Source: Reichenbachiella faecimaris
GTDB lineage: Bacteria > Bacteroidota > Bacteroidia > Cytophagales > Cyclobacteriaceae
Length of the DNA stretch: 64,000 bases
Assembly (NCBI RefSeq): GCF_900176375.1
Contig: NZ_FWYF01000001.1
Span: forward strand, 496,001-560,000
Direction of reading: 5' to 3'
The translations under genes and the position numbers were made by a program. The notes beneath the pieces were generated by a model. It was not told where the DNA came from, searched no databases, and worked only from the letters and a program-made list of their open reading frames with translations. Position 1 is the stretch's first letter, and every line of letters starts with the position of its first letter. Positions 1-64,000 of the stretch are shown here, in pieces.

Positions 1-754
1 TGAAACGTCCTCTTTTGGCATACAACACACCCAGATTGGAATACAGATCATTGACTAAAAAATGTCTTTCATTTTCGAAAGTAGCGTTGGCTTTTTTCAA
101 ATGAATTTCAGCAGCATCCAAAGAGTCCATTCTTAATAAAATCGAGCCTACATTATTGTGTAGCAGGGCTTCTCCATCTACATCACCTATGAGTTGCTTG
201 AAAGCTATTGCTTTGTAGAAATAAAAAAGCGCGGTGTCCAAAACCTGATTTTCAGCAAGCGACTTCCCCAAGTTTAAATAGACAGAGGCCAAACGAACCG
301 TATCCTGCATGGCCTCTGCAGCAGCCACAGCCAGTCTCCCATGATCAATTGCCTTTTCATAATTACCTATGGCATCATATACATTCCCAAGATTAGAATT
401 ACTTGACGCAATGCTTCTATAATCTTCATTTTCCGTACCTATTCGCAGCGCTTCCAAATAATAAATTGTGGCATTTTCATTATCACCCCTCAGCCAATAA
501 GCTGATCCTAAAATGTTATTGTAAACGGCAGGCATGTGCTGATTTTCCATCCGCTTGGCAATGACCAACCCTTCTTGGGCTAAAGCTTCCAAAATATCTG
601 GATCACTTTTCCGATAAGCAAAACAAGTACGCGGAATCCAATTGAGCTTTTCTTCAGTATCTGGCATTTCTGCCAATACCTGTTTCAAGGAGTCTAATTG
701 TGCCGAGGCAACAGCATAGGAAAACAGCAAAATGAGTAGTAGTGTGCTGCGCAT
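1..754 (-). CDS. Exported tetratricopeptide-repeat protein, 3' end outside window
   Basis: I translated the minus strand from the ATG at 754; 251 codons are open and run off the window edge, so only the N-terminal part is seen. The first ~19 residues form a signal peptide (hydrophobic LLLILLFSYAVASA followed by Q). The rest is a row of helix pairs with TPR spacing, for example around residues 75-105, 115-150, 155-190 and 200-235, with typical patterns such as SNLGNVYDAIGNYEKAI and YLNLGKSLAENQ. In Bacteroidota such exported TPR domains often form the sensor part of a histidine kinase or a LuxR/LytTR regulator whose output domain follows. That part would lie before position 1, so the full function is unknown. 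Confidence 0.8.
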   Translation of the reverse strand, partial: MRSTLLLILLFSYAVASAQLDSLKQVLAEMPDTEEKLNWIPRTCFAYRKSDPDILEALAQEGLVIAKRMENQHMPAVYNNILGSAYWLRGDNENATIYYLEALRIGTENEDYRSIASSNSNLGNVYDAIGNYEKAIDHGRLAVAAAEAMQDTVRLASVYLNLGKSLAENQVLDTALFYFYKAIAFKQLIGDVDGEALLHNNVGSILLRMDSLDAAEIHLKKANATFENERHFLVNDLYSNLGVLYAKRGRF

Positions 755-895
755 TGGTTTTTTGAGTTTTAGTAAGAAATAAAATTAGCAAAATTCAGAA
801 CATACCAATTGCTAACTTATAATCTACCACTGAACGTAAAACCTAATGGAATGATGCACTGAAATTGTTTACTTTACTAAAAACCATTATTCAAA

Positions 896-1408
896 ATGAA
901 AAATACTCTACTCGTATTTCTGTTTTCATGTTTGTTATTCAGCTGTGGGTCTGATGACGACAATCCCAATAATGACTCCAGTAACGTGCTAGAAGATGCT
1001 GTAATTCATGAGATTTTAGATACACACAACAGCTACAGAAGTGATGTGGGTATTGCGAATATCAGCTGGTCAGAGGATGTGGCAGTTTCTGCGCAGGCCT
1101 GGGCAGAAGAACTGGCCTCCAACTGCGAATTCAAGCATTCTGGGGGAGACTATGGTGAAAATATCTGGGCTGGTACTGAAGGAGCCTTTACTCCTACTGA
1201 TGTAGTAACCAGTTGGGCTTCTGAAATCGCTGACTATGATTATGAAACCAACACCTGTGCTGCTGGCAAAGACTGTGGACATTATACTCAGATTGTTTGG
1301 GAGAATACCACAAAGGTCGGCTGTGGAGTAGCTACTTGCGATGGACTGGATATTTGGGTTTGTCAATATGATCCACCAGGAAATTTTATTGGGGAGAAGC
1401 CTTACTGA
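896..1408 (+). CDS. CAP-domain (SCP/PR-1-like) lipoprotein
   Basis: This 170-residue protein has a lipoprotein signal (hydrophobic stretch ending LLFSC, lipid Cys17) and an acidic linker. A complete CAP domain follows from about residue 38 to the end. It carries both family signatures, GHYTQIVW and a YDPPGNFIG motif close to the C-terminus, plus the HNSYRSDVG start and an early GENIW motif. Six or more cysteines suggest disulphides, consistent with an extracytoplasmic location. CAP proteins are secreted proteins with varied lipid-binding, protease-like or antagonistic roles; none can be assigned here. A close paralogue, with a cleavable signal instead of a lipid anchor, lies at 54797-55285. 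Confidence 0.9.
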   Translation: MKNTLLVFLFSCLLFSCGSDDDNPNNDSSNVLEDAVIHEILDTHNSYRSDVGIANISWSEDVAVSAQAWAEELASNCEFKHSGGDYGENIWAGTEGAFTPTDVVTSWASEIADYDYETNTCAAGKDCGHYTQIVWENTTKVGCGVATCDGLDIWVCQYDPPGNFIGEKPY

Positions 1409-1425
1409 TATAATCTTGCCGTTAG

Positions 1426-1440
1426 CGCTTTTGCAAAGCG
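1426..1440. repeat. 15-nt REP-like palindrome
   Basis: CGCTTT-TGC-AAAGCG is a perfect 6-bp stem with a 3-nt loop in the gap between the CAP gene and the convergent amidohydrolase gene. It has the same geometry as palindromes at 24917-24931 and 52595-52609. It has no T-tract, so it is more like a REP-type repeat than a terminator. Confidence 0.5.
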
Positions 1441-1542
1441 TATCAACGCTATTTCATTACCCAAATCTATAAACTACCTTGATAAACCTATCATTTACTA
1501 ATCATTTGCATTGAATTACTTGTCTGACGCCTATTCTAAGAG

Positions 1543-2547
1543 CTACAAATTCAACTCCAACCAATCCAGCGTGGACTGATACATGACATTGTTCTTGTCT
1601 GACTGTGGCAGATCACTTTCTTCTATAAACTTCCCGATCTCCAAATCCCCTAGGGGGAATGGATAATCTGTACCTAGAGTGATTTTCTCTGAGCCAATCA
1701 TCTCTATAATGTACTTGAGGTAAGGTAGATCGTGTGTAATACAGTCCACCCAGAATTTGCCTAGGTATTCTCTTGGGTTGATTGGGTTATCTATGGCTAC
1801 TAAGTCTGGTCTACAGTTGAAACCATGCTCTACCCTACCAATCGTAGCCAACAGTGAGCCTCCTGCATGTGAGAAGTTGAATCTTACTTTTGGGTACTTC
1901 TCCATCACTCCTCCAAAGATCAGCGAACAAGCTGCACGAGAGGTTTCTGCAGGCATACCCACCAGCCAAGGCAACCAATACTTTGCCATGTGCTCTCTAC
2001 CCATCATCTCCCATGGATGTATCATGATGGCAAGACCTAACTGCTCGCAAGCCTCCCATATCGGATAAAACTCTGGCTCATCCAAGTTTTTATTATTGAT
2101 ATTTGAGCCAATCTGAATGCCAGGCATGCCCAATTCTTTGATTCGTTCGAGCTCCTTCACGGCATGATCAGCAGACTGCATAGGTACTGTACCTAATCCA
2201 ATGTAATGCTTTGGATAGTCGTTGACCACTTGCGCAATGTGATCGTTTAGATATCGAGACAGCTCCAAACAGTCATTCGCCTTCGCCCAGTAGCTAAACA
2301 TGACTGGAATAGTGCAAACCACCTGATAGTTTGTATTAAACTTTTCATATTCTTCGATTCTGACTTTCGGATCCCAGCAATTTTCATTGATCTCCCGGAA
2401 AAACTCTCCACCTTTCATCATATCAGCAAAGTGAGGTCGCTTATGCACCAAATGGATAAAATCTCCATAGCCAAATTTCTTGGCAAAGTCAGGCAATTTT
2501 TCAGGCAAGATATGCGTATGCATATCAATTTTCAGGTTTTTAGTCAT
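1543..2547 (-). CDS. 2-amino-3-carboxymuconate-6-semialdehyde decarboxylase (ACMSD)
   Basis: This 334-residue amidohydrolase-fold enzyme resembles animal and bacterial ACMSD over its whole length. It should decarboxylate 2-amino-3-carboxymuconate semialdehyde, the ring-opened product of 3-hydroxyanthranilate, diverting the kynurenine pathway away from quinolinate/NAD toward 2-aminomuconate and central metabolism. Metal-site residues are visible: His10 and His12 (DMHTH), His177 (HPWE), His227 (FSHAGG) and Asp294 (GTDYPFPLG). The ENCWDP, MFSYWAK and AKYWLPWLVGMPAET motifs are characteristic of the family. It is cytosolic. It stands alone here, but kynurenine 3-monooxygenase, two steps upstream in the pathway, is encoded at 38754-40097. 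Confidence 0.92.
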   Translation of the reverse strand: MTKNLKIDMHTHILPEKLPDFAKKFGYGDFIHLVHKRPHFADMMKGGEFFREINENCWDPKVRIEEYEKFNTNYQVVCTIPVMFSYWAKANDCLELSRYLNDHIAQVVNDYPKHYIGLGTVPMQSADHAVKELERIKELGMPGIQIGSNINNKNLDEPEFYPIWEACEQLGLAIMIHPWEMMGREHMAKYWLPWLVGMPAETSRAACSLIFGGVMEKYPKVRFNFSHAGGSLLATIGRVEHGFNCRPDLVAIDNPINPREYLGKFWVDCITHDLPYLKYIIEMIGSEKITLGTDYPFPLGDLEIGKFIEESDLPQSDKNNVMYQSTLDWLELNL

Positions 2548-2611
2548 GGGTGTTGTTTAATACTTTTTTGAATCTACTGGCTGATTCAATCAATTTCCGA
2601 AATTAAGCATT

Positions 2612-2619
2612 TAGATTTG
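2612..2619 (+). promoter_or_regulatory. Candidate -7 promoter element of the cyclophilin gene
   Basis: TAGATTTG matches the Bacteroidota -7 consensus TAnnTTTG, 26 nt before the start codon at 2646. No clear -33 box is present. Confidence 0.4.
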
Positions 2620-2645
2620 CCTTTTTGAAATTAGAATAAAAAATT

Positions 2646-3077
2646 ATGACTGCAGAAATCCACACTAACAAAGGTGTAATGAAGTTGGAGTTTTTCGAGA
2701 AAGACGCTCCGAATACAGTAAAAAACTTTACTGACTTAGCTAAAAAAGGTTTTTATGATGGATTGACTTTCCACAGAGTCATTCCTGACTTTGTGATCCA
2801 AGGCGGATGTCCTGATGGCACTGGTGCTGGTGGGCCAGGCTACCAAATAGACTGTGAGCTGGACGGCGACAATCAATTCCACGACCGTGGCGTATTGTCT
2901 ATGGCACATGCAGGCAGAAACACTGGAGGATCTCAGTTCTTCATCTGCCATAGCAGAACCAACACAGCTCACTTGGACAGAAACCATACGGTTTTTGGCA
3001 AAGTAGTGGAAGGTTTGGACGTGATTGATCAAATCGAGCAAGGAACTAAAATGGAAAAAGTAGTCGTAACTGATTAA
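2646..3077 (+). CDS. Cyclophilin-type peptidyl-prolyl cis-trans isomerase
   Basis: This is a 143-residue single-domain cyclophilin that accelerates cis-trans isomerisation of X-Pro bonds during folding. The active-site motif [13 protein letters not shown] is intact (Arg44, Phe49, Gln52), and GGSQFFIC and the C-terminal HTVFGKV block are also present. There is no signal peptide or lipobox, so it is cytosolic, of the PpiB kind. It is slightly short for the family (about 160) because loops are trimmed. It appears to be a single-gene transcript: a -7 box lies 26 nt upstream and a strong intrinsic terminator 25 nt downstream. Confidence 0.95.
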
Positions 3078-3102
3078 TTCACCATTCCATCAAGAACTCA
3101 AA

Positions 3103-3127
3103 AGCGACCTTCGGGTCGCTTTTTTTA
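3103..3127 (+). terminator. Rho-independent terminator after the cyclophilin gene
   Basis: AGCGACC-TTCG-GGTCGCT is a perfect 7-bp stem closed by a stable UUCG tetraloop and followed directly by a run of T. Confidence 0.93.
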
Positions 3128-3171
3128 TGCACTCATTTTATTAAATTAGAGCCACATCTAAACTAAATACT

Positions 3172-4053
3172 ATGAGAACTACTATGATATTGGCCTCCTT
3201 TGTCTTATTTGGGCTGGCTTGTCAACCCACCAAACAAAAAGAGGAAACCATGACGGCACCCGAAAAAATAGCTCCTCCTACTCTTACCAAAGCATGGGAA
3301 ACTGACTCAACTATGCTTACCTGCGAATCAGTCATCTATGATACATTTCGTGACGTGTTGTACGTCGCTAACATCAATGGAGTCCCACCCACAGCAAAAG
3401 ATAACGACGGATTCATATCCATCATTTCTACTGACGGTGAAGTCATAGAACAGGAATGGGTCACTGAAATCTCTGCACCTAAAGGCATGGGCATTGTAGA
3501 CAGTAGCCTTTTTGTAACAAATATTGACGAAGTAGTAGAAATCGACATACCAAGTGGTATGATCGTATCAAGATATCCAATCGAAGGTGCGGCATTCTTG
3601 AATGATATCAGTGTAACCAATGATGAAGACGTTTACATTAGTGATACTGGTACCAACACCATTCATGTATTAAACAATGGAGATATTAGGACATGGCTCA
3701 ATGACAGCACCTTAGTGGGGCCTAACGGACTCTTGCATCAAGGCAGCCATATTATGGTGGCCTCTTATTATGGAGATGAATTCTCGCGTATAGATATCAA
3801 TACGAAAATGAGAGAAACTATTACTGATTCAATCCCAGGTGGAGATGGCATTGTTTCCTATGGTGATCACTACATGGTATCCACCTGGAATGGAGAAGTG
3901 TATTTTGTTGATAACACGGGCTCTAGTACACTAATTTTAGACACTAAGTCAGCCGGTCAAAATGCTGCAGATATTTGCTATTTGTCAGAAAAAAAATTAC
4001 TCTTAATCCCCACATTTTTTGGAAATACAGTGGTGGCTTACGCAGTCAAGTGA
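3172..4053 (+). CDS. SMP-30/NHL-like beta-propeller lipoprotein
   Basis: This 293-residue protein has a lipoprotein signal (LFGLAC, lipid Cys17) followed by repeated beta-rich blades from residue ~40 to the end. Each blade has a pattern like LYVANINGV, LFVTNIDEVVEID, VYISDTGTNTIHVL or YMVSTWNGEVYFVD. This resembles the six-bladed SMP-30/gluconolactonase and NHL propellers. Some members are metal-dependent lactonases and others only bind ligands. I did not confirm the metal ligands, so no reaction is claimed. The product should sit in the periplasm or at the outer membrane. It appears monocistronic. Confidence 0.75.
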   Translation: MRTTMILASFVLFGLACQPTKQKEETMTAPEKIAPPTLTKAWETDSTMLTCESVIYDTFRDVLYVANINGVPPTAKDNDGFISIISTDGEVIEQEWVTEISAPKGMGIVDSSLFVTNIDEVVEIDIPSGMIVSRYPIEGAAFLNDISVTNDEDVYISDTGTNTIHVLNNGDIRTWLNDSTLVGPNGLLHQGSHIMVASYYGDEFSRIDINTKMRETITDSIPGGDGIVSYGDHYMVSTWNGEVYFVDNTGSSTLILDTKSAGQNAADICYLSEKKLLLIPTFFGNTVVAYAVK

Positions 4054-4059
4054 GTTTTA

Positions 4060-4117
4060 AGTCGGGAGTCCGAAGCTAGAAGAAGCCCCTCTCTTCAGAC
4101 TCCTGACTACCATTTTT
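4060..4117. repeat. Heptamer-word inverted repeat between convergent genes
   Basis: The left arm (4060-4075) reads AGTCGGG-AGTCCGA-AG. The right arm (4093-4108) read on the minus strand is AGTCAGG-AGTCTGA-AG. The arms pair over 16 bp, with two G-T wobbles in one orientation, around a 17-nt loop, and T6 follows at 4112-4117. It may act as a terminator for the flanking convergent genes, but its construction from 7-nt words links it to the repeats at 48213-48280 and around the four-helix-bundle genes. Confidence 0.7.
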
Positions 4118-4118
4118 T

Positions 4119-4736
4119 CTAGTAATTCAGTTCTCTACTTTCTACATTTCGAAACATACCCTCAGATTTATAAAATTTTCCACGCTCTATCATTCCTAGA
4201 TATTCTGTCTTTTCTTCTCTTCTTTCATAGACATAGTGGGTACCTAAATAGTCCAGAGAGTAAACATCAAAACCCATAGAAATATCCGAGTCTCGGACGA
4301 CCAGTGCGTCGAAAAGCATACCAGTATGGGTTTCATAGTTGTGATCGAAATAGAAATACAAGATGTGCCCCTTTTCACTCACTGGGTCGAGGATATGTTC
4401 AGATGCCGTATCCATCATAGTATTCTTGACTTTCATTTTTCGCCAAATGAAAAATGGAGATCCTTTACTTGTAAAAAGCTTCCATTTGTACCAGTAGGTA
4501 ATTTCAATATCTCCTACTTTGAAAAAAACTTTGCGATAGTAAAACAGATTGAGCGAATCAATATATGCCGCAACCACTCCTAAAAAAAATAGTGAAAAGA
4601 AAATAATACCTCCCCAGATGAGTCTCTCATCCAACGTTACAGTTCCATTAAGGAGAAAAAGCGATATCAAAGGCTTGTTGTTGGTTTTACATAGAATGAA
4701 CGACGATTTCACAAAGAAATTGATCGCCAGATTCAA
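4119..4736 (-). CDS. Membrane-anchored protein of unknown function
   Basis: Open frame of up to 205 codons. There is no ATG before residue ~101, so translation must begin at a TTG or GTG; the outermost candidate is TTG at 4736 and the true start is uncertain. One clear transmembrane helix lies at about residues 41-60 (IIFFSLFFLGVVAAYI). It is followed by a soluble, aromatic- and charge-rich C-terminal part (about 140 residues) with no motif I recognise. The gene is convergent with the beta-propeller gene, and the heptamer-word hairpin sits between the two stops. Confidence 0.55.
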   Translation of the reverse strand: MNLAINFFVKSSFILCKTNNKPLISLFLLNGTVTLDERLIWGGIIFFSLFFLGVVAAYIDSLNLFYYRKVFFKVGDIEITYWYKWKLFTSKGSPFFIWRKMKVKNTMMDTASEHILDPVSEKGHILYFYFDHNYETHTGMLFDALVVRDSDISMGFDVYSLDYLGTHYVYERREEKTEYLGMIERGKFYKSEGMFRNVESRELNY

Positions 4737-4782
4737 ATATTCAAAATAATATCCGAAAATAGCAAATTCGGCAGGTTCCTCC

Positions 4783-4813
4783 TTTCATATCGACTACCTT
4801 CTGGATAATTTTG
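4783..4813 (+). promoter_or_regulatory. Candidate promoter of the 471-residue protein gene
   Basis: A -33-like TTTC (4783-4786) and a -7 box TAATTTTG (4806-4813) are separated by 19 bp and lie 16 nt before the ATG at 4830. Confidence 0.5.
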
Positions 4814-4829
4814 TGCAAGCAAAGAAATT

Positions 4830-6245
4830 ATGGAATCAGGCGTACATACTACTAAAGAAAAGGCACTCTCACTCAATCTGAACGAATCCATTTATGGCAC
4901 GTTGGCCGAAATTGGTGCGGGACAGGAAGTGGCTTCCAATTTCTTTAAAGCAGGTGGAGCTTCAGGTACCATAGCGAAAACCATGTCAGCTTATGACATG
5001 AAATTTTCTGACGCCATCTATGGCGCTACAAAGCGCTATGTATGTGAGGAAAAATTGCTCAAGATGCTGGACAAAGAGTACCATTTGCTTTCCAAACGGT
5101 TGAACCATCGAGCAGATGAAACTCGCTTTTTTGCTTTCGCCAATACGGTTGAAACCATCAATTACCAAAAAACTAACGAAGGTCATGGTTGGGTTGGTGT
5201 CAGATTTCAACTTACGCCTTTTGCTGAACCCAATGACTGCATCATTCACGTAATACTGAAAGACCCAGATATGCTTTGGCAACAAGAGGTTCTGGGCAAG
5301 ATTGGTGTCAATCTAATTTATGGTTGTTTTAATCATTTTGATGACCCAGAAAAATTAATGACATCCATTGTTGATAATTTCAGCAAAGACAGAATTGAAA
5401 TAGACATGTTCAGATTGGAAGGCCCTGCATTTGACGGTATAGACAATCGTCTGATGAGCTTGCAATTGGTCAAACACAAACTGACGAGAGCAGCTATTTT
5501 CAATCAGCATGGTGTGGTCAAACAACCCTCGTCATTTTTATACAAGAAAAATGTTTTGGTACTCAGAGGCAGATTCAGACCTGTCACGCATGTCAACGTA
5601 GACATGATGATTGCTGGCGTTCGCCAATTCAAGAAAGAATTGGAAAAGGAGAATGAGCTGTTTGATGTAATTACAGAGTTGACCCTTAAGGATTTAACTC
5701 TTGATGGCGAAGTAGATGAAAAGGACTTTTTGGATCGTGTGGATTTGTTGAATTCTCTCGGACAAAACGTGCTCATCTCAAACTATCAGGAGCACTATCG
5801 CCTGGCCGTCTATTTGAGTCGTATCACTAAGAAAGGTAAAATTGCCTTTATACTAGGGATAAATAACCTAGCCCGCCTCTTTGAAGAAGAGTACTATACC
5901 AACCTTCCGGGCGGAATCATGGAGGCATTTGGAAAACTTTTTGCTGCCAATCAGCAAGTATTGGTCTACCCTAGCAAGGGTGACTCTTCAGATGAATTGA
6001 GAACCAGTGAGAATTTTCAAACAGCAGAACACCTCACTCATTTATACGAACATCTGCGAACGAACCACTTCATTCAGGACATTAAAAATGCCAAAACAGA
6101 AAACCTTCATATCATTTCTGATCATGTGCTAAGCATGATTCAAAAAGGCGAAGCTGGATGGGAAGTATTTGTCCCTCATAAAGTATCAAATCTGATAAAG
6201 AAGAAAAAAATGTTCAAATATTCTGGACAAACCGCTGCTGTATAG
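4830..6245 (+). CDS. Conserved 471-residue cytosolic protein, function not recognised
   Basis: No signal peptide or membrane segment is visible. The sequence looks like a well-folded alpha/beta protein, with blocks such as RADETRFFAFANTVETINY (about residues 94-112), GWVGVRFQLTP and LGINNLARLFEEEYYTNLPGGIMEAFGKLF in its C-terminal third. I do not recognise the family and assign no reaction. It has a good upstream promoter and is followed by a transporter gene in the same direction, 156 bp later, so it may be monocistronic. The blocks of conserved-looking charged and aromatic residues suggest an enzyme, but this is only an impression. Confidence 0.7.
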   Translation: MESGVHTTKEKALSLNLNESIYGTLAEIGAGQEVASNFFKAGGASGTIAKTMSAYDMKFSDAIYGATKRYVCEEKLLKMLDKEYHLLSKRLNHRADETRFFAFANTVETINYQKTNEGHGWVGVRFQLTPFAEPNDCIIHVILKDPDMLWQQEVLGKIGVNLIYGCFNHFDDPEKLMTSIVDNFSKDRIEIDMFRLEGPAFDGIDNRLMSLQLVKHKLTRAAIFNQHGVVKQPSSFLYKKNVLVLRGRFRPVTHVNVDMMIAGVRQFKKELEKENELFDVITELTLKDLTLDGEVDEKDFLDRVDLLNSLGQNVLISNYQEHYRLAVYLSRITKKGKIAFILGINNLARLFEEEYYTNLPGGIMEAFGKLFAANQQVLVYPSKGDSSDELRTSENFQTAEHLTHLYEHLRTNHFIQDIKNAKTENLHIISDHVLSMIQKGEAGWEVFVPHKVSNLIKKKKMFKYSGQTAAV

Positions 6246-6401
6246 GTCACCAATCATCATAATCTGCCTTTGTTAAAAAAAATGTGGGTTATTCCATTTC
6301 CTCTTTTATATTCGTGGTTTCGAGTAAAAGCATAACTTTTAAAATGTCGTAAAATTCGTGCATTGACCCATGTACTGCGACAACGTACAAAACAACAGAA
6401 A

Positions 6402-7793
6402 ATGGCAGGAAGAGGAAATTTTAGCAATCGTTTGGGATTTATTTTAGCAGCAGCTGGTTCAGCAGTAGGACTTGGCAACATTTGGAAATTTCCCTTCGAG
6501 GTAGAAGCTGGTGGAGGAGCCGCATTTGTACTCATCTATCTTATCTTTTGTTTTCTTTTATGCTTCCCTGTGATGGTGACAGAAATCGCCATTGGTAGAA
6601 AAACCAACAAAAATGCTGTAGGTGCTTTCAATGCACTGGGATATAGCAAGTGGAACATCATTGGAAAAATGGGGATTGTAGCAGGTGTGGTGATTCTCTC
6701 TTTTTATAATGTGGTTGCAGGCTGGGCATTGGGTTACTTCTTTGAAATGGCACAAGGCAATTTTAGTGTTGGCAAAGAATTTGGATCTTACGTTTCAAAC
6801 ATTAGCACAACTGGCATCTATGCAGTCATCTTTATGGCCCTTACAGCTTTCGTCGTTTCCAGAGGAGTTTCTGCCGGAATTGAAAAAGGTGCTAAAATTT
6901 TGATGCCTACTCTGATTGTTATGATTTTGGGCCTTTTGGCTTATTCACTGACTTTACCAAATGCCATGACTGGTGTAAAATATTATTTGATTCCTGAATT
7001 TGGTGAATTGAACCTAAAAACTATTGGAGGAGCTTTGAGGCAGTCATTCTTCTCGCTTTCTCTGGGCATGGGTACCATCATTACTTATGGCAGTTACTTG
7101 TCCAAGAAAGAAAATATTATTAGTTCAACAGTATCTGTGACCTTATTCGATGTGGGGATCGCTTTCTTAGCAGGGTTGATGTTATTCCCATTGGTCGCCT
7201 ATAGTACAGGTGGCGATATGTCAAATATACAAGGAGGTGCAGGATTGATATTTGCAGCGCTACCAAGTGTATTTGAATCTTTAGGTGCAGGATTGGGAAG
7301 CATTTTAGGTGCTTTTTTCTTTTTGTTATTGTCATTTGCGGCCTTGACTTCTACAGTGTCTCTTCTCGAGGTACCCGTTTCATACGTGGTGGATGAACAC
7401 AAGATCAGCAGACCTAAAGCAACAGCTATTACAGCAGGAGTTATTTTCATAGCTGGACTTCCTTCGCTCGTGGGCAATGGCTACAGCGAAATGTTTACCT
7501 CTTTTGTCACTTATATAGGTGCAGAAAAGCCTGTTGGCTTTATGGACTTCTTAGGCCATTTAGCTGATTGTATGCTGCTCTTAGGCGGATTCTTAATCGT
7601 GACCTTTGCGGGATATGTGTGGAAGAAGGAAAACCTGAATGAGGAAATAGCTATTGGCTACGAGGGATACGAAAACTCTAGAGTAAAAATATTTATAGGG
7701 TTTGCCGTAAGGTATCTATGCCCTGCGCTTCTTGGCATCCTATTCGTCATGGTGGTTCTCAGCAACTTCTTTGGGGTGGATATTATTAATTAG
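6402..7793 (+). CDS. Sodium-dependent transporter, NSS (SNF) family
   Basis: This protein of about 463 residues belongs to the neurotransmitter:sodium symporter family, inner-membrane Na+-coupled carriers of amino acids and related solutes. The family hallmark lies at the N-terminus (NRLGFILAAAGSAVGLGNIWKFP), where unwound TM1 helps form the Na+ and substrate sites. Eleven to twelve hydrophobic segments follow. I chose the ATG at 6402 over the longer TTG start at 6363 because family members begin a few residues before the NRLGF block. The substrate cannot be told from sequence. A hairpin follows at 7823-7856. Confidence 0.92.
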   Translation: MAGRGNFSNRLGFILAAAGSAVGLGNIWKFPFEVEAGGGAAFVLIYLIFCFLLCFPVMVTEIAIGRKTNKNAVGAFNALGYSKWNIIGKMGIVAGVVILSFYNVVAGWALGYFFEMAQGNFSVGKEFGSYVSNISTTGIYAVIFMALTAFVVSRGVSAGIEKGAKILMPTLIVMILGLLAYSLTLPNAMTGVKYYLIPEFGELNLKTIGGALRQSFFSLSLGMGTIITYGSYLSKKENIISSTVSVTLFDVGIAFLAGLMLFPLVAYSTGGDMSNIQGGAGLIFAALPSVFESLGAGLGSILGAFFFLLLSFAALTSTVSLLEVPVSYVVDEHKISRPKATAITAGVIFIAGLPSLVGNGYSEMFTSFVTYIGAEKPVGFMDFLGHLADCMLLLGGFLIVTFAGYVWKKENLNEEIAIGYEGYENSRVKIFIGFAVRYLCPALLGILFVMVVLSNFFGVDIIN

Positions 7794-7822
7794 TATCAGG
7801 GAACCTATTGACAGTGAAAACC

Positions 7823-7856
7823 TAGGATTTGGAATTTGTAGAATCAACAAATCCTA
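7823..7856. terminator. Hairpin between convergent genes
   Basis: TAGGATTTG (7823-7831) pairs perfectly with CAAATCCTA (7848-7856). The right arm runs into the stop codon of the minus-strand gene. With only a short T-rich tail it is a weak, possibly bidirectional terminator. Confidence 0.5.
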
Positions 7857-8624
7857 TTTCTTCACGAAAGTATCTTCTTCTCCTTCTATAATGATAGAGT
7901 AATCTCCTGGCGCCAGACGTTTGAGAGGTATTTCTTTGGCCTTGCCTTGCAATATAATATCACCATCCTTTAGGATCTCGTATCGAGCCTCTCTGGAGAA
8001 AATCATTTTATCTATGACAAGTTTGGGCGAGAAAGTCACACTTTCAGGATAGTGATAGTGCTCCATTTCTGTAGAATACAAATATCTGCCTTCAGGCAAT
8101 TCATATTTGATTCTGTACTTATTGCCGCCATCAGTATGCTCAGGAAAGAATACATATTGCGCACCATCAAACCTTCCTTTCGACCGCATTACTTTCACCA
8201 CATCCCAATAGTCTCCTTTCAATTTTTCAATTTTGAATTTACCATCTCTTCTATCGCCTTTCGTGTACCAGTGCATAATGGAGTCATTGAGCACTAAACT
8301 ATCAAATTTGAAATTACTATGATAAAGCACTGCCTCTGGGTTGACAATTTTAGGTTTACAACTATCACCATACACCACTTTCACTGAAACTGGTGTGTAT
8401 AAATCAACCTCGCGGAATGCCAATCGAACGGCTGTTAAGGATAGATTGGTTTTGGTTTTTTTCCCATTCACATAAATAGATTGAACGCAAAATTTGCCTG
8501 AGTCGGCATTGTATGGATTTTGAATATACAATCCCTCACCCTTGTACACGCCTGTGAGCAAAAGTTCTTGGCAGAAACCAGTCTGCGAAATCAAGAATAT
8601 AAGAAAAATTAAATTACGCTTCAT
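7854..8624 (-). CDS. Exported protein of unknown function, possible T9SS-type C-terminus
   Basis: This 256-residue protein has a clear signal peptide (about residues 1-18, NLIFLIFLISQTGFCQ). The body is beta-rich with no recognised catalytic motif. The last ~45 residues (YEILKDGDIILQGKAKEI, then LAPGDYSIIIEG and a KK end) have the rhythm of type IX secretion C-terminal sorting domains: a strand, then a leucine-rich turn, GxY, another strand and a basic end. If so the protein would reach the cell surface. The match is loose and could be an ordinary beta-sandwich end. Confidence 0.65.
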   Translation of the reverse strand: MKRNLIFLIFLISQTGFCQELLLTGVYKGEGLYIQNPYNADSGKFCVQSIYVNGKKTKTNLSLTAVRLAFREVDLYTPVSVKVVYGDSCKPKIVNPEAVLYHSNFKFDSLVLNDSIMHWYTKGDRRDGKFKIEKLKGDYWDVVKVMRSKGRFDGAQYVFFPEHTDGGNKYRIKYELPEGRYLYSTEMEHYHYPESVTFSPKLVIDKMIFSREARYEILKDGDIILQGKAKEIPLKRLAPGDYSIIIEGEEDTFVKK

Positions 8625-8700
8625 TTTACGCTATGGGAATTGAAGTAAATTTCGTAATATTTTTACTTTTAACGAAACTCCATCCCAAAATAATACAATT

Positions 8701-9930
8701 CTATTCGAAACGTAGAGAAACGATGGGATCTAATTTTGATGCTTTATAGGCTGGAAGATACCCGGATAATAGCCCAACAATCATCCCCACAAGAAAACCA
8801 AACAACATCCAGAGCCAAGGCACCACAAAAGTATCAGCCAATAAATTGGATATAACATTGCCTACAATAAATCCCAATATCACTCCTCCAAATCCTCCAA
8901 TCTGAGTAATCACAATAGATTCTATTAGGAACTGTTGTCGAATGCGCTTTGGGGTCGCTCCCATGGCCTTTCTTACACCTATCTCTCTCGTGCGTTCTGT
9001 CACAGATACCAACATGATATTCATCAATCCAATAGACGCACCTAAAAGCGTAATAAAGCCAATAGTGAATCCACCAATTCGTAAATAGCCAGTAATCTCT
9101 CCCAGCCGTTCGGCCAAAGATTTCTTTTCTTGTATATCAAAAGAGTCCTCACTTCCAGGTGTATCCCTTCGTATAGCTTTCATCAGCCCTGTGGCTTCTC
9201 CCATCAAATGATCCATTTTTGTGGGGTTCTTTACAGATACACCCACTCGATAGTTAAGCGATCTGTTTTTGGCTAATCGACGTGCTACTGTCAGTGGAAC
9301 AACCACTGCACGATCTGCGCGACCTCCTTCCGTTCCCTGTTTGGCCAATACACCAACTATCTTGAATTTCGAGCCCAGAAAAGAAATGGATTTGTTGACT
9401 GCGCGCTCATTTTCTTTAAATAATGTGCTTAATACCTCATTACCTATCAAAACCACATTAGACCCATTTTGATGTTCAAAAGCAGAGATACTTCTTCCCT
9501 CTTCTACATCATATCCTTCTACGTAGAGATAGTTGATATCTCCTCCCAAGACCGAAAAATTTGGATTAGTGACTTCTGACCCATATTTAACTTCAGCATT
9601 ACGGGTCACGGTCGTGTATAGCGCAGTGACTTCTCCTACATTATAGTTATCTACAAATTGGGAAACTTCATCAAAAGTTAATGCTGAGTAACTTTTCTGA
9701 GATACTCCAGACTTTTTCCCTCTCTCTTCACGCTTATCTTCAATCACAAATGTGTTTGACCCCAAATTTGAGAAACTATCATTGATAGAATTTTGTATAC
9801 CATCTATTGCTGTAAGAATGCCCACCAAGGATGTAATCCCTATGGCTATTATGGCTGCTGTAAGAATGGTTCGGAGTTTATTTGCCAAAATGGATTTGAC
9901 TGCCTCCCTGATATTTTCGATTAGATTCAT
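8701..9930 (-). CDS. MacB-type ABC transporter permease (FtsX/MacB_PCD)
   Basis: A membrane protein of about 409 residues with the MacB architecture: a first transmembrane helix at residues ~18-40 (TILTAAIIAIGITSLVGIL), a large periplasmic MacB core domain (~45-275), then three C-terminal helices forming the FtsX domain, including the conserved TERTREIGVRKAMGAT block. MacB-like pumps use ATP to drive efflux or lipoprotein-related transport from the periplasmic face. The cognate ATPase gene is not adjacent. I prefer the ATG at 9930 over the TTG at 9936. The gene is divergent from 10043. Confidence 0.92.
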   Translation of the reverse strand: MNLIENIREAVKSILANKLRTILTAAIIAIGITSLVGILTAIDGIQNSINDSFSNLGSNTFVIEDKREERGKKSGVSQKSYSALTFDEVSQFVDNYNVGEVTALYTTVTRNAEVKYGSEVTNPNFSVLGGDINYLYVEGYDVEEGRSISAFEHQNGSNVVLIGNEVLSTLFKENERAVNKSISFLGSKFKIVGVLAKQGTEGGRADRAVVVPLTVARRLAKNRSLNYRVGVSVKNPTKMDHLMGEATGLMKAIRRDTPGSEDSFDIQEKKSLAERLGEITGYLRIGGFTIGFITLLGASIGLMNIMLVSVTERTREIGVRKAMGATPKRIRQQFLIESIVITQIGGFGGVILGFIVGNVISNLLADTFVVPWLWMLFGFLVGMIVGLLSGYLPAYKASKLDPIVSLRFE

Positions 9931-10042
9931 AGACAAACGCTTATTGACTTAGACGTATGTCGTGGTAATTTATTACAAGTAAGCAACTAATATTTAAAAG
10001 TTTGAGTTTAAAAAAGAGGAGTTTGTAAATTGGCAACCTAAT

Positions 10043-11308
10043 ATGATGGACATGCGCAAAGGCTTAATTTTTTTCTTCTTTATTGTTTCATTTGGCCTTA
10101 AAGGATCACACATCCTTCTTCCTATGGACAATACCCAGGCCAATCACTTGAAGGCCTATGGTATTGCCTACTGGATTTTACAAAATGAAGTCGAAGTAGA
10201 TTGGCTACTCAACTATAAAGGTGGTGCTTTCATGTTCAAATACGCTCAGAGTTTTGAAAATGAGTTAATCATTCGGGGCGTAAGTTATTTGGTGATTTCT
10301 GATGCTCAAGCCAATGGCATTTTGAGCGAAATCGCAAGCCCATCGTCTAACATGGATGCCATGAAACTGGAAAAATATCCGAAAATTGCGGTCTACTCTC
10401 CTAAAAGCAAACAACCTTGGGATGATGCTGTCACACTTGTGCTTACTTATGCAGAAATACCTTACGATGTAGTTTTTGACGATGAGCTGATGTATGATGA
10501 ACTTCCTAAATACGACTGGCTTCACCTTCATCACGAAGACTTTACTGGTCAGTATGGGCGATTCTACAGAGTTTATCAACACTACCCCTGGTACCAGCAG
10601 CAACAACGTGAATATGAAGAATCTGCCCGAAAGCATGGATTCGCCAAAGTATCTCACTTAAAACTCGGGATAGTCAAAAAAATAGAAGCCTATGTGGCAA
10701 GTGGAGGCTTTCTTTTCGCGATGTGCTCTGCTACGGACACCTATGACATCGCACTCTCTGCTGAGGGTGTAGACATTTGTGAAAGCATGTTCGACGGAGA
10801 TCCAGCAGACCCACAAGCACAAAACAAGCTCGATTTCAAAAAGACATTCGCATTCGAAAATTTTACTTTAGAACGCAATCCATACATCTATGAATTTTCC
10901 AACATAGATACCCAACCCAACCAAAGAGGGCTCAGAGAAAACAACGATTATTTTTCTCTTTTTCAATTTTCAGCCAAATGGGATCCCGTCCCAACCATGC
11001 TTACTCAAAATCATGAGCATATTATTAAAGGATTCATGGGGCAGACAACTGCCTTCAAAAAGCGTTTAGTTAAATCAGATGTGATATTATTGGGGGAAAC
11101 CAAATCCATTGACGAGGCCAAATATATTCATGGAGTCTTTGGGAAGGGATTTTGGACTTTTTATGGCGGACATGACCCAGAGGATTATCAACACCTGGTC
11201 AATGAAGAACCCACTGACCTGAATCTCCATCCAAACTCCCCTGGTTATCGATTGATATTGAATAACATCCTATTCCCAGCAGCAAAGAAGAAAAAACAAA
11301 AGACCTAA
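10043..11308 (+). CDS. Conserved exported Bacteroidota protein (often labelled asparagine synthetase B)
   Basis: This 421-residue protein has an N-terminal signal-like helix (residues ~5-20) directly followed by HILLPMDNTQANHLKAYG. From memory, Bacteroidota homologues are widely auto-named asparagine synthetase B, but I see neither an N-terminal catalytic Cys2 nor an ATP-pyrophosphatase motif, so that name looks wrong. A stretch at ~165-180 (WLHLHHEDFTGQYGRFY) and the later GGFLFAMCSATD block resemble class-I glutamine-amidotransferase-like folds. The true function is unknown; it is probably periplasmic or membrane-associated. The C-terminus is lysine-rich. Three in-frame ATGs (10043, 10046, 10052) make the exact start uncertain. 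Confidence 0.75.
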   Translation: MMDMRKGLIFFFFIVSFGLKGSHILLPMDNTQANHLKAYGIAYWILQNEVEVDWLLNYKGGAFMFKYAQSFENELIIRGVSYLVISDAQANGILSEIASPSSNMDAMKLEKYPKIAVYSPKSKQPWDDAVTLVLTYAEIPYDVVFDDELMYDELPKYDWLHLHHEDFTGQYGRFYRVYQHYPWYQQQQREYEESARKHGFAKVSHLKLGIVKKIEAYVASGGFLFAMCSATDTYDIALSAEGVDICESMFDGDPADPQAQNKLDFKKTFAFENFTLERNPYIYEFSNIDTQPNQRGLRENNDYFSLFQFSAKWDPVPTMLTQNHEHIIKGFMGQTTAFKKRLVKSDVILLGETKSIDEAKYIHGVFGKGFWTFYGGHDPEDYQHLVNEEPTDLNLHPNSPGYRLILNNILFPAAKKKKQKT

Positions 11309-11337
11309 TCTCTAACCAACGAGCAAATTCTTTATCG

Positions 11338-11345
11338 TACATTTG
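11338..11345 (+). promoter_or_regulatory. Candidate -7 element of the SPFH gene
   Basis: TACATTTG matches TAnnTTTG, 30 nt before the ATG at 11376. No convincing -33 box is present. Confidence 0.4.
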
Positions 11346-11375
11346 AAATTGAAATAACCAAAATTCCTTAATAAC

Positions 11376-12200
11376 ATGGATAACAGAAAATTTTTACCTC
11401 TTTTACTAATTCTTGGCTTCGGACTTTTTGTCATTATAGGCCTTTCCTCTAGTTTATTTTACACTATAGGTCCAGCCGAGCGAGCTGTAGTTTTTTATAA
11501 ATTCAGCCAAGGCTTGGACAAAGAAAATGTTATTGGCCCTGGCTTTCATGTGAAAGCACCCTGGAACAGTGTATATGTTTATGATGTCTCTGAAAACAAA
11601 ATTGAAGAGAGTATGGATGTATTAGACAAAAGTGGATTATCTGTGAGCGTGGATGTATCAGTAAGATTCACACCCATGCCTTCTAAAATCGGTCACTTAC
11701 AAGAAACTTTTCAAAAGGACTACATCAACCGTTTAGTTGTACCAGAAGTAAGATCATCTGTGAGACAAGTAATGGGTCGATATACTGCAGAAGAAATCTA
11801 TTCTACCAAAAGGTCAGAAGTAGAAGGAGCCATTAAAAATGAAACTGCAGAAGTGCTGGGTCAAGAAGGAAATAACGTGATCATGAAGGCTTTTTTGATT
11901 CGCGCCATCAACCTACCCGCTCAAATCAAGCAAGCCATAGAAAGCAAGTTACAACAAGAGCAAGAGGCATTAGCCTATCAATTCCGACTTGATAAAGAAA
12001 AAAGTGAAGCAGAGAGAAAGAGAATCGCAGCAGAGGGTGAAGCAGCAGCTAACAAAATTATTAACAGTAGTTTAACAAACGAATTACTGAAAATGAGAGG
12101 GATTGAGGCTACTATTGAGCTATCAAAGTCACCAAATTCGAAAGTAGTGGTGATTGGGGGTGGAGATGAAGGCCTTCCCTTGATATTAAACAATAATTAG
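11376..12200 (+). CDS. Prohibitin-like SPFH/band 7 membrane protein
   Basis: This 274-residue protein has one N-terminal transmembrane helix (residues ~7-30), then an SPFH/band-7 domain (about 28-190) with YTIGPAERAVVF and GPGFHVKAPW motifs. A charged coiled-coil region follows (about 190-235, rich in EAERKRIAAEGEAAA). This is the prohibitin subtype. Prohibitin-like proteins form large membrane rings or cages that organise membrane domains and often control AAA proteases. No partner gene such as ftsH or hflC is adjacent. Citrate synthase follows 75 bp downstream in the same direction, probably from its own start. Confidence 0.92.
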   Translation: MDNRKFLPLLLILGFGLFVIIGLSSSLFYTIGPAERAVVFYKFSQGLDKENVIGPGFHVKAPWNSVYVYDVSENKIEESMDVLDKSGLSVSVDVSVRFTPMPSKIGHLQETFQKDYINRLVVPEVRSSVRQVMGRYTAEEIYSTKRSEVEGAIKNETAEVLGQEGNNVIMKAFLIRAINLPAQIKQAIESKLQQEQEALAYQFRLDKEKSEAERKRIAAEGEAAANKIINSSLTNELLKMRGIEATIELSKSPNSKVVVIGGGDEGLPLILNNN

Positions 12201-12275
12201 ACTTTAAATTGAAGCAATAATTCATTATTTTCGCGTAAAATTTTATTAGTCCTTTCACTAAATCAGAAAAAATCA

Positions 12276-13565
12276 ATGGCAGAAGACACCGCACAAATCA
12301 AAGTAGGAGATAAAAGCATTGAACTTCCATTAATAACCGGTACCGAAAATGAAACCGCCATCAACATTGGCAAGCTAAGGGCAGAAAGTGGTTTAATTAC
12401 CCTTGACCCTGGTTATAAAAACACAGGAGCTACCAAAAGCGCTATCACCTTTTTGGATGGCGAAAAAGGAATCCTGAGGTACAGAGGTTACTCAATAGAA
12501 GAACTGGCAGAAAAATCTACTTTTTTGGAGGTGGCTTATTTGTTGATCTATGGCAACTTGCCAGACACCAAAACATTGGAAGAATTCAGAACGGGTATCA
12601 CCCATCATACTTTGGTGCACGAGGACATCAAGAAGATATTGGAAGGTTTCCCTTCTAACGCACACCCAATGGGCGTTTTATCTTCCTTGGTAACCTCACT
12701 GACGGCTTTCTATCCTGAATCACTTGATCCTAACAGATCAGCTGGGGCTGTAGATATGAGCATCATTAGAATTTTGGCAAAATTGCCAACATTCGCTGCA
12801 TGGGCGTACAAAAACGAAGTAGGCCAGCCCGTGGTTTATCCTGACAATAGTCTGGACTACTGTAGCAATTTCTTGAAAATGATGTTTGCCTTACCAACAG
12901 AAGATTACCAAATTGATCCTGTGGTAGCTAAAGCATTGGATACATTATTGATCCTTCATGCTGATCATGAGCAAAACTGCTCTACTTCTACTGTAAGAAT
13001 CGTTGGGTCGTCTCAGGCTAGCTTATACGCCTCGTTATCCGCAGGTATCAATGCGCTATGGGGACCACTTCATGGTGGAGCTAACCAAGCAGTAATTGAA
13101 ATGCTTGAAAACATCAAGGCTGACGGAGGAGACACTGAAAAGTGGATGAACAAAGCGAAAGACAAAAATGATCCATTCAGGTTGATGGGCTTTGGACATA
13201 GAGTTTACAAAAACTTTGACCCAAGGGCTAGGATCATCAAGAAAGCTGCAGACGATGTTTTAAACAAGCTAGGCGTAGTAGATCCAGTTTTGGATATCGC
13301 CAAAGGTTTGGAAGAAGTTGCATTAAAGGATCCTTACTTCGTAGAAAGAAACCTCTATCCTAACGTAGATTTCTATTCTGGTATCATCTATAGAGCATTA
13401 GGCATCCCAACTGAAATGTTTACTGTGATGTTCGCATTAGGCAGACTACCAGGCTGGATTGCTCAGTGGAAGGAAATGAGAGAAAATAACGAACCCATTG
13501 GTCGTCCAAGACAAGTTTATGTGGGCGAAAAAGAAAGAGGTTATACAAATATCAATAAGAGATAA
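12276..13565 (+). CDS. gltA: Citrate synthase
   Basis: This 429-residue cytosolic enzyme condenses acetyl-CoA and oxaloacetate to citrate, the entry step of the TCA cycle. The catalytic triad is visible: His266 (LWGPLHGGAN), His308 (GFGHRVYK) and Asp365 (NVDFYSG). Its length and N-terminal extension match the large type II bacterial citrate synthases, which are usually hexamers regulated by NADH; that regulation is not read from this sequence. A strong terminator at 13588-13617 ends the transcript. Confidence 0.97.
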   Translation: MAEDTAQIKVGDKSIELPLITGTENETAINIGKLRAESGLITLDPGYKNTGATKSAITFLDGEKGILRYRGYSIEELAEKSTFLEVAYLLIYGNLPDTKTLEEFRTGITHHTLVHEDIKKILEGFPSNAHPMGVLSSLVTSLTAFYPESLDPNRSAGAVDMSIIRILAKLPTFAAWAYKNEVGQPVVYPDNSLDYCSNFLKMMFALPTEDYQIDPVVAKALDTLLILHADHEQNCSTSTVRIVGSSQASLYASLSAGINALWGPLHGGANQAVIEMLENIKADGGDTEKWMNKAKDKNDPFRLMGFGHRVYKNFDPRARIIKKAADDVLNKLGVVDPVLDIAKGLEEVALKDPYFVERNLYPNVDFYSGIIYRALGIPTEMFTVMFALGRLPGWIAQWKEMRENNEPIGRPRQVYVGEKERGYTNINKR

Positions 13566-13587
13566 TAAATTTATCTTCTGAAGAAAG

Positions 13588-13617
13588 AAACCCTGGCCAA
13601 ACAGTCAGGGTTTTTTT
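13588..13617 (+). terminator. Rho-independent terminator after gltA
   Basis: AAACCCTG (13588-13595) pairs with CAGGGTTT (13606-13613) around a 10-nt loop and is followed by a T-tract. Confidence 0.92.
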
Positions 13618-13659
13618 ATGTCTGTATTACCTTAGCCCCTTCACTAGAAATTCAACAAC

Positions 13660-14109
13660 ATGTACAACGTACTTTTATTTGCGCACTCTTGGTTGAGGTG
13701 GATAGTTTTGATCCTCGCACTCATAAATATCTACAAATCATTTGTAGGCACAAGAGGCAATTTGACCTACAGTAAATCTGAAAAAAGTCTGGCAGCTGCT
13801 TTTGTAGGAAGTTTGCATTTGACTTTCCTTTTTGGTTTGATTCTGTATTTCATCAGCCCATACGCTTATCAGGCTTTCGCAGGATCTGAATCTGTGATGA
13901 AAAATGCTACGCTCAGATTCTGGGCTGTCGAACATGCGTTCGTCATGTTCATTGCCATTGCTATGGCTTCTATAGGAAAGGCAAAGGCAAAAAAGGCCAC
14001 AACTGATTCTGAAAAATTCAAAGCTCAGTTGATTTTCTTCTCTATCGCACTGGTACTTATGCTGTCAAGAATTCCTTGGGGAGAAGCAGGAAGACTTTTT
14101 AGGTTTTAA
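13660..14109 (+). CDS. Small four-helix integral membrane protein (cytochrome-b-like)
   Basis: This 149-residue protein has four predicted membrane helices at about residues 8-26, 45-67, 88-105 and 121-140. His9 lies in AHSWLRW, His53 in SLHLTF and His92 in VEHAFVM. Such helix-embedded histidines could coordinate haem, and similar Bacteroidota proteins are often called cytochrome B. Haem binding is inferred only. The gene stands alone between citrate synthase and the convergent maf gene, with a 12-bp palindrome after its stop. Confidence 0.7.
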   Translation: MYNVLLFAHSWLRWIVLILALINIYKSFVGTRGNLTYSKSEKSLAAAFVGSLHLTFLFGLILYFISPYAYQAFAGSESVMKNATLRFWAVEHAFVMFIAIAMASIGKAKAKKATTDSEKFKAQLIFFSIALVLMLSRIPWGEAGRLFRF

Positions 14110-14127
14110 ATAAAACATTTGAATCAG

Positions 14128-14167
14128 CCAATATATAGGCCAGATTTAACACTGACCTATATATTGG
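14128..14167. terminator. Perfect 12-bp inverted repeat between convergent genes
   Basis: CCAATATATAGG (14128-14139) is exactly complementary to CCTATATATTGG (14156-14167), with a 16-nt loop. It fills the gap between the convergent membrane-protein and maf genes, so a bidirectional terminator is the simplest reading, although there is no T-tract. Confidence 0.6.
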
Positions 14168-14173
14168 TCAACG

Positions 14174-14752
14174 CTAATCCAACGGAGAAATGCCAAACTC
14201 CGATCTCAAAACTTGATACACCTTGTGAATAGGTAAACCCATAACATTGTAAAAGGAGCCTTGAATGGATTGAATCCCAACCATTCCCAACCACTCTTGA
14301 ATACCATAGCTACCAGCTTTATCATAAGGCTGGTAGTTTTTTATGTAATAACTGATCTCCTCAGGAGATAAATCTTCAAACTGAACATAAGTTACATCAC
14401 TAAAACTAACCTTGTGATCAGCACTCGATATACATACTCCTGACACAACCTCGTGTGATTTACCAGACATGGAAGCTATCATTTGAAAGGCCTCCTTTTC
14501 ATCTTTTGGTTTACCTAGTATTTGGTCATTAGCTATGACCACAGTGTCCGAGGTGAGAATCACCTCATTTTTATAAATAGCTCGATAAGCCTTATTCTTT
14601 TTCTCAGCCAGAAACTCTGCAATAGCTTGATTGGCAATACTCTCTGCCAATGACTCATCTACATCAAGCACATGCACCTCAAACTGAAATCCAGCATCTT
14701 TCATCAGTTGTTGACGACGGGCTGAATTAGAAGCTACGATCAATTTTTGCAT
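14174..14752 (-). CDS. maf: Maf family nucleoside triphosphate pyrophosphatase
   Basis: Starting from the ATG at 14752 the protein has ~192 residues and begins MQKLIVASNSARRQQL, the canonical Maf opening (S-x-S-x-R-R). DTVVIANDQILGKP and GKSHEVVSGV complete the family motifs. Maf enzymes hydrolyse non-canonical or dTTP/UTP nucleotides to monophosphate and pyrophosphate, helping prevent misincorporation. An upstream ATG at 14791 would add 13 residues without homology and deepen the overlap with the DUF1015 gene, so I reject it. Even so the gene overlaps the end of the upstream DUF1015 gene by 26 nt, implying translational coupling. Confidence 0.93.
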   Translation of the reverse strand: MQKLIVASNSARRQQLMKDAGFQFEVHVLDVDESLAESIANQAIAEFLAEKKNKAYRAIYKNEVILTSDTVVIANDQILGKPKDEKEAFQMIASMSGKSHEVVSGVCISSADHKVSFSDVTYVQFEDLSPEEISYYIKNYQPYDKAGSYGIQEWLGMVGIQSIQGSFYNVMGLPIHKVYQVLRSEFGISPLD

Positions 14753-16028
14753 TATTATCTTCTGGTTTGATTGACCCAAATAAGTATCCACAGATCACTT
14801 TCGGGTAAAAATAAGTTGATTTTTGTGGCAAGGTGTACCCTGAAAAACACACATCTTTTACTGTCTGCATAGGTATCTCCTGAGTAACAATAGCGGCCTG
14901 AACGCTGCCCGAAATCGCCTTCTTAATACAGGTTGACATGCTGCGCTCAAATCTAATCTTCTTCGAACTGGGCTGTTTTTCTTTCTTAATACCCAAGACC
15001 TTTTCCATAATAAAGTAGTGGAGAATTGTAATATCTAATTGCTTGAGAACCTCTGGTACTTCCCATTCTATTTCATAATACTTTTCCTGTCTTAATCTAA
15101 TTTTATAGACCTCATCTCCCATCATCAGACCAAAAGCCCATTTCTTACCTGAAATAACTTCGTTCACGTCTTCATCATTGTCCAATGAGCGAATATGAAA
15201 GTACTCAGATAATTTTTCCAGAAACTGTTCAGGATTAAACTTTTTAATCTTTCTAATCAAACGATGCGTAGGAAAAATACGCAAATCATCAGATTCCGTA
15301 TTGGTCAAATACATGGTGTGAAAATTACAAGGTTCGTCTCCAGTATGGTTCGAATTATTATGGCGCTGCTGATGCAAGTAAGCCAATGCTCCTTGATACC
15401 TATGATGCCCATCTGCTAAAATTACCTGCTTGTCTTTCAGCAGGGTCATGATCTCCTGAATGACTTCATAATCATGTATGACACCAAGTACATCCCTCAC
15501 CCCTTGATAATCTTCACAATCGTAGATAGGACTATGTATCGCATTGTCCATATATGTTTCAATACTTTTCTCAGGATCAGTATAGAGTCCATGTGTAGGA
15601 CTCACATGCATTTGGGTATGCTCTAGCAGTTTCTTCCTATCATCAACTGAGTGTGGCATCGTGTCTTCATGCCGGAGCAATACATTATCTTCCCAATCGT
15701 AAAGCCTGATATTGCAAATAAATCCCTTGCGACAATATTCTTTAGAATCTCGGGGCAATTTGAAGTACTGATAATAGACATAAATCGCAGGGGTCTTGTC
15801 CTGAATAATTACGTCTTTCGATTTCCAATCTTCTATTCTACGTTCGAGTAGCTCACCATCTGGCCCCTCCTTAGGAACACTAATATGAATGCTATTAAAC
15901 TCATTCTTATAAAGTTTTTCGCGATACTTTTCAGAAACTACATCAAATAAGGGAGAAGTGAGTTCATCTATATTTTCTCCTAATATCTCATTATAACGCC
16001 ATGCGCGAAAAGGTTTGATTTCAGCCAT
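14727..16028 (-). CDS. DUF1015 domain protein
   Basis: This 433-residue cytosolic protein opens with MAEIKPFRAWRYN and has the central ILADGHHRYQGALAY motif, both typical of the DUF1015 family. Some relatives have a ParB/sulfiredoxin-like kinase fold and the archaeal SerK branch phosphorylates free serine; whether this bacterial member does the same is not known. It lies 18 bp after the biotin carboxylase gene and overlaps maf, so accC-DUF1015-maf look like one transcript. Confidence 0.88.
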   Translation of the reverse strand: MAEIKPFRAWRYNEILGENIDELTSPLFDVVSEKYREKLYKNEFNSIHISVPKEGPDGELLERRIEDWKSKDVIIQDKTPAIYVYYQYFKLPRDSKEYCRKGFICNIRLYDWEDNVLLRHEDTMPHSVDDRKKLLEHTQMHVSPTHGLYTDPEKSIETYMDNAIHSPIYDCEDYQGVRDVLGVIHDYEVIQEIMTLLKDKQVILADGHHRYQGALAYLHQQRHNNSNHTGDEPCNFHTMYLTNTESDDLRIFPTHRLIRKIKKFNPEQFLEKLSEYFHIRSLDNDEDVNEVISGKKWAFGLMMGDEVYKIRLRQEKYYEIEWEVPEVLKQLDITILHYFIMEKVLGIKKEKQPSSKKIRFERSMSTCIKKAISGSVQAAIVTQEIPMQTVKDVCFSGYTLPQKSTYFYPKVICGYLFGSIKPEDNNAKIDRSF

Positions 16029-16046
16029 TGAGTACTTGTATAATAA

Positions 16047-17534
16047 TTAACGGTAGCTATTTCTAGCCTTCCATTGTTTCGAACTCTTATGGGTACTCAC
16101 GGCAGCAGGATTTGTTTCACTCAAGGCCATAATTGCCATAATTGCTGCAATTTTTTCTTCATTCTCAGTACCTGTATCTAGAACCTCAGGTGTAAAATGA
16201 TGATCAACAAACTTGGTATCAAAGTTTCCACTGACGAATACGTCGTGATTGATGGCATACTTGCAAAACGAAAGTGTTGTCTCTATGCCATTGATTTGAA
16301 ATTCATCTATTGCTCTAGACATTCTGGCAATAGCCTCCTTTCTGGTAGCTCCTTTGGTGATCAACTTGCCGATCATTGGGTCATAATGAATTGGAATATC
16401 CATACCCTCTTCGTATCCGTCGTCCACTCTTACGCCCGGGCCCTGTGGTCTTTTATAGGTAATCAGTTTTCCAATATCTGGAAGAAAGTTGTTTTTAGGA
16501 TTCTCTGCATACACACGAACCTCTAAGGCATGGCCATTTATTTTCAGGTCTTCTTGTGCAAAACTTAGCTTTTCTCCTCTTGCCACTTTGATTTGCTCCT
16601 TTACTAAATCAATTCCAGTGATTTCTTCAGTCACACAATGTTCTACCTGAAGTCTGGTGTTCATTTCTAAAAAGAAGAAATCATGATTTTCATCCACAAT
16701 AAATTCAACTGTTCCTGCTCCTACGTAATTACAAGCTTTCGCTACGTTGATAGCTGTTTCTCCAATTGCCTTTCTTTTTTCCTCATTAAAGATAGAAGAA
16801 GGAGCTTCTTCTATCACTTTCTGATGTCGTCTTTGGATACTGCACTCTCTTTCAAAGAGATGAAGAATATTCCCATGTTCATCACCCAACACTTGCACTT
16901 CTATGTGCCTTGGCGAACCAATATATTTCTCAATAAATACAGAACCATCTCCAAATGCAGACTTAGCTTCACTGATTGCGCGAGTCATTCCCTCTTCCAG
17001 CCCTTCAGTATCTTCTACCACTCTCATTCCTTTTCCGCCTCCACCAGCACTGGCTTTGATCAAAACGGGATATCCAATTTCGCTGGCCACCTTTTTGGCC
17101 AAGGCCAAATCCTCTATGGCTTCATTGATCCCTGGCACCATAGGAATATTATAAGTGGCCACAGCTTTCTTTGCTGCCAGCTTGTCCCCCATTACTTCCA
17201 TAGATTCTGCAGATGGGCCTATCAATATCACGTTGGCCTTTTTTAACCTTCTAGCAAATTCTGCATTCTCCGAAAGGAAACCATAACCTGGATGTACTGC
17301 GTCTACATTGAGGTCATGACACACTTTGATAATGTTATCAATCACCAGATAGGATTGAGCAGAAGCTGCCGGGCCTACACATACTGCTTCATCAGCCAAC
17401 TTCACATGTGGAGCTAATCGATCAGCCTCGCTAAAAACAGCAACTGTGGATATTCCCATTTCCTTAGCAGAACGAATTACACGGATTGCAATCTCTCCTC
17501 GATTGGCTATTAATATTTTCTTAATATTCTTCAT
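16047..17534 (-). CDS. accC: Biotin carboxylase subunit of an acyl-CoA carboxylase
   Basis: This 495-residue protein has the full biotin carboxylase architecture: an N-terminal domain (KKILIANRGEIAIRVIRSA), an ATP-grasp domain with the glycine-rich loop KASAGGGGKGMR (~160-171), the RHQKVIEEAPS block, and the ERECSIQRR and EMNTRLQVEH motifs. It charges the biotin of a carrier protein with CO2. It is about 45 residues longer than E. coli AccC, with a C-terminal tail. In Bacteroidota such enzymes serve acetyl-CoA or propionyl-CoA carboxylases. No biotin carrier or carboxyltransferase gene is adjacent, so the acyl-CoA substrate stays open. Confidence 0.93.
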   Translation of the reverse strand: MKNIKKILIANRGEIAIRVIRSAKEMGISTVAVFSEADRLAPHVKLADEAVCVGPAASAQSYLVIDNIIKVCHDLNVDAVHPGYGFLSENAEFARRLKKANVILIGPSAESMEVMGDKLAAKKAVATYNIPMVPGINEAIEDLALAKKVASEIGYPVLIKASAGGGGKGMRVVEDTEGLEEGMTRAISEAKSAFGDGSVFIEKYIGSPRHIEVQVLGDEHGNILHLFERECSIQRRHQKVIEEAPSSIFNEEKRKAIGETAINVAKACNYVGAGTVEFIVDENHDFFFLEMNTRLQVEHCVTEEITGIDLVKEQIKVARGEKLSFAQEDLKINGHALEVRVYAENPKNNFLPDIGKLITYKRPQGPGVRVDDGYEEGMDIPIHYDPMIGKLITKGATRKEAIARMSRAIDEFQINGIETTLSFCKYAINHDVFVSGNFDTKFVDHHFTPEVLDTGTENEEKIAAIMAIMALSETNPAAVSTHKSSKQWKARNSYR

Positions 17535-17624
17535 TTGGGATAAAGTATTGTTCGAATAATCAATCTAGTAGCGAATATAGATTAAAATATGGCAAAGAAA
17601 TTGCTATCGGGAATATCAAATAAT

Positions 17625-17657
17625 ATTGCGTAAATGTTAACAGAAATGTTAACTTTG
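17625..17657 (+). promoter_or_regulatory. Promoter of the alpha-oxoamine synthase gene
   Basis: A TTG (17626-17628), a 21-bp spacer and TAACTTTG (17650-17657) match the Bacteroidota -33/-7 consensus. A direct repeat AATGTTAAC (17633-17640 region and 17645-17652) overlaps the core and could bind a regulator. Confidence 0.65.
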
Positions 17658-17703
17658 CACTCGTTTTAAAAACAGCATTGTTGCATTAAATCAAAGCAAA
17701 TTA

Positions 17704-18951
17704 ATGGATTTATTTGAAAAATTTAATGAGGATAGAGGCCCTCTAGGTCAGCACTCCGACATGGATAACACTAACTTCTATATGTTTCCAAAGTTGGAAG
17801 GACCAATCGCTCCTCGTATGCAGTTCAGAGGTAAAGAGGTCTTAACCTGGAGTTTAAATAACTACCTGGGTTTGGGCAATATGCCAGAGGTAAGAGAAGC
17901 GGATACTAAAGCTACTGAAGATTGGGGACTTGCCTATCCTATGGGTGCCAGAATGATGACTGGTAACACCAAATATCACGAACAGTTAGAAAATGAGCTA
18001 GGAGACTTTGTTTCGAAAGAGTCTTGTATGCTTCTTAATTATGGATACCAAGGCATCATGTCTATCATTGATGCGATCGTAAATAGAAAAGACGTAGTAG
18101 TTTACGATGCTGAGTGTCATGCATCTATCATTGATGGATTGAGACTTCACGTGGGCAAAAGATTCGTGTATCTCCACAATGATATGGAGAGCTTAGAAAA
18201 GCAGTTGGTCAGAGCTGAAAAGCTAGCCAAAGAAAATGGTGGTGGTGTATTGGTTATTACCGAAGGGGTATTTGGTATGTCTGGCAGCATGGGCAACCTT
18301 GCTGGTGTTATCGAGCTCAAAAAGAAATTTGAATTCAGACTATTAGTTGACGATGCTCACGGATTTGGCACAATGGGTAAAACTGGTGCAGGAACTGACG
18401 AACATCAAAATTGTCAAGCTGGTGTTGACCTTTACTTCTCTACATTCGCAAAATCAATGGCAAGCATTGGTGCATTCGTAGCTGGAAGCAAAAACGTAAT
18501 CGAATTCTTAAAATACAACGTTCGATCTCAGATTTTCGCTAAATCACTTCCAATGCCGCTCGTAATAGGCGCTTTGAAGAGGTTGGAGCTTTTGAGAACC
18601 CGTCCTGAGATGAAAGATAAGCTTTGGACTATTGTAAATGCGATCCAGTCCGGCTTAAGAGACAAAGGATTTAATTTGGGTAAGACACAGTCACCTGTTA
18701 CTCCTGTTCTCTTGAACGGTGGATGGAAAGAGGCTGCCAATATGATTACTGACCTTAGAAACAATTACAATATATTCTGTTCTATGATTGTGTATCCAGT
18801 TGTACCTAAGGGTGTTATCATGCTAAGAATCATACCTACAGCTGCGCATAGTTTGGACGATGTGAAGGAAACCATCACGGTATTTGAAGCCATCAAAGAA
18901 AAGCTAGATGCTGGTGTATACAGAGATGCAGAAATATCACAATTGGCATAA
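17704..18951 (+). CDS. Alpha-oxoamine synthase (serine palmitoyltransferase/KBL-like)
   Basis: This 415-residue PLP enzyme of the alpha-oxoamine synthase family condenses an amino acid with an acyl thioester. The PLP lysine is Lys250 (FSTFAKSMASIG); Asp217 and His219 (VDDAHG) and His139 (DAECHASIIDG) fill the other cofactor positions. The closest types I recall are bacterial serine palmitoyltransferases and the cysteate acyltransferases that start sulfonolipid (capnine) synthesis, both found in Bacteroidota; a threonine-pathway KBL role is less likely. Which amino acid it uses cannot be told by eye. It has its own promoter and is followed by the histone-like gene, possibly co-transcribed. Confidence 0.85.
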   Translation: MDLFEKFNEDRGPLGQHSDMDNTNFYMFPKLEGPIAPRMQFRGKEVLTWSLNNYLGLGNMPEVREADTKATEDWGLAYPMGARMMTGNTKYHEQLENELGDFVSKESCMLLNYGYQGIMSIIDAIVNRKDVVVYDAECHASIIDGLRLHVGKRFVYLHNDMESLEKQLVRAEKLAKENGGGVLVITEGVFGMSGSMGNLAGVIELKKKFEFRLLVDDAHGFGTMGKTGAGTDEHQNCQAGVDLYFSTFAKSMASIGAFVAGSKNVIEFLKYNVRSQIFAKSLPMPLVIGALKRLELLRTRPEMKDKLWTIVNAIQSGLRDKGFNLGKTQSPVTPVLLNGGWKEAANMITDLRNNYNIFCSMIVYPVVPKGVIMLRIIPTAAHSLDDVKETITVFEAIKEKLDAGVYRDAEISQLA

Positions 18952-19057
18952 CTTAAAAAAATATTAAAAAACATGGCCTACGCCATTGATTTATGGTTTT
19001 TTAGTATAAATTGCCAACTCTTGTTTAATATTCAATAACCTTAAATAGTAAAATAAT

Positions 19058-19234
19058 ATGAAAAGATTTAATGAAGTAAGAGACCTTATCGCTTCTTTAG
19101 AGGGAGATTTCGAAAAATTCTACGACAAAAAGAATCAGGCTGCTGGTACTAGAGTAAGAAAAGGAATGCAAGACCTTAAAAACCTTGCTCAAGAAATCAG
19201 AATCGAGGTTCAAGATATCAAGAACAAAGCTTAA
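19058..19234 (+). CDS. Small histone-H1-like protein
   Basis: This 58-codon gene has an ATG at 19058 and a TAA at 19232-19234. The product is a highly charged, mostly helical protein (for example TRVRKGMQDLKNLAQEIRIE) of the short Bacteroidota family annotated as histone H1/Hc1-like. Its role is presumed to be nucleoid binding; unlike chlamydial Hc1 it lacks a long Lys/Ala tail. A strong terminator starts 23 nt after the stop, so this is a real compact gene and not chance reading frame. It lies 106 bp after the oxoamine synthase gene. Confidence 0.85.
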   Translation: MKRFNEVRDLIASLEGDFEKFYDKKNQAAGTRVRKGMQDLKNLAQEIRIEVQDIKNKA

Positions 19235-19257
19235 TCCGCTGAGTTAATAAAAAATAG

Positions 19258-19285
19258 AAGGGATGACTAAATCATCCCTTTTTTT
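19258..19285. terminator. Terminator shared by the histone-like gene and dapA
   Basis: AAGGGATGA (19258-19266) and TCATCCCTT (19272-19280) form a 9-bp stem with loop CTAAA, followed by T5. The loop holds the dapA stop codon and the right arm plus T-tract encode the last residues of DapA (KKGMI), so coding sequence and terminator are the same bases. Confidence 0.9.
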
Positions 19286-20160
19286 GTGTTCAATATTTTA
19301 TACTCTTCTGCGATTTGTGATCGCAAAGATTCACTGGCTTCTACTAATGGCAGTCTCAATTTACCATTACCAATTCCCATCTGTTGCAAAAGAGCTTTCA
19401 CGCCTGTAGGATTACCTTCTGAAAATATCAATCTCAGCATCTCTTCCATATCGTTAGCCATTACTTTAGATCGAGAGTAATCACCCGCTAAAGCAGCATT
19501 TACTAAATCGGAAGTATGACCAGGCAGTGCATTGGCTATTACAGAAATCACACCATGTCCACCACACTTGATAAATGGCGTAATCAAGTCATCATCTCCT
19601 GAAGTTAGAATAAAGTCATCAGGCATCTTTCGGGCGATCTCTTCAGCCTGCACTACAGTATCTCCAGAAGCTTCTTTAATGCCAATAATATTCGGATGCT
19701 GTGAGAGAGCTATCACGGTCTTGGTCACCATGTTTACTGATGTTCTCTTTGGTACATTATACAGAATAATAGGCTTGGAAGCCGCCTCGGCAATTGCCTC
19801 ATAATGCAATTGCAATCCACGCTGTGACGGTTTGTTGTAAAAAGGACAAACTACCAAGAAGGCATCTACGTCAATATCAAAATTCTTGAATTTATTAACC
19901 AAGGCCTGTGTATCATTACCACCTAGGCCATACACTATAGGAAGCTTTTTGTTATTCTTAGAAATTACAAATTTTAAGACTTCCAACTTCTCTTTTCCAG
20001 TTAATGTAGGCGACTCAGCTGTGGTACCCATCACTACCAGATAGTCCACGCCTCCCTCACTCACATGATTGACCAACTGTTCGAGTGCGTCATAATCCAC
20101 ACTCAGATCTTCCTTAAATGGCGTCACCAACGCCACCCCAGTCCCTCTAAATTTATCCAT
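19267..20160 (-). CDS. dapA: 4-hydroxy-tetrahydrodipicolinate synthase
   Basis: This 297-residue TIM-barrel enzyme condenses pyruvate with aspartate semialdehyde, the first committed step to diaminopimelate and lysine. The Schiff-base lysine is Lys162 (IGIKEASGD), with Tyr134 (LYNVPKRTS), Tyr108 and the GTTAES motif at 45-50 completing the active site. It is the last gene of an apparent ligA-DUF6913-dapA operon; its start overlaps the upstream gene by 8 nt. Its 3' end is embedded in a terminator hairpin shared with the convergent histone-like gene. Confidence 0.96.
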   Translation of the reverse strand: MDKFRGTGVALVTPFKEDLSVDYDALEQLVNHVSEGGVDYLVVMGTTAESPTLTGKEKLEVLKFVISKNNKKLPIVYGLGGNDTQALVNKFKNFDIDVDAFLVVCPFYNKPSQRGLQLHYEAIAEAASKPIILYNVPKRTSVNMVTKTVIALSQHPNIIGIKEASGDTVVQAEEIARKMPDDFILTSGDDDLITPFIKCGGHGVISVIANALPGHTSDLVNAALAGDYSRSKVMANDMEEMLRLIFSEGNPTGVKALLQQMGIGNGKLRLPLVEASESLRSQIAEEYKILNTKKGMI

Positions 20161-20671
20161 TTCTTACATTTGTTAAATAGTGATACACTTGCTCAAGATA
20201 CGTCGTATACTTGTCATCATTTGGGTTAATCATCATTTCAAAGTATTGATCTTTTCCTTCCTCGTATCTGCCTACCCTGCATTTTGCTTTAGACTTGGCC
20301 AATATATTTTGGGTGTATTTGTTTTGGTTCCAATCCAAACTTACCAAGAAATCAAAAGGCTCATTTTTGAATTGAGTTACTGATTCTTTTGACCAATTGC
20401 CTTTTGCATTCAAATCCTTCTCATTAAAATAGGCATATCCTGGATCTGATATTTTTGCAGCCAGAGGTACGAAAGCCATCGTATTCACTTGTTTTTTGTC
20501 AGCCTCAAATTTTTTAATCAAGTCATCTAACATCACATCAGATCTTTTCTCATCTAAGCTATAAAGCAAGCCAATACGTTTTGCCTCCTTATAAGCATCA
20601 GAAATACGTATCGCATCATTCTTCTTTAGCGCTAAGGATGTTTTTATTTTTAATAATAACTTTCTTATCAT
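20153..20671 (-). CDS. DUF6913-like protein of unknown function
   Basis: This 172-residue soluble protein has a basic N-terminus (RKLLLKIKTSLALKKN) and a central FDFLVSLDWNQN motif, matching the small Bacteroidota family I know as DUF6913. That family is commonly found next to dapA or ligA. No enzymatic motif stands out. It sits 9 bp after ligA and overlaps dapA by 8 nt, so it is co-transcribed and probably translationally coupled with dapA. The function is unknown. Confidence 0.75.
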   Translation of the reverse strand: MIRKLLLKIKTSLALKKNDAIRISDAYKEAKRIGLLYSLDEKRSDVMLDDLIKKFEADKKQVNTMAFVPLAAKISDPGYAYFNEKDLNAKGNWSKESVTQFKNEPFDFLVSLDWNQNKYTQNILAKSKAKCRVGRYEEGKDQYFEMMINPNDDKYTTYLEQVYHYLTNVRNG

Positions 20672-20680
20672 GTTTGGGTA

Positions 20681-22696
<2,016 letters not shown>

Positions 22697-22713
22697 TCAC
22701 TATTCTAATACGA

Positions 22714-22742
22714 CAAATCTATAAAGACTTTGGCTTTTCAAA
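22714..22742 (-). promoter_or_regulatory. Promoter of ligA
   Basis: On the minus strand a TTTG box (22742-22739), a 17-bp spacer and TAGATTTG (22721-22714) match the Bacteroidota consensus, 23 nt before the ligA start codon. Confidence 0.65.
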
Positions 22743-22846
22743 TCGAGTTCTGTTGAATTATAAACGGATATTTTAAAATATTAACTCAATCAATAATAAT
22801 TGTTATAAACTAGATTGAGCAGGGTACTTCAAATAGAATTCTTGCG

Positions 22847-22915
22847 ATTGAAAGTTTTTAATTTGAAATTAATATTCCCTATTTAAAAATTGGAATTTGG
22901 AATTTAAGATTTGAG
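22847..22915. repeat. ATTTGnn heptamer-word repeat without a gene
   Basis: In register are ATTTGAA (22861), ATTAATA (22868), then ATTGGA (22889), ATTTGGA (22895), ATTTAAG (22902) and ATTTGAG (22909), with an AT-rich spacer between. The words resemble those flanking the decayed four-helix-bundle gene at 44579-44753. The repeat ends just before the der coding region and contains the spurious TTG start at 22911. Confidence 0.6.
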
Positions 22916-22970
22916 CGCGCGTTATACGCTATTATGTCTAAATTTGCGAATTCAAAAAAATCAAATCGCT

Positions 22971-24287
22971 TTGTCGAATATACTAGCAATAACAGGCCGC
23001 CCAAACGTAGGTAAATCCACCCTTTTCAATCGACTCGTAGAGAGAAAAAAAGCCATCATGGACGATGAAAGTGGTGTGACTCGCGACCGTCACTATGGTT
23101 TTGGTCAGTGGAACGGAAAGTACTTTACGGTAATTGATACTGGCGGGTACGTGACAGGATCTGATGACATATTTGAAGAAGCCATTAGAGATCAGGTGAA
23201 AATGGCTTTGGATGAGGCCAGTGTGATTCTATTCATGGTGGATTGCCACGATGGTATGACAGACATGGACAAGGATTTTGCAAATATCTTAAGGGAACTG
23301 AAGAAGCCAGTATTTGTGGTAGCCAACAAAGCAGACAACCCTGACTTGACTTTGATGTCAGCTGAATTTTATGGTCTAGGTTTAGAAAGCGACATTCATG
23401 TGATTGCTTCTACAAGTGGCTCTGGTACAGGTGATTTGTTGGATGCGGTAGTCGAACATTTTGAAGACAGTGACCTGGAGAATCCGGAAGAAGGTGTACC
23501 AAGAATTTCTATTTTAGGAAGACCCAACGCTGGGAAATCTTCTTTCTTGAATGCTTTACTTGGCAAAGACAGATCCATAGTTACAGATATTGCGGGTACC
23601 ACGCGCGATGCCATCAACACCAGATACAAACTTTTTGGCAAAGACTTTATTCTTACAGATACAGCTGGGATTAGAAAAAAGGCCAAGGTCAAAGAAGACA
23701 TTGAATTTTATTCAGTCCTAAGAGCTATTCAATCCCTCCAGGACAGTGACGTTTGTGTAGTGCTTATTGATGCAGAAAGAGGCTTTGAATCGCAGGACAT
23801 GAACATCATCACGCTTGCTGATAAATACAAAAAAGGCATCATGATCATGGTCAACAAATGGGACCTGATCGAAGACAAGGACAGTAAAACGGCTGATAAA
23901 TTTAGAAAAGAGATACAGGAAAAATTAGGCAACCCGCTCTCCTATATTCCAATCATTTTCACCTCAGTGATTGAAAAACAAAGGATTTTCCAGGCGATTG
24001 AATTAGCCATTGAAGTAAATACCAATAGAACTAGAAGAATCACCACTTCTGAGCTGAATGATGCCATGCTCGCTGAAATCGAGCACTATCCACCACCAGC
24101 ACTCAAAGGCAAGCATATCAAAATCAAATACGTCACTCAGCTGCCTACCAGAACGCCATCGTTTGCTTTCTTCTGTAATCTGCCACAGTATATCAAGGAA
24201 CCTTACGAGCGGTTTTTGACCAATAAATTGCGTTCACATTTCGATTTTCGTGGCGTTCCAATCAAAATCTACTTTAGACAGAAATAA
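22971..24287 (+). CDS. der: Ribosome biogenesis GTPase Der (EngA)
   Basis: Der is a double-GTPase needed for 50S ribosome maturation. Two G domains in tandem are seen, with P-loops GRPNVGKST near the N-terminus and GRPNAGKSS near residue 180, DTGG/DTAG G3 motifs and NKAD/NKWD G4 motifs, then a KH-like C-terminal domain. I place the start at TTG 22971, giving LSNILAITGRPNVGKS, because family members begin there and the total of 438 residues is typical. A TTG at 22911 would add 20 unrelated residues and lies in a repeat. The SprT-like gene starts 3 nt after the stop. Confidence 0.93.
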   Translation: MSNILAITGRPNVGKSTLFNRLVERKKAIMDDESGVTRDRHYGFGQWNGKYFTVIDTGGYVTGSDDIFEEAIRDQVKMALDEASVILFMVDCHDGMTDMDKDFANILRELKKPVFVVANKADNPDLTLMSAEFYGLGLESDIHVIASTSGSGTGDLLDAVVEHFEDSDLENPEEGVPRISILGRPNAGKSSFLNALLGKDRSIVTDIAGTTRDAINTRYKLFGKDFILTDTAGIRKKAKVKEDIEFYSVLRAIQSLQDSDVCVVLIDAERGFESQDMNIITLADKYKKGIMIMVNKWDLIEDKDSKTADKFRKEIQEKLGNPLSYIPIIFTSVIEKQRIFQAIELAIEVNTNRTRRITTSELNDAMLAEIEHYPPPALKGKHIKIKYVTQLPTRTPSFAFFCNLPQYIKEPYERFLTNKLRSHFDFRGVPIKIYFRQK

Positions 24288-24289
24288 GA

Positions 24290-24904
24290 TTGTCAGAAGC
24301 CAAGCATCGTCGATTGTTTGAAAACCACTTGCCTGAAAAGGCAGTGGACTACTGCTACTCGCTATGGAGTGAATTGGGGTTTAATTTTCGAATCACACGT
24401 AAAAGACAATCAAAATACGGCGACTATCGCTACGATCCAGCTACAGAATCACATACAATCTCTGTCAATCACGATTTGAATCCCTATGCTTTCTTAGTGA
24501 CTTATATCCATGAAGTCGCACACTTGTTCACCTTTGAGAAACACAAGCGAAGTGTTTCCCCTCATGGAGAAGAGTGGAAGCTACAATTCAAAAAACTCAT
24601 GCTGCCTATGCTTAGAGAAGATATTTTCCCCATGGATGTACTTGGCCCATTGGCTAGACACATGAAAAACCCTAAAGCCACAAGCACCTCTGACAAGGCG
24701 CTATTTGTTGCTTTGCGCAATCATGATGAGAACAAAAGTGGATTATTATTGAAAGAAGTAGAAGCAGGAAGCAAATTTCTCTTCAACAAAAAAGTTTACC
24801 GCAAACTAGAAGTGAGACGCACCCGAAGCCTCTGCGAACTCACCAGCAATCAGAAGAAGTATTTGATTTCTGAAACAGCTCCTGTGCAGGTTTTTAAGAA
24901 TTAA
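24290..24904 (+). CDS. SprT-like zinc metalloprotease-fold protein
   Basis: This 204-residue protein starts at a TTG, 2 nt after the der stop, so it is almost surely translated from the der transcript. A zinc-binding HEVAHLF motif lies near residue 74, and a third ligand is probably in HKRSVSPHGEEWK (~84-96), as in SprT/Spartan-type domains. Eukaryotic relatives cut DNA-protein crosslinks, while bacterial SprT roles are poorly known. The C-terminal half carries no zinc-ribbon cysteines, unlike longer members. Confidence 0.8.
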   Translation: MSEAKHRRLFENHLPEKAVDYCYSLWSELGFNFRITRKRQSKYGDYRYDPATESHTISVNHDLNPYAFLVTYIHEVAHLFTFEKHKRSVSPHGEEWKLQFKKLMLPMLREDIFPMDVLGPLARHMKNPKATSTSDKALFVALRNHDENKSGLLLKEVEAGSKFLFNKKVYRKLEVRRTRSLCELTSNQKKYLISETAPVQVFKN

Positions 24905-24910
24905 CAAATT

Positions 24911-25000
24911 GGCTGGCGTATCTTTGATACGTGATTCATTTTAGCTGGCATTTAAAATGCCAAATGAAGATAACAGTCACAAATGACTTGCGACCTAGTG
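24911..25000. repeat. Triple-hairpin REP-like module
   Basis: Three short perfect hairpins follow one another: CGTATC-TTT-GATACG (24917-24931), GGCATTT-A-AAATGCC (24947-24961) and AGTCA-CAAA-TGACT (24975-24988). The first two are each preceded by GCTGGC or its overlap, showing a repeated module. It fills the gap between the SprT-like gene and a lipoprotein gene and contains no reading frame. It resembles a REP/BIME-type intergenic element. Confidence 0.65.
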
Positions 25001-25063
25001 AGACGAGGGCGATTGAAGTTTTTTAGAATTGATATATTTAGTGAACAAATAACTTATTAACAC

Positions 25064-25804
25064 ATGAAAACCAACCTGATTTGTGCTCTTCTTTTTATAG
25101 CATTAGGCTGTTCTGAAAACAAGAACTTCGAGAATATACCCTGTTCTCCAAGTGATCGATCTGAGAATGACAATCTAAAACAAATATTTAAACCTTGTCG
25201 GAAATATATCTATCAAGCTAAATATTGGGATGAAAATTATAATCTAATTTCTGACGAAAACATCTCAATGATGGCCACTGGAATAGATTGGGAACATCAA
25301 CCTGAAAGTCAAGACCAAATTGTTATTCAGTACGGTTTTAATAAAGATCTAATTGACAAAATTGATAAGTACAATATAAATAGCCAATTGAAGCAATCCT
25401 GGAAACACAAAACAACTACCGGTATCATTGAAAATGGCAATACCACTTGGATGCATCCATTTCGTCAAAATCAGTACATTTTCACGGAAATCGCACCATT
25501 TCCTTCAGTCAATTTTCCATTAGAAACAGGAAAGACATGGGAATCAAATCTAAACATCTATGAGGGCTGGGGAGATTGGTCGGATACTGAGATAAAAAAC
25601 CAATATGAAGTTATAGGTAAAGACTCTGTACAACTTTCCATTGGCTCATTAGAGGCATGGCATGTAAGCAGTATAGGATACGCTCAGTTTGGAAATTCTT
25701 ATCATGATTTTTGGTATAATAACAATTATGGGTTCGTGAAAATGATTATAAAAAATTACAAGAATCAACTTTTAAAGTTCGAACTTATAGAAGTAATCGA
25801 ATAA
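25064..25804 (+). CDS. Lipoprotein of unknown function
   Basis: This 246-residue protein has a lipoprotein signal (LLFIALGC, lipid Cys16) and a beta-rich, tryptophan- and tyrosine-rich body with many asparagines. No domain is recognised. Composition is more AT-rich (many Asn, Lys, Ile) than its housekeeping neighbours, and a REP-like module lies directly upstream, so this could be a recent arrival; that is an inference. Its stop lies 1 bp from the stop of the convergent ureohydrolase gene. Confidence 0.7.
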   Translation: MKTNLICALLFIALGCSENKNFENIPCSPSDRSENDNLKQIFKPCRKYIYQAKYWDENYNLISDENISMMATGIDWEHQPESQDQIVIQYGFNKDLIDKIDKYNINSQLKQSWKHKTTTGIIENGNTTWMHPFRQNQYIFTEIAPFPSVNFPLETGKTWESNLNIYEGWGDWSDTEIKNQYEVIGKDSVQLSIGSLEAWHVSSIGYAQFGNSYHDFWYNNNYGFVKMIIKNYKNQLLKFELIEVIE

Positions 25805-25805
25805 A

Positions 25806-26822
25806 TCATACCACCCCACAAAGCGCATACAGCACCCTTGCCCCTACATTGGCATTCCATTCCTTATCATTGTCCTGTGGAGCCACTTCACAAAGATCAA
25901 AGCCAATGATTTTTCTACCTGAGGCCTTGACTTGATTGATCAAATAAACTGCCTGCTCAAACGCTAAGCCTCCAGGCACAGGTGTACCAGTCCCAGGACA
26001 TAAGGAAGGCTGAAGACCATCAATGTCGAAACTGACATATACCTTGTCTGGCAACTGAGCCACCATCTCTTTGCACAAGGTTTGCCAAGTACTGCCTTCA
26101 AATTGTTGCCATTTCAATTCTTGATCGAAATAAACAACTACCCTTTGATCTTTTTTGACGACAGCCATTTCCTCCTCACAAAAATCTCGAATCCCTACTT
26201 GTACCAGTTTGGAGACTGAAGGCACTTTCAACGCGTTGTACATGATAGAGGCATGGGAATTTTCAAATCCCTCATAAGCCTCTCGTAAGTCCATGTGAGC
26301 ATCTATCTGCAGAATGCCAAAGTCTTCATGCTTTTCTCCTAGCGCTTCCAAATAACCCAAAGGACAACTATGATCTCCACCTACAAGGCCTACGACCTTT
26401 CCCTTATTGATATAAGCTGAAGTTTGATTTCTTATTTGTTCCTTCAATGCGAATGTACCGGCATTGACTAAAGTGATAATTTCTTTCGCTTTTGGATGTG
26501 CTTTACCTGATTCCAATAAATCTATATACGGCTCCACAAGAAGTCTTAACTCTTGACTCTTGGTTCTAATTTCAGTATCAATAGGAGCCATCCAAATCCC
26601 CTGTTTCCAAGGTGCCTCTTGGCCTACTACTTCTAAGTCTAATTGAGCAGAGGCATTTAGAATGGCTTGAGGTCCGTTGCCCGTACCTGCAGCATAAGAA
26701 ACTGTAGCATCCCACGGTACTGGGAGAAGCACAATAGAAGCGTCATTTTCCCCAAAAGGCAATCCGAAAATCGACCCTTTGACACCTACTGCACTTGGAT
26801 CATAGTTAGCTGAGCTAGACAT
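25806..26822 (-). CDS. Ureohydrolase (formimidoylglutamase/agmatinase/arginase family)
   Basis: This 338-residue enzyme has the complete binuclear manganese site of the ureohydrolase superfamily: GGDHS (about 149-153), DAHMD (~174-178) and SFDIDGLQPS (~265). It hydrolyses a guanidino- or formimino-group substrate. The length and insertions are closest to the formimidoylglutamase-like branch common in Bacteroidota, but arginase or agmatinase activity cannot be excluded. No histidine-utilisation genes are adjacent. It is followed upstream on the same strand by the SixA-like gene (6-bp gap), suggesting co-transcription. Confidence 0.88.
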   Translation of the reverse strand: MSSSANYDPSAVGVKGSIFGLPFGENDASIVLLPVPWDATVSYAAGTGNGPQAILNASAQLDLEVVGQEAPWKQGIWMAPIDTEIRTKSQELRLLVEPYIDLLESGKAHPKAKEIITLVNAGTFALKEQIRNQTSAYINKGKVVGLVGGDHSCPLGYLEALGEKHEDFGILQIDAHMDLREAYEGFENSHASIMYNALKVPSVSKLVQVGIRDFCEEEMAVVKKDQRVVVYFDQELKWQQFEGSTWQTLCKEMVAQLPDKVYVSFDIDGLQPSLCPGTGTPVPGGLAFEQAVYLINQVKASGRKIIGFDLCEVAPQDNDKEWNANVGARVLYALCGVV

Positions 26823-26828
26823 AGTGAA

Positions 26829-27329
26829 TCAGGTCTGGGCAGGACGAACCGGTTTGTGATATTTCACCAAGTCCATAGTCTTGTCTGAAATCTCAGCCCA
26901 AGACCCTTTGAATTTCAAATGAACCAAACCTGCAGGAGACACATTGCCTATCACCGCGCCACTTACATACTCTGCCAAATAGGTAATGGCGGGATTATGT
27001 GCCACGATCACCACTTTATTATTTTTATCTTCGAGCTCATTGATTACCCGAAGCAGTATCCTTGTAGACGACTCATAAAGATCCTCCAGATAGTCCACAT
27101 TCACAGGGTCATAGCCCAATTGCTCAGCTACCAGTGCGGTGGTAGTTCTTGTACGAATCGCGGTACTCGACAGAATCAAATCAGGTGTTCCCAGCAATTC
27201 AGCCATGGTTTTACCCAACTTTGATGCGTCTATCTCACCATCTGACGTGAGTGGTCTTTCTATATCCTTGATATCGAAATTTGTGGAGTCTGCTTCAGCG
27301 TGCCTGACCAGAAAAAGTTCTTTGTTCAT
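26829..27329 (-). CDS. SixA-like histidine phosphatase
   Basis: This 166-residue histidine-phosphatase-fold protein carries the phospho-acceptor motif LVRHAEA (His9) and the second catalytic motif VAHNPA (~109-113), plus SSTAIRTRTTT. The compact size fits the SixA branch, which dephosphorylates phosphohistidine, for example on histidine-kinase phosphotransfer domains. The substrate here is unknown. It is probably the first gene of a two-gene transcript with the ureohydrolase and is divergent from topA. Confidence 0.88.
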   Translation of the reverse strand: MNKELFLVRHAEADSTNFDIKDIERPLTSDGEIDASKLGKTMAELLGTPDLILSSTAIRTRTTTALVAEQLGYDPVNVDYLEDLYESSTRILLRVINELEDKNNKVVIVAHNPAITYLAEYVSGAVIGNVSPAGLVHLKFKGSWAEISDKTMDLVKYHKPVRPAQT

Positions 27330-27444
27330 GTGGTGTAATCAATCTTACAATTGGGCAATTTATTTAGAAATCTAAATTTCGTATTTGCTAAAATCAATTT
27401 TTTTTAATCATCTTTGACGCTTTTAGGAATTAATTTTGAATTCT

Positions 27445-29955
27445 ATGTCGAAGAATCTGGTAATAGTAGAGTCGCCCGCCAAGGCGAAAACGATTGAGGG
27501 GTATTTAGGAAAAGACTATAAAGTAGCATCGAGCTACGGTCACGTCAGAGACTTACAAAAAGGCAACAACGCCATCGACATTGAAAACGGTTTTAAACCC
27601 ACCTATGAAGTCTCCAAAGACAAAAAAGATGTCATACGAGACTTAAAGAAATTAGCCAAGAACGCTGAAACGATCTACCTCGCGAGTGATGATGACCGCG
27701 AAGGGGAAGCCATTTCTTGGCATTTGCAAGAGGCATTGAAATTGGATGAATCCAAAACGAAAAGGATCGTATTCCATGAAATCACTAAAAACGCGATCAG
27801 CAATGCCATCAATAATCCGAGAGCATTAAATGTAGATCTTGTCAATGCCCAACAAGCGCGAAGAGTGCTTGACAGATTGGTAGGATTTGAGCTCTCCCCT
27901 ATTCTTTGGAAAAAAATTAAAACAGGCTTGTCTGCTGGAAGAGTTCAGTCGGTAGCTGTACGATTGGTAGTGGATAGAGAAAGAGAAATTGACGCTCATA
28001 CAGCAGAATCTACTTTCAAAGTAACTGCTGAGTTTTCACTAGAAAAAGGAAAAACACTCAATGCAGAACTGCCTTCTAAATTCAAGACCAAGCAAGAGGC
28101 TGAAGCGTTTATTAAGGACTGTGTAAGTGCATCATACGACATCAAGAATCTCGAAAAGAAGCCTGGTAAAAAATCGCCTGCACCACCATTCACTACTTCT
28201 ACACTACAACAAGAAGCAAGTAGAAAAATTGGTTTCTCAGTTTCTAGAACCATGAGCGTAGCACAAAAGCTATATGAGGCAGGTAAGATCTCCTATATGA
28301 GAACGGATTCATTGAACCTATCAGATGAGGCAATTGCTGGCGCAAAAAAAGAAATTTCCTCTAGCTATGGTGATAATTTCGTAAAGACGAGAAAATTCAA
28401 GACTAAAAACGCATCAGCACAAGAAGCACACGAAGCCATTCGTCCGACCAATTTTTCGGAAAGGTATGCTGGAGGAGATGATAGCGAGAAAAGACTCTAT
28501 GAGTTGATTTGGAAAAGAGCCATTGCCTCACAAATGGCAGAAGCTGAAATAGAAAAAACAGTGGCAACGATCAATATATCTACTCGCGACGAAAATTTAA
28601 CTGCTTCAGGCGAAGTGGTGAAATTCGAGGGTTTTTTGAAAGTATATACAGAATCTACTGACGATGAGAGCGAAGAGGAAGAAAACAAAGGTATGTTGCC
28701 TCCATTGAATATAGGACAAGTATTAGACCTCAATCAACTAAAAGCTCGTGAAGGATTTAGTCGTCATGCTGCCAGATATACAGAAGCCAGCCTAGTAAAG
28801 AAATTGGAAGAAATGGGCATTGGCCGACCATCTACTTATGCTCCCACCATCTCTACAATCCAAAAGCGTGAATACGTAGTCAAAGAAGCACGAGACGGCT
28901 ATGAGAGAAATTACACGGAGATTATTCTCAAGGATGGTCAAGTCAAAACGGAAGTGAAAACCGAAATAACTGGAGCTGAAAAGAACAAACTCTTCCCTAC
29001 CAATATCGCGATGATTGTGAATGATTTTTTGGTAGACTATTTCCCTGATGTTATTGACTTTTCATTTACAGCCAATGTAGAAAAGGAGTTTGATGAAATC
29101 GCCCATGGTCAAAAAACCTGGAATGGCATGATTGAGTCCTTCTATGGTGGATTTCACAAGACAGTAGAAGAAACAGAGCAAGTAGAAAGGTCTGAGATTG
29201 GGAAGGTAAGAGAATTGGGTGACGACCCCGCAACAGGCAAGCCAATAATCGCTCGTATGGGACGATTTGGGGCCATGGTGCAAATGGGCGAAACCAACGA
29301 GGATGAAGAAGCCGAAAAACCCAAATACGCCAGCCTTAGAAAAGGGCAATTCCTTGAGAGTTTGACTTTAGAGGATGCACTCGAACTATTCAAATTGCCT
29401 CGTGAAGTTGGGGACTTTGAAGGTCAGACGATTACGATAGCGATCGGAAGATTTGGCCCTTATGTCAAACACGATGATAAATTCATCTCTTTAGGCAAAG
29501 ACGAAGATCCAATGACATTAAGCCTAGATCGTGCGATTGAGTTGATAAAAGCAAAGCAAGAAGCAGATGCTCCTGTTGCATTTTATGATGAGTTGCCAGT
29601 TCAGAAAGGTGTCGGCAGATTTGGTCCTTTTATTAAATGGAATGGCATGTTCATTAATGTGAACAAAAGATATGACTTTGATAACCTTTCCGAAGCTGAC
29701 ATCACTGAACTCATAAAGGAAAAAATTCAAAAAGAAATTGACAAAGTAATCCACAACTGGGAAGAAGAAGGTATTGTAGTAGAAAAAGCCCGCTGGGGAA
29801 GATCTGTTATCAAAAAAGGGAAGGTGAAAATCGAGCTGCCCAAAACAGTGGATGCGACTGTATTAAGTTTAGATGAAGTACAAGCGATAATCGAGAAAAA
29901 CGCCCCTGCCAAAAAGAAGAAAGCCCCAGCCAAAAAGGTAAAGAAGAAAAAATAA
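27445..29955 (+). CDS. topA: DNA topoisomerase I
   Basis: This type IA topoisomerase of 836 residues relaxes negative supercoils. An N-terminal Toprim domain (LVIVESPAKAKTIEGYLG, DDDREGEAISWH) is followed by the catalytic domain with the active-site tyrosine in SYMRTDSLNLS. The C-terminus carries three glycine-aromatic repeats (MGRFGAMVQ, IGRFGPYVK, VGRFGPFIK) instead of four-cysteine zinc fingers, then a lysine-alanine tail (PAKKKKAPAKKVKKKK) likely to bind DNA. I use ATG 27445 over the TTG at 27436 since the former gives the standard MSKNLVIVES opening. It appears monocistronic. Confidence 0.97.
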   Translation: MSKNLVIVESPAKAKTIEGYLGKDYKVASSYGHVRDLQKGNNAIDIENGFKPTYEVSKDKKDVIRDLKKLAKNAETIYLASDDDREGEAISWHLQEALKLDESKTKRIVFHEITKNAISNAINNPRALNVDLVNAQQARRVLDRLVGFELSPILWKKIKTGLSAGRVQSVAVRLVVDREREIDAHTAESTFKVTAEFSLEKGKTLNAELPSKFKTKQEAEAFIKDCVSASYDIKNLEKKPGKKSPAPPFTTSTLQQEASRKIGFSVSRTMSVAQKLYEAGKISYMRTDSLNLSDEAIAGAKKEISSSYGDNFVKTRKFKTKNASAQEAHEAIRPTNFSERYAGGDDSEKRLYELIWKRAIASQMAEAEIEKTVATINISTRDENLTASGEVVKFEGFLKVYTESTDDESEEEENKGMLPPLNIGQVLDLNQLKAREGFSRHAARYTEASLVKKLEEMGIGRPSTYAPTISTIQKREYVVKEARDGYERNYTEIILKDGQVKTEVKTEITGAEKNKLFPTNIAMIVNDFLVDYFPDVIDFSFTANVEKEFDEIAHGQKTWNGMIESFYGGFHKTVEETEQVERSEIGKVRELGDDPATGKPIIARMGRFGAMVQMGETNEDEEAEKPKYASLRKGQFLESLTLEDALELFKLPREVGDFEGQTITIAIGRFGPYVKHDDKFISLGKDEDPMTLSLDRAIELIKAKQEADAPVAFYDELPVQKGVGRFGPFIKWNGMFINVNKRYDFDNLSEADITELIKEKIQKEIDKVIHNWEEEGIVVEKARWGRSVIKKGKVKIELPKTVDATVLSLDEVQAIIEKNAPAKKKKAPAKKVKKKK

Positions 29956-29963
29956 AAATTTTG

Positions 29964-30608
29964 CTAGACCAATAAATCAATATCCCTGACCAGGATTCTC
30001 CTTCTGTCGAAGTTGATGATATTTTTTTCCTTGAGTTGATTCAAAGTGGTCGTTACTGTTTGTCTGGAAGTGCCTGTGAGATTGGCAATGTCCTTGTGTG
30101 TGAAATTGTTTTGAATTAAAGTTTCAAAACCCACTTTCTGTCCACTTTCCACTGCCAATTCTCTTAAGAACTCCACAATTCTAGTTCGTGAATCTTTGGA
30201 GGTGATAGATTCAATGCGTTTATCAAGTTTCTCAATTTTTTTGCCCATGAGACCCAGAACCCTTAAAAACAGTGACTGATCAGATTTGGCTGCATCTAGC
30301 AGCTCCCTGACTACCAGCACACGGATAATGGTATCATTAGAAAGTACTCGAGCATACTCAGATCTTTTTTCTTCTTCTACCAGAGCCATCTCTCCAAATA
30401 TACTCCCTTCACCTAGAATAGATTTGACGACTTCGTGTCCTGAGTCATCTTCCTTGGCCAACTTCACACTTCCTTTTTCAATAAAATAAATCAGATCGGA
30501 AGGTTCGTTTATTTTGAAAACGTAATCATCTTTCTGATAAGTAATTTGACTTGAGGAAAGTATCTTTTCACCATATTCCAGAAGTATATCTGATCCATTA
30601 TTCTTCAT
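29964..30608 (-). CDS. Crp/Fnr-family transcription regulator
   Basis: This 214-residue regulator has an N-terminal cyclic-nucleotide-binding-like beta-roll (residues ~15-120, with GEGSIFGEMAL), a dimerisation helix, and a C-terminal winged helix-turn-helix (~165-205, THKDIANLTGTSRQTVTTTLNQL). It has no cysteine cluster, so it is not an Fnr-type iron-sulfur sensor, and the effector is unknown. It is divergent from the HemJ-like/SCO/cytochrome c operon and might control it, but I see no binding palindrome to support that. Confidence 0.92.
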   Translation of the reverse strand: MKNNGSDILLEYGEKILSSSQITYQKDDYVFKINEPSDLIYFIEKGSVKLAKEDDSGHEVVKSILGEGSIFGEMALVEEEKRSEYARVLSNDTIIRVLVVRELLDAAKSDQSLFLRVLGLMGKKIEKLDKRIESITSKDSRTRIVEFLRELAVESGQKVGFETLIQNNFTHKDIANLTGTSRQTVTTTLNQLKEKNIINFDRRRILVRDIDLLV

Positions 30609-30714
30609 ATCCTTGAGGTGTTATTATTTTGACCAACTAATTACCTAAACACCCAAGCGATCAATTACCACTATTGAAAGCTGATGGAGAAATGTCTTTA
30701 ATTTCTATCAATCC

Positions 30715-30744
30715 TTGGGTTTATCTACATCACATTTATATTTG
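30715..30744 (+). promoter_or_regulatory. Promoter of the HemJ-like/SCO/cytochrome c operon
   Basis: TTG (30715-30717), a 19-bp spacer and TATATTTG (30737-30744) match the Bacteroidota consensus almost perfectly. The predicted transcript would begin a few bases before ATG 30761, which excludes a TTG start at 30674. Confidence 0.75.
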
Positions 30745-30760
30745 CCGCATATCTTATACG

Positions 30761-31291
30761 ATGACCTATTTATACTTAAAGTCACTTCATATCATTTTTG
30801 TTGTCACGTGGTTTGCTGGGCTATTCTACATGGTAAGGCTATTTATTTATACCACAGAAGCCTCTGTCAAGGGTGAACCTGAAAGGTCTATTTTGCTCAA
30901 GCAATTACTGTTGATGCAAAGTCGACTTTGGTATATTATTTCATGGCCGTCAGCCGTCACAACATGGATTTTGGGTACCTGGTTAGCTCTAGAAAGTGGC
31001 TTTTGGACGATGCCATGGTTTCATTTGAAACTTCTATTTGTGATTGGTCTTTTTCTGTACCACATTATTTGCCATAAGCTTTTCGTACAGATGAAAAACG
31101 GAATTTTTAAGTACTCTTCCACAAAACTTCGCATTTGGAATGAAGTGGCTACACTTTTCTTGTTTGCTATCGTATTTATTGTGGTATTAAAAAACACCTT
31201 GAGCTGGATTTGGGGAATAATCGGAATTATTCTTATTGGCATTCTACTCATGTTAGGTATTAAGCTTTATAAAAAATTTAGAAATGATTAA
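30761..31291 (+). CDS. HemJ/CopD-like membrane protein
   Basis: This protein of about 176 residues has four to five membrane helices. The opening LKSLHIIFVVTWFAGLFYMVRLF, the HLKLLFVIGLFLYH segment and LRIWNEVATLFL are typical of HemJ (protoporphyrinogen oxidase, UPF0093) and the related CopD fold; the helix histidines would hold haem. HemJ oxidises protoporphyrinogen IX in haem synthesis. The pairing with SCO and cytochrome c genes supports a haem or respiratory role. I chose ATG 30761 because it follows the promoter directly. The SCO gene overlaps its end by 8 nt. Confidence 0.75.
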   Translation: MTYLYLKSLHIIFVVTWFAGLFYMVRLFIYTTEASVKGEPERSILLKQLLLMQSRLWYIISWPSAVTTWILGTWLALESGFWTMPWFHLKLLFVIGLFLYHIICHKLFVQMKNGIFKYSSTKLRIWNEVATLFLFAIVFIVVLKNTLSWIWGIIGIILIGILLMLGIKLYKKFRND

Positions 31292-31946
31292 AAACATAGC
31301 ACCTACCCTTCTTTTCCTATTCATTACGCTATTGATTACTTCTTGCGATCAGCCTTATGGCAAAAACGAATTACCAATTATGGGCAGGAAGAAAATCGTA
31401 GAAAGGGAAGTGGACGGAAAAGTAGTAATGGACACGTTGGATCATAGGATAGCTGACTTTGCCTTCTACGATCAGGACAGTTCATTAATCACCAATGAAA
31501 CTTTTAAAAATCAGATTTACATTTCAGATTTTTTCTTTACTTCTTGTCCTACGATTTGCCCAAAAATGAAAAAACAAATGCTGAGGGTCTACACCAAATT
31601 TGAGGAAAATTCTAATGTTTCATTACTCTCACATACCATTGATCCCAGGCATGATAATGTGGAAGTGCTCCATGATTACGCGGAAGCCCTGGGTGTTAAA
31701 AGTTCTAAATGGCACTTCGTGACAGGTGACGAAGATACGATCTACAAACTGGGTGAGAAAAGTTATATGGTGACTGCTGGTGAAGAAGTGGATGCTCCTG
31801 GCGGTTACATCCATAGTGGTGCTTTTTTGCTCATAGATGATCAAAGACGCATTCGAGGCGTTTACGATGGTACCATGGAAGAACAGGTAGACATATTACT
31901 TTCAGATGTCGATTTATTGCTCAAAGAACTGGCCGGTAAGAAATGA
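31284..31946 (+). CDS. SCO1/SenC-family lipoprotein
   Basis: This 220-residue thioredoxin-fold protein has a lipoprotein signal (LLITSC, lipid Cys21). The copper/redox motif SCPTICP provides Cys88 and Cys92, and His177 (GYIHSGAF) is the third copper ligand. SCO proteins deliver copper to the CuA site of cytochrome oxidase or keep its cysteines reduced, in the periplasm. It overlaps the HemJ-like gene by 8 nt and the cytochrome c gene by 4 nt, a tight operon that fits cytochrome oxidase assembly. Confidence 0.95.
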   Translation: MIKNIAPTLLFLFITLLITSCDQPYGKNELPIMGRKKIVEREVDGKVVMDTLDHRIADFAFYDQDSSLITNETFKNQIYISDFFFTSCPTICPKMKKQMLRVYTKFEENSNVSLLSHTIDPRHDNVEVLHDYAEALGVKSSKWHFVTGDEDTIYKLGEKSYMVTAGEEVDAPGGYIHSGAFLLIDDQRRIRGVYDGTMEEQVDILLSDVDLLLKELAGKK

Positions 31947-32380
31947 GCATTTTTAATCATTCCATTCCACTGGTCATACTTTGCCTAATTATTTTCAGCT
32001 GTAGATCTGACAACAGATACTCTGGAAGTGAAGCCATAAAGTTCGATCAGTATATGTTTCAGGGAGAACAGTTATATGCTGCACGCTGTCTCAATTGTCA
32101 TCAGAATGATGGCACTGGATTGGGCAAATTGATTCCTCCCTTGACCACTGATTTCATCACTAAACAAAAGGATTTGGCGATTTGCGGAATCAAACACGGC
32201 CTTGAAGGCCCAATGGAAATCAATGGCACTGCTTATGATGGTATCATGCCAAACAACCCTAGACTGACTCCACTCGAAATAGCTGAAATAATGACCTACA
32301 TCAGCAACTCTTGGGACAACGATTATGGCATGGTCAATATAAATGAAGTGAAAACTGCACTTGAAAAATGCTTGGATTAA
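31943..32380 (+). CDS. Lipid-anchored monohaem cytochrome c
   Basis: This 145-residue protein has a lipobox (IIFSC, lipid Cys20), one haem-attachment motif (Cys49, Cys52, His53 in CLNCH) and a probable axial Met102 (DGIMPNNP), the features of a small class I cytochrome c. It should carry electrons on the periplasmic face. Its ATG overlaps the SCO stop (ATGA). The 3' end overlaps the convergent lipoprotein gene by 4 nt. Confidence 0.93.
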   Translation: MSIFNHSIPLVILCLIIFSCRSDNRYSGSEAIKFDQYMFQGEQLYAARCLNCHQNDGTGLGKLIPPLTTDFITKQKDLAICGIKHGLEGPMEINGTAYDGIMPNNPRLTPLEIAEIMTYISNSWDNDYGMVNINEVKTALEKCLD

Positions 32381-32811
32381 TTATTCTCAAGCAAATACTT
32401 TTCAGCCTCATTTTTTGAGTTGATCATATCATCTCGTACTTTTTGAATACTTTCTCTTTGCTCTTTGAGGTACTGAATCACTTCACCATGGGGTGTCCCT
32501 TCTTTTACCTGCTCAAACTTCCGCATCCACTCCATCATACCTTCATTGGCATCTTTCAGCTTTTTTGAAAGGGATCTCATTTCATTGATTTCTTCCGAGC
32601 TATCCGTCAAAGAATCTAAAGCAAGTGAATCAGCCTTTTGAGAAAGCTCAGAAGCCAGTGCTCTGAGATTACCCATTTTAGGCATGACCTCATCGTGCAC
32701 CAACATGACTTCATCAAACAAAGCTTGTTGCTCTTTCTTTTCAGAATTACACGCCACTACCGTCAATGCAATGAGTCCAGAGATTAGTACGTTATTTATT
32801 CTATTAATCAT
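32377..32811 (-). CDS. Coiled-coil lipoprotein of unknown function
   Basis: This 144-residue protein has a lipoprotein signal (ALTVVAC, lipid Cys21) and is then almost wholly alpha-helical, with heptad-like charge and leucine spacing from ~25 to the end. Similar small Bacteroidota proteins are sometimes mislabelled viral A-type inclusion protein. The role is unknown, presumably periplasmic. The stop overlaps the convergent cytochrome c gene. Confidence 0.75.
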   Translation of the reverse strand: MINRINNVLISGLIALTVVACNSEKKEQQALFDEVMLVHDEVMPKMGNLRALASELSQKADSLALDSLTDSSEEINEMRSLSKKLKDANEGMMEWMRKFEQVKEGTPHGEVIQYLKEQRESIQKVRDDMINSKNEAEKYLLENN

Positions 32812-32942
32812 AGTTTCTTTATTTGAATAATTACAAATGTAAAAATTTCATAATCCTAAAAAACATAAACACATATAATCGCTCAAATTTTGATAAGGCC
32901 TCTATTATCAGTATCTTGAATAAGAATTAAAAATTACTAGCT

Positions 32943-33035
32943 ATGGTTTCTATTCTATTATTTTTTTCAATTAGCATTTTGGGTGTATGCTATTACAGAT
33001 ACAAAACAATCCTAAAAAAAGAACATCACAACTGA
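32943..33035 (+). CDS. Possible 30-residue single-helix membrane peptide
   Basis: An ATG at 32943 opens 30 codons ending in TGA at 33033-33035, 1 bp before the stop of the convergent DinB gene. The product would be one hydrophobic helix (VSILLFFSISILGVCYY) with a basic tail (RYKTILKKEH), the usual form of small inner-membrane peptides. The snug fit between neighbours is the main support. There is no homology or clear promoter, so this is tentative. Confidence 0.3.
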   Translation: MVSILLFFSISILGVCYYRYKTILKKEHHN

Positions 33036-33036
33036 A

Positions 33037-33591
33037 CTAACCAAGTTTGCCCCTATTCTCAATCGCCTTTAGAATTCGATCTATTTGCTTCACGTGATGA
33101 TTGTAATGATCTTCTAAAAATGTGATGGCCTGAAGCAGTGAAAATCTTCCAGCAAATGGATGCTTAAAAATCAACTTATCTAGAGACTCCTCAGGAAAAG
33201 TCTCAATCAAATCTTTAATCTCACTTCTATTCTTTTCAAACTGCGATTTCAATTTTTCAAAGGAATACTCATTAGACGGCTCTGGCAGTTGCTTGGGCAT
33301 TTTGAACCTTACTGGCGAGTCTAGCAGCCATTTCAAAAGCTTTGAGCGAACTTTGGAAGCGAAATCTCTCTTGCCCACAGTATCTAGTCCCAGCATTTTC
33401 TTTTTAATGTATCTGACCGTACCAAATTCCGAATTTGACAAATGTGATAAAACCTGATTAATAGACCATTTTTTATTTGCTTCAGGAATTACGAATAACT
33501 CAGCATCCATCAAATCAAGTCTTTCCTCAAGATTTCTTCGCTTATCTTCCAAAGAATCAAAGGCCATTAGTATTTCATTTCTCAAAGCCAT
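33037..33591 (-). CDS. DinB-like four-helix protein
   Basis: This 184-residue protein has the DinB/YfiT fold: four helices with a metal-binding histidine triad probably made of His50 (QVLSHLSNSEFG) and the two C-terminal histidines in EDHYNHHVKQ. Family members include mycothiol- and bacillithiol-dependent transferases and damage-inducible proteins; the thiol and substrate are unknown here. A second DinB-fold gene of a different branch is at 37540-38088. Confidence 0.82.
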   Translation of the reverse strand: MALRNEILMAFDSLEDKRRNLEERLDLMDAELFVIPEANKKWSINQVLSHLSNSEFGTVRYIKKKMLGLDTVGKRDFASKVRSKLLKWLLDSPVRFKMPKQLPEPSNEYSFEKLKSQFEKNRSEIKDLIETFPEESLDKLIFKHPFAGRFSLLQAITFLEDHYNHHVKQIDRILKAIENRGKLG

Positions 33592-33838
33592 GTTGTTTTA
33601 TTTAATCATCATTCAGTGTCATTTGAAAAATCTAGTGCAAGACTCAATTTTCAAACCCGTAATATTTGCATTTTTCGAATACCATGCGCAATCAGATGCT
33701 CTTTATTTAATAAGGAATATTGAATTTTTTATATTTTTTTAGTTAATATAGCGGTGAAAATCTATCAGGATTTGTATTAATATTGCCATGGAAAATTAAA
33801 GACCACCACTTTAATCAGGACATTTTTAATACAGCAAC

Positions 33839-35089
33839 ATGAACATTTTAGATATTTTAGCCCTGTTTATCTGCTTAGCGGGCATCTTTATCTACGTCAA
33901 CACATACTACCTCAAGCTTCCTTCATCTGTAGGTCTAATGATTTTGGCCTTAGGTCTCTCGTTTGCGTTGTTAGTTATCGAGCAAATCATTCCTGAATTC
34001 AAATTAGGTACGGAAAGAATATTGAAGGATTACGATTACCACGAAGTCCTTTACCAACTCGTTCTAAGCTTCATGCTATTCGCAGGAGCACTGCAAATAG
34101 ATTTTAAAAAATTGGCTGAAGAACGTACTCCAGTGCTGATTCTAGCACTTTTAGGTGTACTGATATCCACATTCATTATTGGTGGATTTGTATATTACTT
34201 ACTGATTTGGATAGGGATCCCTCTCGACTTTATGTATTGTTTGGTTTTTGGAGCATTGATTTCCCCTACTGATCCAATCGCAGTTACTTCTACCATAAAA
34301 AAATATAGTTTATCCAAAAATCTTGAAACCAGAATTGCAGGCGAATCACTATTCAATGATGGGATGGCCGTTGTAATAGCTTTGACGCTTTTGGATCTAG
34401 CACATGCTGGAGAAGACCACTTCTTGGGATTCGTAGATATTGTTTGGGTGTTTGGCACAGACATCGTTGGAGGAATTGTCATAGGCTTATTTTTAGGTTA
34501 TTTAGGCTATCGCTTACTGAAATACATAGACAATGATGAAGTAGAAGTAGAAGTGCTAATGACTTTGGCCTTGGTCATGGCAGGAACACAATTGGCTGAA
34601 TTCGCCCACGTATCTGCAAAACAGGCAGTTGTTGTCATGGGACTAGTTATTGGCAACGAAGGTAAAAGTGGTCATGTAACCAGTGCTGCTGGTGATTATG
34701 TATTCAAATTCTGGCACCTGATCGAAGAAACTTTGAATGCCATGCTCTTTGTTTTGATTGGGCTAGAAATGCTAATTATTCCTTGGAGACTAGACTACTT
34801 TGCAGCAGGATTCTTTGCTTTTAACATTGTACTTTTCGCCAGATATGTAAGTGTGAGTGTACCAATTGCTGCGATGAGTACCTATAGGAGCTTTGAGAAA
34901 AACACCATTCATGTGTTGGCTTGGGGAGGGCTTAGAGGTGGTATCCCTATAGCGTTATCTTTATCTCTGCCTGAATTTGAAGGAAAAGAAGTGATCATCA
35001 CCATGACTTATACTGTGGTGGTTTGCTCTGTACTTTATCAAGGGCTTACCATTCCAAAGCTGATGAGGATCACCTTCCCACGAAAATAA
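33839..35089 (+). CDS. Cation:proton antiporter, CPA1 (NhaP) type
   Basis: This 416-residue inner-membrane protein has about 12 helices. The unwound-helix motif GALISPTDPIAV (about 138-149) and the ESLFNDGMAVV segment with its conserved Asp are the ion-binding core of Na+/H+ antiporters of the NhaP/CPA1 class. It should exchange Na+ or K+ for H+ to control pH and salt. It lacks a long cytosolic C-terminal domain. It is convergent with the universal stress protein gene (2-bp gap). Confidence 0.92.
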   Translation: MNILDILALFICLAGIFIYVNTYYLKLPSSVGLMILALGLSFALLVIEQIIPEFKLGTERILKDYDYHEVLYQLVLSFMLFAGALQIDFKKLAEERTPVLILALLGVLISTFIIGGFVYYLLIWIGIPLDFMYCLVFGALISPTDPIAVTSTIKKYSLSKNLETRIAGESLFNDGMAVVIALTLLDLAHAGEDHFLGFVDIVWVFGTDIVGGIVIGLFLGYLGYRLLKYIDNDEVEVEVLMTLALVMAGTQLAEFAHVSAKQAVVVMGLVIGNEGKSGHVTSAAGDYVFKFWHLIEETLNAMLFVLIGLEMLIIPWRLDYFAAGFFAFNIVLFARYVSVSVPIAAMSTYRSFEKNTIHVLAWGGLRGGIPIALSLSLPEFEGKEVIITMTYTVVVCSVLYQGLTIPKLMRITFPRK

Positions 35090-35091
35090 TT

Positions 35092-35931
35092 TTATCTAAT
35101 GGCCTTAGTCCAAATTGGACGATGCGCATGATTTAGTACATTTTTAGATACATGGCTCGCCAATAGGTGAAGCAGTCCATGCCGATCATGCGTTCCTATT
35201 GCAATCATTCCCGCATCAATACTTGACGCATAGTCCAAAATAGCTTCAGCCAAATCTGAAGAGTTTTTGGCTACTGTCGTACAGTTTTCAAGTTTGACTT
35301 TGGATATGAATGCCTTCATCCGTTCCTGTACTTCGCCCGCAGTAGTCCATTCAGAGTTAAAAACTTTAATCATGTGGATTTTGGCTCCATAGTAAGATTG
35401 AAGCTCTTTCAAATCATCAATGATTTGTATTTGGTCATCCATTAAATCCGTTGCAAAAACTATATCACTGACTTTCTCAATAGAACATTCTTCCTTCACT
35501 ACAATAACTGGACATTTTGCATATCTCACCGTTTTATCTGCTACAGAACCAACTAGGATTTCCTGTAGACCTGTCGCCCCACTCGAGCCCATAACAATGA
35601 GACTTGAATTATGACTAGCTATGTTTTCTGCAATGGAAGAATACGCATTACCAATTTCAATCTTATAGCTCATGTTCAAATCACTATTCTTTGGATCATT
35701 GACTATCGCCTCCAAACGCTCCTTGGTTTTGTCTAGCAATAATTTCACATATAAGTTATCCATTGGATCATAATGAGTTTCGCCAGAGATCTTCATGGTC
35801 TCAATATTTGGATCTTCCACGATATGCAGCAAAAGGACGTCTGAATCCGTATTTACGGCCAGAGAATGTGCAGCATTCAATGCATTCATAGATTCTTTAG
35901 AGAAATCAATAGGGACTAATATTCGTTTCAT
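35092..35931 (-). CDS. Tandem universal stress protein
   Basis: This 279-residue cytosolic protein has two Usp domains in tandem (residues 1-150 and ~155-279). The first keeps the ATP-binding motif GSSGATGLQEILVGSVA, the second a degenerate version (GTHDRHGLLHLLASHVS), a common asymmetry in double Usp proteins. Usp proteins bind nucleotides and modulate stress survival; the partner here is unknown. It is convergent with the antiporter and divergent from the glutaminyl cyclase operon. Confidence 0.9.
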   Translation of the reverse strand: MKRILVPIDFSKESMNALNAAHSLAVNTDSDVLLLHIVEDPNIETMKISGETHYDPMDNLYVKLLLDKTKERLEAIVNDPKNSDLNMSYKIEIGNAYSSIAENIASHNSSLIVMGSSGATGLQEILVGSVADKTVRYAKCPVIVVKEECSIEKVSDIVFATDLMDDQIQIIDDLKELQSYYGAKIHMIKVFNSEWTTAGEVQERMKAFISKVKLENCTTVAKNSSDLAEAILDYASSIDAGMIAIGTHDRHGLLHLLASHVSKNVLNHAHRPIWTKAIR

Positions 35932-36075
35932 AGCACTAAGTTTAGAAAATAAAAAATCTTAAGGTTCAAGCTAAATTTACTGAATCCCAGTCGGAACTTT
36001 CATTATTATTATATAATTCATTTTTGTAAGCAGATCAATCATCATATTATTGCCAACGTTAAATACAGATCACTA

Positions 36076-37149
36076 ATGAGTCAATACAAATCACTAGTCT
36101 TATTCATATTAATTACTGCGCTAGGTGCATGCGAGTCAACCAATAAAAAACAAAATAAACCAAGTCCGAGAGTGAAGAGTGTAGCCAAAATCGAATCTCC
36201 ACGTAATGGAGTTCGGAAGACTATTGGTGATACTTTATCCTTCAAAATCACTTCAAGTAATACGGAGATCAAGATTGATTCTGTTCTGGTATCTAACAAT
36301 GGCAAATCAGTTTTGAATGACCAACTGATCTGGGATACAAGTAAAGAAATGCCTGGAAAACAAGATTTAACAGTCTCTGTCTATTTGAGCAATGGAACTG
36401 TAGAAAAAAAGAGACATTCAGTCACGCTACTTTCAGACATTGAGCCAATAAGGTACACTTATCGAATAACCAATACTTTTGTACATGACCCTGATGCTTT
36501 TACTGAAGGGTTGTTTATGTATAACAATGAATTATATGAAAGTACAGGTGAAAAAGGTCAATCCACTTTACGACGGGTAGATTTAAAAACTGGGAAAATT
36601 CAGAAATCAGTTAACTTATCCTCTCAATATTTTGGCGAAGGCATCGCATTGATGAATGACAATATCTACATGCTGTCTTACAAGGAACGAACAGGCTTTG
36701 TATTTAACAAAAATAGTTTTGAACAGATCAGACAATTCTCATACCCTACAGAAGGCTGGGGAATGACATCTAACGACAATGCACTCATCATGAGTGATGG
36801 CACTTTTATCATACGCTTCATGGAACCTGAAAATTTTTCAGAAATCAAACAAATCAAAGTGTATGACCAAAATGGACCCATAGACTACCTAAACGAATTA
36901 GAATACGTAAATGGAAACCTATTCGCCGTACGATGGCAAACAGAGCAAATATACATCATTGACCCAGACAGTGGTAAAGTCAAAGGTATATTGGATCTGG
37001 AGGGAATATTCGACTATTCAAATTATGATCGAAGAATTGATGTACTCAATGGCATTGCCTACAACAAGAACATAGATAGATATTATGTCACTGGAAAGTG
37101 GTGGCCTAAATTATTTGAAATCCAGCTAGTAGCTGCAAACAACATATAA
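36076..37149 (+). CDS. Glutaminyl-peptide cyclotransferase lipoprotein
   Basis: This 357-residue lipoprotein (lobe ALGAC, lipid Cys16) has a beta-sandwich N-terminal region (~35-125) and a beta-propeller glutamine cyclotransferase domain (~130-355). The family signature FVHDPDAFTEGLFMYNNELYES is present, together with EGWGMTSN and the LNELEY...ITDP-like blade. Such enzymes convert N-terminal Gln to pyroglutamate in exported proteins. An SCP2-like gene follows with a 1-nt gap. Confidence 0.93.
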   Translation: MSQYKSLVLFILITALGACESTNKKQNKPSPRVKSVAKIESPRNGVRKTIGDTLSFKITSSNTEIKIDSVLVSNNGKSVLNDQLIWDTSKEMPGKQDLTVSVYLSNGTVEKKRHSVTLLSDIEPIRYTYRITNTFVHDPDAFTEGLFMYNNELYESTGEKGQSTLRRVDLKTGKIQKSVNLSSQYFGEGIALMNDNIYMLSYKERTGFVFNKNSFEQIRQFSYPTEGWGMTSNDNALIMSDGTFIIRFMEPENFSEIKQIKVYDQNGPIDYLNELEYVNGNLFAVRWQTEQIYIIDPDSGKVKGILDLEGIFDYSNYDRRIDVLNGIAYNKNIDRYYVTGKWWPKLFEIQLVAANNI

Positions 37150-37150
37150 C

Positions 37151-37447
37151 ATGAATTTAGAAGAAACAACAGCCAAAGTACAAGATTTGGCATCAAAAAA
37201 AAGCGGAGCCATAGGTTCCAAAATTAAATTCCAGTTTGATGAAGGCGTCATTTATCTGGATGACACCACATCGCCCACTCTTGTCTCAAATGCAGACGAC
37301 CCTGCAGATTGCACAGTTCGTATGAGTTTGTCGAATTTCAACAAATTGATGTCTGGCGATATGAATGCCATGGGTGCCTTTATGATGGGCAAAATCAAAG
37401 TGGATGGTGATATGTCCATTGCGATGAAACTGTCTAATTTATTTTAG
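37151..37447 (+). CDS. SCP2 sterol-carrier-like domain protein
   Basis: This 98-residue stand-alone SCP2 domain has the C-terminal signature SLSNFNKLMSGDMNAMGAFMMGKIKVDGDM at about 60-89. SCP2 domains bind fatty acyl chains, CoA esters or sterols in a hydrophobic tunnel. It begins 1 nt after the cyclotransferase stop, so the two are co-expressed, though a functional link is not obvious. Its cytosolic location contrasts with the lipoprotein upstream. Confidence 0.88.
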   Translation: MNLEETTAKVQDLASKKSGAIGSKIKFQFDEGVIYLDDTTSPTLVSNADDPADCTVRMSLSNFNKLMSGDMNAMGAFMMGKIKVDGDMSIAMKLSNLF

Positions 37448-37539
37448 TCCTTGCAACAAACTAATCTAACCTATTAGTTCTTCTCAAGGTGAATAGTAGT
37501 GTCTCACATTCTGGTACGTTTACTTTATAATAAAAAAAT

Positions 37540-38088
37540 ATGAGCACAGAAGAATTGGAAGAACTAAAATACCCTATTGGCAAATTTGAATTCCCTAAAT
37601 CATTTTCAAAAAAAGATATTGAAAATGGCATTCATACCATTTGCCATTTTCCACAGGTTCTAAGAGAAACTGTACAATATCTCTCTGATGATCAATTGAA
37701 CACACCTTACCGACCAGATGGCTGGACTGTTCGCCAACTAGTACATCATCTGGCAGACAGTCACACCAACAGCTATGTCCGCTTCAAGTGGACACTGACA
37801 GAGCCAGAACCCGTCATTAAAGCCTATGATGAAAAAGCATGGGCAGCCCTGGAGGATGCCAAACATGATGCTATTGAACCCTCCCTTCTGCTACTGACAG
37901 CACTTCATTTGAAATGGACAAGTTTGCTCAACAACCTATCCAATGAGGATATGGAAAAGGCATTCATTCATCCCCAAAATGGGAGGAAAGTAAAGCTGTA
38001 TGAGAATATTGAGTTATATGCCTGGCATTGCAATCATCATTTGGCTCACATTATGAACTTGACAGAAAGAATGAATTGGGACAATTGA
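37540..38088 (+). CDS. YfiT/BstA-type DinB-fold transferase
   Basis: This 182-residue protein matches the YfiT branch of DinB-fold proteins (putative metal-dependent hydrolase/bacillithiol S-transferase). PDGWTVRQLVHHLADSHTNSYVRFKW and the C-terminal WHCNHHLAHI supply the metal-binding histidines. Bacillithiol transferases conjugate the thiol to toxic electrophiles; activity is inferred from family only. Being just upstream of the phenylacetate cluster, which makes reactive epoxide intermediates, is suggestive but may be chance. Confidence 0.88.
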   Translation: MSTEELEELKYPIGKFEFPKSFSKKDIENGIHTICHFPQVLRETVQYLSDDQLNTPYRPDGWTVRQLVHHLADSHTNSYVRFKWTLTEPEPVIKAYDEKAWAALEDAKHDAIEPSLLLLTALHLKWTSLLNNLSNEDMEKAFIHPQNGRKVKLYENIELYAWHCNHHLAHIMNLTERMNWDN

Positions 38089-38142
38089 TAAATGCCACGT
38101 GCAATCTTTTTAACTTAATATTATTAAATTCTTTTTCATGTT

Positions 38143-38163
38143 AACTAACATTTGTTAGTTTTG
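38143..38163 (+). promoter_or_regulatory. TetR operator overlapping the paa promoter
   Basis: AACTAACA-TT-TGTTAGTT (38143-38160) is a perfect 18-bp palindrome. The -7 box TAGTTTTG (38156-38163) shares its right half, so a bound repressor would cover the promoter. It agrees in layout with CNAACGNNCGTTNG, the PaaR site I recall from Thermus, apart from A/T at the inner pair. It lies 9 nt before the TetR start. Confidence 0.75.
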
Positions 38164-38169
38164 AGAGAG

Positions 38170-38757
38170 ATGTCAAAAACCAGAGCTAAAAAAACAAAGA
38201 AGCAGATCATATTAGAAGAGGCTGCTACCCTATTCAGAGAAAAGGGATATTCCGCAACTACCATGCGAGACATCGCAGGCAAAGTCGGCGTGGAAGCTGC
38301 AAGTCTTTACAATCACATTACGGGAAAAGAGCAGATCCTCTCTCAAATCTGTTTTTCATTGGCAGACACGTACACCTCAAAAATGGATGTCATTCTCAAC
38401 TCAAATGAATCTGCCATTGACAAAATCAAAGAGTTACTCTTGCTACATGTTGAAATCAATGCCATGAGCTCCCCTTTGGCTAGTGTCATGAATGATGAAT
38501 GGCGCCATTTGACTGAACCCGAACATGGCGAATTCTTAGAAAAAAGACGCGCCTACGAAAACCACTTCCTAACAATCATTGAAGAAGGCATAGCGGATGG
38601 ATCTGTTGTTGTTTCTGATTCAAAAGTTGCCCTATATACTATGCTGTCGTCCATAAGATGGTTGCAACACTGGTATCATTCCAATAAAGACATGAATGTC
38701 GAATCCGTCAAAGAAACAATTATTGGGTTACTAATGAATGGAATTAAAAAGGCATGA
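38170..38757 (+). CDS. TetR-family regulator of the phenylacetate/kynurenine cluster (PaaR-like)
   Basis: This protein of about 195 residues has a TetR N-terminal helix-turn-helix (AATLFREKGYSATTMRDIAGKVGVEAASLYNHITGKE, about 14-50) and a ligand-binding C-terminal domain of the kind seen in PaaR/FadR-like acyl-CoA sensors. I place the start at ATG 38170; a TTG at 38152 would lie within the operator. It heads the cluster, its stop overlaps the next start (ATGA), and the palindrome at its own promoter suggests autoregulation. Phenylacetyl-CoA as effector is inferred by analogy with PaaR. Confidence 0.85.
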   Translation: MSKTRAKKTKKQIILEEAATLFREKGYSATTMRDIAGKVGVEAASLYNHITGKEQILSQICFSLADTYTSKMDVILNSNESAIDKIKELLLLHVEINAMSSPLASVMNDEWRHLTEPEHGEFLEKRRAYENHFLTIIEEGIADGSVVVSDSKVALYTMLSSIRWLQHWYHSNKDMNVESVKETIIGLLMNGIKKA

Positions 38758-40097
38758 GCAAGCAAATAACCATCGTAGGTGCAGGTTTGGTTGGTTCATT
38801 ACTAGCTGCTTTGCTTGGTAAGCGAGGTCATCAAGTCCATGTGTACGAACGCAGACTTGACATTCGAAACGCAGACATCTCTGCTGGCAAATCTATCAAT
38901 ATGGCATGTTCAGCCAGGGGTTGGAAAGCACTAGACCTAGTGGGTGCTGGCGACAAAGTACGAGAAGCTGCCATAGCTATGAAAGGCCGTATGATGCATG
39001 GTACGGACGAATCATTGACCTTCCAACCTTACGGAAAGGAAGGTGAAGCCATCTATTCCATCTCCAGAGCAGGGTTGAATCAAATACTCATAGATCATGC
39101 GGATGAATATGAAAATGTCAACTTTTATTTCGAACACAAATGTGTAAATATTGATTTGGATACTCCAGTTGCATCCTTTGAACTGGCAAATGGAAAAACA
39201 AAGTACGTAGAGTCTGATTTGATTTTCGGTACAGATGGTGCCTTTTCTGCTGTTCGTTCAGTCATGCAGAAATTGAAACACTTCAACTATTCTCAAGAAT
39301 ATATCAGCCACGATTACAAGGAATTAAGCATTGAAGCTAAGAATGGTGATTTCCAAATGGATAAGCATGCGCTACACATTTGGCCAAGAGGAAGTCACAT
39401 GCTGATAGCGCTACCAAATCCAGACGGCAGTTTTACTTGCACGCTTTTCCTTCCCTATGAAGGTGAGAATTCATTCGAAAAATTAAATTCTGAATCTGAA
39501 ATCAAAACATTCTTTGAAAACAAATTTCCTGACGCCCTCAAATTGATTCCTAACCTCATTGATTTATTCAATGAAAACCCCACCTCCCCTCTTGTGATTA
39601 TCAAATGCTTTCCTTGGACTCACAATGGCAAAGTAGCTCTGATTGGCGATGCCTCTCATGCCATTGTCCCATTCTATGGGCAAGGGATGAATGCAGGATT
39701 TGAGGATGTTTCAATTTTAAATGAATTGCTGGACGAGCATGGTGAAAATTGGTCTGAACTCTTTAAAGCATTCGAAACATCTCGTAAACCAGATGCTGAT
39801 GCCATTGCTGATTTAGCACTTAAGAATTTTATTGAAATGAGAGACCTGGTAGGTCAGGATTGGTTCTTAAAAAGAAAGAAAATAGAAAGAGCACTTTATG
39901 AAACCTTCCCAAAAGATTTCATCCCACAATATTCTATGGTTTCCTTCACCCATACGCCTTATAGTGAAGCCGTAAGAAAAGGAAATCAACAAGATTTGAT
40001 TCTTGACGCATTAGCTAACCACGAAGATATTTTAGACATCATTGATCGGGGTGAATTCAAAAGTTACGTTGAAGCAAACCACATTATCCAAAACTAA
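38754..40097 (+). CDS. kmo: Kynurenine 3-monooxygenase
   Basis: This 447-residue FAD monooxygenase hydroxylates L-kynurenine with NADPH and O2 to 3-hydroxykynurenine. The Rossmann GAGLVGSLLA at 8-17, the kynurenine-monooxygenase block ALHIWPRGSHMLIALPNPDGSFTCTLF (about 200-226) and GDASHAIVPFYGQGMNAGFED near 299-319 are diagnostic. It has a C-terminal tail that may be soluble, without the eukaryotic membrane anchor. It is unusual that it is coupled by ATGA overlap to the paa regulator and is 1 nt from paaE, placing a tryptophan step under phenylacetate-type control. Confidence 0.93.
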   Translation: MSKQITIVGAGLVGSLLAALLGKRGHQVHVYERRLDIRNADISAGKSINMACSARGWKALDLVGAGDKVREAAIAMKGRMMHGTDESLTFQPYGKEGEAIYSISRAGLNQILIDHADEYENVNFYFEHKCVNIDLDTPVASFELANGKTKYVESDLIFGTDGAFSAVRSVMQKLKHFNYSQEYISHDYKELSIEAKNGDFQMDKHALHIWPRGSHMLIALPNPDGSFTCTLFLPYEGENSFEKLNSESEIKTFFENKFPDALKLIPNLIDLFNENPTSPLVIIKCFPWTHNGKVALIGDASHAIVPFYGQGMNAGFEDVSILNELLDEHGENWSELFKAFETSRKPDADAIADLALKNFIEMRDLVGQDWFLKRKKIERALYETFPKDFIPQYSMVSFTHTPYSEAVRKGNQQDLILDALANHEDILDIIDRGEFKSYVEANHIIQN

Positions 40098-40098
40098 G

Positions 40099-41172
40099 AT
40101 GCATCATTTTTACCCACTTAAAATATCAAAACTCATTAAAGAAACCAATGACTGTGTTTCTTTAGAGTTTGATGTGCCTGATGAAAACAAATCTCTCTTT
40201 TCTTACAAACAAGGGCAGCACGTTACGCTTAAGAAAACCATAAATGGAGAAGACGTTAGACGCTCCTACTCCATCTGTACCAGTCCAAAGGAAGGCCGCC
40301 TTAAAGTAGCAATTAAGAAAGTGGATGGCGGAGCATTTTCAACTTTCGCCAACGACAACTTGAAAGAAGGAGAAGAGCTGGAAGTCATGCCACCATCTGG
40401 AAGCTTCAATTCAGAACTTAAAGCCGAGCAAGCCAAAAATTATGTTGGTTTTGCTGGTGGCAGTGGTATTACTCCTATCATTTCCATTCTTAAGTCAGTA
40501 ATGGATACTGAACCTAAAAGTGAGTTTACACTGATCTACGCAAATCGTGGAACTGACACAATTGTTTTCAAAGAGGAAATCGAGGGATTAAAAAATACTT
40601 ACATGGAGAGGTTGAATATCTTCCATGTATTCAGTGAGGAACATACAGAGTTTCCCTTGTTTGAAGGGTTTGTAGATCAAGAAAAAGTGACTGCATTTTC
40701 CAAAACCATCATTGATCTCAATTCAACAGATGAGTTCTTTATTTGTGGACCAGAGCCTATGATGCTGGGAATACAAGCTGCTTTATTGGATTTAAACGTT
40801 GATAAATCAAAAGTTCATATAGAACTGTTTACCAGCCCTGTAGGTAAACTTGGCACTGGATCTGGCCAAAAGAAAGAATCTTTCGAAAAGGTAAAATGCA
40901 AAGTCACCATCCAAATAGATGGTGTAAAAATGGACTTCGATTATAACAGCAATGACTCAATTTTGGATGCTGCAGCAAAAAAAGGCGCTGATCTCCCTTA
41001 CGCTTGCAAGGGTGGTGTGTGCTGTACTTGCAAGGCAAAATTGATAGAAGGTGAAGTGGACATGGCTGTCAACTATGCCTTAGAACAAGATGAAATTGAC
41101 AGAGGATATGTACTGAGTTGTCAGGCGCACCCTAAAACAGACCGAGTGGTCTTAAGTTTCGACGAAAACTAG
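40099..41172 (+). CDS. paaE: Phenylacetyl-CoA 1,2-epoxidase, reductase subunit PaaE
   Basis: This protein of about 357 residues has an FAD-binding and an NAD(P)-binding ferredoxin-reductase domain (residues ~1-240, with RRSYSIC and GGSGITPIISIL) and a C-terminal plant-type 2Fe-2S domain (CKGGVCCTCKAKL plus a fourth Cys in SCQAHP). It passes electrons from NADPH to the di-iron site of PaaA. I chose the ATG at 40099, 1 nt after the kmo stop; a TTG at 40042 would overlap kmo without homology. Confidence 0.95.
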   Translation: MHHFYPLKISKLIKETNDCVSLEFDVPDENKSLFSYKQGQHVTLKKTINGEDVRRSYSICTSPKEGRLKVAIKKVDGGAFSTFANDNLKEGEELEVMPPSGSFNSELKAEQAKNYVGFAGGSGITPIISILKSVMDTEPKSEFTLIYANRGTDTIVFKEEIEGLKNTYMERLNIFHVFSEEHTEFPLFEGFVDQEKVTAFSKTIIDLNSTDEFFICGPEPMMLGIQAALLDLNVDKSKVHIELFTSPVGKLGTGSGQKKESFEKVKCKVTIQIDGVKMDFDYNSNDSILDAAAKKGADLPYACKGGVCCTCKAKLIEGEVDMAVNYALEQDEIDRGYVLSCQAHPKTDRVVLSFDEN

Positions 41173-41222
41173 TCATTGACTAAGGATAGGATATTGAGTA
41201 AATTTATAGAAAGGCCCAAAAG

Positions 41223-42161
41223 ATGAACACGATAGATTTAGAAAAAGAATTTCAGCGTAAGCTAGATGCTGAGGAGAAAATCGAGCCCAAAGACTGGATG
41301 CCCGACGACTATCGAAAAACGCTGATCAGACAAATTTCACAGCATGCCCATTCTGAGATTGTCGGGATGCTGCCAGAAGGGAATTGGTTGACACGTGCCC
41401 CTTCTCTAAGAAGAAAGGTAGCCGCCTTAGCCAAAGTACAAGACGAAGCTGGTCATGGTTTGTATCTATACAGTGCCTGCGAAACACTCGGCGTGGAGCG
41501 TGATGATTTACTGGATCAATTACACACAGGTACAGCCAAATACTCTTCCATCTTCAACTACCCTACCCTGACTTGGGCTGATATGGGAGCGATTGGTTGG
41601 TTAGTAGATGGCGCAGCCATCATGAACCAGGTACCACTTTGCAGATGCTCTTATGGCCCCTATGCCAGAGCTATGGTTCGTGTATGCAAGGAAGAGAGCT
41701 TTCATCAGCGACAAGGTTATGAAATCATGCTTTCGCTTTGCAAGGGCACTCCAGAGCAGAAAGCCATGGCACAAGATGCATTGAATAGATGGTGGTGGCC
41801 ATCCATTATGATGTTCGGCCCCAACGATGCAGACTCACCACATACAGCTCAGTCCATGAATTGGAAAATTAAAAGATTCACTAATGACGAGCTGCGACAG
41901 AAATTTATTGACGCCACGAAACCTCAAGCCGATATTTTGGGTATTTCAATTCCAGATCCAGACTTAAAATGGAATGAAAAAACTGGGCACTATGATTTTG
42001 GAGCAATCAACTGGGATGAATTCTGGGCAGTTGTGAAAGGCAATGGCCCTTGCAATAAAGAAAGACTTGCAACTAGAAAGAAAGCCTATGAAAATGGTGC
42101 TTGGGTACGAGAAGCAGCCTTGGCACATGCCGAAAAAAGAAAGAAAAAATCAGCAGCATAA
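41223..42161 (+). CDS. paaA: Phenylacetyl-CoA 1,2-epoxidase, catalytic subunit PaaA
   Basis: This 312-residue di-iron subunit epoxidises the ring of phenylacetyl-CoA with O2. Ferritin-like helices carry the iron-ligand motifs: E and DEAGH near residues 73-80, and [11 protein letters not shown] near 160-170. The [31 protein letters not shown] opening is characteristic. It acts in the cytosolic PaaABCE complex; PaaB and PaaC follow. There is a 50-nt gap from paaE. Confidence 0.96.
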
Positions 42162-42178
42162 TTCCTAATTTGATAATC

Positions 42179-42466
42179 ATGAGCAACAAGAATTGGCCCC
42201 TTTGGGAAATATTTATAAGAAGCAAATCAGGCATCAATCATAAGCATGTGGGTAGTCTACATGCCGCTGACGCAGAAATGGCCGTTGAAAACGCCAGAGA
42301 CGTCTATACACGCAGAAGTGAAGGTGTGAGTATCTGGGTAGTGCCATCAAGTGAAATCACGGCATCTGACCCTGAGGAGGGGGCCGAGCTCTTCGAGCCT
42401 GCACAAAGCAAAGTGTACCGCCACCCTACTTTCTACAATTTACCTGACGAGCTCAAAAACATGTAA
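42179..42466 (+). CDS. paaB: Phenylacetyl-CoA epoxidase subunit PaaB
   Basis: This protein of about 95 residues opens MSNKNWPLWEIFIRSKSG and has HVGSLHAADAEMAVENARDVYTRR, the standard PaaB signature. It is a small structural subunit that bridges the PaaAC heterodimers; it is not catalytic. I chose ATG 42179 because an upstream frame start at 42101 would read through the paaA end. There is 17 nt from paaA and 1 nt to paaC. Confidence 0.95.
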   Translation: MSNKNWPLWEIFIRSKSGINHKHVGSLHAADAEMAVENARDVYTRRSEGVSIWVVPSSEITASDPEEGAELFEPAQSKVYRHPTFYNLPDELKNM

Positions 42467-42467
42467 G

Positions 42468-43226
42468 ATGGTAGAGCAAAAAGATACATACAACTACGTC
42501 CTGAGACTTGCTGATAATTGCTTGATTTTGGGACAAAGATTGGCTGAATGGTGCGGTCATGGACCAGTGTTGGAACAAGATATTGCTTTGACCAACATCT
42601 CACTGGATTTGATCGGTCAGGCCAGAAATTACTATCAATATGCAGCCGAGCTTACAGGTGGAGAGAAGTCTGAAGACGACATTGCCTTCTTGAGAAATGA
42701 TAGAGAATACCAAAATTTACTATTGGTAGAGCAACCCAACAATGATTTTGCTTACACCATCATTAGACAATACCTGTTTGATGTATTTCATTTTCATTTG
42801 CTGAATGAATTGACTTCAAGCAAAGATGAATCAATTGCTTCCATTGCTCAGAAAAGCATCAAAGAAGTGACCTATCACAAAAGATGGAGTGGACAATGGG
42901 TGCTTCGTTTGGGAGATGGCACGGAGGAAAGTCAAACTAAAATGCAAACTGCCTTGGATCACTTCTGGGCGTACGCATTTGAAAGCATCACACCAGACGA
43001 GCTAGACAAAAAAATAGCCACTGAAGGTATTGGAGCTAATCTTGAAAAAATAGCTGAAACAGTAAAGAAAGAAATTGAATCTCATTTACGCGAGGCCACG
43101 CTCTCAATTCCAGAGAGCAATTGGAATCAAACAGGGGGGAAAACAGGCATGCATTCTGAGCACTTAGGCTATTTATTGGCAGAAATGCAACACTTACAAA
43201 GATCATTTCCAGGTGCTGAATGGTAA
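42468..43226 (+). CDS. paaC: Phenylacetyl-CoA epoxidase structural subunit PaaC
   Basis: This protein of about 252 residues has a ferritin-like fold without the metal ligands of PaaA, and supports PaaA in the epoxidase. Motifs RLADNCLILGQRLAEWCGHGPVLEQDIALTNI and DLIGQARNYYQYAAEL are typical. The ATG at 42468 is 1 nt after the paaB stop; an earlier in-frame start at 42351 would lie wholly within paaB. The 3' end overlaps paaD by 7 nt. Confidence 0.95.
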   Translation: MVEQKDTYNYVLRLADNCLILGQRLAEWCGHGPVLEQDIALTNISLDLIGQARNYYQYAAELTGGEKSEDDIAFLRNDREYQNLLLVEQPNNDFAYTIIRQYLFDVFHFHLLNELTSSKDESIASIAQKSIKEVTYHKRWSGQWVLRLGDGTEESQTKMQTALDHFWAYAFESITPDELDKKIATEGIGANLEKIAETVKKEIESHLREATLSIPESNWNQTGGKTGMHSEHLGYLLAEMQHLQRSFPGAEW

Positions 43227-43714
43227 ATACAGGTACCATATCACCAGATCAAATCTTGAATACCTTGCGCACTGTGATGGATCCTGAGATTCCTGTACTG
43301 TCCGTAGTGGACATGGGTGTGATCAGACATATAGAAGTAACGGATCATTTAATTGTGACCATCACACCAACGTACTCAGGATGCCCTGCCATGAACACCA
43401 TTGAAGAAGACATTAAAAAATGTTTGTTGGAAGAAGGTTATGAAGGTGTGCAGGTAAAAACAGTACTCCAACCCGCATGGACAACAGACTGGTTGACTGA
43501 GCACGGTCGAGAGCAACTAAAAGCATACGGGATCGCTCCTCCACAAGGAAGCACTTCCAAGCGCGCATTGTTTCTCGAAGACGAAACTGTACCCTGTCCT
43601 CAGTGCAACTCAAAAAACACGATACTGGTTAGCGAATTTGGCTCTACGGCCTGTAAAGCACAATACAAATGCAAAGACTGCTTGGAGCCCTTCGATTACT
43701 TTAAATGTATTTGA
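43220..43714 (+). CDS. paaD: PaaD, iron-sulfur/metal maturation factor for the epoxidase
   Basis: This 164-residue protein has an N-terminal MIP18/DUF59 domain (TLRTVMDPEIPVLSVVDMGVI, about 10-95) and a C-terminal four-cysteine zinc ribbon (CPQC...KCKDC, about 130-160). PaaD is needed for epoxidase activity, apparently for iron delivery or iron-sulfur assembly on PaaE. It overlaps paaC by 7 nt, a sign of coupling. A short word-repeat precedes the next gene. Confidence 0.94.
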   Translation: MVNTGTISPDQILNTLRTVMDPEIPVLSVVDMGVIRHIEVTDHLIVTITPTYSGCPAMNTIEEDIKKCLLEEGYEGVQVKTVLQPAWTTDWLTEHGREQLKAYGIAPPQGSTSKRALFLEDETVPCPQCNSKNTILVSEFGSTACKAQYKCKDCLEPFDYFKCI

Positions 43715-43715
43715 T

Positions 43716-43750
43716 GCCAAACACTTGAAACCAAACACAAAGACACAAAA
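43716..43750. repeat. Word repeat between paaD and paaG
   Basis: Read on the minus strand this is GTGTCTTT-GTGTTTGG-TTTCA-AGTGTTTGGC, the same AGTGTTTGG words that flank the four-helix-bundle gene at 51403-51738. There is no gene and only one arm. It fills the whole gap between paaD and the next ATG. Confidence 0.5.
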
Positions 43751-44530
43751 ATGACCCATACCCTACAACACGAAATCAAAGACGGCATAGCCATCATCCG
43801 ATTCAATAGACCAGACGTCTTCAACAGCTTCAATCGTGAGATGGCATTGGGATTTCAAGAATTATTGGATCAATGTGGTCAAAATGATAAAGTAAGGGCT
43901 ATCTATCTCACAGGAAATGGTAAGGCATTTTGTGCAGGACAAGATTTAGCGGAAGTTACTGCGTCTGATGCCCCTTTCATTGAAAATATTGTAGCCGAGC
44001 ATTACAATCCTATTGTTCGCAGAATCAGAGAAATAGAAAAGCCAATCATTTGCGCAGTCAATGGTGTGGCAGCAGGTGCTGGGGCCAATCTGGCTTTGGC
44101 TTGCGACATAGTCGTTGCGACTGAAACAGCTTCGTTTATTCAAGCCTTTAGCAAAATTGGCTTGATTCCAGACAGTGGTGGCACGTTTTTTCTACCAAAA
44201 CTTATTGGCTTTCAAAAAGCGAGTGCTCTGATGATGATGGGTGACAAAGTTTCTGCAACGGATGCTGAAAAAATGGGTATGATCTATAAGGTATTCAGTA
44301 CTGAAGAATTTGACGAAGAGTCTATGAAAATCGCTCAGACGATTTCCAAAATGCCAACTTTAGGGTTGGTTTACACCAAAAAATTGCTCAATACTGGTAT
44401 GACAAATAATCTCAAAGAGCAATTGGATCAAGAAGAAATCTATCAATCAAAAGCTGGTAAAACTGTAGACTATAATGAAGGCGTTCAGGCCTTTTTAGAG
44501 AAACGCAAACCTAAGTTTGTAGGGAAATAA
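43751..44530 (+). CDS. paaG: Ring-epoxide isomerase PaaG (crotonase family)
   Basis: This 259-residue crotonase-fold enzyme turns the 1,2-epoxide of phenylacetyl-CoA into the seven-membered oxepin-CoA and can isomerise later intermediates. The oxyanion-hole motifs AFCAGQDL (~60-67) and AVNGVAAGAGANLALACDI match PaaG, and SFIQAFSKIGLIPDSGGTFFLP is more like PaaG than ordinary enoyl-CoA hydratases (a catalytic Asp after IP). It is followed by the decayed four-helix element. Confidence 0.92.
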   Translation: MTHTLQHEIKDGIAIIRFNRPDVFNSFNREMALGFQELLDQCGQNDKVRAIYLTGNGKAFCAGQDLAEVTASDAPFIENIVAEHYNPIVRRIREIEKPIICAVNGVAAGAGANLALACDIVVATETASFIQAFSKIGLIPDSGGTFFLPKLIGFQKASALMMMGDKVSATDAEKMGMIYKVFSTEEFDEESMKIAQTISKMPTLGLVYTKKLLNTGMTNNLKEQLDQEEIYQSKAGKTVDYNEGVQAFLEKRKPKFVGK

Positions 44531-44578
44531 ACGAAATAGCAAATTTCAAAAAAAACAAATAACAAATCGTACCTACCA
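44531..44578. repeat. Left flank of the decayed four-helix-bundle element
   Basis: Read on the minus strand it contains ATTTGTT-ATTTGTT-TTTTTTGAA-ATTTGC. These ATTTG words reappear on the plus strand in the right flank (44754-44807), making an imperfect inverted repeat around the pseudogene. Confidence 0.6.
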
Positions 44579-44753
44579 ATGACTAACCAAAAAAAAATAT
44601 GACCTTGAAGATCGAATTTATGAATTTGAAAAACAGGTGAGATTATTAATGGAAACTAACGAATCGCAAAATGTGGACTAAGTAAAATTATTGCTTCAAG
44701 AAGCTACAGAGTTGAAAAAGGTATTATCAGCAATGATAGAAAAATCAAAATAA
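44579..44753 (+). pseudogene. Remnant of a four-helix-bundle (23S rRNA intervening-sequence protein family) gene
   Basis: The ATG at 44579 reads MTNQK and meets TGA through an extra A in an A9 run. With A8 the frame continues as YDLEDRIYEFEKQVRLLM, the N-terminal block of the larger four-helix-bundle family. It then reaches a stop at 44679-44681. The same frame goes on with LLLQEATELKKVLSAMIEKSK and a stop at 44751-44753, which is the family C-terminus. About 60 central codons are missing. Thus a frameshift, an internal deletion and an in-frame stop are present. The protein family is the one encoded in 23S rRNA intervening sequences and related to the bacterial Avd fold. Confidence 0.75.
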
Positions 44754-44807
44754 GTTGTTTGTAACCCCTTATAATTTGTCTTTTGAATATTGGAATTTGA
44801 AAAAGGT
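44754..44807. repeat. Right flank of the decayed four-helix-bundle element
   Basis: AATTTGTC-TTTTGAAT-ATTGGA-ATTTGA words lie on the plus strand directly before the paaH start codon, mirroring the left flank at 44531-44578. A TTG at 44790 within it is not a real start. Confidence 0.6.
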
Positions 44808-45965
44808 ATGAAAGTAATAGGAATCATCGGCGCGGGGTCAATGGGAAGTGGGATAGCTCAAGTGGCTGCCACTGCTGGACATGAAGTCATATTGTTGGAT
44901 AGCAGCAAACCCATGCTGCAAAAGGCAGAACAAGGCCTTAAAAAGATATTAGATCGTTTAGTCGAAAAAGACAAATTGACTAAGAACGAAGCTGGATCTA
45001 TTTTGGATCGAATTCAATTCACAGATCAACTACAAGAATTTGATCCGTGCGAGTTAATCATAGAAGCCATCATTGAAGATTTGAATATCAAAAAACAGAT
45101 ATTCAGAGAACTCGAAAGTATAGTAAGTAAAAACTGCATCATAGCTACCAATACCTCGTCTCTATCTGTTTCAGCCATAGCAAGTGCATGCGACTATCCA
45201 CAAAGGGTCCTGGGTATACATTTTTTCAATCCTGCTCCCTTGATGCCCTTGGTAGAAATCATTCCAGCGATACAAACCAATGAATCCATACTTTCAGAAG
45301 CTAAAAAAACCATCTCAAGTTGGGGTAAGATTACAGTACAAGCCAAAGACACGCCAGGCTTCATTGTTAATCGCGTAGCTCGACCATTTTATGGTGAAGC
45401 ATTAAGAGTATTGGAAGAAGGTATTGCAGATGTAGCAACCATAGACTGGGCCATGACAGAAATAGGTGGTTTTCGAATGGGTCCCTTTACGTTGATGGAT
45501 TTTATCGGAAATGACATTAACTACACTGTCACTGAAACTGTTTTTAAATCCTTCTTTTACGACCCAAGGTACAAACCGGCCTTCACTCAGAAAAGGTTGG
45601 CAGAAGCTGGTTATCTGGGTAGAAAATCTGGAAAGGGTTATTACGATTATTCGGAAGGTGCCACAAAACCCGAACCTTATTTTGACAAAGCACTGGGTAA
45701 TCAAATCTTCAACAGAATTTTGGTCATGTTGATCAATGAAGCAGCTGACGCCCTATTCTGGGACATTGCCAGCAAAGAAGATATTGATTTGGCTATGACC
45801 AAAGGAGTAAACTACCCTGCTGGTTTGCTACGCTGGGCTGATGAATTTGGGATTGACAATTGTGTAAAGCAAATGGATCAATTATATGATGAGTATCTGG
45901 AAGATAGATATAGGTGTAGTCCCCTGCTTCGTAGAATGGTCAGAGACAAAAAAACATTTTATTAA
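44808..45965 (+). CDS. paaH: 3-hydroxyacyl-CoA dehydrogenase (3-hydroxyadipyl-CoA dehydrogenase)
   Basis: This protein of about 385 residues oxidises 3-hydroxyadipyl-CoA to 3-oxoadipyl-CoA with NAD+. It has an N-terminal Rossmann domain (VIGIIGAGSMGSGIAQVAA), a catalytic block with IHFFNPAPLMPLVEI and the ETV/GFIVNRVARPF helix, and two C-terminal 3HCDH segments. I use ATG 44808; an upstream TTG at 44790 lies in a repeat. The stop shares one base with the paaI start (TAATG), so the two are translationally coupled. Confidence 0.94.
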   Translation: MKVIGIIGAGSMGSGIAQVAATAGHEVILLDSSKPMLQKAEQGLKKILDRLVEKDKLTKNEAGSILDRIQFTDQLQEFDPCELIIEAIIEDLNIKKQIFRELESIVSKNCIIATNTSSLSVSAIASACDYPQRVLGIHFFNPAPLMPLVEIIPAIQTNESILSEAKKTISSWGKITVQAKDTPGFIVNRVARPFYGEALRVLEEGIADVATIDWAMTEIGGFRMGPFTLMDFIGNDINYTVTETVFKSFFYDPRYKPAFTQKRLAEAGYLGRKSGKGYYDYSEGATKPEPYFDKALGNQIFNRILVMLINEAADALFWDIASKEDIDLAMTKGVNYPAGLLRWADEFGIDNCVKQMDQLYDEYLEDRYRCSPLLRRMVRDKKTFY

Positions 45966-46381
45966 TGATGACGCCAAAAGCCATAGTGGATCAGATGTAT
46001 GCCCAGGATACCTTTAGTCAATGGCTAGGTATAACTGTGGAATCAGTAGAACAAGGATATGCTAAAATAAGTATGACAGTAAAGAGTGACATGCTCAATG
46101 GCTTTGGCATTGCCCATGGTGGCATTACCTATTCTTTGGCTGATAGCGCTTTTGCATTTGCTTCCAATTCACAAGGTAGGCATGCAGTATCTATTGAGAC
46201 GTCCATATCTCATACAAAAGCAGTCAACGAAGCAGATAAATTAACGGCCATTGCCAAAGAAGATCATCTGGCCAATCGGTTAGGCATTTATACTATTACC
46301 GTCACCAATCAAGACGAGGAAGTAGTCGCATTATTTAAAGGAACAGTATTTAGAAAAGACGCGCTTTGGAGCGAAAAATAA
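45965..46381 (+). CDS. paaI: Hotdog thioesterase PaaI
   Basis: This 138-residue hotdog-fold thioesterase has the NGFGIAHGGITYSLADSAFAFASNS motif of PaaI (Asp in the catalytic helix). PaaI hydrolyses ring-hydroxylated phenylacetyl-CoA esters and is thought to release CoA from dead-end products. It overlaps the paaH stop by one base and lies 1 nt from the thiolase gene. Confidence 0.94.
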   Translation: MMTPKAIVDQMYAQDTFSQWLGITVESVEQGYAKISMTVKSDMLNGFGIAHGGITYSLADSAFAFASNSQGRHAVSIETSISHTKAVNEADKLTAIAKEDHLANRLGIYTITVTNQDEEVVALFKGTVFRKDALWSEK

Positions 46382-46382
46382 T

Positions 46383-47588
46383 ATGAAAGAAGCTTATATC
46401 ATAGATGGAGTAAGAACACCAATAGGCAAATTTGGAGGCACATTGAGTCCCGTTAGAACGGACGACTTAGCAGCACATGCAATCAGAGCATTGATAAGTA
46501 GAAATCAATCGCTCGATCCTGCACTAATTGACGATTGTATTTTAGGCTGTGCGAATCAAGCTGGAGAAGACAATAGAAATGTGGCTCGTATGGCTGCGCT
46601 CTTGGCTGGCCTTCCCTATTCAGTTCCAGGCGAAACTGTCAATCGACTTTGTTCATCAGGACTCTCATCAATCATCCAAGCCAATCGAGCCATCAAAACA
46701 GGTGATGGTGATCTATTTATTTCTGGTGGTGTTGAACACATGACGCGTAGCCCTTTGGTCATAGCCAAATCAGCTAAGCCTTTTGGAACTGATGCTCAAA
46801 TGTTCGACTCAAGTTTTGGGTGGAGATTTGTCAATCCGAAAATGCATGACCACTATGGCACTGACGCCATGGGGATGACTGCAGAAAATTTGGTTGAAAA
46901 GTTTGGTATAAGCAGGAGGGATCAAGATGCATTTGCTTTTCGATCTCAACAAAAAGCTGCTGTCGCTCTGTCTTCTGGTAGACTCGCCAAAGAAATAGTT
47001 CCTGTTTCCATTCCTCAAAGGAAAAAGGATCCTATTATATTTTCAGACGATGAGTTTATCAAAGGCAATACCACACTGGAAGCACTGGCAGGCTTGAGAC
47101 CAGCATTCAAAAAAGATGGTTCCGTCACTGCAGGCAACGCTTCAGGTCTAAACGATGGCGCCGCAGCAGTTTTAGTAGCCTCTGAGGATGCCGTGAAGAA
47201 TTACAAGTTAAAACCAATGGCGAGAATTGTTTCATCAGCGGTTGTTGGGGTTGAACCAAGAATCATGGGTATTGGACCTGTAAAGGCTTCTTTGAAGGCA
47301 TTAGAGAAAGCTGGTTTGACAATGGCAGATATGGACGTGATAGAATTGAATGAAGCATTTGCAGCACAGAGCTTAGCATGCACTCGTGAATGGGGATTGG
47401 CAGATGATGACGCCAGAGTCAACCCAAACGGAGGCGCCATTGCCATCGGACATCCACTAGGAATGACTGGCGCACGAATAGCCTATTCTGCAGCTTTAGA
47501 GTTGAATTTGACAAATAAAAAATACGCACTCGTGACCATGTGTATAGGAGTTGGACAGGGTTACGCGGCAGTTTTCGAAAAGGCATAA
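46383..47588 (+). CDS. paaJ: 3-oxoadipyl-CoA/3-oxo-5,6-dehydrosuberyl-CoA thiolase
   Basis: This 401-residue thiolase uses Cys90 (VNRLCSSGLSS) as nucleophile; the C-terminal GHPLGMTGAR (His) and CIGVGQG (Cys) complete the site. It splits 3-oxoadipyl-CoA into succinyl-CoA and acetyl-CoA, the last step of the pathway, and likely also the dehydrosuberyl intermediate. The length and NPNGGAIAIGHPLG match the PaaJ/PcaF group. The next gene starts 3 nt later. Confidence 0.95.
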   Translation: MKEAYIIDGVRTPIGKFGGTLSPVRTDDLAAHAIRALISRNQSLDPALIDDCILGCANQAGEDNRNVARMAALLAGLPYSVPGETVNRLCSSGLSSIIQANRAIKTGDGDLFISGGVEHMTRSPLVIAKSAKPFGTDAQMFDSSFGWRFVNPKMHDHYGTDAMGMTAENLVEKFGISRRDQDAFAFRSQQKAAVALSSGRLAKEIVPVSIPQRKKDPIIFSDDEFIKGNTTLEALAGLRPAFKKDGSVTAGNASGLNDGAAAVLVASEDAVKNYKLKPMARIVSSAVVGVEPRIMGIGPVKASLKALEKAGLTMADMDVIELNEAFAAQSLACTREWGLADDDARVNPNGGAIAIGHPLGMTGARIAYSAALELNLTNKKYALVTMCIGVGQGYAAVFEKA

Positions 47589-47591
47589 ATC

Positions 47592-48212
47592 ATGGCAAAA
47601 CCAAAGGTAAATCCAGATGCAACCAAAAAGATTGATGCCTATCTGGCAACAGTCTCAGAGGAACAACGTCCAATTTTAGACCTGATTCGAAAGACCGTCA
47701 ATGCCGTAGATGATCGAATTCAGGAAGATTGGAAGTGGAGCGCACCGTGTTTTTACAAGGATGGATTGGTTTGTTGGTTTGTTGGATTCAAATTGCACGT
47801 AGGTCTTAATTTTTATAAGGGTTCATTAATCAAGGATACCTTTAAAGCATTTGTGGAAAGTGAAGATGCAGAGAAAGGCAATCGCATGATTCACTACAAA
47901 ACGCTCCAAGATGTAAATATCAAAGCACTTGAGGACTATGTCAAACAGGCTATTGTTCTCAACGAGAAGAACATCAAAGTTGATTATGTGAGAAAGAAGG
48001 AGTTGGAAACACCCGACTATTTTGAAAAAGCTCTGAATAATAACTCTGCAGCCAAAACTGTATTTGAAAATTTTACAGAAGCCCAGCGTAGAGACTACAT
48101 AGAATGGTTGGTTGAGGCCAAGAGAGAGGCAACCAGAGATAAAAGAATGGCTCAGGCGATCGAATGGATTGCTGAAGGCAAAACAAGAAATTGGAAATAT
48201 ATGAATTGTTGA
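47592..48212 (+). CDS. YdeI/DUF1801-like protein
   Basis: This 206-residue soluble protein combines a DUF1801-type N-terminal domain (DAYLATVSEEQRPILDLIRKTVNAVD, ~12-37, and the DWKWSAPCFYKDGLVCWFVGFKLHVGLNF core) with a C-terminal helical OmdA/YdeI-like part ending EAKREATRDKRMAQAIEWIAEGKTRNWKY. The function is unknown; some relatives bind metals or antimicrobial peptides. Why it is embedded in the paa operon (3 nt after paaJ) is unclear. A heptamer-word repeat follows the stop. Confidence 0.85.
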   Translation: MAKPKVNPDATKKIDAYLATVSEEQRPILDLIRKTVNAVDDRIQEDWKWSAPCFYKDGLVCWFVGFKLHVGLNFYKGSLIKDTFKAFVESEDAEKGNRMIHYKTLQDVNIKALEDYVKQAIVLNEKNIKVDYVRKKELETPDYFEKALNNNSAAKTVFENFTEAQRRDYIEWLVEAKREATRDKRMAQAIEWIAEGKTRNWKYMNC

Positions 48213-48280
48213 ATTAGTCAATAGTCCATAGTTGACCAACAATACTAACCGACCATGGACTATCGACCATTGACCAGAAC
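48213..48280. repeat. Heptamer-word inverted repeat without a gene
   Basis: The left arm (48216-48237) reads AGTCAAT-AGTCCAT-AGTTGAC-C. The right arm (48251-48275) read on the minus strand is GGTCAAT-GGTCGAT-AGTCCAT-GGTC. Both are built from RGTCnAT-type 7-nt words and pair imperfectly with a ~13-nt gap. It begins right after one stop codon and ends just before the GTG start of paaY. Confidence 0.75.
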
Positions 48281-48283
48281 AAA

Positions 48284-48877
48284 GTGATATTTGAATTCAA
48301 AGGACTAAAACCCGTGATTGACCCGAGTGCCTATGTGCACCCACAGGCTACTGTGACTGGAAACGTGTTCATTGGCAAGGATGTGTACATTGGGCCATCT
48401 GCAGCCATCCGTGGAGACTGGGGAAAAATTGTGATAGAAAATGGGTGCAACGTTCAGGAGAATTGCACCATACACATGTTTCCAGGAACTACTGTTTACT
48501 TACGCAAGGGAGCTCATATTGGACATGGAGCCATCATTCATGGTGCTGAAGTGGGCGAAAATTCATTGATCGGCATGAATGCCGTTTTGATGGATAATGC
48601 CGTGATTGGCAAAGAATGTATTGTTGGTGCTTTGGCGTTTGTAAAAGGTGAAATGCAGATTCCAGACAGAAGCCTAGTGGCGGGGAATCCAGCTAAAATC
48701 ATCAAAGAAGTTTCGGATGAGATAATTGCCTGGAAGACAGAAGGCACTCGACTTTATCAAGAATTGCCAAAGAACTGTATGGATACTCTGATTCCCTGTG
48801 AACCATTAACAGAAGCCGAACCGAATAGACCTGAACAGATTGTAAATTTTAAGACTTGGAAGAAATCGAAGAATTAA
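48284..48877 (+). CDS. paaY: PaaY, hexapeptide-repeat thioesterase/carbonic anhydrase-like protein
   Basis: This 197-residue protein is a left-handed beta-helix made of hexapeptide repeats (VTGNVFIGKDVYIG, VIGKECIVGA and so on). Metal-binding histidines lie in CTIHMFPG, GAHIGHGAIIHGAEVG. PaaY helps remove blocking CoA thioesters in the phenylacetate pathway and is related to gamma-carbonic anhydrases. The start is GTG 48284; no ATG exists nearby. It is followed immediately by the word repeats of a four-helix-bundle gene. Confidence 0.9.
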   Translation: MIFEFKGLKPVIDPSAYVHPQATVTGNVFIGKDVYIGPSAAIRGDWGKIVIENGCNVQENCTIHMFPGTTVYLRKGAHIGHGAIIHGAEVGENSLIGMNAVLMDNAVIGKECIVGALAFVKGEMQIPDRSLVAGNPAKIIKEVSDEIIAWKTEGTRLYQELPKNCMDTLIPCEPLTEAEPNRPEQIVNFKTWKKSKN

Positions 48878-48902
48878 GTTATTAGTTAATTAGTCATTAA
48901 GG
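48877..48902. repeat. Left flank of four-helix-bundle element at 48904
   Basis: AGTTATT-AGTTAATT-AGTCATT-AAGG, starting on the last base of the paaY stop codon. The words are echoed on the opposite strand in the right flank (49267-49324). Confidence 0.65.
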
Positions 48903-48903
48903 C

Positions 48904-49266
48904 ATGTTGCAACTAGAAGAATTAGAGGTTTGGAGAAAAGGAAGGGAATTTAGAAATGAAATCTCTGCTTTGTGCAAGATATTTCCCAATGAAGAAAAAT
49001 ATAAATTAATTGATCAAATGATAAGAGCTTCAAGATTTATAACCGCCAATGTCGCAGAAGGATATGGAAGGTTTCATTATCAAGAAAATATTCAATATTG
49101 TCGTCAGGCAAGAGGGTCTATTACTGAAATGTATGATCATTTGACGGTTGCTTTAGATGAAGCCTATATAAATGAAGAGCAGTTCAGTAGATATGATTTA
49201 GACATAAAACATCTTCTCAAACTAATTAATGGATACATCGCTCACTTAAAGAAAAAGAAAGGTTAA
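48904..49266 (+). CDS. Four-helix-bundle protein (23S rRNA intervening-sequence protein family)
   Basis: This complete 120-residue member of the S23/IVP four-helix-bundle family has LEELEVWRKGREFRNEISA, then KLIDQMIRASRFITANVAEGYGR and a C-terminal ARGSITEMYDHLTVALDEA block, all diagnostic (TIGR02436). Such proteins occur in 23S rRNA intervening sequences and share the fold of Avd, the accessory protein of diversity-generating retroelements; their function is unknown. It stands between paaY and paaZ, unrelated in role, and is enclosed by word-based inverted repeats. It is probably intact and translated. Confidence 0.9.
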   Translation: MLQLEELEVWRKGREFRNEISALCKIFPNEEKYKLIDQMIRASRFITANVAEGYGRFHYQENIQYCRQARGSITEMYDHLTVALDEAYINEEQFSRYDLDIKHLLKLINGYIAHLKKKKG

Positions 49267-49324
49267 ATATTAATCAAGTGACTCAACTTACTTATTAACT
49301 AAATAACCTTATAACTCAATCACT
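49267..49324. repeat. Right flank of four-helix-bundle element at 48904
   Basis: On the minus strand it gives AGTGATTG-AGTTATA-AGGTTATTT-AGTTAATA-AGTA-AGTTG-AGTCACTTG. Its AGTTA words pair with the left flank at 48877-48902. It ends directly before the paaZ start codon at 49327. Confidence 0.6.
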
Positions 49325-49326
49325 TA

Positions 49327-51372
49327 ATGAACCCACAAAAAATACAACATTACACCCAGGGACAATGGACTACAGGAAGCGGAGATGGAGAAGTCCTTCA
49401 CCACGCTATTACTGGTGAGCCAATATTCACCCACTCCATCAAAGGTCTGGATTTTAAAGACATCCTTGAATATGGTCGTACAGTAGGCAACCCTGCTTTG
49501 CGTAAAATGACCTTCCAAGAAAGAGGCTTGATGCTCAAAGCACTAGCCATGCATCTACATTCCAAAAAGGAAATGTTTTATGAGCTTAGTAAAGCTACTG
49601 GAGCCACCAGAGTGGATTCTTGGATCGATATTGAAGGAGGTATTGGCAACTTATTTGCCTATGCCAGTCTAAGAAGGCAATTTCCAAATGAAGCACATTA
49701 CATTGATGGTGAGACTGCTCCCCTATCCAAAGGTGGTAGCTTCATTGGCCAGCACATCATGGTACCAAAGGAGGGTGTGGCTGTTCACATCAATGCATTC
49801 AACTTCCCAGTTTGGGGCATGTTAGAAAAAGTAGCTGTCAACTGGTTGGCGGGTATGCCTGCTGTCGTGAAGCCAGCCGAACAAACCTGCTTCTTGACGG
49901 AATTGATGGTGAAAGAGATCATTGATTCCAAAATATTACCTGATGGAGCCTTGCAGCTCATTGCAGGTTCCGGGAAAGGAATTTTGGATCATGTAGGTAT
50001 GCAAGATGTGGTGACCTTCACTGGCTCAGCCAAAACTGGCAGAATGCTAAAACAGCACCCTAACTTAGTAGAACATTCCATTCCATTCACGATGGAAGCG
50101 GATTCCTTAAACTCCACAGTCTTAGGTGAAGATGCTGTACCAGGTACTGAAGAGTTTGATTTATTCATCAAAGAAGTCAGAAAAGAAATCACAGTAAAGT
50201 GTGGACAGAAATGCACAGCAATAAGAAGAATTATTGTACCAGAAAGGCTTGTCGAAGACGTACAAATCGCCTTAGGTAAAGCTTTAGCAAAAACTACTAT
50301 TGGTGATCCTGATGTAGAAGGTGTGCGAATGGGTGCATTAATTAACCAAACGCAAGTAGAAATCGTGAAGCAACAAATAGAGTTGCTCAAAAAATCTTCG
50401 GATGTAGTCTATAACAATGAGGATTTTGAGGTTCTTGGAGCTGATAAATCTAAAGGAGCATTCATCTCCCCTATTTTATTGCTCAATAAAGATCCAATGA
50501 ATAATACTGAAGTTCATACTATTGAAGCCTTTGGCCCTGTAAGCACGATACTGCCTTATAAGGATTTAGATGAAGCTATTGCTATATCTAAAAAGGGACT
50601 CGGGTCACTTTGTTCATCTATTGTAACAGCTGATGATAAAATTGCCAAGCAATATGTATTAGGTGCAGCTGCCTATCACGGAAGAATACTGGCTTTGAAT
50701 AAGGACTCTGCTAAGGAAAGTACAGGCCATGGTTCGCCCATGCCATTACTTACGCATGGCGGACCTGGCCGTGCTGGAGGTGGGGAAGAAATGGGTGGCA
50801 AAAGAGGCGTTATGCACTACATGCAGCGATGTGCAGTGCAAGGTCACCCAACCACCGTTACAGAAATTGCCAATGTGTATCAATATGGAGGCGCTTACAA
50901 GGAAGATATAGCACACCCATTCAGCAAGCACTGGGAAGAATTGGAAATAGGTGAAACATACATCACAGCCAAAAGAACTGTTACAGAAGGTGACATAGTG
51001 AATTTTGCCAATGTAAGTTGGGATCATTTTTACGCACATACAGATGTCACGTCTCTGGATGGCACCATTTTCGAACAGCGTGTAGCACATGGATATTTCA
51101 TCCTTTCAGCTGCAGCTGGACTATTTGTTCAGGCTAAGAAAGGCCCTGTATTACTTAATTATGGGTTAGAAGAATGCAGATTTACCAAGCCTGTATATGC
51201 AGGTACAACCATTGGCGTACGCCTAACTGTGAAAGAAAAAATTGATCAAGAAAAGAAGGACGATATAGCGAAAGGCATCGTGAAATTCTTGGTAGACGTC
51301 TATGACGAAACAGGCGAAACGATTGCTATCGCAACGATTTTAACGATGATTAGGAAAAAGAATCAACAGTAG
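49327..51372 (+). CDS. paaZ: Bifunctional PaaZ: oxepin-CoA hydrolase and aldehyde dehydrogenase
   Basis: This 681-residue fusion has an N-terminal aldehyde dehydrogenase (~1-520, with NFPVWGMLEKVAVNWLAGMPAVVKPAE, catalytic Cys in CGQKCTAIRR, and FGPVSTILPY) and a C-terminal MaoC-like hotdog hydratase (~540-681, NVSWDHFYAHTD). It opens the oxepin ring and oxidises the resulting aldehyde to 3-oxo-5,6-dehydrosuberyl-CoA. Both halves look intact. It is flanked on each side by a four-helix-bundle element, so the mobile-looking DNA brackets but does not interrupt it. Confidence 0.95.
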   Translation: MNPQKIQHYTQGQWTTGSGDGEVLHHAITGEPIFTHSIKGLDFKDILEYGRTVGNPALRKMTFQERGLMLKALAMHLHSKKEMFYELSKATGATRVDSWIDIEGGIGNLFAYASLRRQFPNEAHYIDGETAPLSKGGSFIGQHIMVPKEGVAVHINAFNFPVWGMLEKVAVNWLAGMPAVVKPAEQTCFLTELMVKEIIDSKILPDGALQLIAGSGKGILDHVGMQDVVTFTGSAKTGRMLKQHPNLVEHSIPFTMEADSLNSTVLGEDAVPGTEEFDLFIKEVRKEITVKCGQKCTAIRRIIVPERLVEDVQIALGKALAKTTIGDPDVEGVRMGALINQTQVEIVKQQIELLKKSSDVVYNNEDFEVLGADKSKGAFISPILLLNKDPMNNTEVHTIEAFGPVSTILPYKDLDEAIAISKKGLGSLCSSIVTADDKIAKQYVLGAAAYHGRILALNKDSAKESTGHGSPMPLLTHGGPGRAGGGEEMGGKRGVMHYMQRCAVQGHPTTVTEIANVYQYGGAYKEDIAHPFSKHWEELEIGETYITAKRTVTEGDIVNFANVSWDHFYAHTDVTSLDGTIFEQRVAHGYFILSAAAGLFVQAKKGPVLLNYGLEECRFTKPVYAGTTIGVRLTVKEKIDQEKKDDIAKGIVKFLVDVYDETGETIAIATILTMIRKKNQQ

Positions 51373-51402
51373 TAAACAGTGTTAAGTTTTTAGTGTTTGG
51401 CT
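51371..51402. repeat. Left flank of four-helix-bundle element at 51403
   Basis: Four words in perfect 7-nt register, AGTAAAC-AGTGTTA-AGTTTTT-AGTGTTT-GG, start inside the paaZ stop codon and end just before the ATG at 51403. The right flank at 51774-51812 carries the same words on the other strand. Confidence 0.7.
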
Positions 51403-51738
51403 ATGACTACAGGATTTGTAACACATGAAAATTTAGAAGTTTGGATAGAGGCTAGAAATTTGATTTCAAAGATTTATAGAGCATCTAAAAAATTTCCTAA
51501 AGAAGAAATGTATGAATTGACTAATCAAATTAGACGAGGAGCCATTTCTGTTCCTTCTAACATTGCTGAAGGATCTGGAAGAAACACAACCAAAGACAAA
51601 CTTCAATTCTTTTACATAAGCAGAGGTTCTTTGTTCGAATTGAAAACCCAAATGTTTGTGGCATTGGATTTCAATTTTATTACTGAAAAGGGAAAAAACG
51701 ACTTAAAGTCCACATTGAACTTTGTAAAAAGCTTTTAA
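51403..51738 (+). CDS. Four-helix-bundle protein with frameshifted C-terminus
   Basis: This 111-residue member of the same S23/IVP family begins MTTGFVTHENLEVWIEARN, with YELTNQIRRGAISVPSNIAEGSGR and FFYISRGSLFELKTQ blocks. It stops at TAA 51736-51738 after VKSF. In the next frame the reading continues as LLNGFINYNKSKLS to about 51785, the expected family C-terminus, so one base has been lost near 51730 and helix 4 is truncated. This copy is probably damaged. It lies between paaZ and an enoyl-CoA hydratase. A TTG at 51397 is rejected as start because it lies in the repeat. Confidence 0.85.
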   Translation: MTTGFVTHENLEVWIEARNLISKIYRASKKFPKEEMYELTNQIRRGAISVPSNIAEGSGRNTTKDKLQFFYISRGSLFELKTQMFVALDFNFITEKGKNDLKSTLNFVKSF

Positions 51739-51773
51739 ATGGTTTTATAAACTACAACAAATCAAAACTAAGC

Positions 51774-51812
51774 TCCCAAACATAAAACACTTAAAACCAT
51801 ACACAGCACTTA
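51774..51812. repeat. Right flank of four-helix-bundle element at 51403
   Basis: CCAAACA, AAAACACTTAA and CAGCACTT segments are the complement of the AGTGTTT/AGTTTTT words in the left flank, forming an imperfect inverted repeat of ~25-30 nt around the frameshifted gene. Confidence 0.6.
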
Positions 51813-51827
51813 TTAACAACAAAAAAA

Positions 51828-52583
51828 ATGAACGGAAGCGTAAACATAGAAATCAACAAAGGCATAGGTACCATCACCTTTTTCCACCCTCAAAGCAACT
51901 CTTTGCCAGGAGAGATTTTGAACCTTTTGGCTCAAACAATTTCTGAAGCAGGGACGAACGAAGCAATTAAAGTCATTGTTCTAAAAAGTGAAGGTGATCG
52001 TGCTTTTTGTGCGGGTGCAAGTTTTGATGAATTGATTTCGATAGATGACTTAGACACCGGAAGGACTTTCTTTTCTGGATTTGCTAACGTGATTAATGCT
52101 GCAAGAAAATGCCCTAAACTGATCATTGGGCGTGTACAAGGCAAGGCAGTTGGTGGTGGTGTAGGACTGGCCAGTGCTGTAGACTACTGCATGGCTACCC
52201 AGTTTGCTTCTGTGAAGCTCAGTGAGTTAGCCATAGGCATTGGCCCATTTGTGGTAGGGCCTGCAGTAGAGCGCAAAATAGGTGTGTCTGCTATGTCCCA
52301 AATGGCGATCAATGCTACTGAATGGCAAACGGCTCAATGGGCTAAGGATAAAGGCCTTTATACAGAGGTATATGATAGCGTACAAGATATGGATGCTGGC
52401 ATTCAGGAATTGGCTGAAAAGCTAGCCGCTTCAAATCCAGAAGCCATGCGCCTACTCAAACAAATATTCTGGGAAGGTACTGAGCACTGGGACGAATTAT
52501 TGGCAGAGCGAGCAGGAATGAGTGGAAAACTGGTACTTTCAGATTTTACTCGAAACGCGATCCATAAATTTAAAAACAAGTAA
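51828..52583 (+). CDS. Enoyl-CoA hydratase/isomerase family protein (PaaF-like)
   Basis: This 251-residue crotonase-fold protein has oxyanion-hole motifs AFCAGASFDEL (~61-71) and VQGKAVGGGVGLASAVDY (~104-121). Position suggests the 2,3-dehydroadipyl-CoA hydratase PaaF, which the cluster otherwise lacks. One glutamate of the usual catalytic pair is visible (LSELAIGIGP); the second position, normally Glu or Asp after IGLxP, reads as glycine/proline-rich FVVGP, so its activity may differ from a typical hydratase. A REP-like hairpin lies after its stop. Confidence 0.82.
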   Translation: MNGSVNIEINKGIGTITFFHPQSNSLPGEILNLLAQTISEAGTNEAIKVIVLKSEGDRAFCAGASFDELISIDDLDTGRTFFSGFANVINAARKCPKLIIGRVQGKAVGGGVGLASAVDYCMATQFASVKLSELAIGIGPFVVGPAVERKIGVSAMSQMAINATEWQTAQWAKDKGLYTEVYDSVQDMDAGIQELAEKLAASNPEAMRLLKQIFWEGTEHWDELLAERAGMSGKLVLSDFTRNAIHKFKNK

Positions 52584-52594
52584 TTGAATCATTT

Positions 52595-52609
52595 CGTCCT
52601 TACAGGACG
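52595..52609. repeat. 15-nt REP-like palindrome
   Basis: CGTCCT-TAC-AGGACG is a perfect 6-bp stem with 3-nt loop between the hydratase and E1 genes, of the same design as 1426-1440 and 24917-24931. There is no T-tract. Confidence 0.5.
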
Positions 52610-52637
52610 GTAGATATAAATCATTAAATACCCAATA

Positions 52638-54725
52638 ATGGCGACTACGAAAAAAGCAACAAATAAACTAACAAACATTAGTAAGCAAAATCTTCTGAAG
52701 GCCTATAAGCTCATGGCAACAGCTAAAACCTTAGCTGATAAATATGAGGAAACTTTCAAAGTGGTTTCAAAGTATGTACATGCCACTTCTAGGGGGCATG
52801 AGGCCATTCAAATAGCCACTGGCATGCAATTGCTTCCTCAGGATTATCTGTCTGCCTACTACCGTGATGATGCCATGTTATTGTCGATCGGGTGCACACC
52901 ACATGATCTGATGCTCCAATTGATGGCGAAGAAGGATGATCCATTCTCGGGCGGAAGGACTTACTACGCTCACCCCAGTTTGAAAGATGAGGACAAACCC
53001 AAGATACCACATCAATCTTCTGCTACTGGTATGCAAGCCATTCCTACGACAGGTATTGCCATGGGTATTCAATACAAAGAACTAAGAAACATTGGCGAAA
53101 AGCATAAAGAAGCACCTGTAGTGGTTTGTTCACTAGGAGATGCTTGTATCACTGAAGGAGAAGTATCTGAGGCCTTTCAAATGGCGGCATTAAAGCAGTT
53201 GCCAATCATTTACCTTGTACAAGACAATGAATGGGACATATCAGCCCATGCAAGTGAAATTCGATCTGGTGATGCCACTGAATATATCAAAGGTTTTCCT
53301 GGTATCAAGGCAATGAAAGTAAATGGCACCAATTTTCTGAAATGCTACGAAACCATGGAGGAAGCGATCCAGTATGTTCGAAAAGAACGAAAACCCGTGC
53401 TGGTACATGCCAAAGTACCATTGCTCAATCATCATACCTCTGGTGTAAGAAAAGAATGGTATCGTGATGATTTAGAGGAACATATGCAGTTTGACCCGTA
53501 TCCTTTCTTTAGAAAGCAATTGGAAGATATGGGCATTTCAAAAAAGGAATTGGACAACAAAGAAGAAGATGCACGATTGCTTGTAGATGATCACTATGAC
53601 AAAGCACTGAAGGCAGAAGACCCAAGTCCGCATGATTTGTTCACTCATGATTTCGCCCCAACGCCTATTACGGAAGAAAGAGGTGAACGCGAACCCAAAG
53701 GAAAAGAAAAAGCAGTCATGGTAGACAGTGCCCTATTTGCCGTTCAGGAATTGATGGAGAAGCATGACGAATGTTTGCTCTATGGTCAGGACGTAGGACA
53801 TCGCCTAGGTGGCGTATTCCGAGAAGCTGCTACGTTGGCACAGAAATTTGGTAAGGATCGTGTATTCAACACACCTATTCAAGAAGCGTTCATTGTAGGG
53901 AGTACTGTGGGTATGTCAGCCGTGGGCTTAAAGCCAATTGTTGAAGTACAGTTTGCCGATTATATCTGGCCAGGGTTGAATCAATTATTCACTGAAGTGA
54001 GCCGTTCTTGCTACCTCACCAATGGCAAGTATCCAGTCAGTATGATACTCAGGGTACCAATAGGTGCTTATGGCAGTGGTGGTCCTTATCACTCTTCCAG
54101 CGTAGAATCTGTGGTAGCTAATATCAGGGGAATTAAAATAGCTTATCCTAGTACAGGTGCAGATATGAAAGGATTGATGAAATCAGCCTATTATGACCCA
54201 AATCCAGTTGTAATTTTTGAACATAAGGGATTATATTGGTCCAAGGTAAAAGGAACTGATGCAGCCAAAACTGTAGAGCCAGATGCGGATTATGTCATTC
54301 CTTTCGGAAAGGCCAGAATTGCGCTGAAAGCTTCTCAAGAAGCAATTGAAAATGGAGAAACCATGACCATCATTACTTATGGTATGGGGGTTCACTGGTC
54401 ATTAAATGCAGCTAAAAAATTCAAAGGAAAGATAGAAATTGTTGATCTCCGAACACTACATCCACTAGATACTGCAACTATTTATCAATCCGTAAGAACT
54501 CACGGCAAGTGCCTGGTAGTGACAGAGGAACCAGTCAACAATACATTTGCGCAAAGCATAGCTGCCAGAGTTCAGGAAAATTGTTTTGAATATCTTGATG
54601 GCCCAGTCAGAACGATTGGCTCTGAAAATATGCCAGCTATTCCATTAAACTCAACGCTTGAAGCAGCCATGATACCATCAGCTGAGAAAGTAGAATCAGT
54701 CTTATCTCAAATGCTTACAGACTAA
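52638..54725 (+). CDS. 2-oxoacid dehydrogenase E1, fused alpha and beta subunits
   Basis: This 695-residue thiamine-diphosphate enzyme joins an alpha domain (~1-330, ThDP motif GDACITEGEVSEAFQMAALKQLP at ~177-199) and a beta domain (~360-695, beginning KEKAVMVDSALFAVQELM and including YGQDVGHRLGGVF). The fused form is typical of Bacteroidota branched-chain or related 2-oxoacid dehydrogenases. No E2 or E3 gene is adjacent. Its place at the end of the paa cluster suggests it feeds or drains acyl-CoA, perhaps phenylpyruvate-derived, but this is a guess. Confidence 0.9.
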   Translation: MATTKKATNKLTNISKQNLLKAYKLMATAKTLADKYEETFKVVSKYVHATSRGHEAIQIATGMQLLPQDYLSAYYRDDAMLLSIGCTPHDLMLQLMAKKDDPFSGGRTYYAHPSLKDEDKPKIPHQSSATGMQAIPTTGIAMGIQYKELRNIGEKHKEAPVVVCSLGDACITEGEVSEAFQMAALKQLPIIYLVQDNEWDISAHASEIRSGDATEYIKGFPGIKAMKVNGTNFLKCYETMEEAIQYVRKERKPVLVHAKVPLLNHHTSGVRKEWYRDDLEEHMQFDPYPFFRKQLEDMGISKKELDNKEEDARLLVDDHYDKALKAEDPSPHDLFTHDFAPTPITEERGEREPKGKEKAVMVDSALFAVQELMEKHDECLLYGQDVGHRLGGVFREAATLAQKFGKDRVFNTPIQEAFIVGSTVGMSAVGLKPIVEVQFADYIWPGLNQLFTEVSRSCYLTNGKYPVSMILRVPIGAYGSGGPYHSSSVESVVANIRGIKIAYPSTGADMKGLMKSAYYDPNPVVIFEHKGLYWSKVKGTDAAKTVEPDADYVIPFGKARIALKASQEAIENGETMTIITYGMGVHWSLNAAKKFKGKIEIVDLRTLHPLDTATIYQSVRTHGKCLVVTEEPVNNTFAQSIAARVQENCFEYLDGPVRTIGSENMPAIPLNSTLEAAMIPSAEKVESVLSQMLTD

Positions 54726-54796
54726 CAATAACTTTTCAGTCGAAATTTTTAAAAAGTAGCTGACAGATTTTAGTAACTTGGTTTAAAATAACCAAT

Positions 54797-55285
54797 ATGA
54801 AAAAGTCTGTCGTACTGCTGCTTTTGTTTATAGCCTCCTCTGATTTGCTTCTGGCACAAAAAGCCGATGACAAGGAAATAGAATTGCTAATCGAAAGGCA
54901 TAACTATTGGAGATCGGACGTTGGGGTCAGTGACATCAACTACTCCGCTGAACTGGCAAATGTGGCCAATAAATGGGCTATAGAATTGAAGACTCAGGGA
55001 TGCTCCTTTAAGCATAGCCAGAATGCTTATGGCGAGAACTTGTTCAAAGGAACTGTTGGCTATTTTACTGTAGGTGATGCTGTAGACTCTTGGGGAGCTG
55101 AGAAGCAAGATTACGACTACAAAAAGAACAAATGCCAGACAGATAAGATGTGCGGACACTATACTCAGATTGTATGGAAAAATACTACGGAAGTGGGCTG
55201 TGCAAAAAGCATTTGTGACGGCTCAGTGATATGGGTCTGCAACTATAACCCTCCTGGGAATTTTATAGGCCAAAAACCCTATTGA
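54797..55285 (+). CDS. Secreted CAP-domain (SCP/PR-1-like) protein
   Basis: This 162-residue protein has a signal peptide (VVLLLLFIASSDLLLA, cut before Q) and a CAP domain with GHYTQIVW and YNPPGNFIG, nearly colinear with the lipoprotein at 896-1408, including the HNYWRSDVG, GENLFKG and six cysteines. It is the paralogue lacking a lipid anchor, so likely soluble in the periplasm or secreted. The stop overlaps the convergent sensor-kinase gene by 7 nt. Confidence 0.9.
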   Translation: MKKSVVLLLLFIASSDLLLAQKADDKEIELLIERHNYWRSDVGVSDINYSAELANVANKWAIELKTQGCSFKHSQNAYGENLFKGTVGYFTVGDAVDSWGAEKQDYDYKKNKCQTDKMCGHYTQIVWKNTTEVGCAKSICDGSVIWVCNYNPPGNFIGQKPY

Positions 55286-56619
55286 TTACTAACAATTGGA
55301 AACTCCACACCAAAAGTAGATCCCACACCAAACTCTCCTTCATACCACACGCGACCATTCAAAAGCTCTGCATAGCGCTTGACCAGAGACAGTCCCAGAC
55401 CTGAAGAACTTTCACCATCTGTCGGCCTTGCGCTCAATTTGGAGAACTTTTTAAACAAGTTCTCTCGCTCTTCTTCCCTTATTCCTGGCCCTTGATCAGA
55501 AATTTTGACTTGGATATGATCTGCTTGATTTTCAATGAAAATTTTTACCTGTGTATTGTATTCCGAAAACTTTAATGCATTAGAAATGAAATTTTCGAAA
55601 ATCAATGGTAGGTATGTCCTATCTCCCTTCACCGTGGCATGCTGCGCTTCATGATCTTCCAGAATAAGTTTTATTTCCTTTTTGTGAGCCCTCATTTCCA
55701 TTTGCTCCACCATATCTTTGAGCATCTCCTTTAGATCAACATCTTCCCAATTGATTTTAAGATTTTCTTGATCGGACAGCTCCATTTCCAAAACGCTATT
55801 AATAAGATGTTGTGATTTTTCAGACGATTGGCTAATCATCTCCACATATTTTTCTCTCATGTCTGGTTTTTCCTCTGTGGCCATCAGATGTATCAAACTT
55901 GTAATGTTTGATAATGGATTTTTCAAATCGTGAGCCAGAATTCGAATGATATATTCTTTTTCCTCTACATGTTTCCTTAGATCTGCAGATTGGATGCTGA
56001 TGGTTTCCTTCTGTTCGTTTAGTATTTTATTTTTTTCTTCCAATTCTGTAAGTGCCTTCCTTTGAATACTCTCAAAAACATAGGCTATAAATAATACGAT
56101 GAGCAATAAACCTGGAAGCACAGAAACAAACCAGGCAGTTTTCATCTCAGGGTTGTATTCGATAGGCAACTGTTCTCCTTTTAAAGCCAGCATACCAAAC
56201 CACTGCATCACTAGATAGGAGATTCCTCCCCAGGCCAAACCTGATACGCGATTCACTACCAAAAGCGCCAATACAGGTACAGAAATTATCCAAGGGTATA
56301 CAGCCGACCAAATTCCGCCTGAAAAATAAGTAAGAACATAAACAGCCAATGCCCCTATGAGGACGTAAAGATTTCCTAGAATGTTGAGTGAAATCTTTGT
56401 CTTGGTTAATAATGGCAAGAGTAGAAAGCCAACGACATTAAAGATCATGAGCTGCACGCCTTTTTCGTATTCAAAGTAGGCACTGAGCCAGATATACGCA
56501 TTAGAGAACAAACTAGTCAGTAAGCACGCCCTCACAAAAAGACGCGCTCTCCTCAGCTTATCTGGAGCGGTAAAATACTCGTGGTGGATGAAGTAGTCAA
56601 TTAGTGCAGAGACCTTCAT
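55279..56619 (-). CDS. Membrane sensor histidine kinase
   Basis: This protein of about 446 residues has six N-terminal membrane helices (residues ~25-190), a coiled-coil linker, then a HisKA dimerisation domain with His230 (LAHDLKNPLSN) and a HATPase_c domain (ENFISNALKFSEYN, DQGPGI, SSGLGLSL). The signal sensed is unknown. I chose ATG 56619; the longer start at 56820 would add 67 residues over the neighbouring membrane-protein gene without homology. No response regulator is adjacent, so it is an orphan kinase. Confidence 0.9.
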   Translation of the reverse strand: MKVSALIDYFIHHEYFTAPDKLRRARLFVRACLLTSLFSNAYIWLSAYFEYEKGVQLMIFNVVGFLLLPLLTKTKISLNILGNLYVLIGALAVYVLTYFSGGIWSAVYPWIISVPVLALLVVNRVSGLAWGGISYLVMQWFGMLALKGEQLPIEYNPEMKTAWFVSVLPGLLLIVLFIAYVFESIQRKALTELEEKNKILNEQKETISIQSADLRKHVEEKEYIIRILAHDLKNPLSNITSLIHLMATEEKPDMREKYVEMISQSSEKSQHLINSVLEMELSDQENLKINWEDVDLKEMLKDMVEQMEMRAHKKEIKLILEDHEAQHATVKGDRTYLPLIFENFISNALKFSEYNTQVKIFIENQADHIQVKISDQGPGIREEERENLFKKFSKLSARPTDGESSSGLGLSLVKRYAELLNGRVWYEGEFGVGSTFGVEFPIVSNQ

Positions 56620-56705
56620 ACATAGCTTTAAGTTTAAAAAATCAACCTTCCCACTAATATAACGGGAAATAACCTCCACTCCCTTCCTTGAAAGACAATT
56701 TTCAT

Positions 56706-57383
56706 CTAGCCAGCAATAGAAAATGCTATATATGCACTCATCAAAATCCAGATGCCCACTATGCCGCCTAAAGCTAGCGTCTTCTTTACTGAATGATTTT
56801 CGGCATGTTGAATCAACCATGGCAAAGAAAGTGAAATTAATGCTTCACATACAATCACATATACAGGGGCATTGAAAACCATCAGTGTGTTCTTTTTGTA
56901 CCACCACCACCCGGCATTGTTCGCCAGATGTTCGTAAAGGGGTATATACATTCCTCCAGCTATGCCCAGCATAATTGACGCCTTCAGAATACCGAACTTT
57001 CTGGTTAGTAGAACGCCAATAAATCCAAGCTGAAGGATAACATTGCTCCAGGCAAAAGGCATATAAGCAGGTGAACTCCAGATCATGAGTTCCTTATTTG
57101 GATAAACCAGACTGTTGATCGTATCAACTAAATAATGATCAGTAACCAATTCCAAAAGGCCAGCCACAGTACCAAAAATCACTAGTCGCATGACGAGCGG
57201 ATTTTTATGCCTTATGGCATAGAACCAATAAAACCCATACAGTGCATAAGTAATAATACTTGCTGTAATTGGCCCCAAACTCCATACTGAACTTACAAAG
57301 GACCAACCCAACAAAACACCAGAAGAAGCTAAAATAACCCTTGTAGTTTGCTTGTCTAATCCAGCAATTAAATCTCTTTCCAT
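56706..57383 (-). CDS. Seven-helix membrane protein of unknown function
   Basis: This 225-residue protein has about seven hydrophobic helices (for example ASSGVLLGWSFVSSVW and LVIFGTVAGLLELV) and a WWWYKKN loop. I do not recognise the family with certainty. It is the middle gene of an apparent transcript running from the MpaB-like oxygenase through this gene to the kinase. Its role could be linked to that oxygenase, but this is only context. Confidence 0.65.
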   Translation of the reverse strand: MERDLIAGLDKQTTRVILASSGVLLGWSFVSSVWSLGPITASIITYALYGFYWFYAIRHKNPLVMRLVIFGTVAGLLELVTDHYLVDTINSLVYPNKELMIWSSPAYMPFAWSNVILQLGFIGVLLTRKFGILKASIMLGIAGGMYIPLYEHLANNAGWWWYKKNTLMVFNAPVYVIVCEALISLSLPWLIQHAENHSVKKTLALGGIVGIWILMSAYIAFSIAG

Positions 57384-57401
57384 TTTTAATAAGGTTTAAG
57401 T

Positions 57402-58616
57402 TTAGTTGTCTTTGATCCCCCAGTTTTTTTTCAATGACGGAGGAATTGGAAAATGTGTCCGCTGTCCATCATTATAAAATTTGATAATGCCTTCCAACAG
57501 CATTTTATTAAATGGCTTGGATATTTGATTGATAAAATGATCCCTTTCAAAAAAACTGAACGTACCTATAAACAGCTTAGTCAATTTTAAAATTAAATTT
57601 TCTGCTGCTCCTGCGTCATGAATCAACCCTATACATTTGGCCAAGTCCACACTACTAGCATCTGAGTATTCTTGTAAAAAGGTATGCATCATAAAACCTG
57701 GCAATTCATCAAAAGCATCACCAGGCACTATATGATTCACAAATTGAATACAAGAACTAGTTAACGCTTCTCCTGCTTCTGATGGAGTCGCTTGATGCTG
57801 CAATATTTTAGCTGCAAGTGCAAACCCATCTTCAAAGGTATCTGGCAATAACTGTTCTTCAATACCCATTAAATAGCCAACCACTTTCCAAGAATGCATA
57901 TAAGCATTAGTCTGGTCTGGAGTCAGCTTTACATCTAGCTGTTTCAAACCTGATAGAATGACTGGGCCAAAGGACATCAGCGTTCCAGTTAAATCCTCTT
58001 GGTTGATGGGCTCACCAAATGTGCTTGTATCCCAAGTCTGTCCATCTCTTCTATTCTTCAAATAGTAGCGTATGGAAGCATGGATCAATCTCACCTTTTG
58101 AATGGTGACAATTCCCTGCCCTCCTTGTACCAATCCTCCTGGAGACATTACGTTCACCACCATTTGGGCAGTTTCCATGAGCCGTCGAGCGAGTGGATCT
58201 ACATTTTCCTTATGTGTAAGTAATCGACCTGTATCATAAAGTACTTGCGCACCCTTTGCACACGTGTAGCACAGAGGCAACGAACTCACGTTGAGGAGCA
58301 TGAATACCTCGGGGCCATAATTGGCAAATACTTCTTCCCCTTTCAATACCAACTCAGGATCAGCCCATTCGGGCAAATGACAGGTAGATTCAAAATACTC
58401 AAACAAAATATTTCCTAGTTCCGCACCTAGTGGCAGGAAAGTATCTCGATCAAATTGATCATTTTGTACAATAGTTAAAAATACTTGATTCATCTGCCGC
58501 TCAAATCCATCGTCTATTACTTTCGCGATGGTTTGGTCTGCTATTGGGTCAGTTCGTAGGCGGCACTGCTCCAACATACTCTCATTGATATTGGAGATAT
58601 CAAAGGTCTGATTCAT
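57402..58616 (-). CDS. MpaB/latex-clearing-protein-like oxygenase (DUF2236)
   Basis: This 404-residue protein belongs to the DUF2236 family that includes latex-clearing protein and mycophenolate MpaB. The family core RLIHASIRYYLKN, NQEDLTGTLMSFGPV and MHSWKVVGYLMGIEEQ is present. Lcp is a b-type haem oxygenase cleaving polyisoprene; the histidine and arginine around RLIHASIR fit a haem pocket. No signal peptide is seen, so it may act in the cytosol on an unknown isoprenoid or lipid. The membrane-protein gene follows 18 nt downstream. Confidence 0.85.
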   Translation of the reverse strand: MNQTFDISNINESMLEQCRLRTDPIADQTIAKVIDDGFERQMNQVFLTIVQNDQFDRDTFLPLGAELGNILFEYFESTCHLPEWADPELVLKGEEVFANYGPEVFMLLNVSSLPLCYTCAKGAQVLYDTGRLLTHKENVDPLARRLMETAQMVVNVMSPGGLVQGGQGIVTIQKVRLIHASIRYYLKNRRDGQTWDTSTFGEPINQEDLTGTLMSFGPVILSGLKQLDVKLTPDQTNAYMHSWKVVGYLMGIEEQLLPDTFEDGFALAAKILQHQATPSEAGEALTSSCIQFVNHIVPGDAFDELPGFMMHTFLQEYSDASSVDLAKCIGLIHDAGAAENLILKLTKLFIGTFSFFERDHFINQISKPFNKMLLEGIIKFYNDGQRTHFPIPPSLKKNWGIKDN

Positions 58617-58708
58617 GTTGTAGATTGGTTACTTTTTCTCAATACAAAAGTGAATATAACCAAACTCTCAAAAGACTTATTAATGTTATAAAAAATATTG
58701 GAAATGAG

Positions 58709-59218
58709 CTAGGCCACTGCCGAGGCATTGAGGTATGGCATCCATTCCTTTTTCATAGCTCCTAGGTTATTGCGTAGAAACATGATGTATGAAGGTTTGA
58801 ATGGTGGCTTATTCAAGACCAATCCAGCTTCTTCTAGCGTATAGTTACCTTTTTTTGCATTACAGGCCTTACAAGCAGTTACGAGATTGTTCCAAGTAGA
58901 CTTCCCTCCTTTAGATCTTGGCACCAAATGATCCAGTGTCAGGTCTCTATCTATCCCACAATATTGACAGAGGCCATGGTCTCGCTTAAAAATATTATGC
59001 CTCGTGAGCACAACACCACGATATGGAACATGAACATAGTTTTTAATCTTAATTACTGCTGGTAGCGGATAACTTTTTGACACAGTTCTTAATTCATCCT
59101 GGCTATCAGCTTCTAGCAGCTCTGCCTTTCCCAAAAATACGAGCAAAAAAGCACGCTGAACAGTACAAACCGTGAGTGGGCTGTAGTCCTGATTCAATAC
59201 TAGTACTTTTCCTGACAT
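58709..59218 (-). CDS. HNH endonuclease
   Basis: This 169-residue protein has a C-terminal HNH domain: CQYCG, then LTLDHLVPRSKGGKSTWNNLV and CKACNAKKGN, giving the His-Asn-His metal site and a zinc-binding CxxC pair. The N-terminal half (VLNQDYSPLTVCTVQRAFLLVFLGKAELLE) is the conserved extension of a common stand-alone Bacteroidota/cyanobacterial HNH family of unknown target. There is no methylase or restriction partner. It appears monocistronic. Confidence 0.9.
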   Translation of the reverse strand: MSGKVLVLNQDYSPLTVCTVQRAFLLVFLGKAELLEADSQDELRTVSKSYPLPAVIKIKNYVHVPYRGVVLTRHNIFKRDHGLCQYCGIDRDLTLDHLVPRSKGGKSTWNNLVTACKACNAKKGNYTLEEAGLVLNKPPFKPSYIMFLRNNLGAMKKEWMPYLNASAVA

Positions 59219-59316
59219 GGCTTTTGGTTTTCATTACGGAAACTCAGATATCCGTTACGATCAATGAAAATAGCCAATTATAAGTTAAATCTGAAAATAA
59301 ATCAATGAGATCAGTG

Positions 59317-60087
59317 TTAGGCTTGTTCTGGTGTCAGCTTTTTCAGGAGTATTCTACGAGCCTTCAGTCCACTTTCACCAAGGTCGTCCAATCCTATTTT
59401 TTTCACTTCTCCACCATATATACCTGCATAATCATCCCCTCCTAAAAAAATATACCCGACTTCAGGTTTATTTGCAGAGAAAACCAAATCTCCCGGAATG
59501 ATACTATCAATGGAATGAACCTCCTGGCCAGACTTCATTTGTTCGTCAATAGTGCGAGGTAGTCTATAACCACAGACCTTAAACACTTGTTGGATGAACC
59601 CTCCAGCATCAACACCAAAAGGTGTTTTCCCACCAGTCAAATAAGGAGCATTCAGATACTTCTTCATCACCTCTTTCATGTACTCAAACTCTCTTTTTTG
59701 AGAAAGGCTTTTAGATTCACCATTGAAGGCCACTTGCTCCTCCAGTTTAAAAAGTTCATTAGTTGTTATAGGAAGTACACTACCAAACAAAATATGTACA
59801 TGTTTCTTCTGAAAGTAAATGGTGCCACTCAGATCAATGCAAACCTTATAATCAGATAAATTGACTTGATTGAAATACTCGTTGCTTATAGATGTGTGTT
59901 GATTTTTACTTATCCAACCTTCCGAATTGTCATAGTGCAATTGGATCTTCAACATATCATTCTTTTCTTCCAACACAGTATAGTGCTCACCAAAAAGGAG
60001 TTGGGACACCAAACTGGCATCTGACTTAGCTGTCGTTCTCATGGCAACCACACTCAGACGGCAAATACCCTTAGGGCTTTCGTTCAT
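59317..60087 (-). CDS. NlpC/P60-type protein with lost catalytic residues
   Basis: This 256-residue protein has two SH3b-like beta domains (~10-130) followed by an NlpC/P60 fold (~135-256). The catalytic cysteine, expected in the sequence DCSGF, is alanine here (Ala161 in FGVDAGGFIQ), and the usual His of the IIHVGI block reads PEVGYIFLG, with no histidine. It should therefore bind but not cut peptidoglycan. There is no signal peptide by eye. It lies 1 nt from smpB, suggesting co-transcription. Confidence 0.85.
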   Translation of the reverse strand: MNESPKGICRLSVVAMRTTAKSDASLVSQLLFGEHYTVLEEKNDMLKIQLHYDNSEGWISKNQHTSISNEYFNQVNLSDYKVCIDLSGTIYFQKKHVHILFGSVLPITTNELFKLEEQVAFNGESKSLSQKREFEYMKEVMKKYLNAPYLTGGKTPFGVDAGGFIQQVFKVCGYRLPRTIDEQMKSGQEVHSIDSIIPGDLVFSANKPEVGYIFLGGDDYAGIYGGEVKKIGLDDLGESGLKARRILLKKLTPEQA

Positions 60088-60088
60088 G

Positions 60089-60550
60089 CTAATATTGATT
60101 TCGTTCTAGCTCTCTTTTCACATCTTTCTCCTTGATGCTGTCTCTTTTATCATGAATCTTCTTTCCTTTAGCTAGCGCCAATTCTAATTTGGCATATCCT
60201 TTATCATTGATGTATAGCCTAATTGGGATGATGGTCAATCCCTTCTCTTGGCCCTTGGAGTCGATTTTATCCAACTCCACTCTATTCAATAATAGTTTTC
60301 TTTCCCTCAATGGTTCGTGATTATTAAAGGTTCCTTGCTCATACACTGCAATGTGCATGCCTTTGATAAACATCTCCCCTTTTGATATATAACAATACGC
60401 TTCTTGCAAGCTGGCTTTCCCTTCTTTGATGGACTTAATCTCAGTTCCCTTCAGCACCAAACCAGCTACATACTTGTCTATGAACTCGAATTCATAACTT
60501 GCTTTTTTATTTCGAATATTTACTTGATTTGAAAACCTACCCTTGCTCAT
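60089..60550 (-). CDS. smpB: SsrA-binding protein SmpB
   Basis: This 153-residue protein is the partner of tmRNA in rescuing stalled ribosomes. It has NKKASYEFEFIDKYVAGLVLKGTEIKSI (~14-41), YCYI and a basic tail with KGKKIHDKRDSIKEKD, all standard. No tmRNA gene was noticed in the window. It lies upstream of the NlpC/P60-like gene with a 1-bp gap and ~70 bp after tsaD, perhaps one transcript. Confidence 0.96.
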   Translation of the reverse strand: MSKGRFSNQVNIRNKKASYEFEFIDKYVAGLVLKGTEIKSIKEGKASLQEAYCYISKGEMFIKGMHIAVYEQGTFNNHEPLRERKLLLNRVELDKIDSKGQEKGLTIIPIRLYINDKGYAKLELALAKGKKIHDKRDSIKEKDVKRELERNQY

Positions 60551-60622
60551 CGTTACACTATCAAATTAAAGTTATAATATCTAATATTTCTTTCCCATAC
60601 CCAAAAAAGAGTAAGGAAGAAT

Positions 60623-61627
60623 TTAAAATTTCATTCTAGGCATAGGAGATGCAGTGAGCGGCACAGTATCTCCCGCTAGTTGTTGGTAATGGGCAGTCAT
60701 GCCAATCATTCCTGCATTGTCCGTGCAATACTCAAATCGAGGAATAAAGACCTCCCAGCCATTTGGTTTTGACAATTGCTCAAGTTTAGTTCTCAAACCA
60801 CTATTGGCAGAAACACCACCAGCTATAGCGACCTGATTTACCCGTTCTTGTCTGGCCGCCAATTCAAGCTTACTTAAAAGCATGTCAATCAAATGCCTTT
60901 GAATACTAGCACAAAGGTCTTTTTTATTCTTTTCTACAAAATCTGGGTCTTTCATTTTTTCTTTGTTCAAAAAATTCATGAACCCAGTCTTTATTCCACT
61001 GAATGAATAATCCAATCCTGGCATTAAAGTCTCGTTGAAGGTGAATTTGTTTTCATTACCCTCCTTGGCCAACTTATCAATCAATGGCCCACCAGGATAA
61101 GGAAGTCCCATCAATTTCGCACATTTGTCAAACGCCTCTCCCACGGCATCGTCAGTAGTTTGTCCAAGTATGGCCATATCCAAATAATCATCTACTCTTA
61201 CAATCTGTGTGTGCCCCCCACTAACCGTTAGGCACAAAAAAGGAAATTTGGGTTTGGGCTCTTCGATAAAATGAGCCAAAATATGCGCCTTCATGTGATG
61301 CACACCAATCAATGGTATATTCAACGCCAAAGCCATTGACTTAGCAAATGCACCTCCTACCAATAAAGCACCCAACAAACCTGGCCCCTGAGTAAAGGCT
61401 ATCGCATCCAGGTCAGACATGGTTACATTTGCTGTTGCCATGGCTTCCTTTACCACAGGCCCTATGGCCTGCTGATGCGCTCTGGAAGCCAATTCTGGTA
61501 CTACACCACCATATTTGCTATGAATCTCCTGTGTGGCAATCACATTGTTCATTACCTTTCCATCTACACAAATAGAGGCCGACGTTTCATCGCACGAGGA
61601 CTCAATGGCCAAAATAACATTTTTCAC
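60623..61627 (-). CDS. tsaD: tRNA N6-threonylcarbamoyladenosine transferase TsaD
   Basis: TsaD joins the threonylcarbamoyl group to A37 of ANN-decoding tRNAs. Fold and motifs are standard: ILAIESSCDETSAS, metal histidines in HHMKAHILAH, GGVSAN and the C-terminal DNAGMIGM. I place the start at GTG 61627, giving about 334 residues, since the -7 box TACTTTTG at 61674-61667 lies downstream of the ATGs at 61708 and 61687, so transcripts would not include them. The extra 27 residues lack homology. Confidence 0.92.
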   Translation of the reverse strand: MKNVILAIESSCDETSASICVDGKVMNNVIATQEIHSKYGGVVPELASRAHQQAIGPVVKEAMATANVTMSDLDAIAFTQGPGLLGALLVGGAFAKSMALALNIPLIGVHHMKAHILAHFIEEPKPKFPFLCLTVSGGHTQIVRVDDYLDMAILGQTTDDAVGEAFDKCAKLMGLPYPGGPLIDKLAKEGNENKFTFNETLMPGLDYSFSGIKTGFMNFLNKEKMKDPDFVEKNKKDLCASIQRHLIDMLLSKLELAARQERVNQVAIAGGVSANSGLRTKLEQLSKPNGWEVFIPRFEYCTDNAGMIGMTAHYQQLAGDTVPLTASPMPRMKF

Positions 61628-61666
61628 TTTCCTAAATAACTTAAATTGATTGTCTTGGTCGAAGCT

Positions 61667-61674
61667 CAAAAGTA
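61667..61674 (-). promoter_or_regulatory. Candidate -7 element of tsaD
   Basis: On the minus strand TACTTTTG matches TAnnTTTG, about 40 nt before GTG 61627 and inside the reading frame of the longer tsaD start. There is no clear -33. Confidence 0.45.
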
Positions 61675-61750
61675 CAAAACTGGGCATATTTTTTGTACCA
61701 TCATTCAAAGTTCCGTAATTACCAATGATTATCGTTTAAATAATCCAAGT

Positions 61751-61758
61751 TACTTTTG
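61751..61758 (+). promoter_or_regulatory. Candidate -7 element of the TamB-like gene
   Basis: TACTTTTG matches TAnnTTTG, 15 nt before ATG 61774. It is the same octamer that lies in the divergent tsaD promoter. Confidence 0.5.
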
Positions 61759-61773
61759 CGGAGCAGTAGTTTC

Positions 61774-64000
61774 ATGAAGGAAAATTCTCAAAAAAAGTCA
61801 AAATTAAGGCGCCGGTTATCCAGGCTATTTCTGTGGCTTCCTGTGTTACTACTTGCTTTAGGGATTTTAGCCTTCTCTGCATTTCAAATACCAAAAGTAC
61901 AAACCAGGTTTCTTAACGAAATTTCATTTCTCATATCTGAGAACACAGGGTTTAATATAAAAATTGGTCATGCCAATCTCACCTGGTTTGATCACATGAT
62001 TCTTAGAAATGTTCGATTATATGATCATCAAAATGACAGCACACTGATCTTCGTCAAAAATGTCAAAGTTGATTTTAAGCTTTATGATTTCTTGATCAAC
62101 AGAAAGTTGAATGCGGATAAGTTAGAACTGGAAAGGCCTTATGTACATGTAATTAAAGAAAACGACTCTACTGAGGTGAACATCTCTAGATTCATCACAG
62201 ATCTAAAAGATATTTTTAAAAAAAACAGAAAGGGGAAAGAGAAAAAAACTGCGCTCACGCTGGATGAAATTATCATCAAAGATGGATTATTCTCCTACAA
62301 TGATCTCAGATATGACTCCATCGTCGAAGGAAAAGATTATCATCATTTTGTATTCGATTCCATTCAATCACATGTGTCTTACTTTGGGTTCATTAATGAC
62401 AGTCTAGGAATGAATATCAACTATTTAACTTCCATTGATCCAAGTCAACAGCTGGACATCAAAAATTTCATAAGTGACTTTTCTTTCACAAAGGAACAAA
62501 TGACCTTTTCAAACCTAGAGCTGAACACTAATCAAAGTAGCATTAAAGATTCTATTGTATTTACGTATGACCACCCAGCTAACTTCAAATACTTTGTAGA
62601 CAGCATTTCATTTTTCGTCAATTTGAAGCGTTCGGTTATTAGTTTTGAGGAACTCGCATTATTTAGCCCTGCCTTAAAAAACATAAATAAAACACTAACA
62701 TTTAGTGGTCAATTATTAGGGAGAATAAATAGACTTGGTGTGACCAATTTTTACATTGAATCCAAAGGAGGTAGCTATTTAGTCGGTCATGGCAATTTTA
62801 ATGGACTTCCTAATGTTTCCGAGACATTTATAGACTTAGAGGTGAAAAACTCTACCATCAACCCGTATGATGTTTCGACATTTGCTGATCCGAAATTTCA
62901 GCAACAGATTTTGAATTTAGGGATCATGAAATTTCAAGGGAGGTACGCGGGATTCTTATCAGATTTTGTTGCTGACGGAAAAATCAATTCTTCAGTCGGG
63001 CAAATTAAAACGGACGTGAACTTTAAAATTAAAGATGGTGGTCAAGCATGGTACTCTGGATCATTAGACCTCAAACAATTTGATCTTAGTAGTGTGCTAC
63101 AGAAGCAAGATAAGCTTAAGTACATCACACTTAACGGAAAGATAAATGGCAGTGGATTAAACGAGAATAGTGCGGACTTTACGCTAAATGCAAATGTAGA
63201 TTCCTTACAGATTCAGGATTATACCTATCGTAATCTTTCCACAAACGGTCATTTCAAATCTGGTTTTTTTGAAGGCAAATTAGCCGCAAATGATCCTAAT
63301 TTGAATTTCAACGGTAAAGTAGAAATTGATTTAAGAAATCAAAGGAATAAGGTCAATATCAAGGCGAAATTAGATACAGTGAATTTAAAACCACTTGGCC
63401 TTACTGATAAAGAGGTGAATTTATCTTCTGCCATTGACATTGATATGAAAGGCCTTAAAATGGACGATTTGGTGGGCTATATCAATTTATATGACAATCA
63501 TGTTGGATACGAAGGTAAATCCCTCCAAATCGATTCATTAAAATGTTTATCATCACTAATAGGCCCCACACGAATTATTCACTTTGAAACTGATGGCCTG
63601 ACGGGTGAAATGAAGGGAGAATTCAGAAATAGCGTTTTTATCCGTACCATTCAAGAATTTTATAAGGAAGTAAAACTTAACCTAAACAACAACGAGGACG
63701 ATTTAAGCGAATACTACGCAAACAAAAGCAAGGCAGATCTTGAAAAATACAATGTGAAAATAGATCTCAATCTTTGGAATCTCAACAAGTTTGTTCAGCC
63801 CTTTTATCCTGAATTTAATATTTCGAAGGAAGTTAAATTACATGGGTCTTTTCTTCAAGATAGCATATCAAGACTAAACCTCTATGGAGCCATTGACTCT
63901 TTGGAGTTGCCTAATTTGTCATTAACAAGCAATTATGTTGATATAAACATTTCAAAAGAATTCTTTGATCGGAGTACACTTGCCTCTGCCTTTGCGGCAT
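61774..64000 (+). CDS. AsmA/TamB-like translocation and assembly protein, 3' end outside window
   Basis: From ATG 61774 the frame stays open to the window end (742 codons seen). A basic N-terminus and one membrane helix (~18-40, LFLWLPVLLLALGILAF) anchor the protein in the inner membrane. The rest is a long beta-rich repeat of the AsmA/TamB kind (IGHANLTWFDHMILRNVRLYD, then repeated strands). In Bacteroidota such proteins span the periplasm and move lipids or outer-membrane proteins. Its partner TamA/BamA homologue is not in the window. The start lies 15 nt after a -7 box. Confidence 0.88.
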   Translation, partial: MKENSQKKSKLRRRLSRLFLWLPVLLLALGILAFSAFQIPKVQTRFLNEISFLISENTGFNIKIGHANLTWFDHMILRNVRLYDHQNDSTLIFVKNVKVDFKLYDFLINRKLNADKLELERPYVHVIKENDSTEVNISRFITDLKDIFKKNRKGKEKKTALTLDEIIIKDGLFSYNDLRYDSIVEGKDYHHFVFDSIQSHVSYFGFINDSLGMNINYLTSIDPSQQLDIKNFISDFSFTKEQMTFSNLELNTNQSSIKDSIVFTYDHPANFKYFVDSISFFVNLKRSVISFEELALFSPALKNINKTLTFSGQLLGRINRLGVTNFYIESKGGSYLVGHGNFNGLPNVSETFIDLEVKNSTINPYDVSTFADPKFQQQILNLGIMKFQGRYAGFLSDFVADGKINSSVGQIKTDVNFKIKDGGQAWYSGSLDLKQFDLSSVLQKQDKLKYITLNGKINGSGLNENSADFTLNANVDSLQIQDYTYRNLSTNGHFKSGFFEGKLAANDPNLNFNGKVEIDLRNQRNKVNIKAKLDTVNLKPLGLTDKEVNLSSAIDIDMKGLKMDDLVGYINLYDNHVGYEGKSLQIDSLKCLSSLIGPTRIIHFETDGLTGEMKGEFRNSVFIRTIQEFYKEVKLNLNNNEDDLSEYYANKSKADLEKYNVKIDLNLWNLNKFVQPFYPEFNISKEVKLHGSFLQDSISRLNLYGAIDSLELPNLSLTSNYVDINISKEFFDRSTLASAFAA

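Follow-up and report, generated by a model that had tools for sequence, protein, structure and literature searches.

S23 genes between inverted arms of seven-nucleotide words: probable small mobile elements at gene junctions of Reichenbachiella and other bacteria

Results

S23 loci in a paa operon

The window, a 64 kb stretch of Reichenbachiella faecimaris DNA, holds a paa operon in which three loci, numbered as elements 1 to 3, sit between protein genes and outside any rRNA gene. The features, all on the forward strand, are as follows.

43716..43738, +, possible word fragment in the gap ahead of the gene at 43751 (pair I4)
44531..44810, +, element 1, a decayed remnant between paaG and paaH (sub-threshold profile match, flank test)
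48212..48283, +, gene-less word hairpin ahead of the gene at 48284, previously named paaY (score 12, p = 0.001)
48877..48903, +, element 2 left arm, TTAGTTAATTAGT words at about 8-nt spacing (complementarity, lag-8 window)
48904..49266, +, element 2 gene, PF05635/TIGR02436, 120 aa (PF05635 E 1.2e-29; TIGR02436 E 4.1e-26)
49267..49326, +, element 2 right arm, with its own local hairpin in the predicted RNA fold (fold, complementarity)
51370..51402, +, element 3 left arm, beginning at the PaaZ stop codon (complementarity)
51403..51738, +, element 3 gene, PF05635/TIGR02436, TTG start possible at 51397 (PF05635 E 6.7e-34)
51739..51827, +, element 3 right arm, stopping just ahead of the next start codon at 51828 (complementarity)

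The proteins of elements 2 and 3 belong to the PF05635 (S23) family, with 103 and 116.8 bits respectively against a cut-off of 33.8, the latter scanned from the TTG at 51397. The element proteins otherwise matched PRK12275 subfamilies of this family, weakly some Avd-type relatives and, below threshold, two unrelated families, and the solved relatives identified by sequence are 2gsc and 2rld. Against 1000 dinucleotide shuffles each, the best complementary segment of element 2 (48882-48894 with 49290-49302) scores 11 (p = 0.045), and segment 51379-51400 of element 3 pairs with 51776-51797 at a score of 14 (p = 0.006). Across the 64 kb, the element 2 flanks are among the highest-ranking windows at lag 8 rather than at lag 7. 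A preliminary description of this DNA had the elements filling operon gaps, and indeed the gaps open at a stop codon and close just ahead of the next start.

Element 1 consists of two short open pieces with no full reading frame. The first piece gave no match in a Pfam profile search, both pieces joined with an X at the stop reach TIGR02436 at E 0.012 and 15.8 bits, below the 24-bit cut-off, and neither matched any of the 172 S23 proteins collected below at E 0.05. Its flanks are no more complementary than expected by chance (p = 0.32, 1000 dinucleotide shuffles). The preliminary description had given all three loci one shared plan, an S23 gene between inverted repeats; this is borne out for elements 2 and 3, and not confirmed for element 1.

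Two smaller pieces were noted besides. The hairpin at 48212-48283 (DNA fold z -2.47) is present in the sister species G005, with two gaps in the alignment, of 7 nt and of 4 nt, and is missing from the sister species G003; the 23-nt fragment at 43716-43738 is a candidate, being 83% complementary to the element 3 left arm. Overall the window itself shows the repeat-gene-repeat plan weakly, whilst the plan is real and extends far wider.

Word-built arms across S23 genes

We collected 172 S23 genes, mainly from Bacteroidota and leaning towards the best profile matches, having left out genes with less than 200 nt of flank, with a reading frame under 270 nt, or identical to an earlier one. At the arm threshold (complementarity score of at least 12), complementary flanks occur in 142 of the 172, compared with 8.6% of 93 control genes, leaving 30 without arms. 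The mean flank score is 16.7, against 9.1 for the controls, 8.6 for 516 shuffles and 9.5 for 513 cross-locus pairs, only 15.8% of which show such complementarity: as had been proposed from the window, the words differ by locus and each pair of flanks shares its own set. The arms are also periodic, with excess matches of +0.183, +0.155 and +0.117 at lags 7, 14 and 21, values below 0 at the lags between, and no such excess in controls; the best lag is 7 or 14 in 125 of the 142 loci and 8 in 13. Both repeats and heptamer periodicity around homologues are thus far beyond chance, and an S23 frame between terminal inverted repeats, the layout of rRNA intervening sequences (IVS), is found in 142/172 loci, elements 2 and 3 included, element 1 not.

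Three sites contribute 89 of the 172 loci; outside these hot sites, arms are found in 61 of 83 loci, with a lag-7 excess of +0.086. The same arm plan recurs in cyanobacterial plasmids (a set in which L288, L329 and L331 are unscored and L328 is left out of the lag count), Chloroflexota and Nitrospirota/Ignavibacteria. A further 22 congener genes, 20 of them with arms, bring the total to 194 genes and 162 with arms. The family itself is widespread, with a PF05635 match at E 0.001 in 116 of 148 genomes of a phylum sample and 48 of 151 of a Chloroflexota-phylum sample.

We rejected the idea that gene-less hairpins abound in the window's genome: in the 464 kb scanned, none of 22 hairpins scoring at least 14 had a lag-7 excess of 0.12, a set outside which the 48212 hairpin falls by its lower score. 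At threshold 18 the same 464 kb yields 11 peaks at lag 7, where five other lags give 0-2 each, and at least 4 of the 11 are, by sequence, arms of known S23 copies.

Placement, orientation and the question of an RNA stem

Over 130 loci the left arm starts a median of 3 nt past the upstream stop, and the right arm ends a median of 7.5 nt ahead of the next start. TAG is the stop in 68 of the 130, compared with 72 of 245 controls (p = 1.8e-5). Certain gaps recur, as judged by the downstream gene cluster: of the 172 copies, 49 lie between fadB and fadA, 30 between fadA and the next gene, and 15 between E2 and lpd. In this mainly Bacteroidota sample, 153/172 copies are sense to both neighbours; away from the hot sites the counts are 64 sense to both and 3 antisense to both. 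This strong bias could mean that the operon's expression matters. Copies L289, L292 and L293 on cyanobacterial plasmids are antisense to both neighbours, L289 lacking arms.

Could the element act in the transcript? The preliminary description had suggested a relative of the rRNA IVS lodged in mRNA and excised or processed there; extended to mobility, such an element would fold in the operon transcript, be cut out by RNase III, and spread or persist via RNA. Gene family and repeat-gene-repeat plan are shared with the 23S IVS of Coxiella, a substrate of RNase III in vitro (PMC4990558), the sense orientation would suit such an element, and the RNA fold of element 3 is a little better than that of shuffles (z -1.70). 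However, element 2 folds no better than shuffles (z +0.82), and the antisense plasmid copies speak against it. So do the stems themselves: mismatches in loci at or above the arm threshold, the only ones taken into this test, comprise 121 G.T and 179 A.C positions, and over 162 loci 144 and 203. As G.T is rarer than A.C, the opposite of what tolerance of G-U in a transcript would leave, selection on an RNA stem is unsupported. We consider an RNA-level element unlikely.

Filled and empty sites

All three paa sites, elements 2 and 3 included, are empty in both sister species, a comparison that had been proposed with the preliminary description; at the element 1 site, stop and start overlap as ATGA in G005, whilst G003 has a spacer without the element. 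The fad site is likewise empty in both sisters and filled in other congeners, the metF site is full in G005 and empty in the window's genome, and the suf site holds a decayed copy in G003 and a short gap in G005. Considering the decay at the suf site and the filled fad sites of other congeners, part of these empty sites may be losses rather than gains.

Cyanobacterial plasmids offer further comparisons. Three plasmid sites (A, B and C) have clean empty counterparts on plasmids up to 98% identical, with duplications of GTAAT at A, TTCTA or CTA (ambiguous) at B and ATG at C, their length of 3-5 nt not being fixed. The 0.42-kb element is also present at other sites with non-matching surroundings: the L327 element (429-nt query) is 78-81% identical to those of L325 and L326/L328 over 410-419 nt, and between L326 and L328 there is a left-arm difference of 14 nt, or two units. 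L339 is an internally deleted copy whose 170-nt match keeps both element ends, as MITEs do. The Calothrix plasmid copies L287 and L288 were rejected as a case of transposition, their surroundings being shared.

The elements encode no recognised transposase, recombinase, nuclease or reverse transcriptase; in each window gap the PF05635 gene is the sole plus-strand frame of at least 60 aa, and its profile matches include no DDE, HUH, serine or tyrosine transposase. A one-query S23 search of phages gave no match at E 1e-5. Filled and empty sites in close relatives, clean empty sites on plasmids and one element at unrelated sites are what mobile elements leave behind, and the S23 loci are very probably mobile, as had been surmised from the window.

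Lineages, words and the S23 protein

On a fast tree of the 172 proteins, each of only about 110 residues, the 45 members at fadB-fadA need 28 changes and the 29 at fadA-fadE need 16, rejecting one clade per site for both, whilst the 15 at E2-lpd need only 2. The nearest S23 relative lies at another site for 21 of 45 fadB-fadA copies and 11 of 29 copies between fadA and the next gene; all 15 E2-lpd copies are nearest to one another's site and form nearly a single clade, so some copies have been static for long, as a useful host gene would be. Two further lines were set aside. Operons with two S23 genes are not generally local duplicates, the pairs mostly not being mutual nearest relatives (the L162 pair is an exception), and the 56% identity between the fad-gap copy of the window's genome (L003) and that of a congener (L053) does not prove separate insertion there, same-site congener copies ranging from 58 to 87%. 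What supports re-filling of the fad gap is the number of tree changes per site and the nearest relatives at other sites.

Between different sites, words track S23 lineage (rho 0.184; maximum of 300 permutations 0.115), a linkage that may reflect joint transfer rather than binding. Among same-site pairs (at most 120 per identity bin), complementarity within a locus holds at 16-20 as S23 identity drops from the 80s to the 20s, whilst complementarity across loci drops from 18.7 to 8.3. Arm words thus turn over between loci, and the two arms of one locus stay matched.

Purifying selection acts on the protein: of 132 same-site pairs, with sequences shared among them, 64 have a finite dS, and the median dN/dS of these is 0.086. 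Alignment of 194 S23 proteins brings out a group of polar positions: in element 2 numbering, Q38 (100%), R41 (97%), Ser at column 45 (98%), N49 (98%), E52 (99%) and E75 (99%). From the alignment, these residues look more like a working site than a bundle core.

Discussion

We propose, with a probability of roughly 0.6, that these loci represent a small kind of mobile DNA element, some 0.4-0.5 kb long, that inserts at the stop/start junctions between genes. Within it, one PF05635 gene is enclosed by two arms of 7-nt words in tandem, the right one an inverted copy of the left. Insertion, often inside or directly at a stop codon, would duplicate a short stretch of target and leave both neighbouring genes intact, and loss of the S23 gene would leave a short, MITE-like hairpin. 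Movement is probably at the level of DNA rather than RNA. Whether the S23 protein binds the (perhaps folded) arms and acts as a mobility factor seems to us an even question; cutting and copying might then fall to host enzymes, or to S23 through an activity not yet recognised. The words could change by slippage during replication, 7 nt at a time, with hairpin-templated copying, or selection for the hairpin, keeping the two arms matched.

Two other readings deserve consideration. The S23 gene and its arms could be a domesticated operon module that regulates or insulates its neighbours and is kept by selection, presence and absence then being gain and loss of a regulator. The strong purifying selection, the recurrent use of the same gaps and the near-single E2-lpd clade are in keeping with this, but the same element stands at unrelated sites, S23 genes also occur in plasmid transfer operons and cas operons, decayed remnants exist, and 15 of 29 fadB-fadA gaps have no S23 gene, 13 of these being only 6-97 nt long. 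We hold such a module to be improbable. Most doubtful, and already disfavoured, are passive arrays made by slippage in tolerated gaps where S23 genes lodge by chance: arrays published with S23 unmentioned in the text searched (PMC4679880, PMC4692102) and the two-unit difference between L326 and L328 fit them, but the arms are inverted copies tied to their own locus and are common to copies at different sites.

How do the proposed elements compare with known systems? MITEs and REPIN/RAYT are short, palindromic and intergenic, with gene-less copies beside gene-bearing ones. The elements described here share these traits, but have no recognised transposase gene, and their ends are not conserved across lineages. 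Avd, the accessory protein of diversity-generating retroelements, is distantly related to the protein of element 3 (NF033474 E 2.2e-5, below the cut-off; bAvd PF22296 E 0.011), although no reverse transcriptase is seen within the S23 element plan. In the rRNA IVS, too, a PF05635 gene lies between terminal inverted repeats; they are sporadically distributed and have long been suspected of mobility (PMC4990558). Our elements differ in lying between protein genes rather than in rRNA, in arms that are arrays of 7-nt words differing by locus, and in a protein under purifying selection, whereas the Coxiella IVS protein, as reported, is apparently not produced in vivo (PMC4990558).

Heptamer arrays have also been published: TAACTGA in Beggiatoaceae, cyanobacteria and Bacteroidetes, GGGAATC in Xanthomonas and GGGGA(C/T)T in Nostoc (PMC4679880, PMC4692102). 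Like the arms, they consist of units of 7 nt in tandem, sometimes as inverted pairs, and they often lie between genes of the same orientation or close to a start or stop codon; unlike them, they are not described as arms of S23 elements, and neither S23 nor a helix bundle is mentioned in the main texts of these papers (PMC4679880, PMC4692102). Perhaps they are gene-less relatives of S23 elements. The gene and the repeat-gene-repeat plan are already known from the rRNA IVS, whilst for word-built arms and junction targeting our literature searches gave no precedent.

More tentatively, and with the odds against it, these loci could be transposable elements of a new class, whose mobility enzyme, or sole dedicated factor, is a four-helix-bundle protein that lacks any known catalytic fold and works on DNA hairpins built from 7-nt words. 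Such a class would also take in, as members or as remnants without the gene, the rRNA IVS and the orphan heptamer arrays known from xanthomonads, cyanobacteria and Beggiatoaceae.

The implications extend to annotation: an S23 gene within an operon, a cas operon for instance, may lodge there without belonging to the pathway. Genes of the PF05635 family are widespread and lack a known function; if they are mobile with word-built arms, a large uncharacterised family would be explained, and DNA movement without a known transposase would become accessible to experiment; the rRNA IVS, the orphan heptamer arrays and the CRISPR-linked IVP genes would then merge into one testable question.

Elements within the window

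The preliminary description proposed that three loci in gaps of the paa operon (44531-44810, 48877-49326 and 51370-51827; elements 1 to 3) share one plan, in which a gene for a four-helix-bundle protein (S23) lies between arms, that is, flanking inverted repeats of ~7-nt words. This plan holds for elements 2 and 3, where the gene is intact and the flanks are complementary, if barely so in element 2 (p=0.045; p=0.006 in element 3), and does not extend to element 1, a remnant of two short open pieces with a sub-threshold TIGR02436 match, where a test for arm complementarity found none of significance (p=0.32).

Features of the window
48212-48283: gene-less word hairpin (complementarity p=0.001; fold z -2.47)
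48904-49266: element 2 gene, intact PF05635/TIGR02436, in a gap of the paa operon
51403-51738: element 3 gene, intact PF05635/TIGR02436, in a gap of the paa operon

As element 1 is decayed and without significant arms, and element 2 is borderline with a word spacing nearer 8 nt, the window taken by itself would be a weak case. Two further repeats were observed here: the strongest self-match at a 7-nt offset (lag 7), an S23-free run of AATTTGA words at 22848-22903, lies in the gap that precedes a GTPase-like gene, and a perfect 21-nt inverted repeat (45785-45805 / 46752-46772) lies within two operon genes, its copies 946 nt apart.

Arms and their placement across bacteria

PF05635 loci were drawn from the window genome (8 matches), its genus, family and phylum, and from named genomes (best 80 of at least 573 relatives), and 172 genes were kept once short, cut and identical ones had been removed. 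Here the heptamer periodicity and inverted flanks anticipated for Bacteroidota homologues were borne out: flank complementarity of at least 12, our definition of a locus with arms, was reached by 82.6% of the 172 S23 genes, versus 2.5% of 516 shuffled pairs, 15.8% of 513 cross-locus flank pairs and 8.6% of 93 control genes from the same loci. Arms match themselves in excess at lags 7 (+0.183), 14 (+0.155) and 21 (+0.117), with no excess at intermediate lags, and none at lags 7, 14 and 21 when sought in control flanks. Since 89 of the 172 loci fall in three gene gaps (the hot sites fadB-fadA, fadA-next gene and E2-lpd), the arm test was rerun outside them; 61 of these 83 loci carry arms, and their unselected 80-nt flanks have a lag-7 excess of +0.086. 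Among 162 arm-bearing loci, 135 hairpins have a purine-rich 5' arm and 27 do not.

Other phyla carry the same kind of arms. They were found at 13 of 18 plasmid loci (17 cyanobacterial and one from Gemmatimonadota; lag 7 +0.149, 17 of the 18 counted), with words such as AGTAGGG and GGTGTAG, and loci L325 and L327 are missed by the arm measure because the annotated gene extends into the right arm. Chloroflexota have arms at 22 of 31 loci (lag 7 +0.113; 20 of 145 cross-locus pairs at threshold), and two genomes of Nitrospirota/Ignavibacteria at 8 of 11 (+0.138; 10 of 51), the genes of L182, L186 and L113 being counted both in these sets and among the 172. Phylum names here follow the record titles of these three loci and the phylum assigned to genome G343.

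S23 lies in sense with both neighbours at 153 of the 172 loci, the remainder being antisense to both (3), between opposed strands (10) or without a neighbour (6); outside the hot sites, the ratio of sense to antisense is 64:3. Neighbouring gene pairs in the window genome are tandem in 261 cases, convergent in 59 and divergent in 51. Sense orientation is not obligatory, since three cyanobacterial plasmid copies (L289, L292 and L293) are antisense. Across 130 loci, the median distance from the upstream stop to the beginning of the left arm is 3 nt, and that from the end of the right arm to the next start is 7.5 nt. TAG is the upstream stop at 68 of 130 arm loci versus 72 of 245 control frames and, in the fadB-fadA gap, in 10 of the 14 S23-bearing genomes versus 5 of the 15 that lack it, as if this stop were often furnished by the element's first word.

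Filled and empty sites

A mobile origin, as first suggested for the paa elements, found support in two sister species whose three paa gaps lack S23. The PaaZ gene is present in two of seven congeners, G005 (protein 96% identical) and G003 (91%); the DNA alignment breaks at 44531|44808, 48863|49339 and 51358|51821 in G005, and ~20 nt or less from these points in G003, with flanking genes intact in both. Site 1 of G005 is an ATGA stop/start overlap, and G003 has spacers without S23. At sites 2 and 3, G005 (L068) holds other palindrome-like repeats, of types GTCATTGCGAGG... and CGTCACTTCGATGCG..., in place of S23, which suggests that operon gaps gather several repeat kinds. Should G005 be the sister of the window genome, which the PaaZ identities suggest, a single gain at each paa site would be simpler than two losses. 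Among distant PaaZ loci, some of them cut by contig ends, 1 of 17 (L107) has S23 in a neighbouring gap, with words of its own.

Other sites vary among the same three genomes. The window genome carries an element at the fadB-fadA site that both G003 and G005 lack, which may reflect either a new insertion or two losses of an old element; at the metF site, it is G005 that has an element and the window genome that has none. The suf site retains a decayed 3' end and right arm in G003 and is a short gap in G005. The metH site, occupied by an S23 element in the window genome, contains a gene-less copy of the same word type in G003 and, in G005 (L316), an unrelated reading frame, which we take to resemble queF. 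Gene-less word stretches of 73-79 nt also occupy the gap after fadA in L273, L280 and L283.

Cyanobacterial plasmids supply the clearest filled and empty cases. At site A, plasmids of Trichormus and Scytonema carry an element; six plasmids at 97.5-97.9% identity match the query in two pieces only, and the two inspected are both empty there. At site B, an element is present in L327 and L337 and absent from L323, L335, L336 and L338; at site C, one is present in L323 and absent from L327, L337 and L335. Short duplications at the plasmid sites (GTAAT; TTCTA or CTA; ATG) differ in length, the second being ambiguous. Elsewhere, at sites with unmatched surroundings, lie elements 78-81% identical to the 0.42-kb one of L327, and L339 is a copy with an internal deletion that keeps both arms.

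Turnover of arm words and the S23 protein

Same-site pairs (arm-bearing loci only, at most 120 pairs per identity bin) have arm words in common when S23 identity is at least 70%, and lose them as identity drops: cross-locus complementarity falls from 17.8-18.7 to 8.3, whilst within-locus complementarity stays at 16-20. Words follow the S23 lineage across different sites too (rho 0.184, against a maximum of 0.115 in 300 permutations). A difference of 14 nt, or two words, separates the left arms of L326 and L328, which lie in stretches with 96.9% identity. Both this difference and the turnover of words in arms that stay matched would fit a combination of slippage by whole words and some process that re-matches both arms. 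Selection for an RNA stem, under which G-U pairs would be expected to remain, is not supported: G.T mismatches are rarer than A.C (121 versus 179 in 142 loci, p 0.001, or 0.004 given composition; 144 versus 203 in 162 loci).

The median dN/dS of 0.086 (same-site pairs at least 70% identical; finite dS in 64 of 132) indicates a functional protein. Q38, E52, E75, N49, the column-45 Ser and R41 are 97-100% constant over 194 sequences, column 45 being F in element 2 itself. Solved relatives are 2gsc and 2rld, and the element 3 protein is distantly related to Avd, with a sub-threshold match (E 2.2e-5). The S23 protein may bind the arms.

Relation to known systems

Excerpts of PMC4990558 describe, for the Coxiella 23S rRNA intervening sequence (IVS), a gene/repeat plan, in vitro RNase III cutting and an old suggestion of mobility. 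PMC11270868 reports the IVS protein (IVP) in insertions within the 16S and 23S rRNA of CPR bacteria, and 23S rRNA IVP is among the figure legend labels in PMC10910872. Heptamer arrays are described in sections of PMC4679880 and PMC4692102, where the main-text portions contain neither 'S23' nor 'helix bundle', and portions of PMC3542288 and PMC4853749 add nothing further on S23. Within the literature searched, whose coverage leaves out most subscription journals, no title or abstract links S23 genes with heptamer arms, and we found no earlier description of the word-built arms.

On cyanobacterial plasmids, S23 is also found in cas operons of type I-D (L291 and L295) and type III-B (L322), in the cas6-cas4 and cas10-cmr3 gaps, flanked on either side by 7-nt arrays; those of L291 look like direct, not inverted, copies of each other. 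These arrays suggest that S23 lodges in cas operons, and the association of IVP with CRISPR noted in surveys may likewise be lodging.

To conclude, whilst we infer the mechanism of their movement, the mobility of these small elements is well supported, and they make up a genuine, widely distributed class whose plan is related to that of the rRNA IVS.
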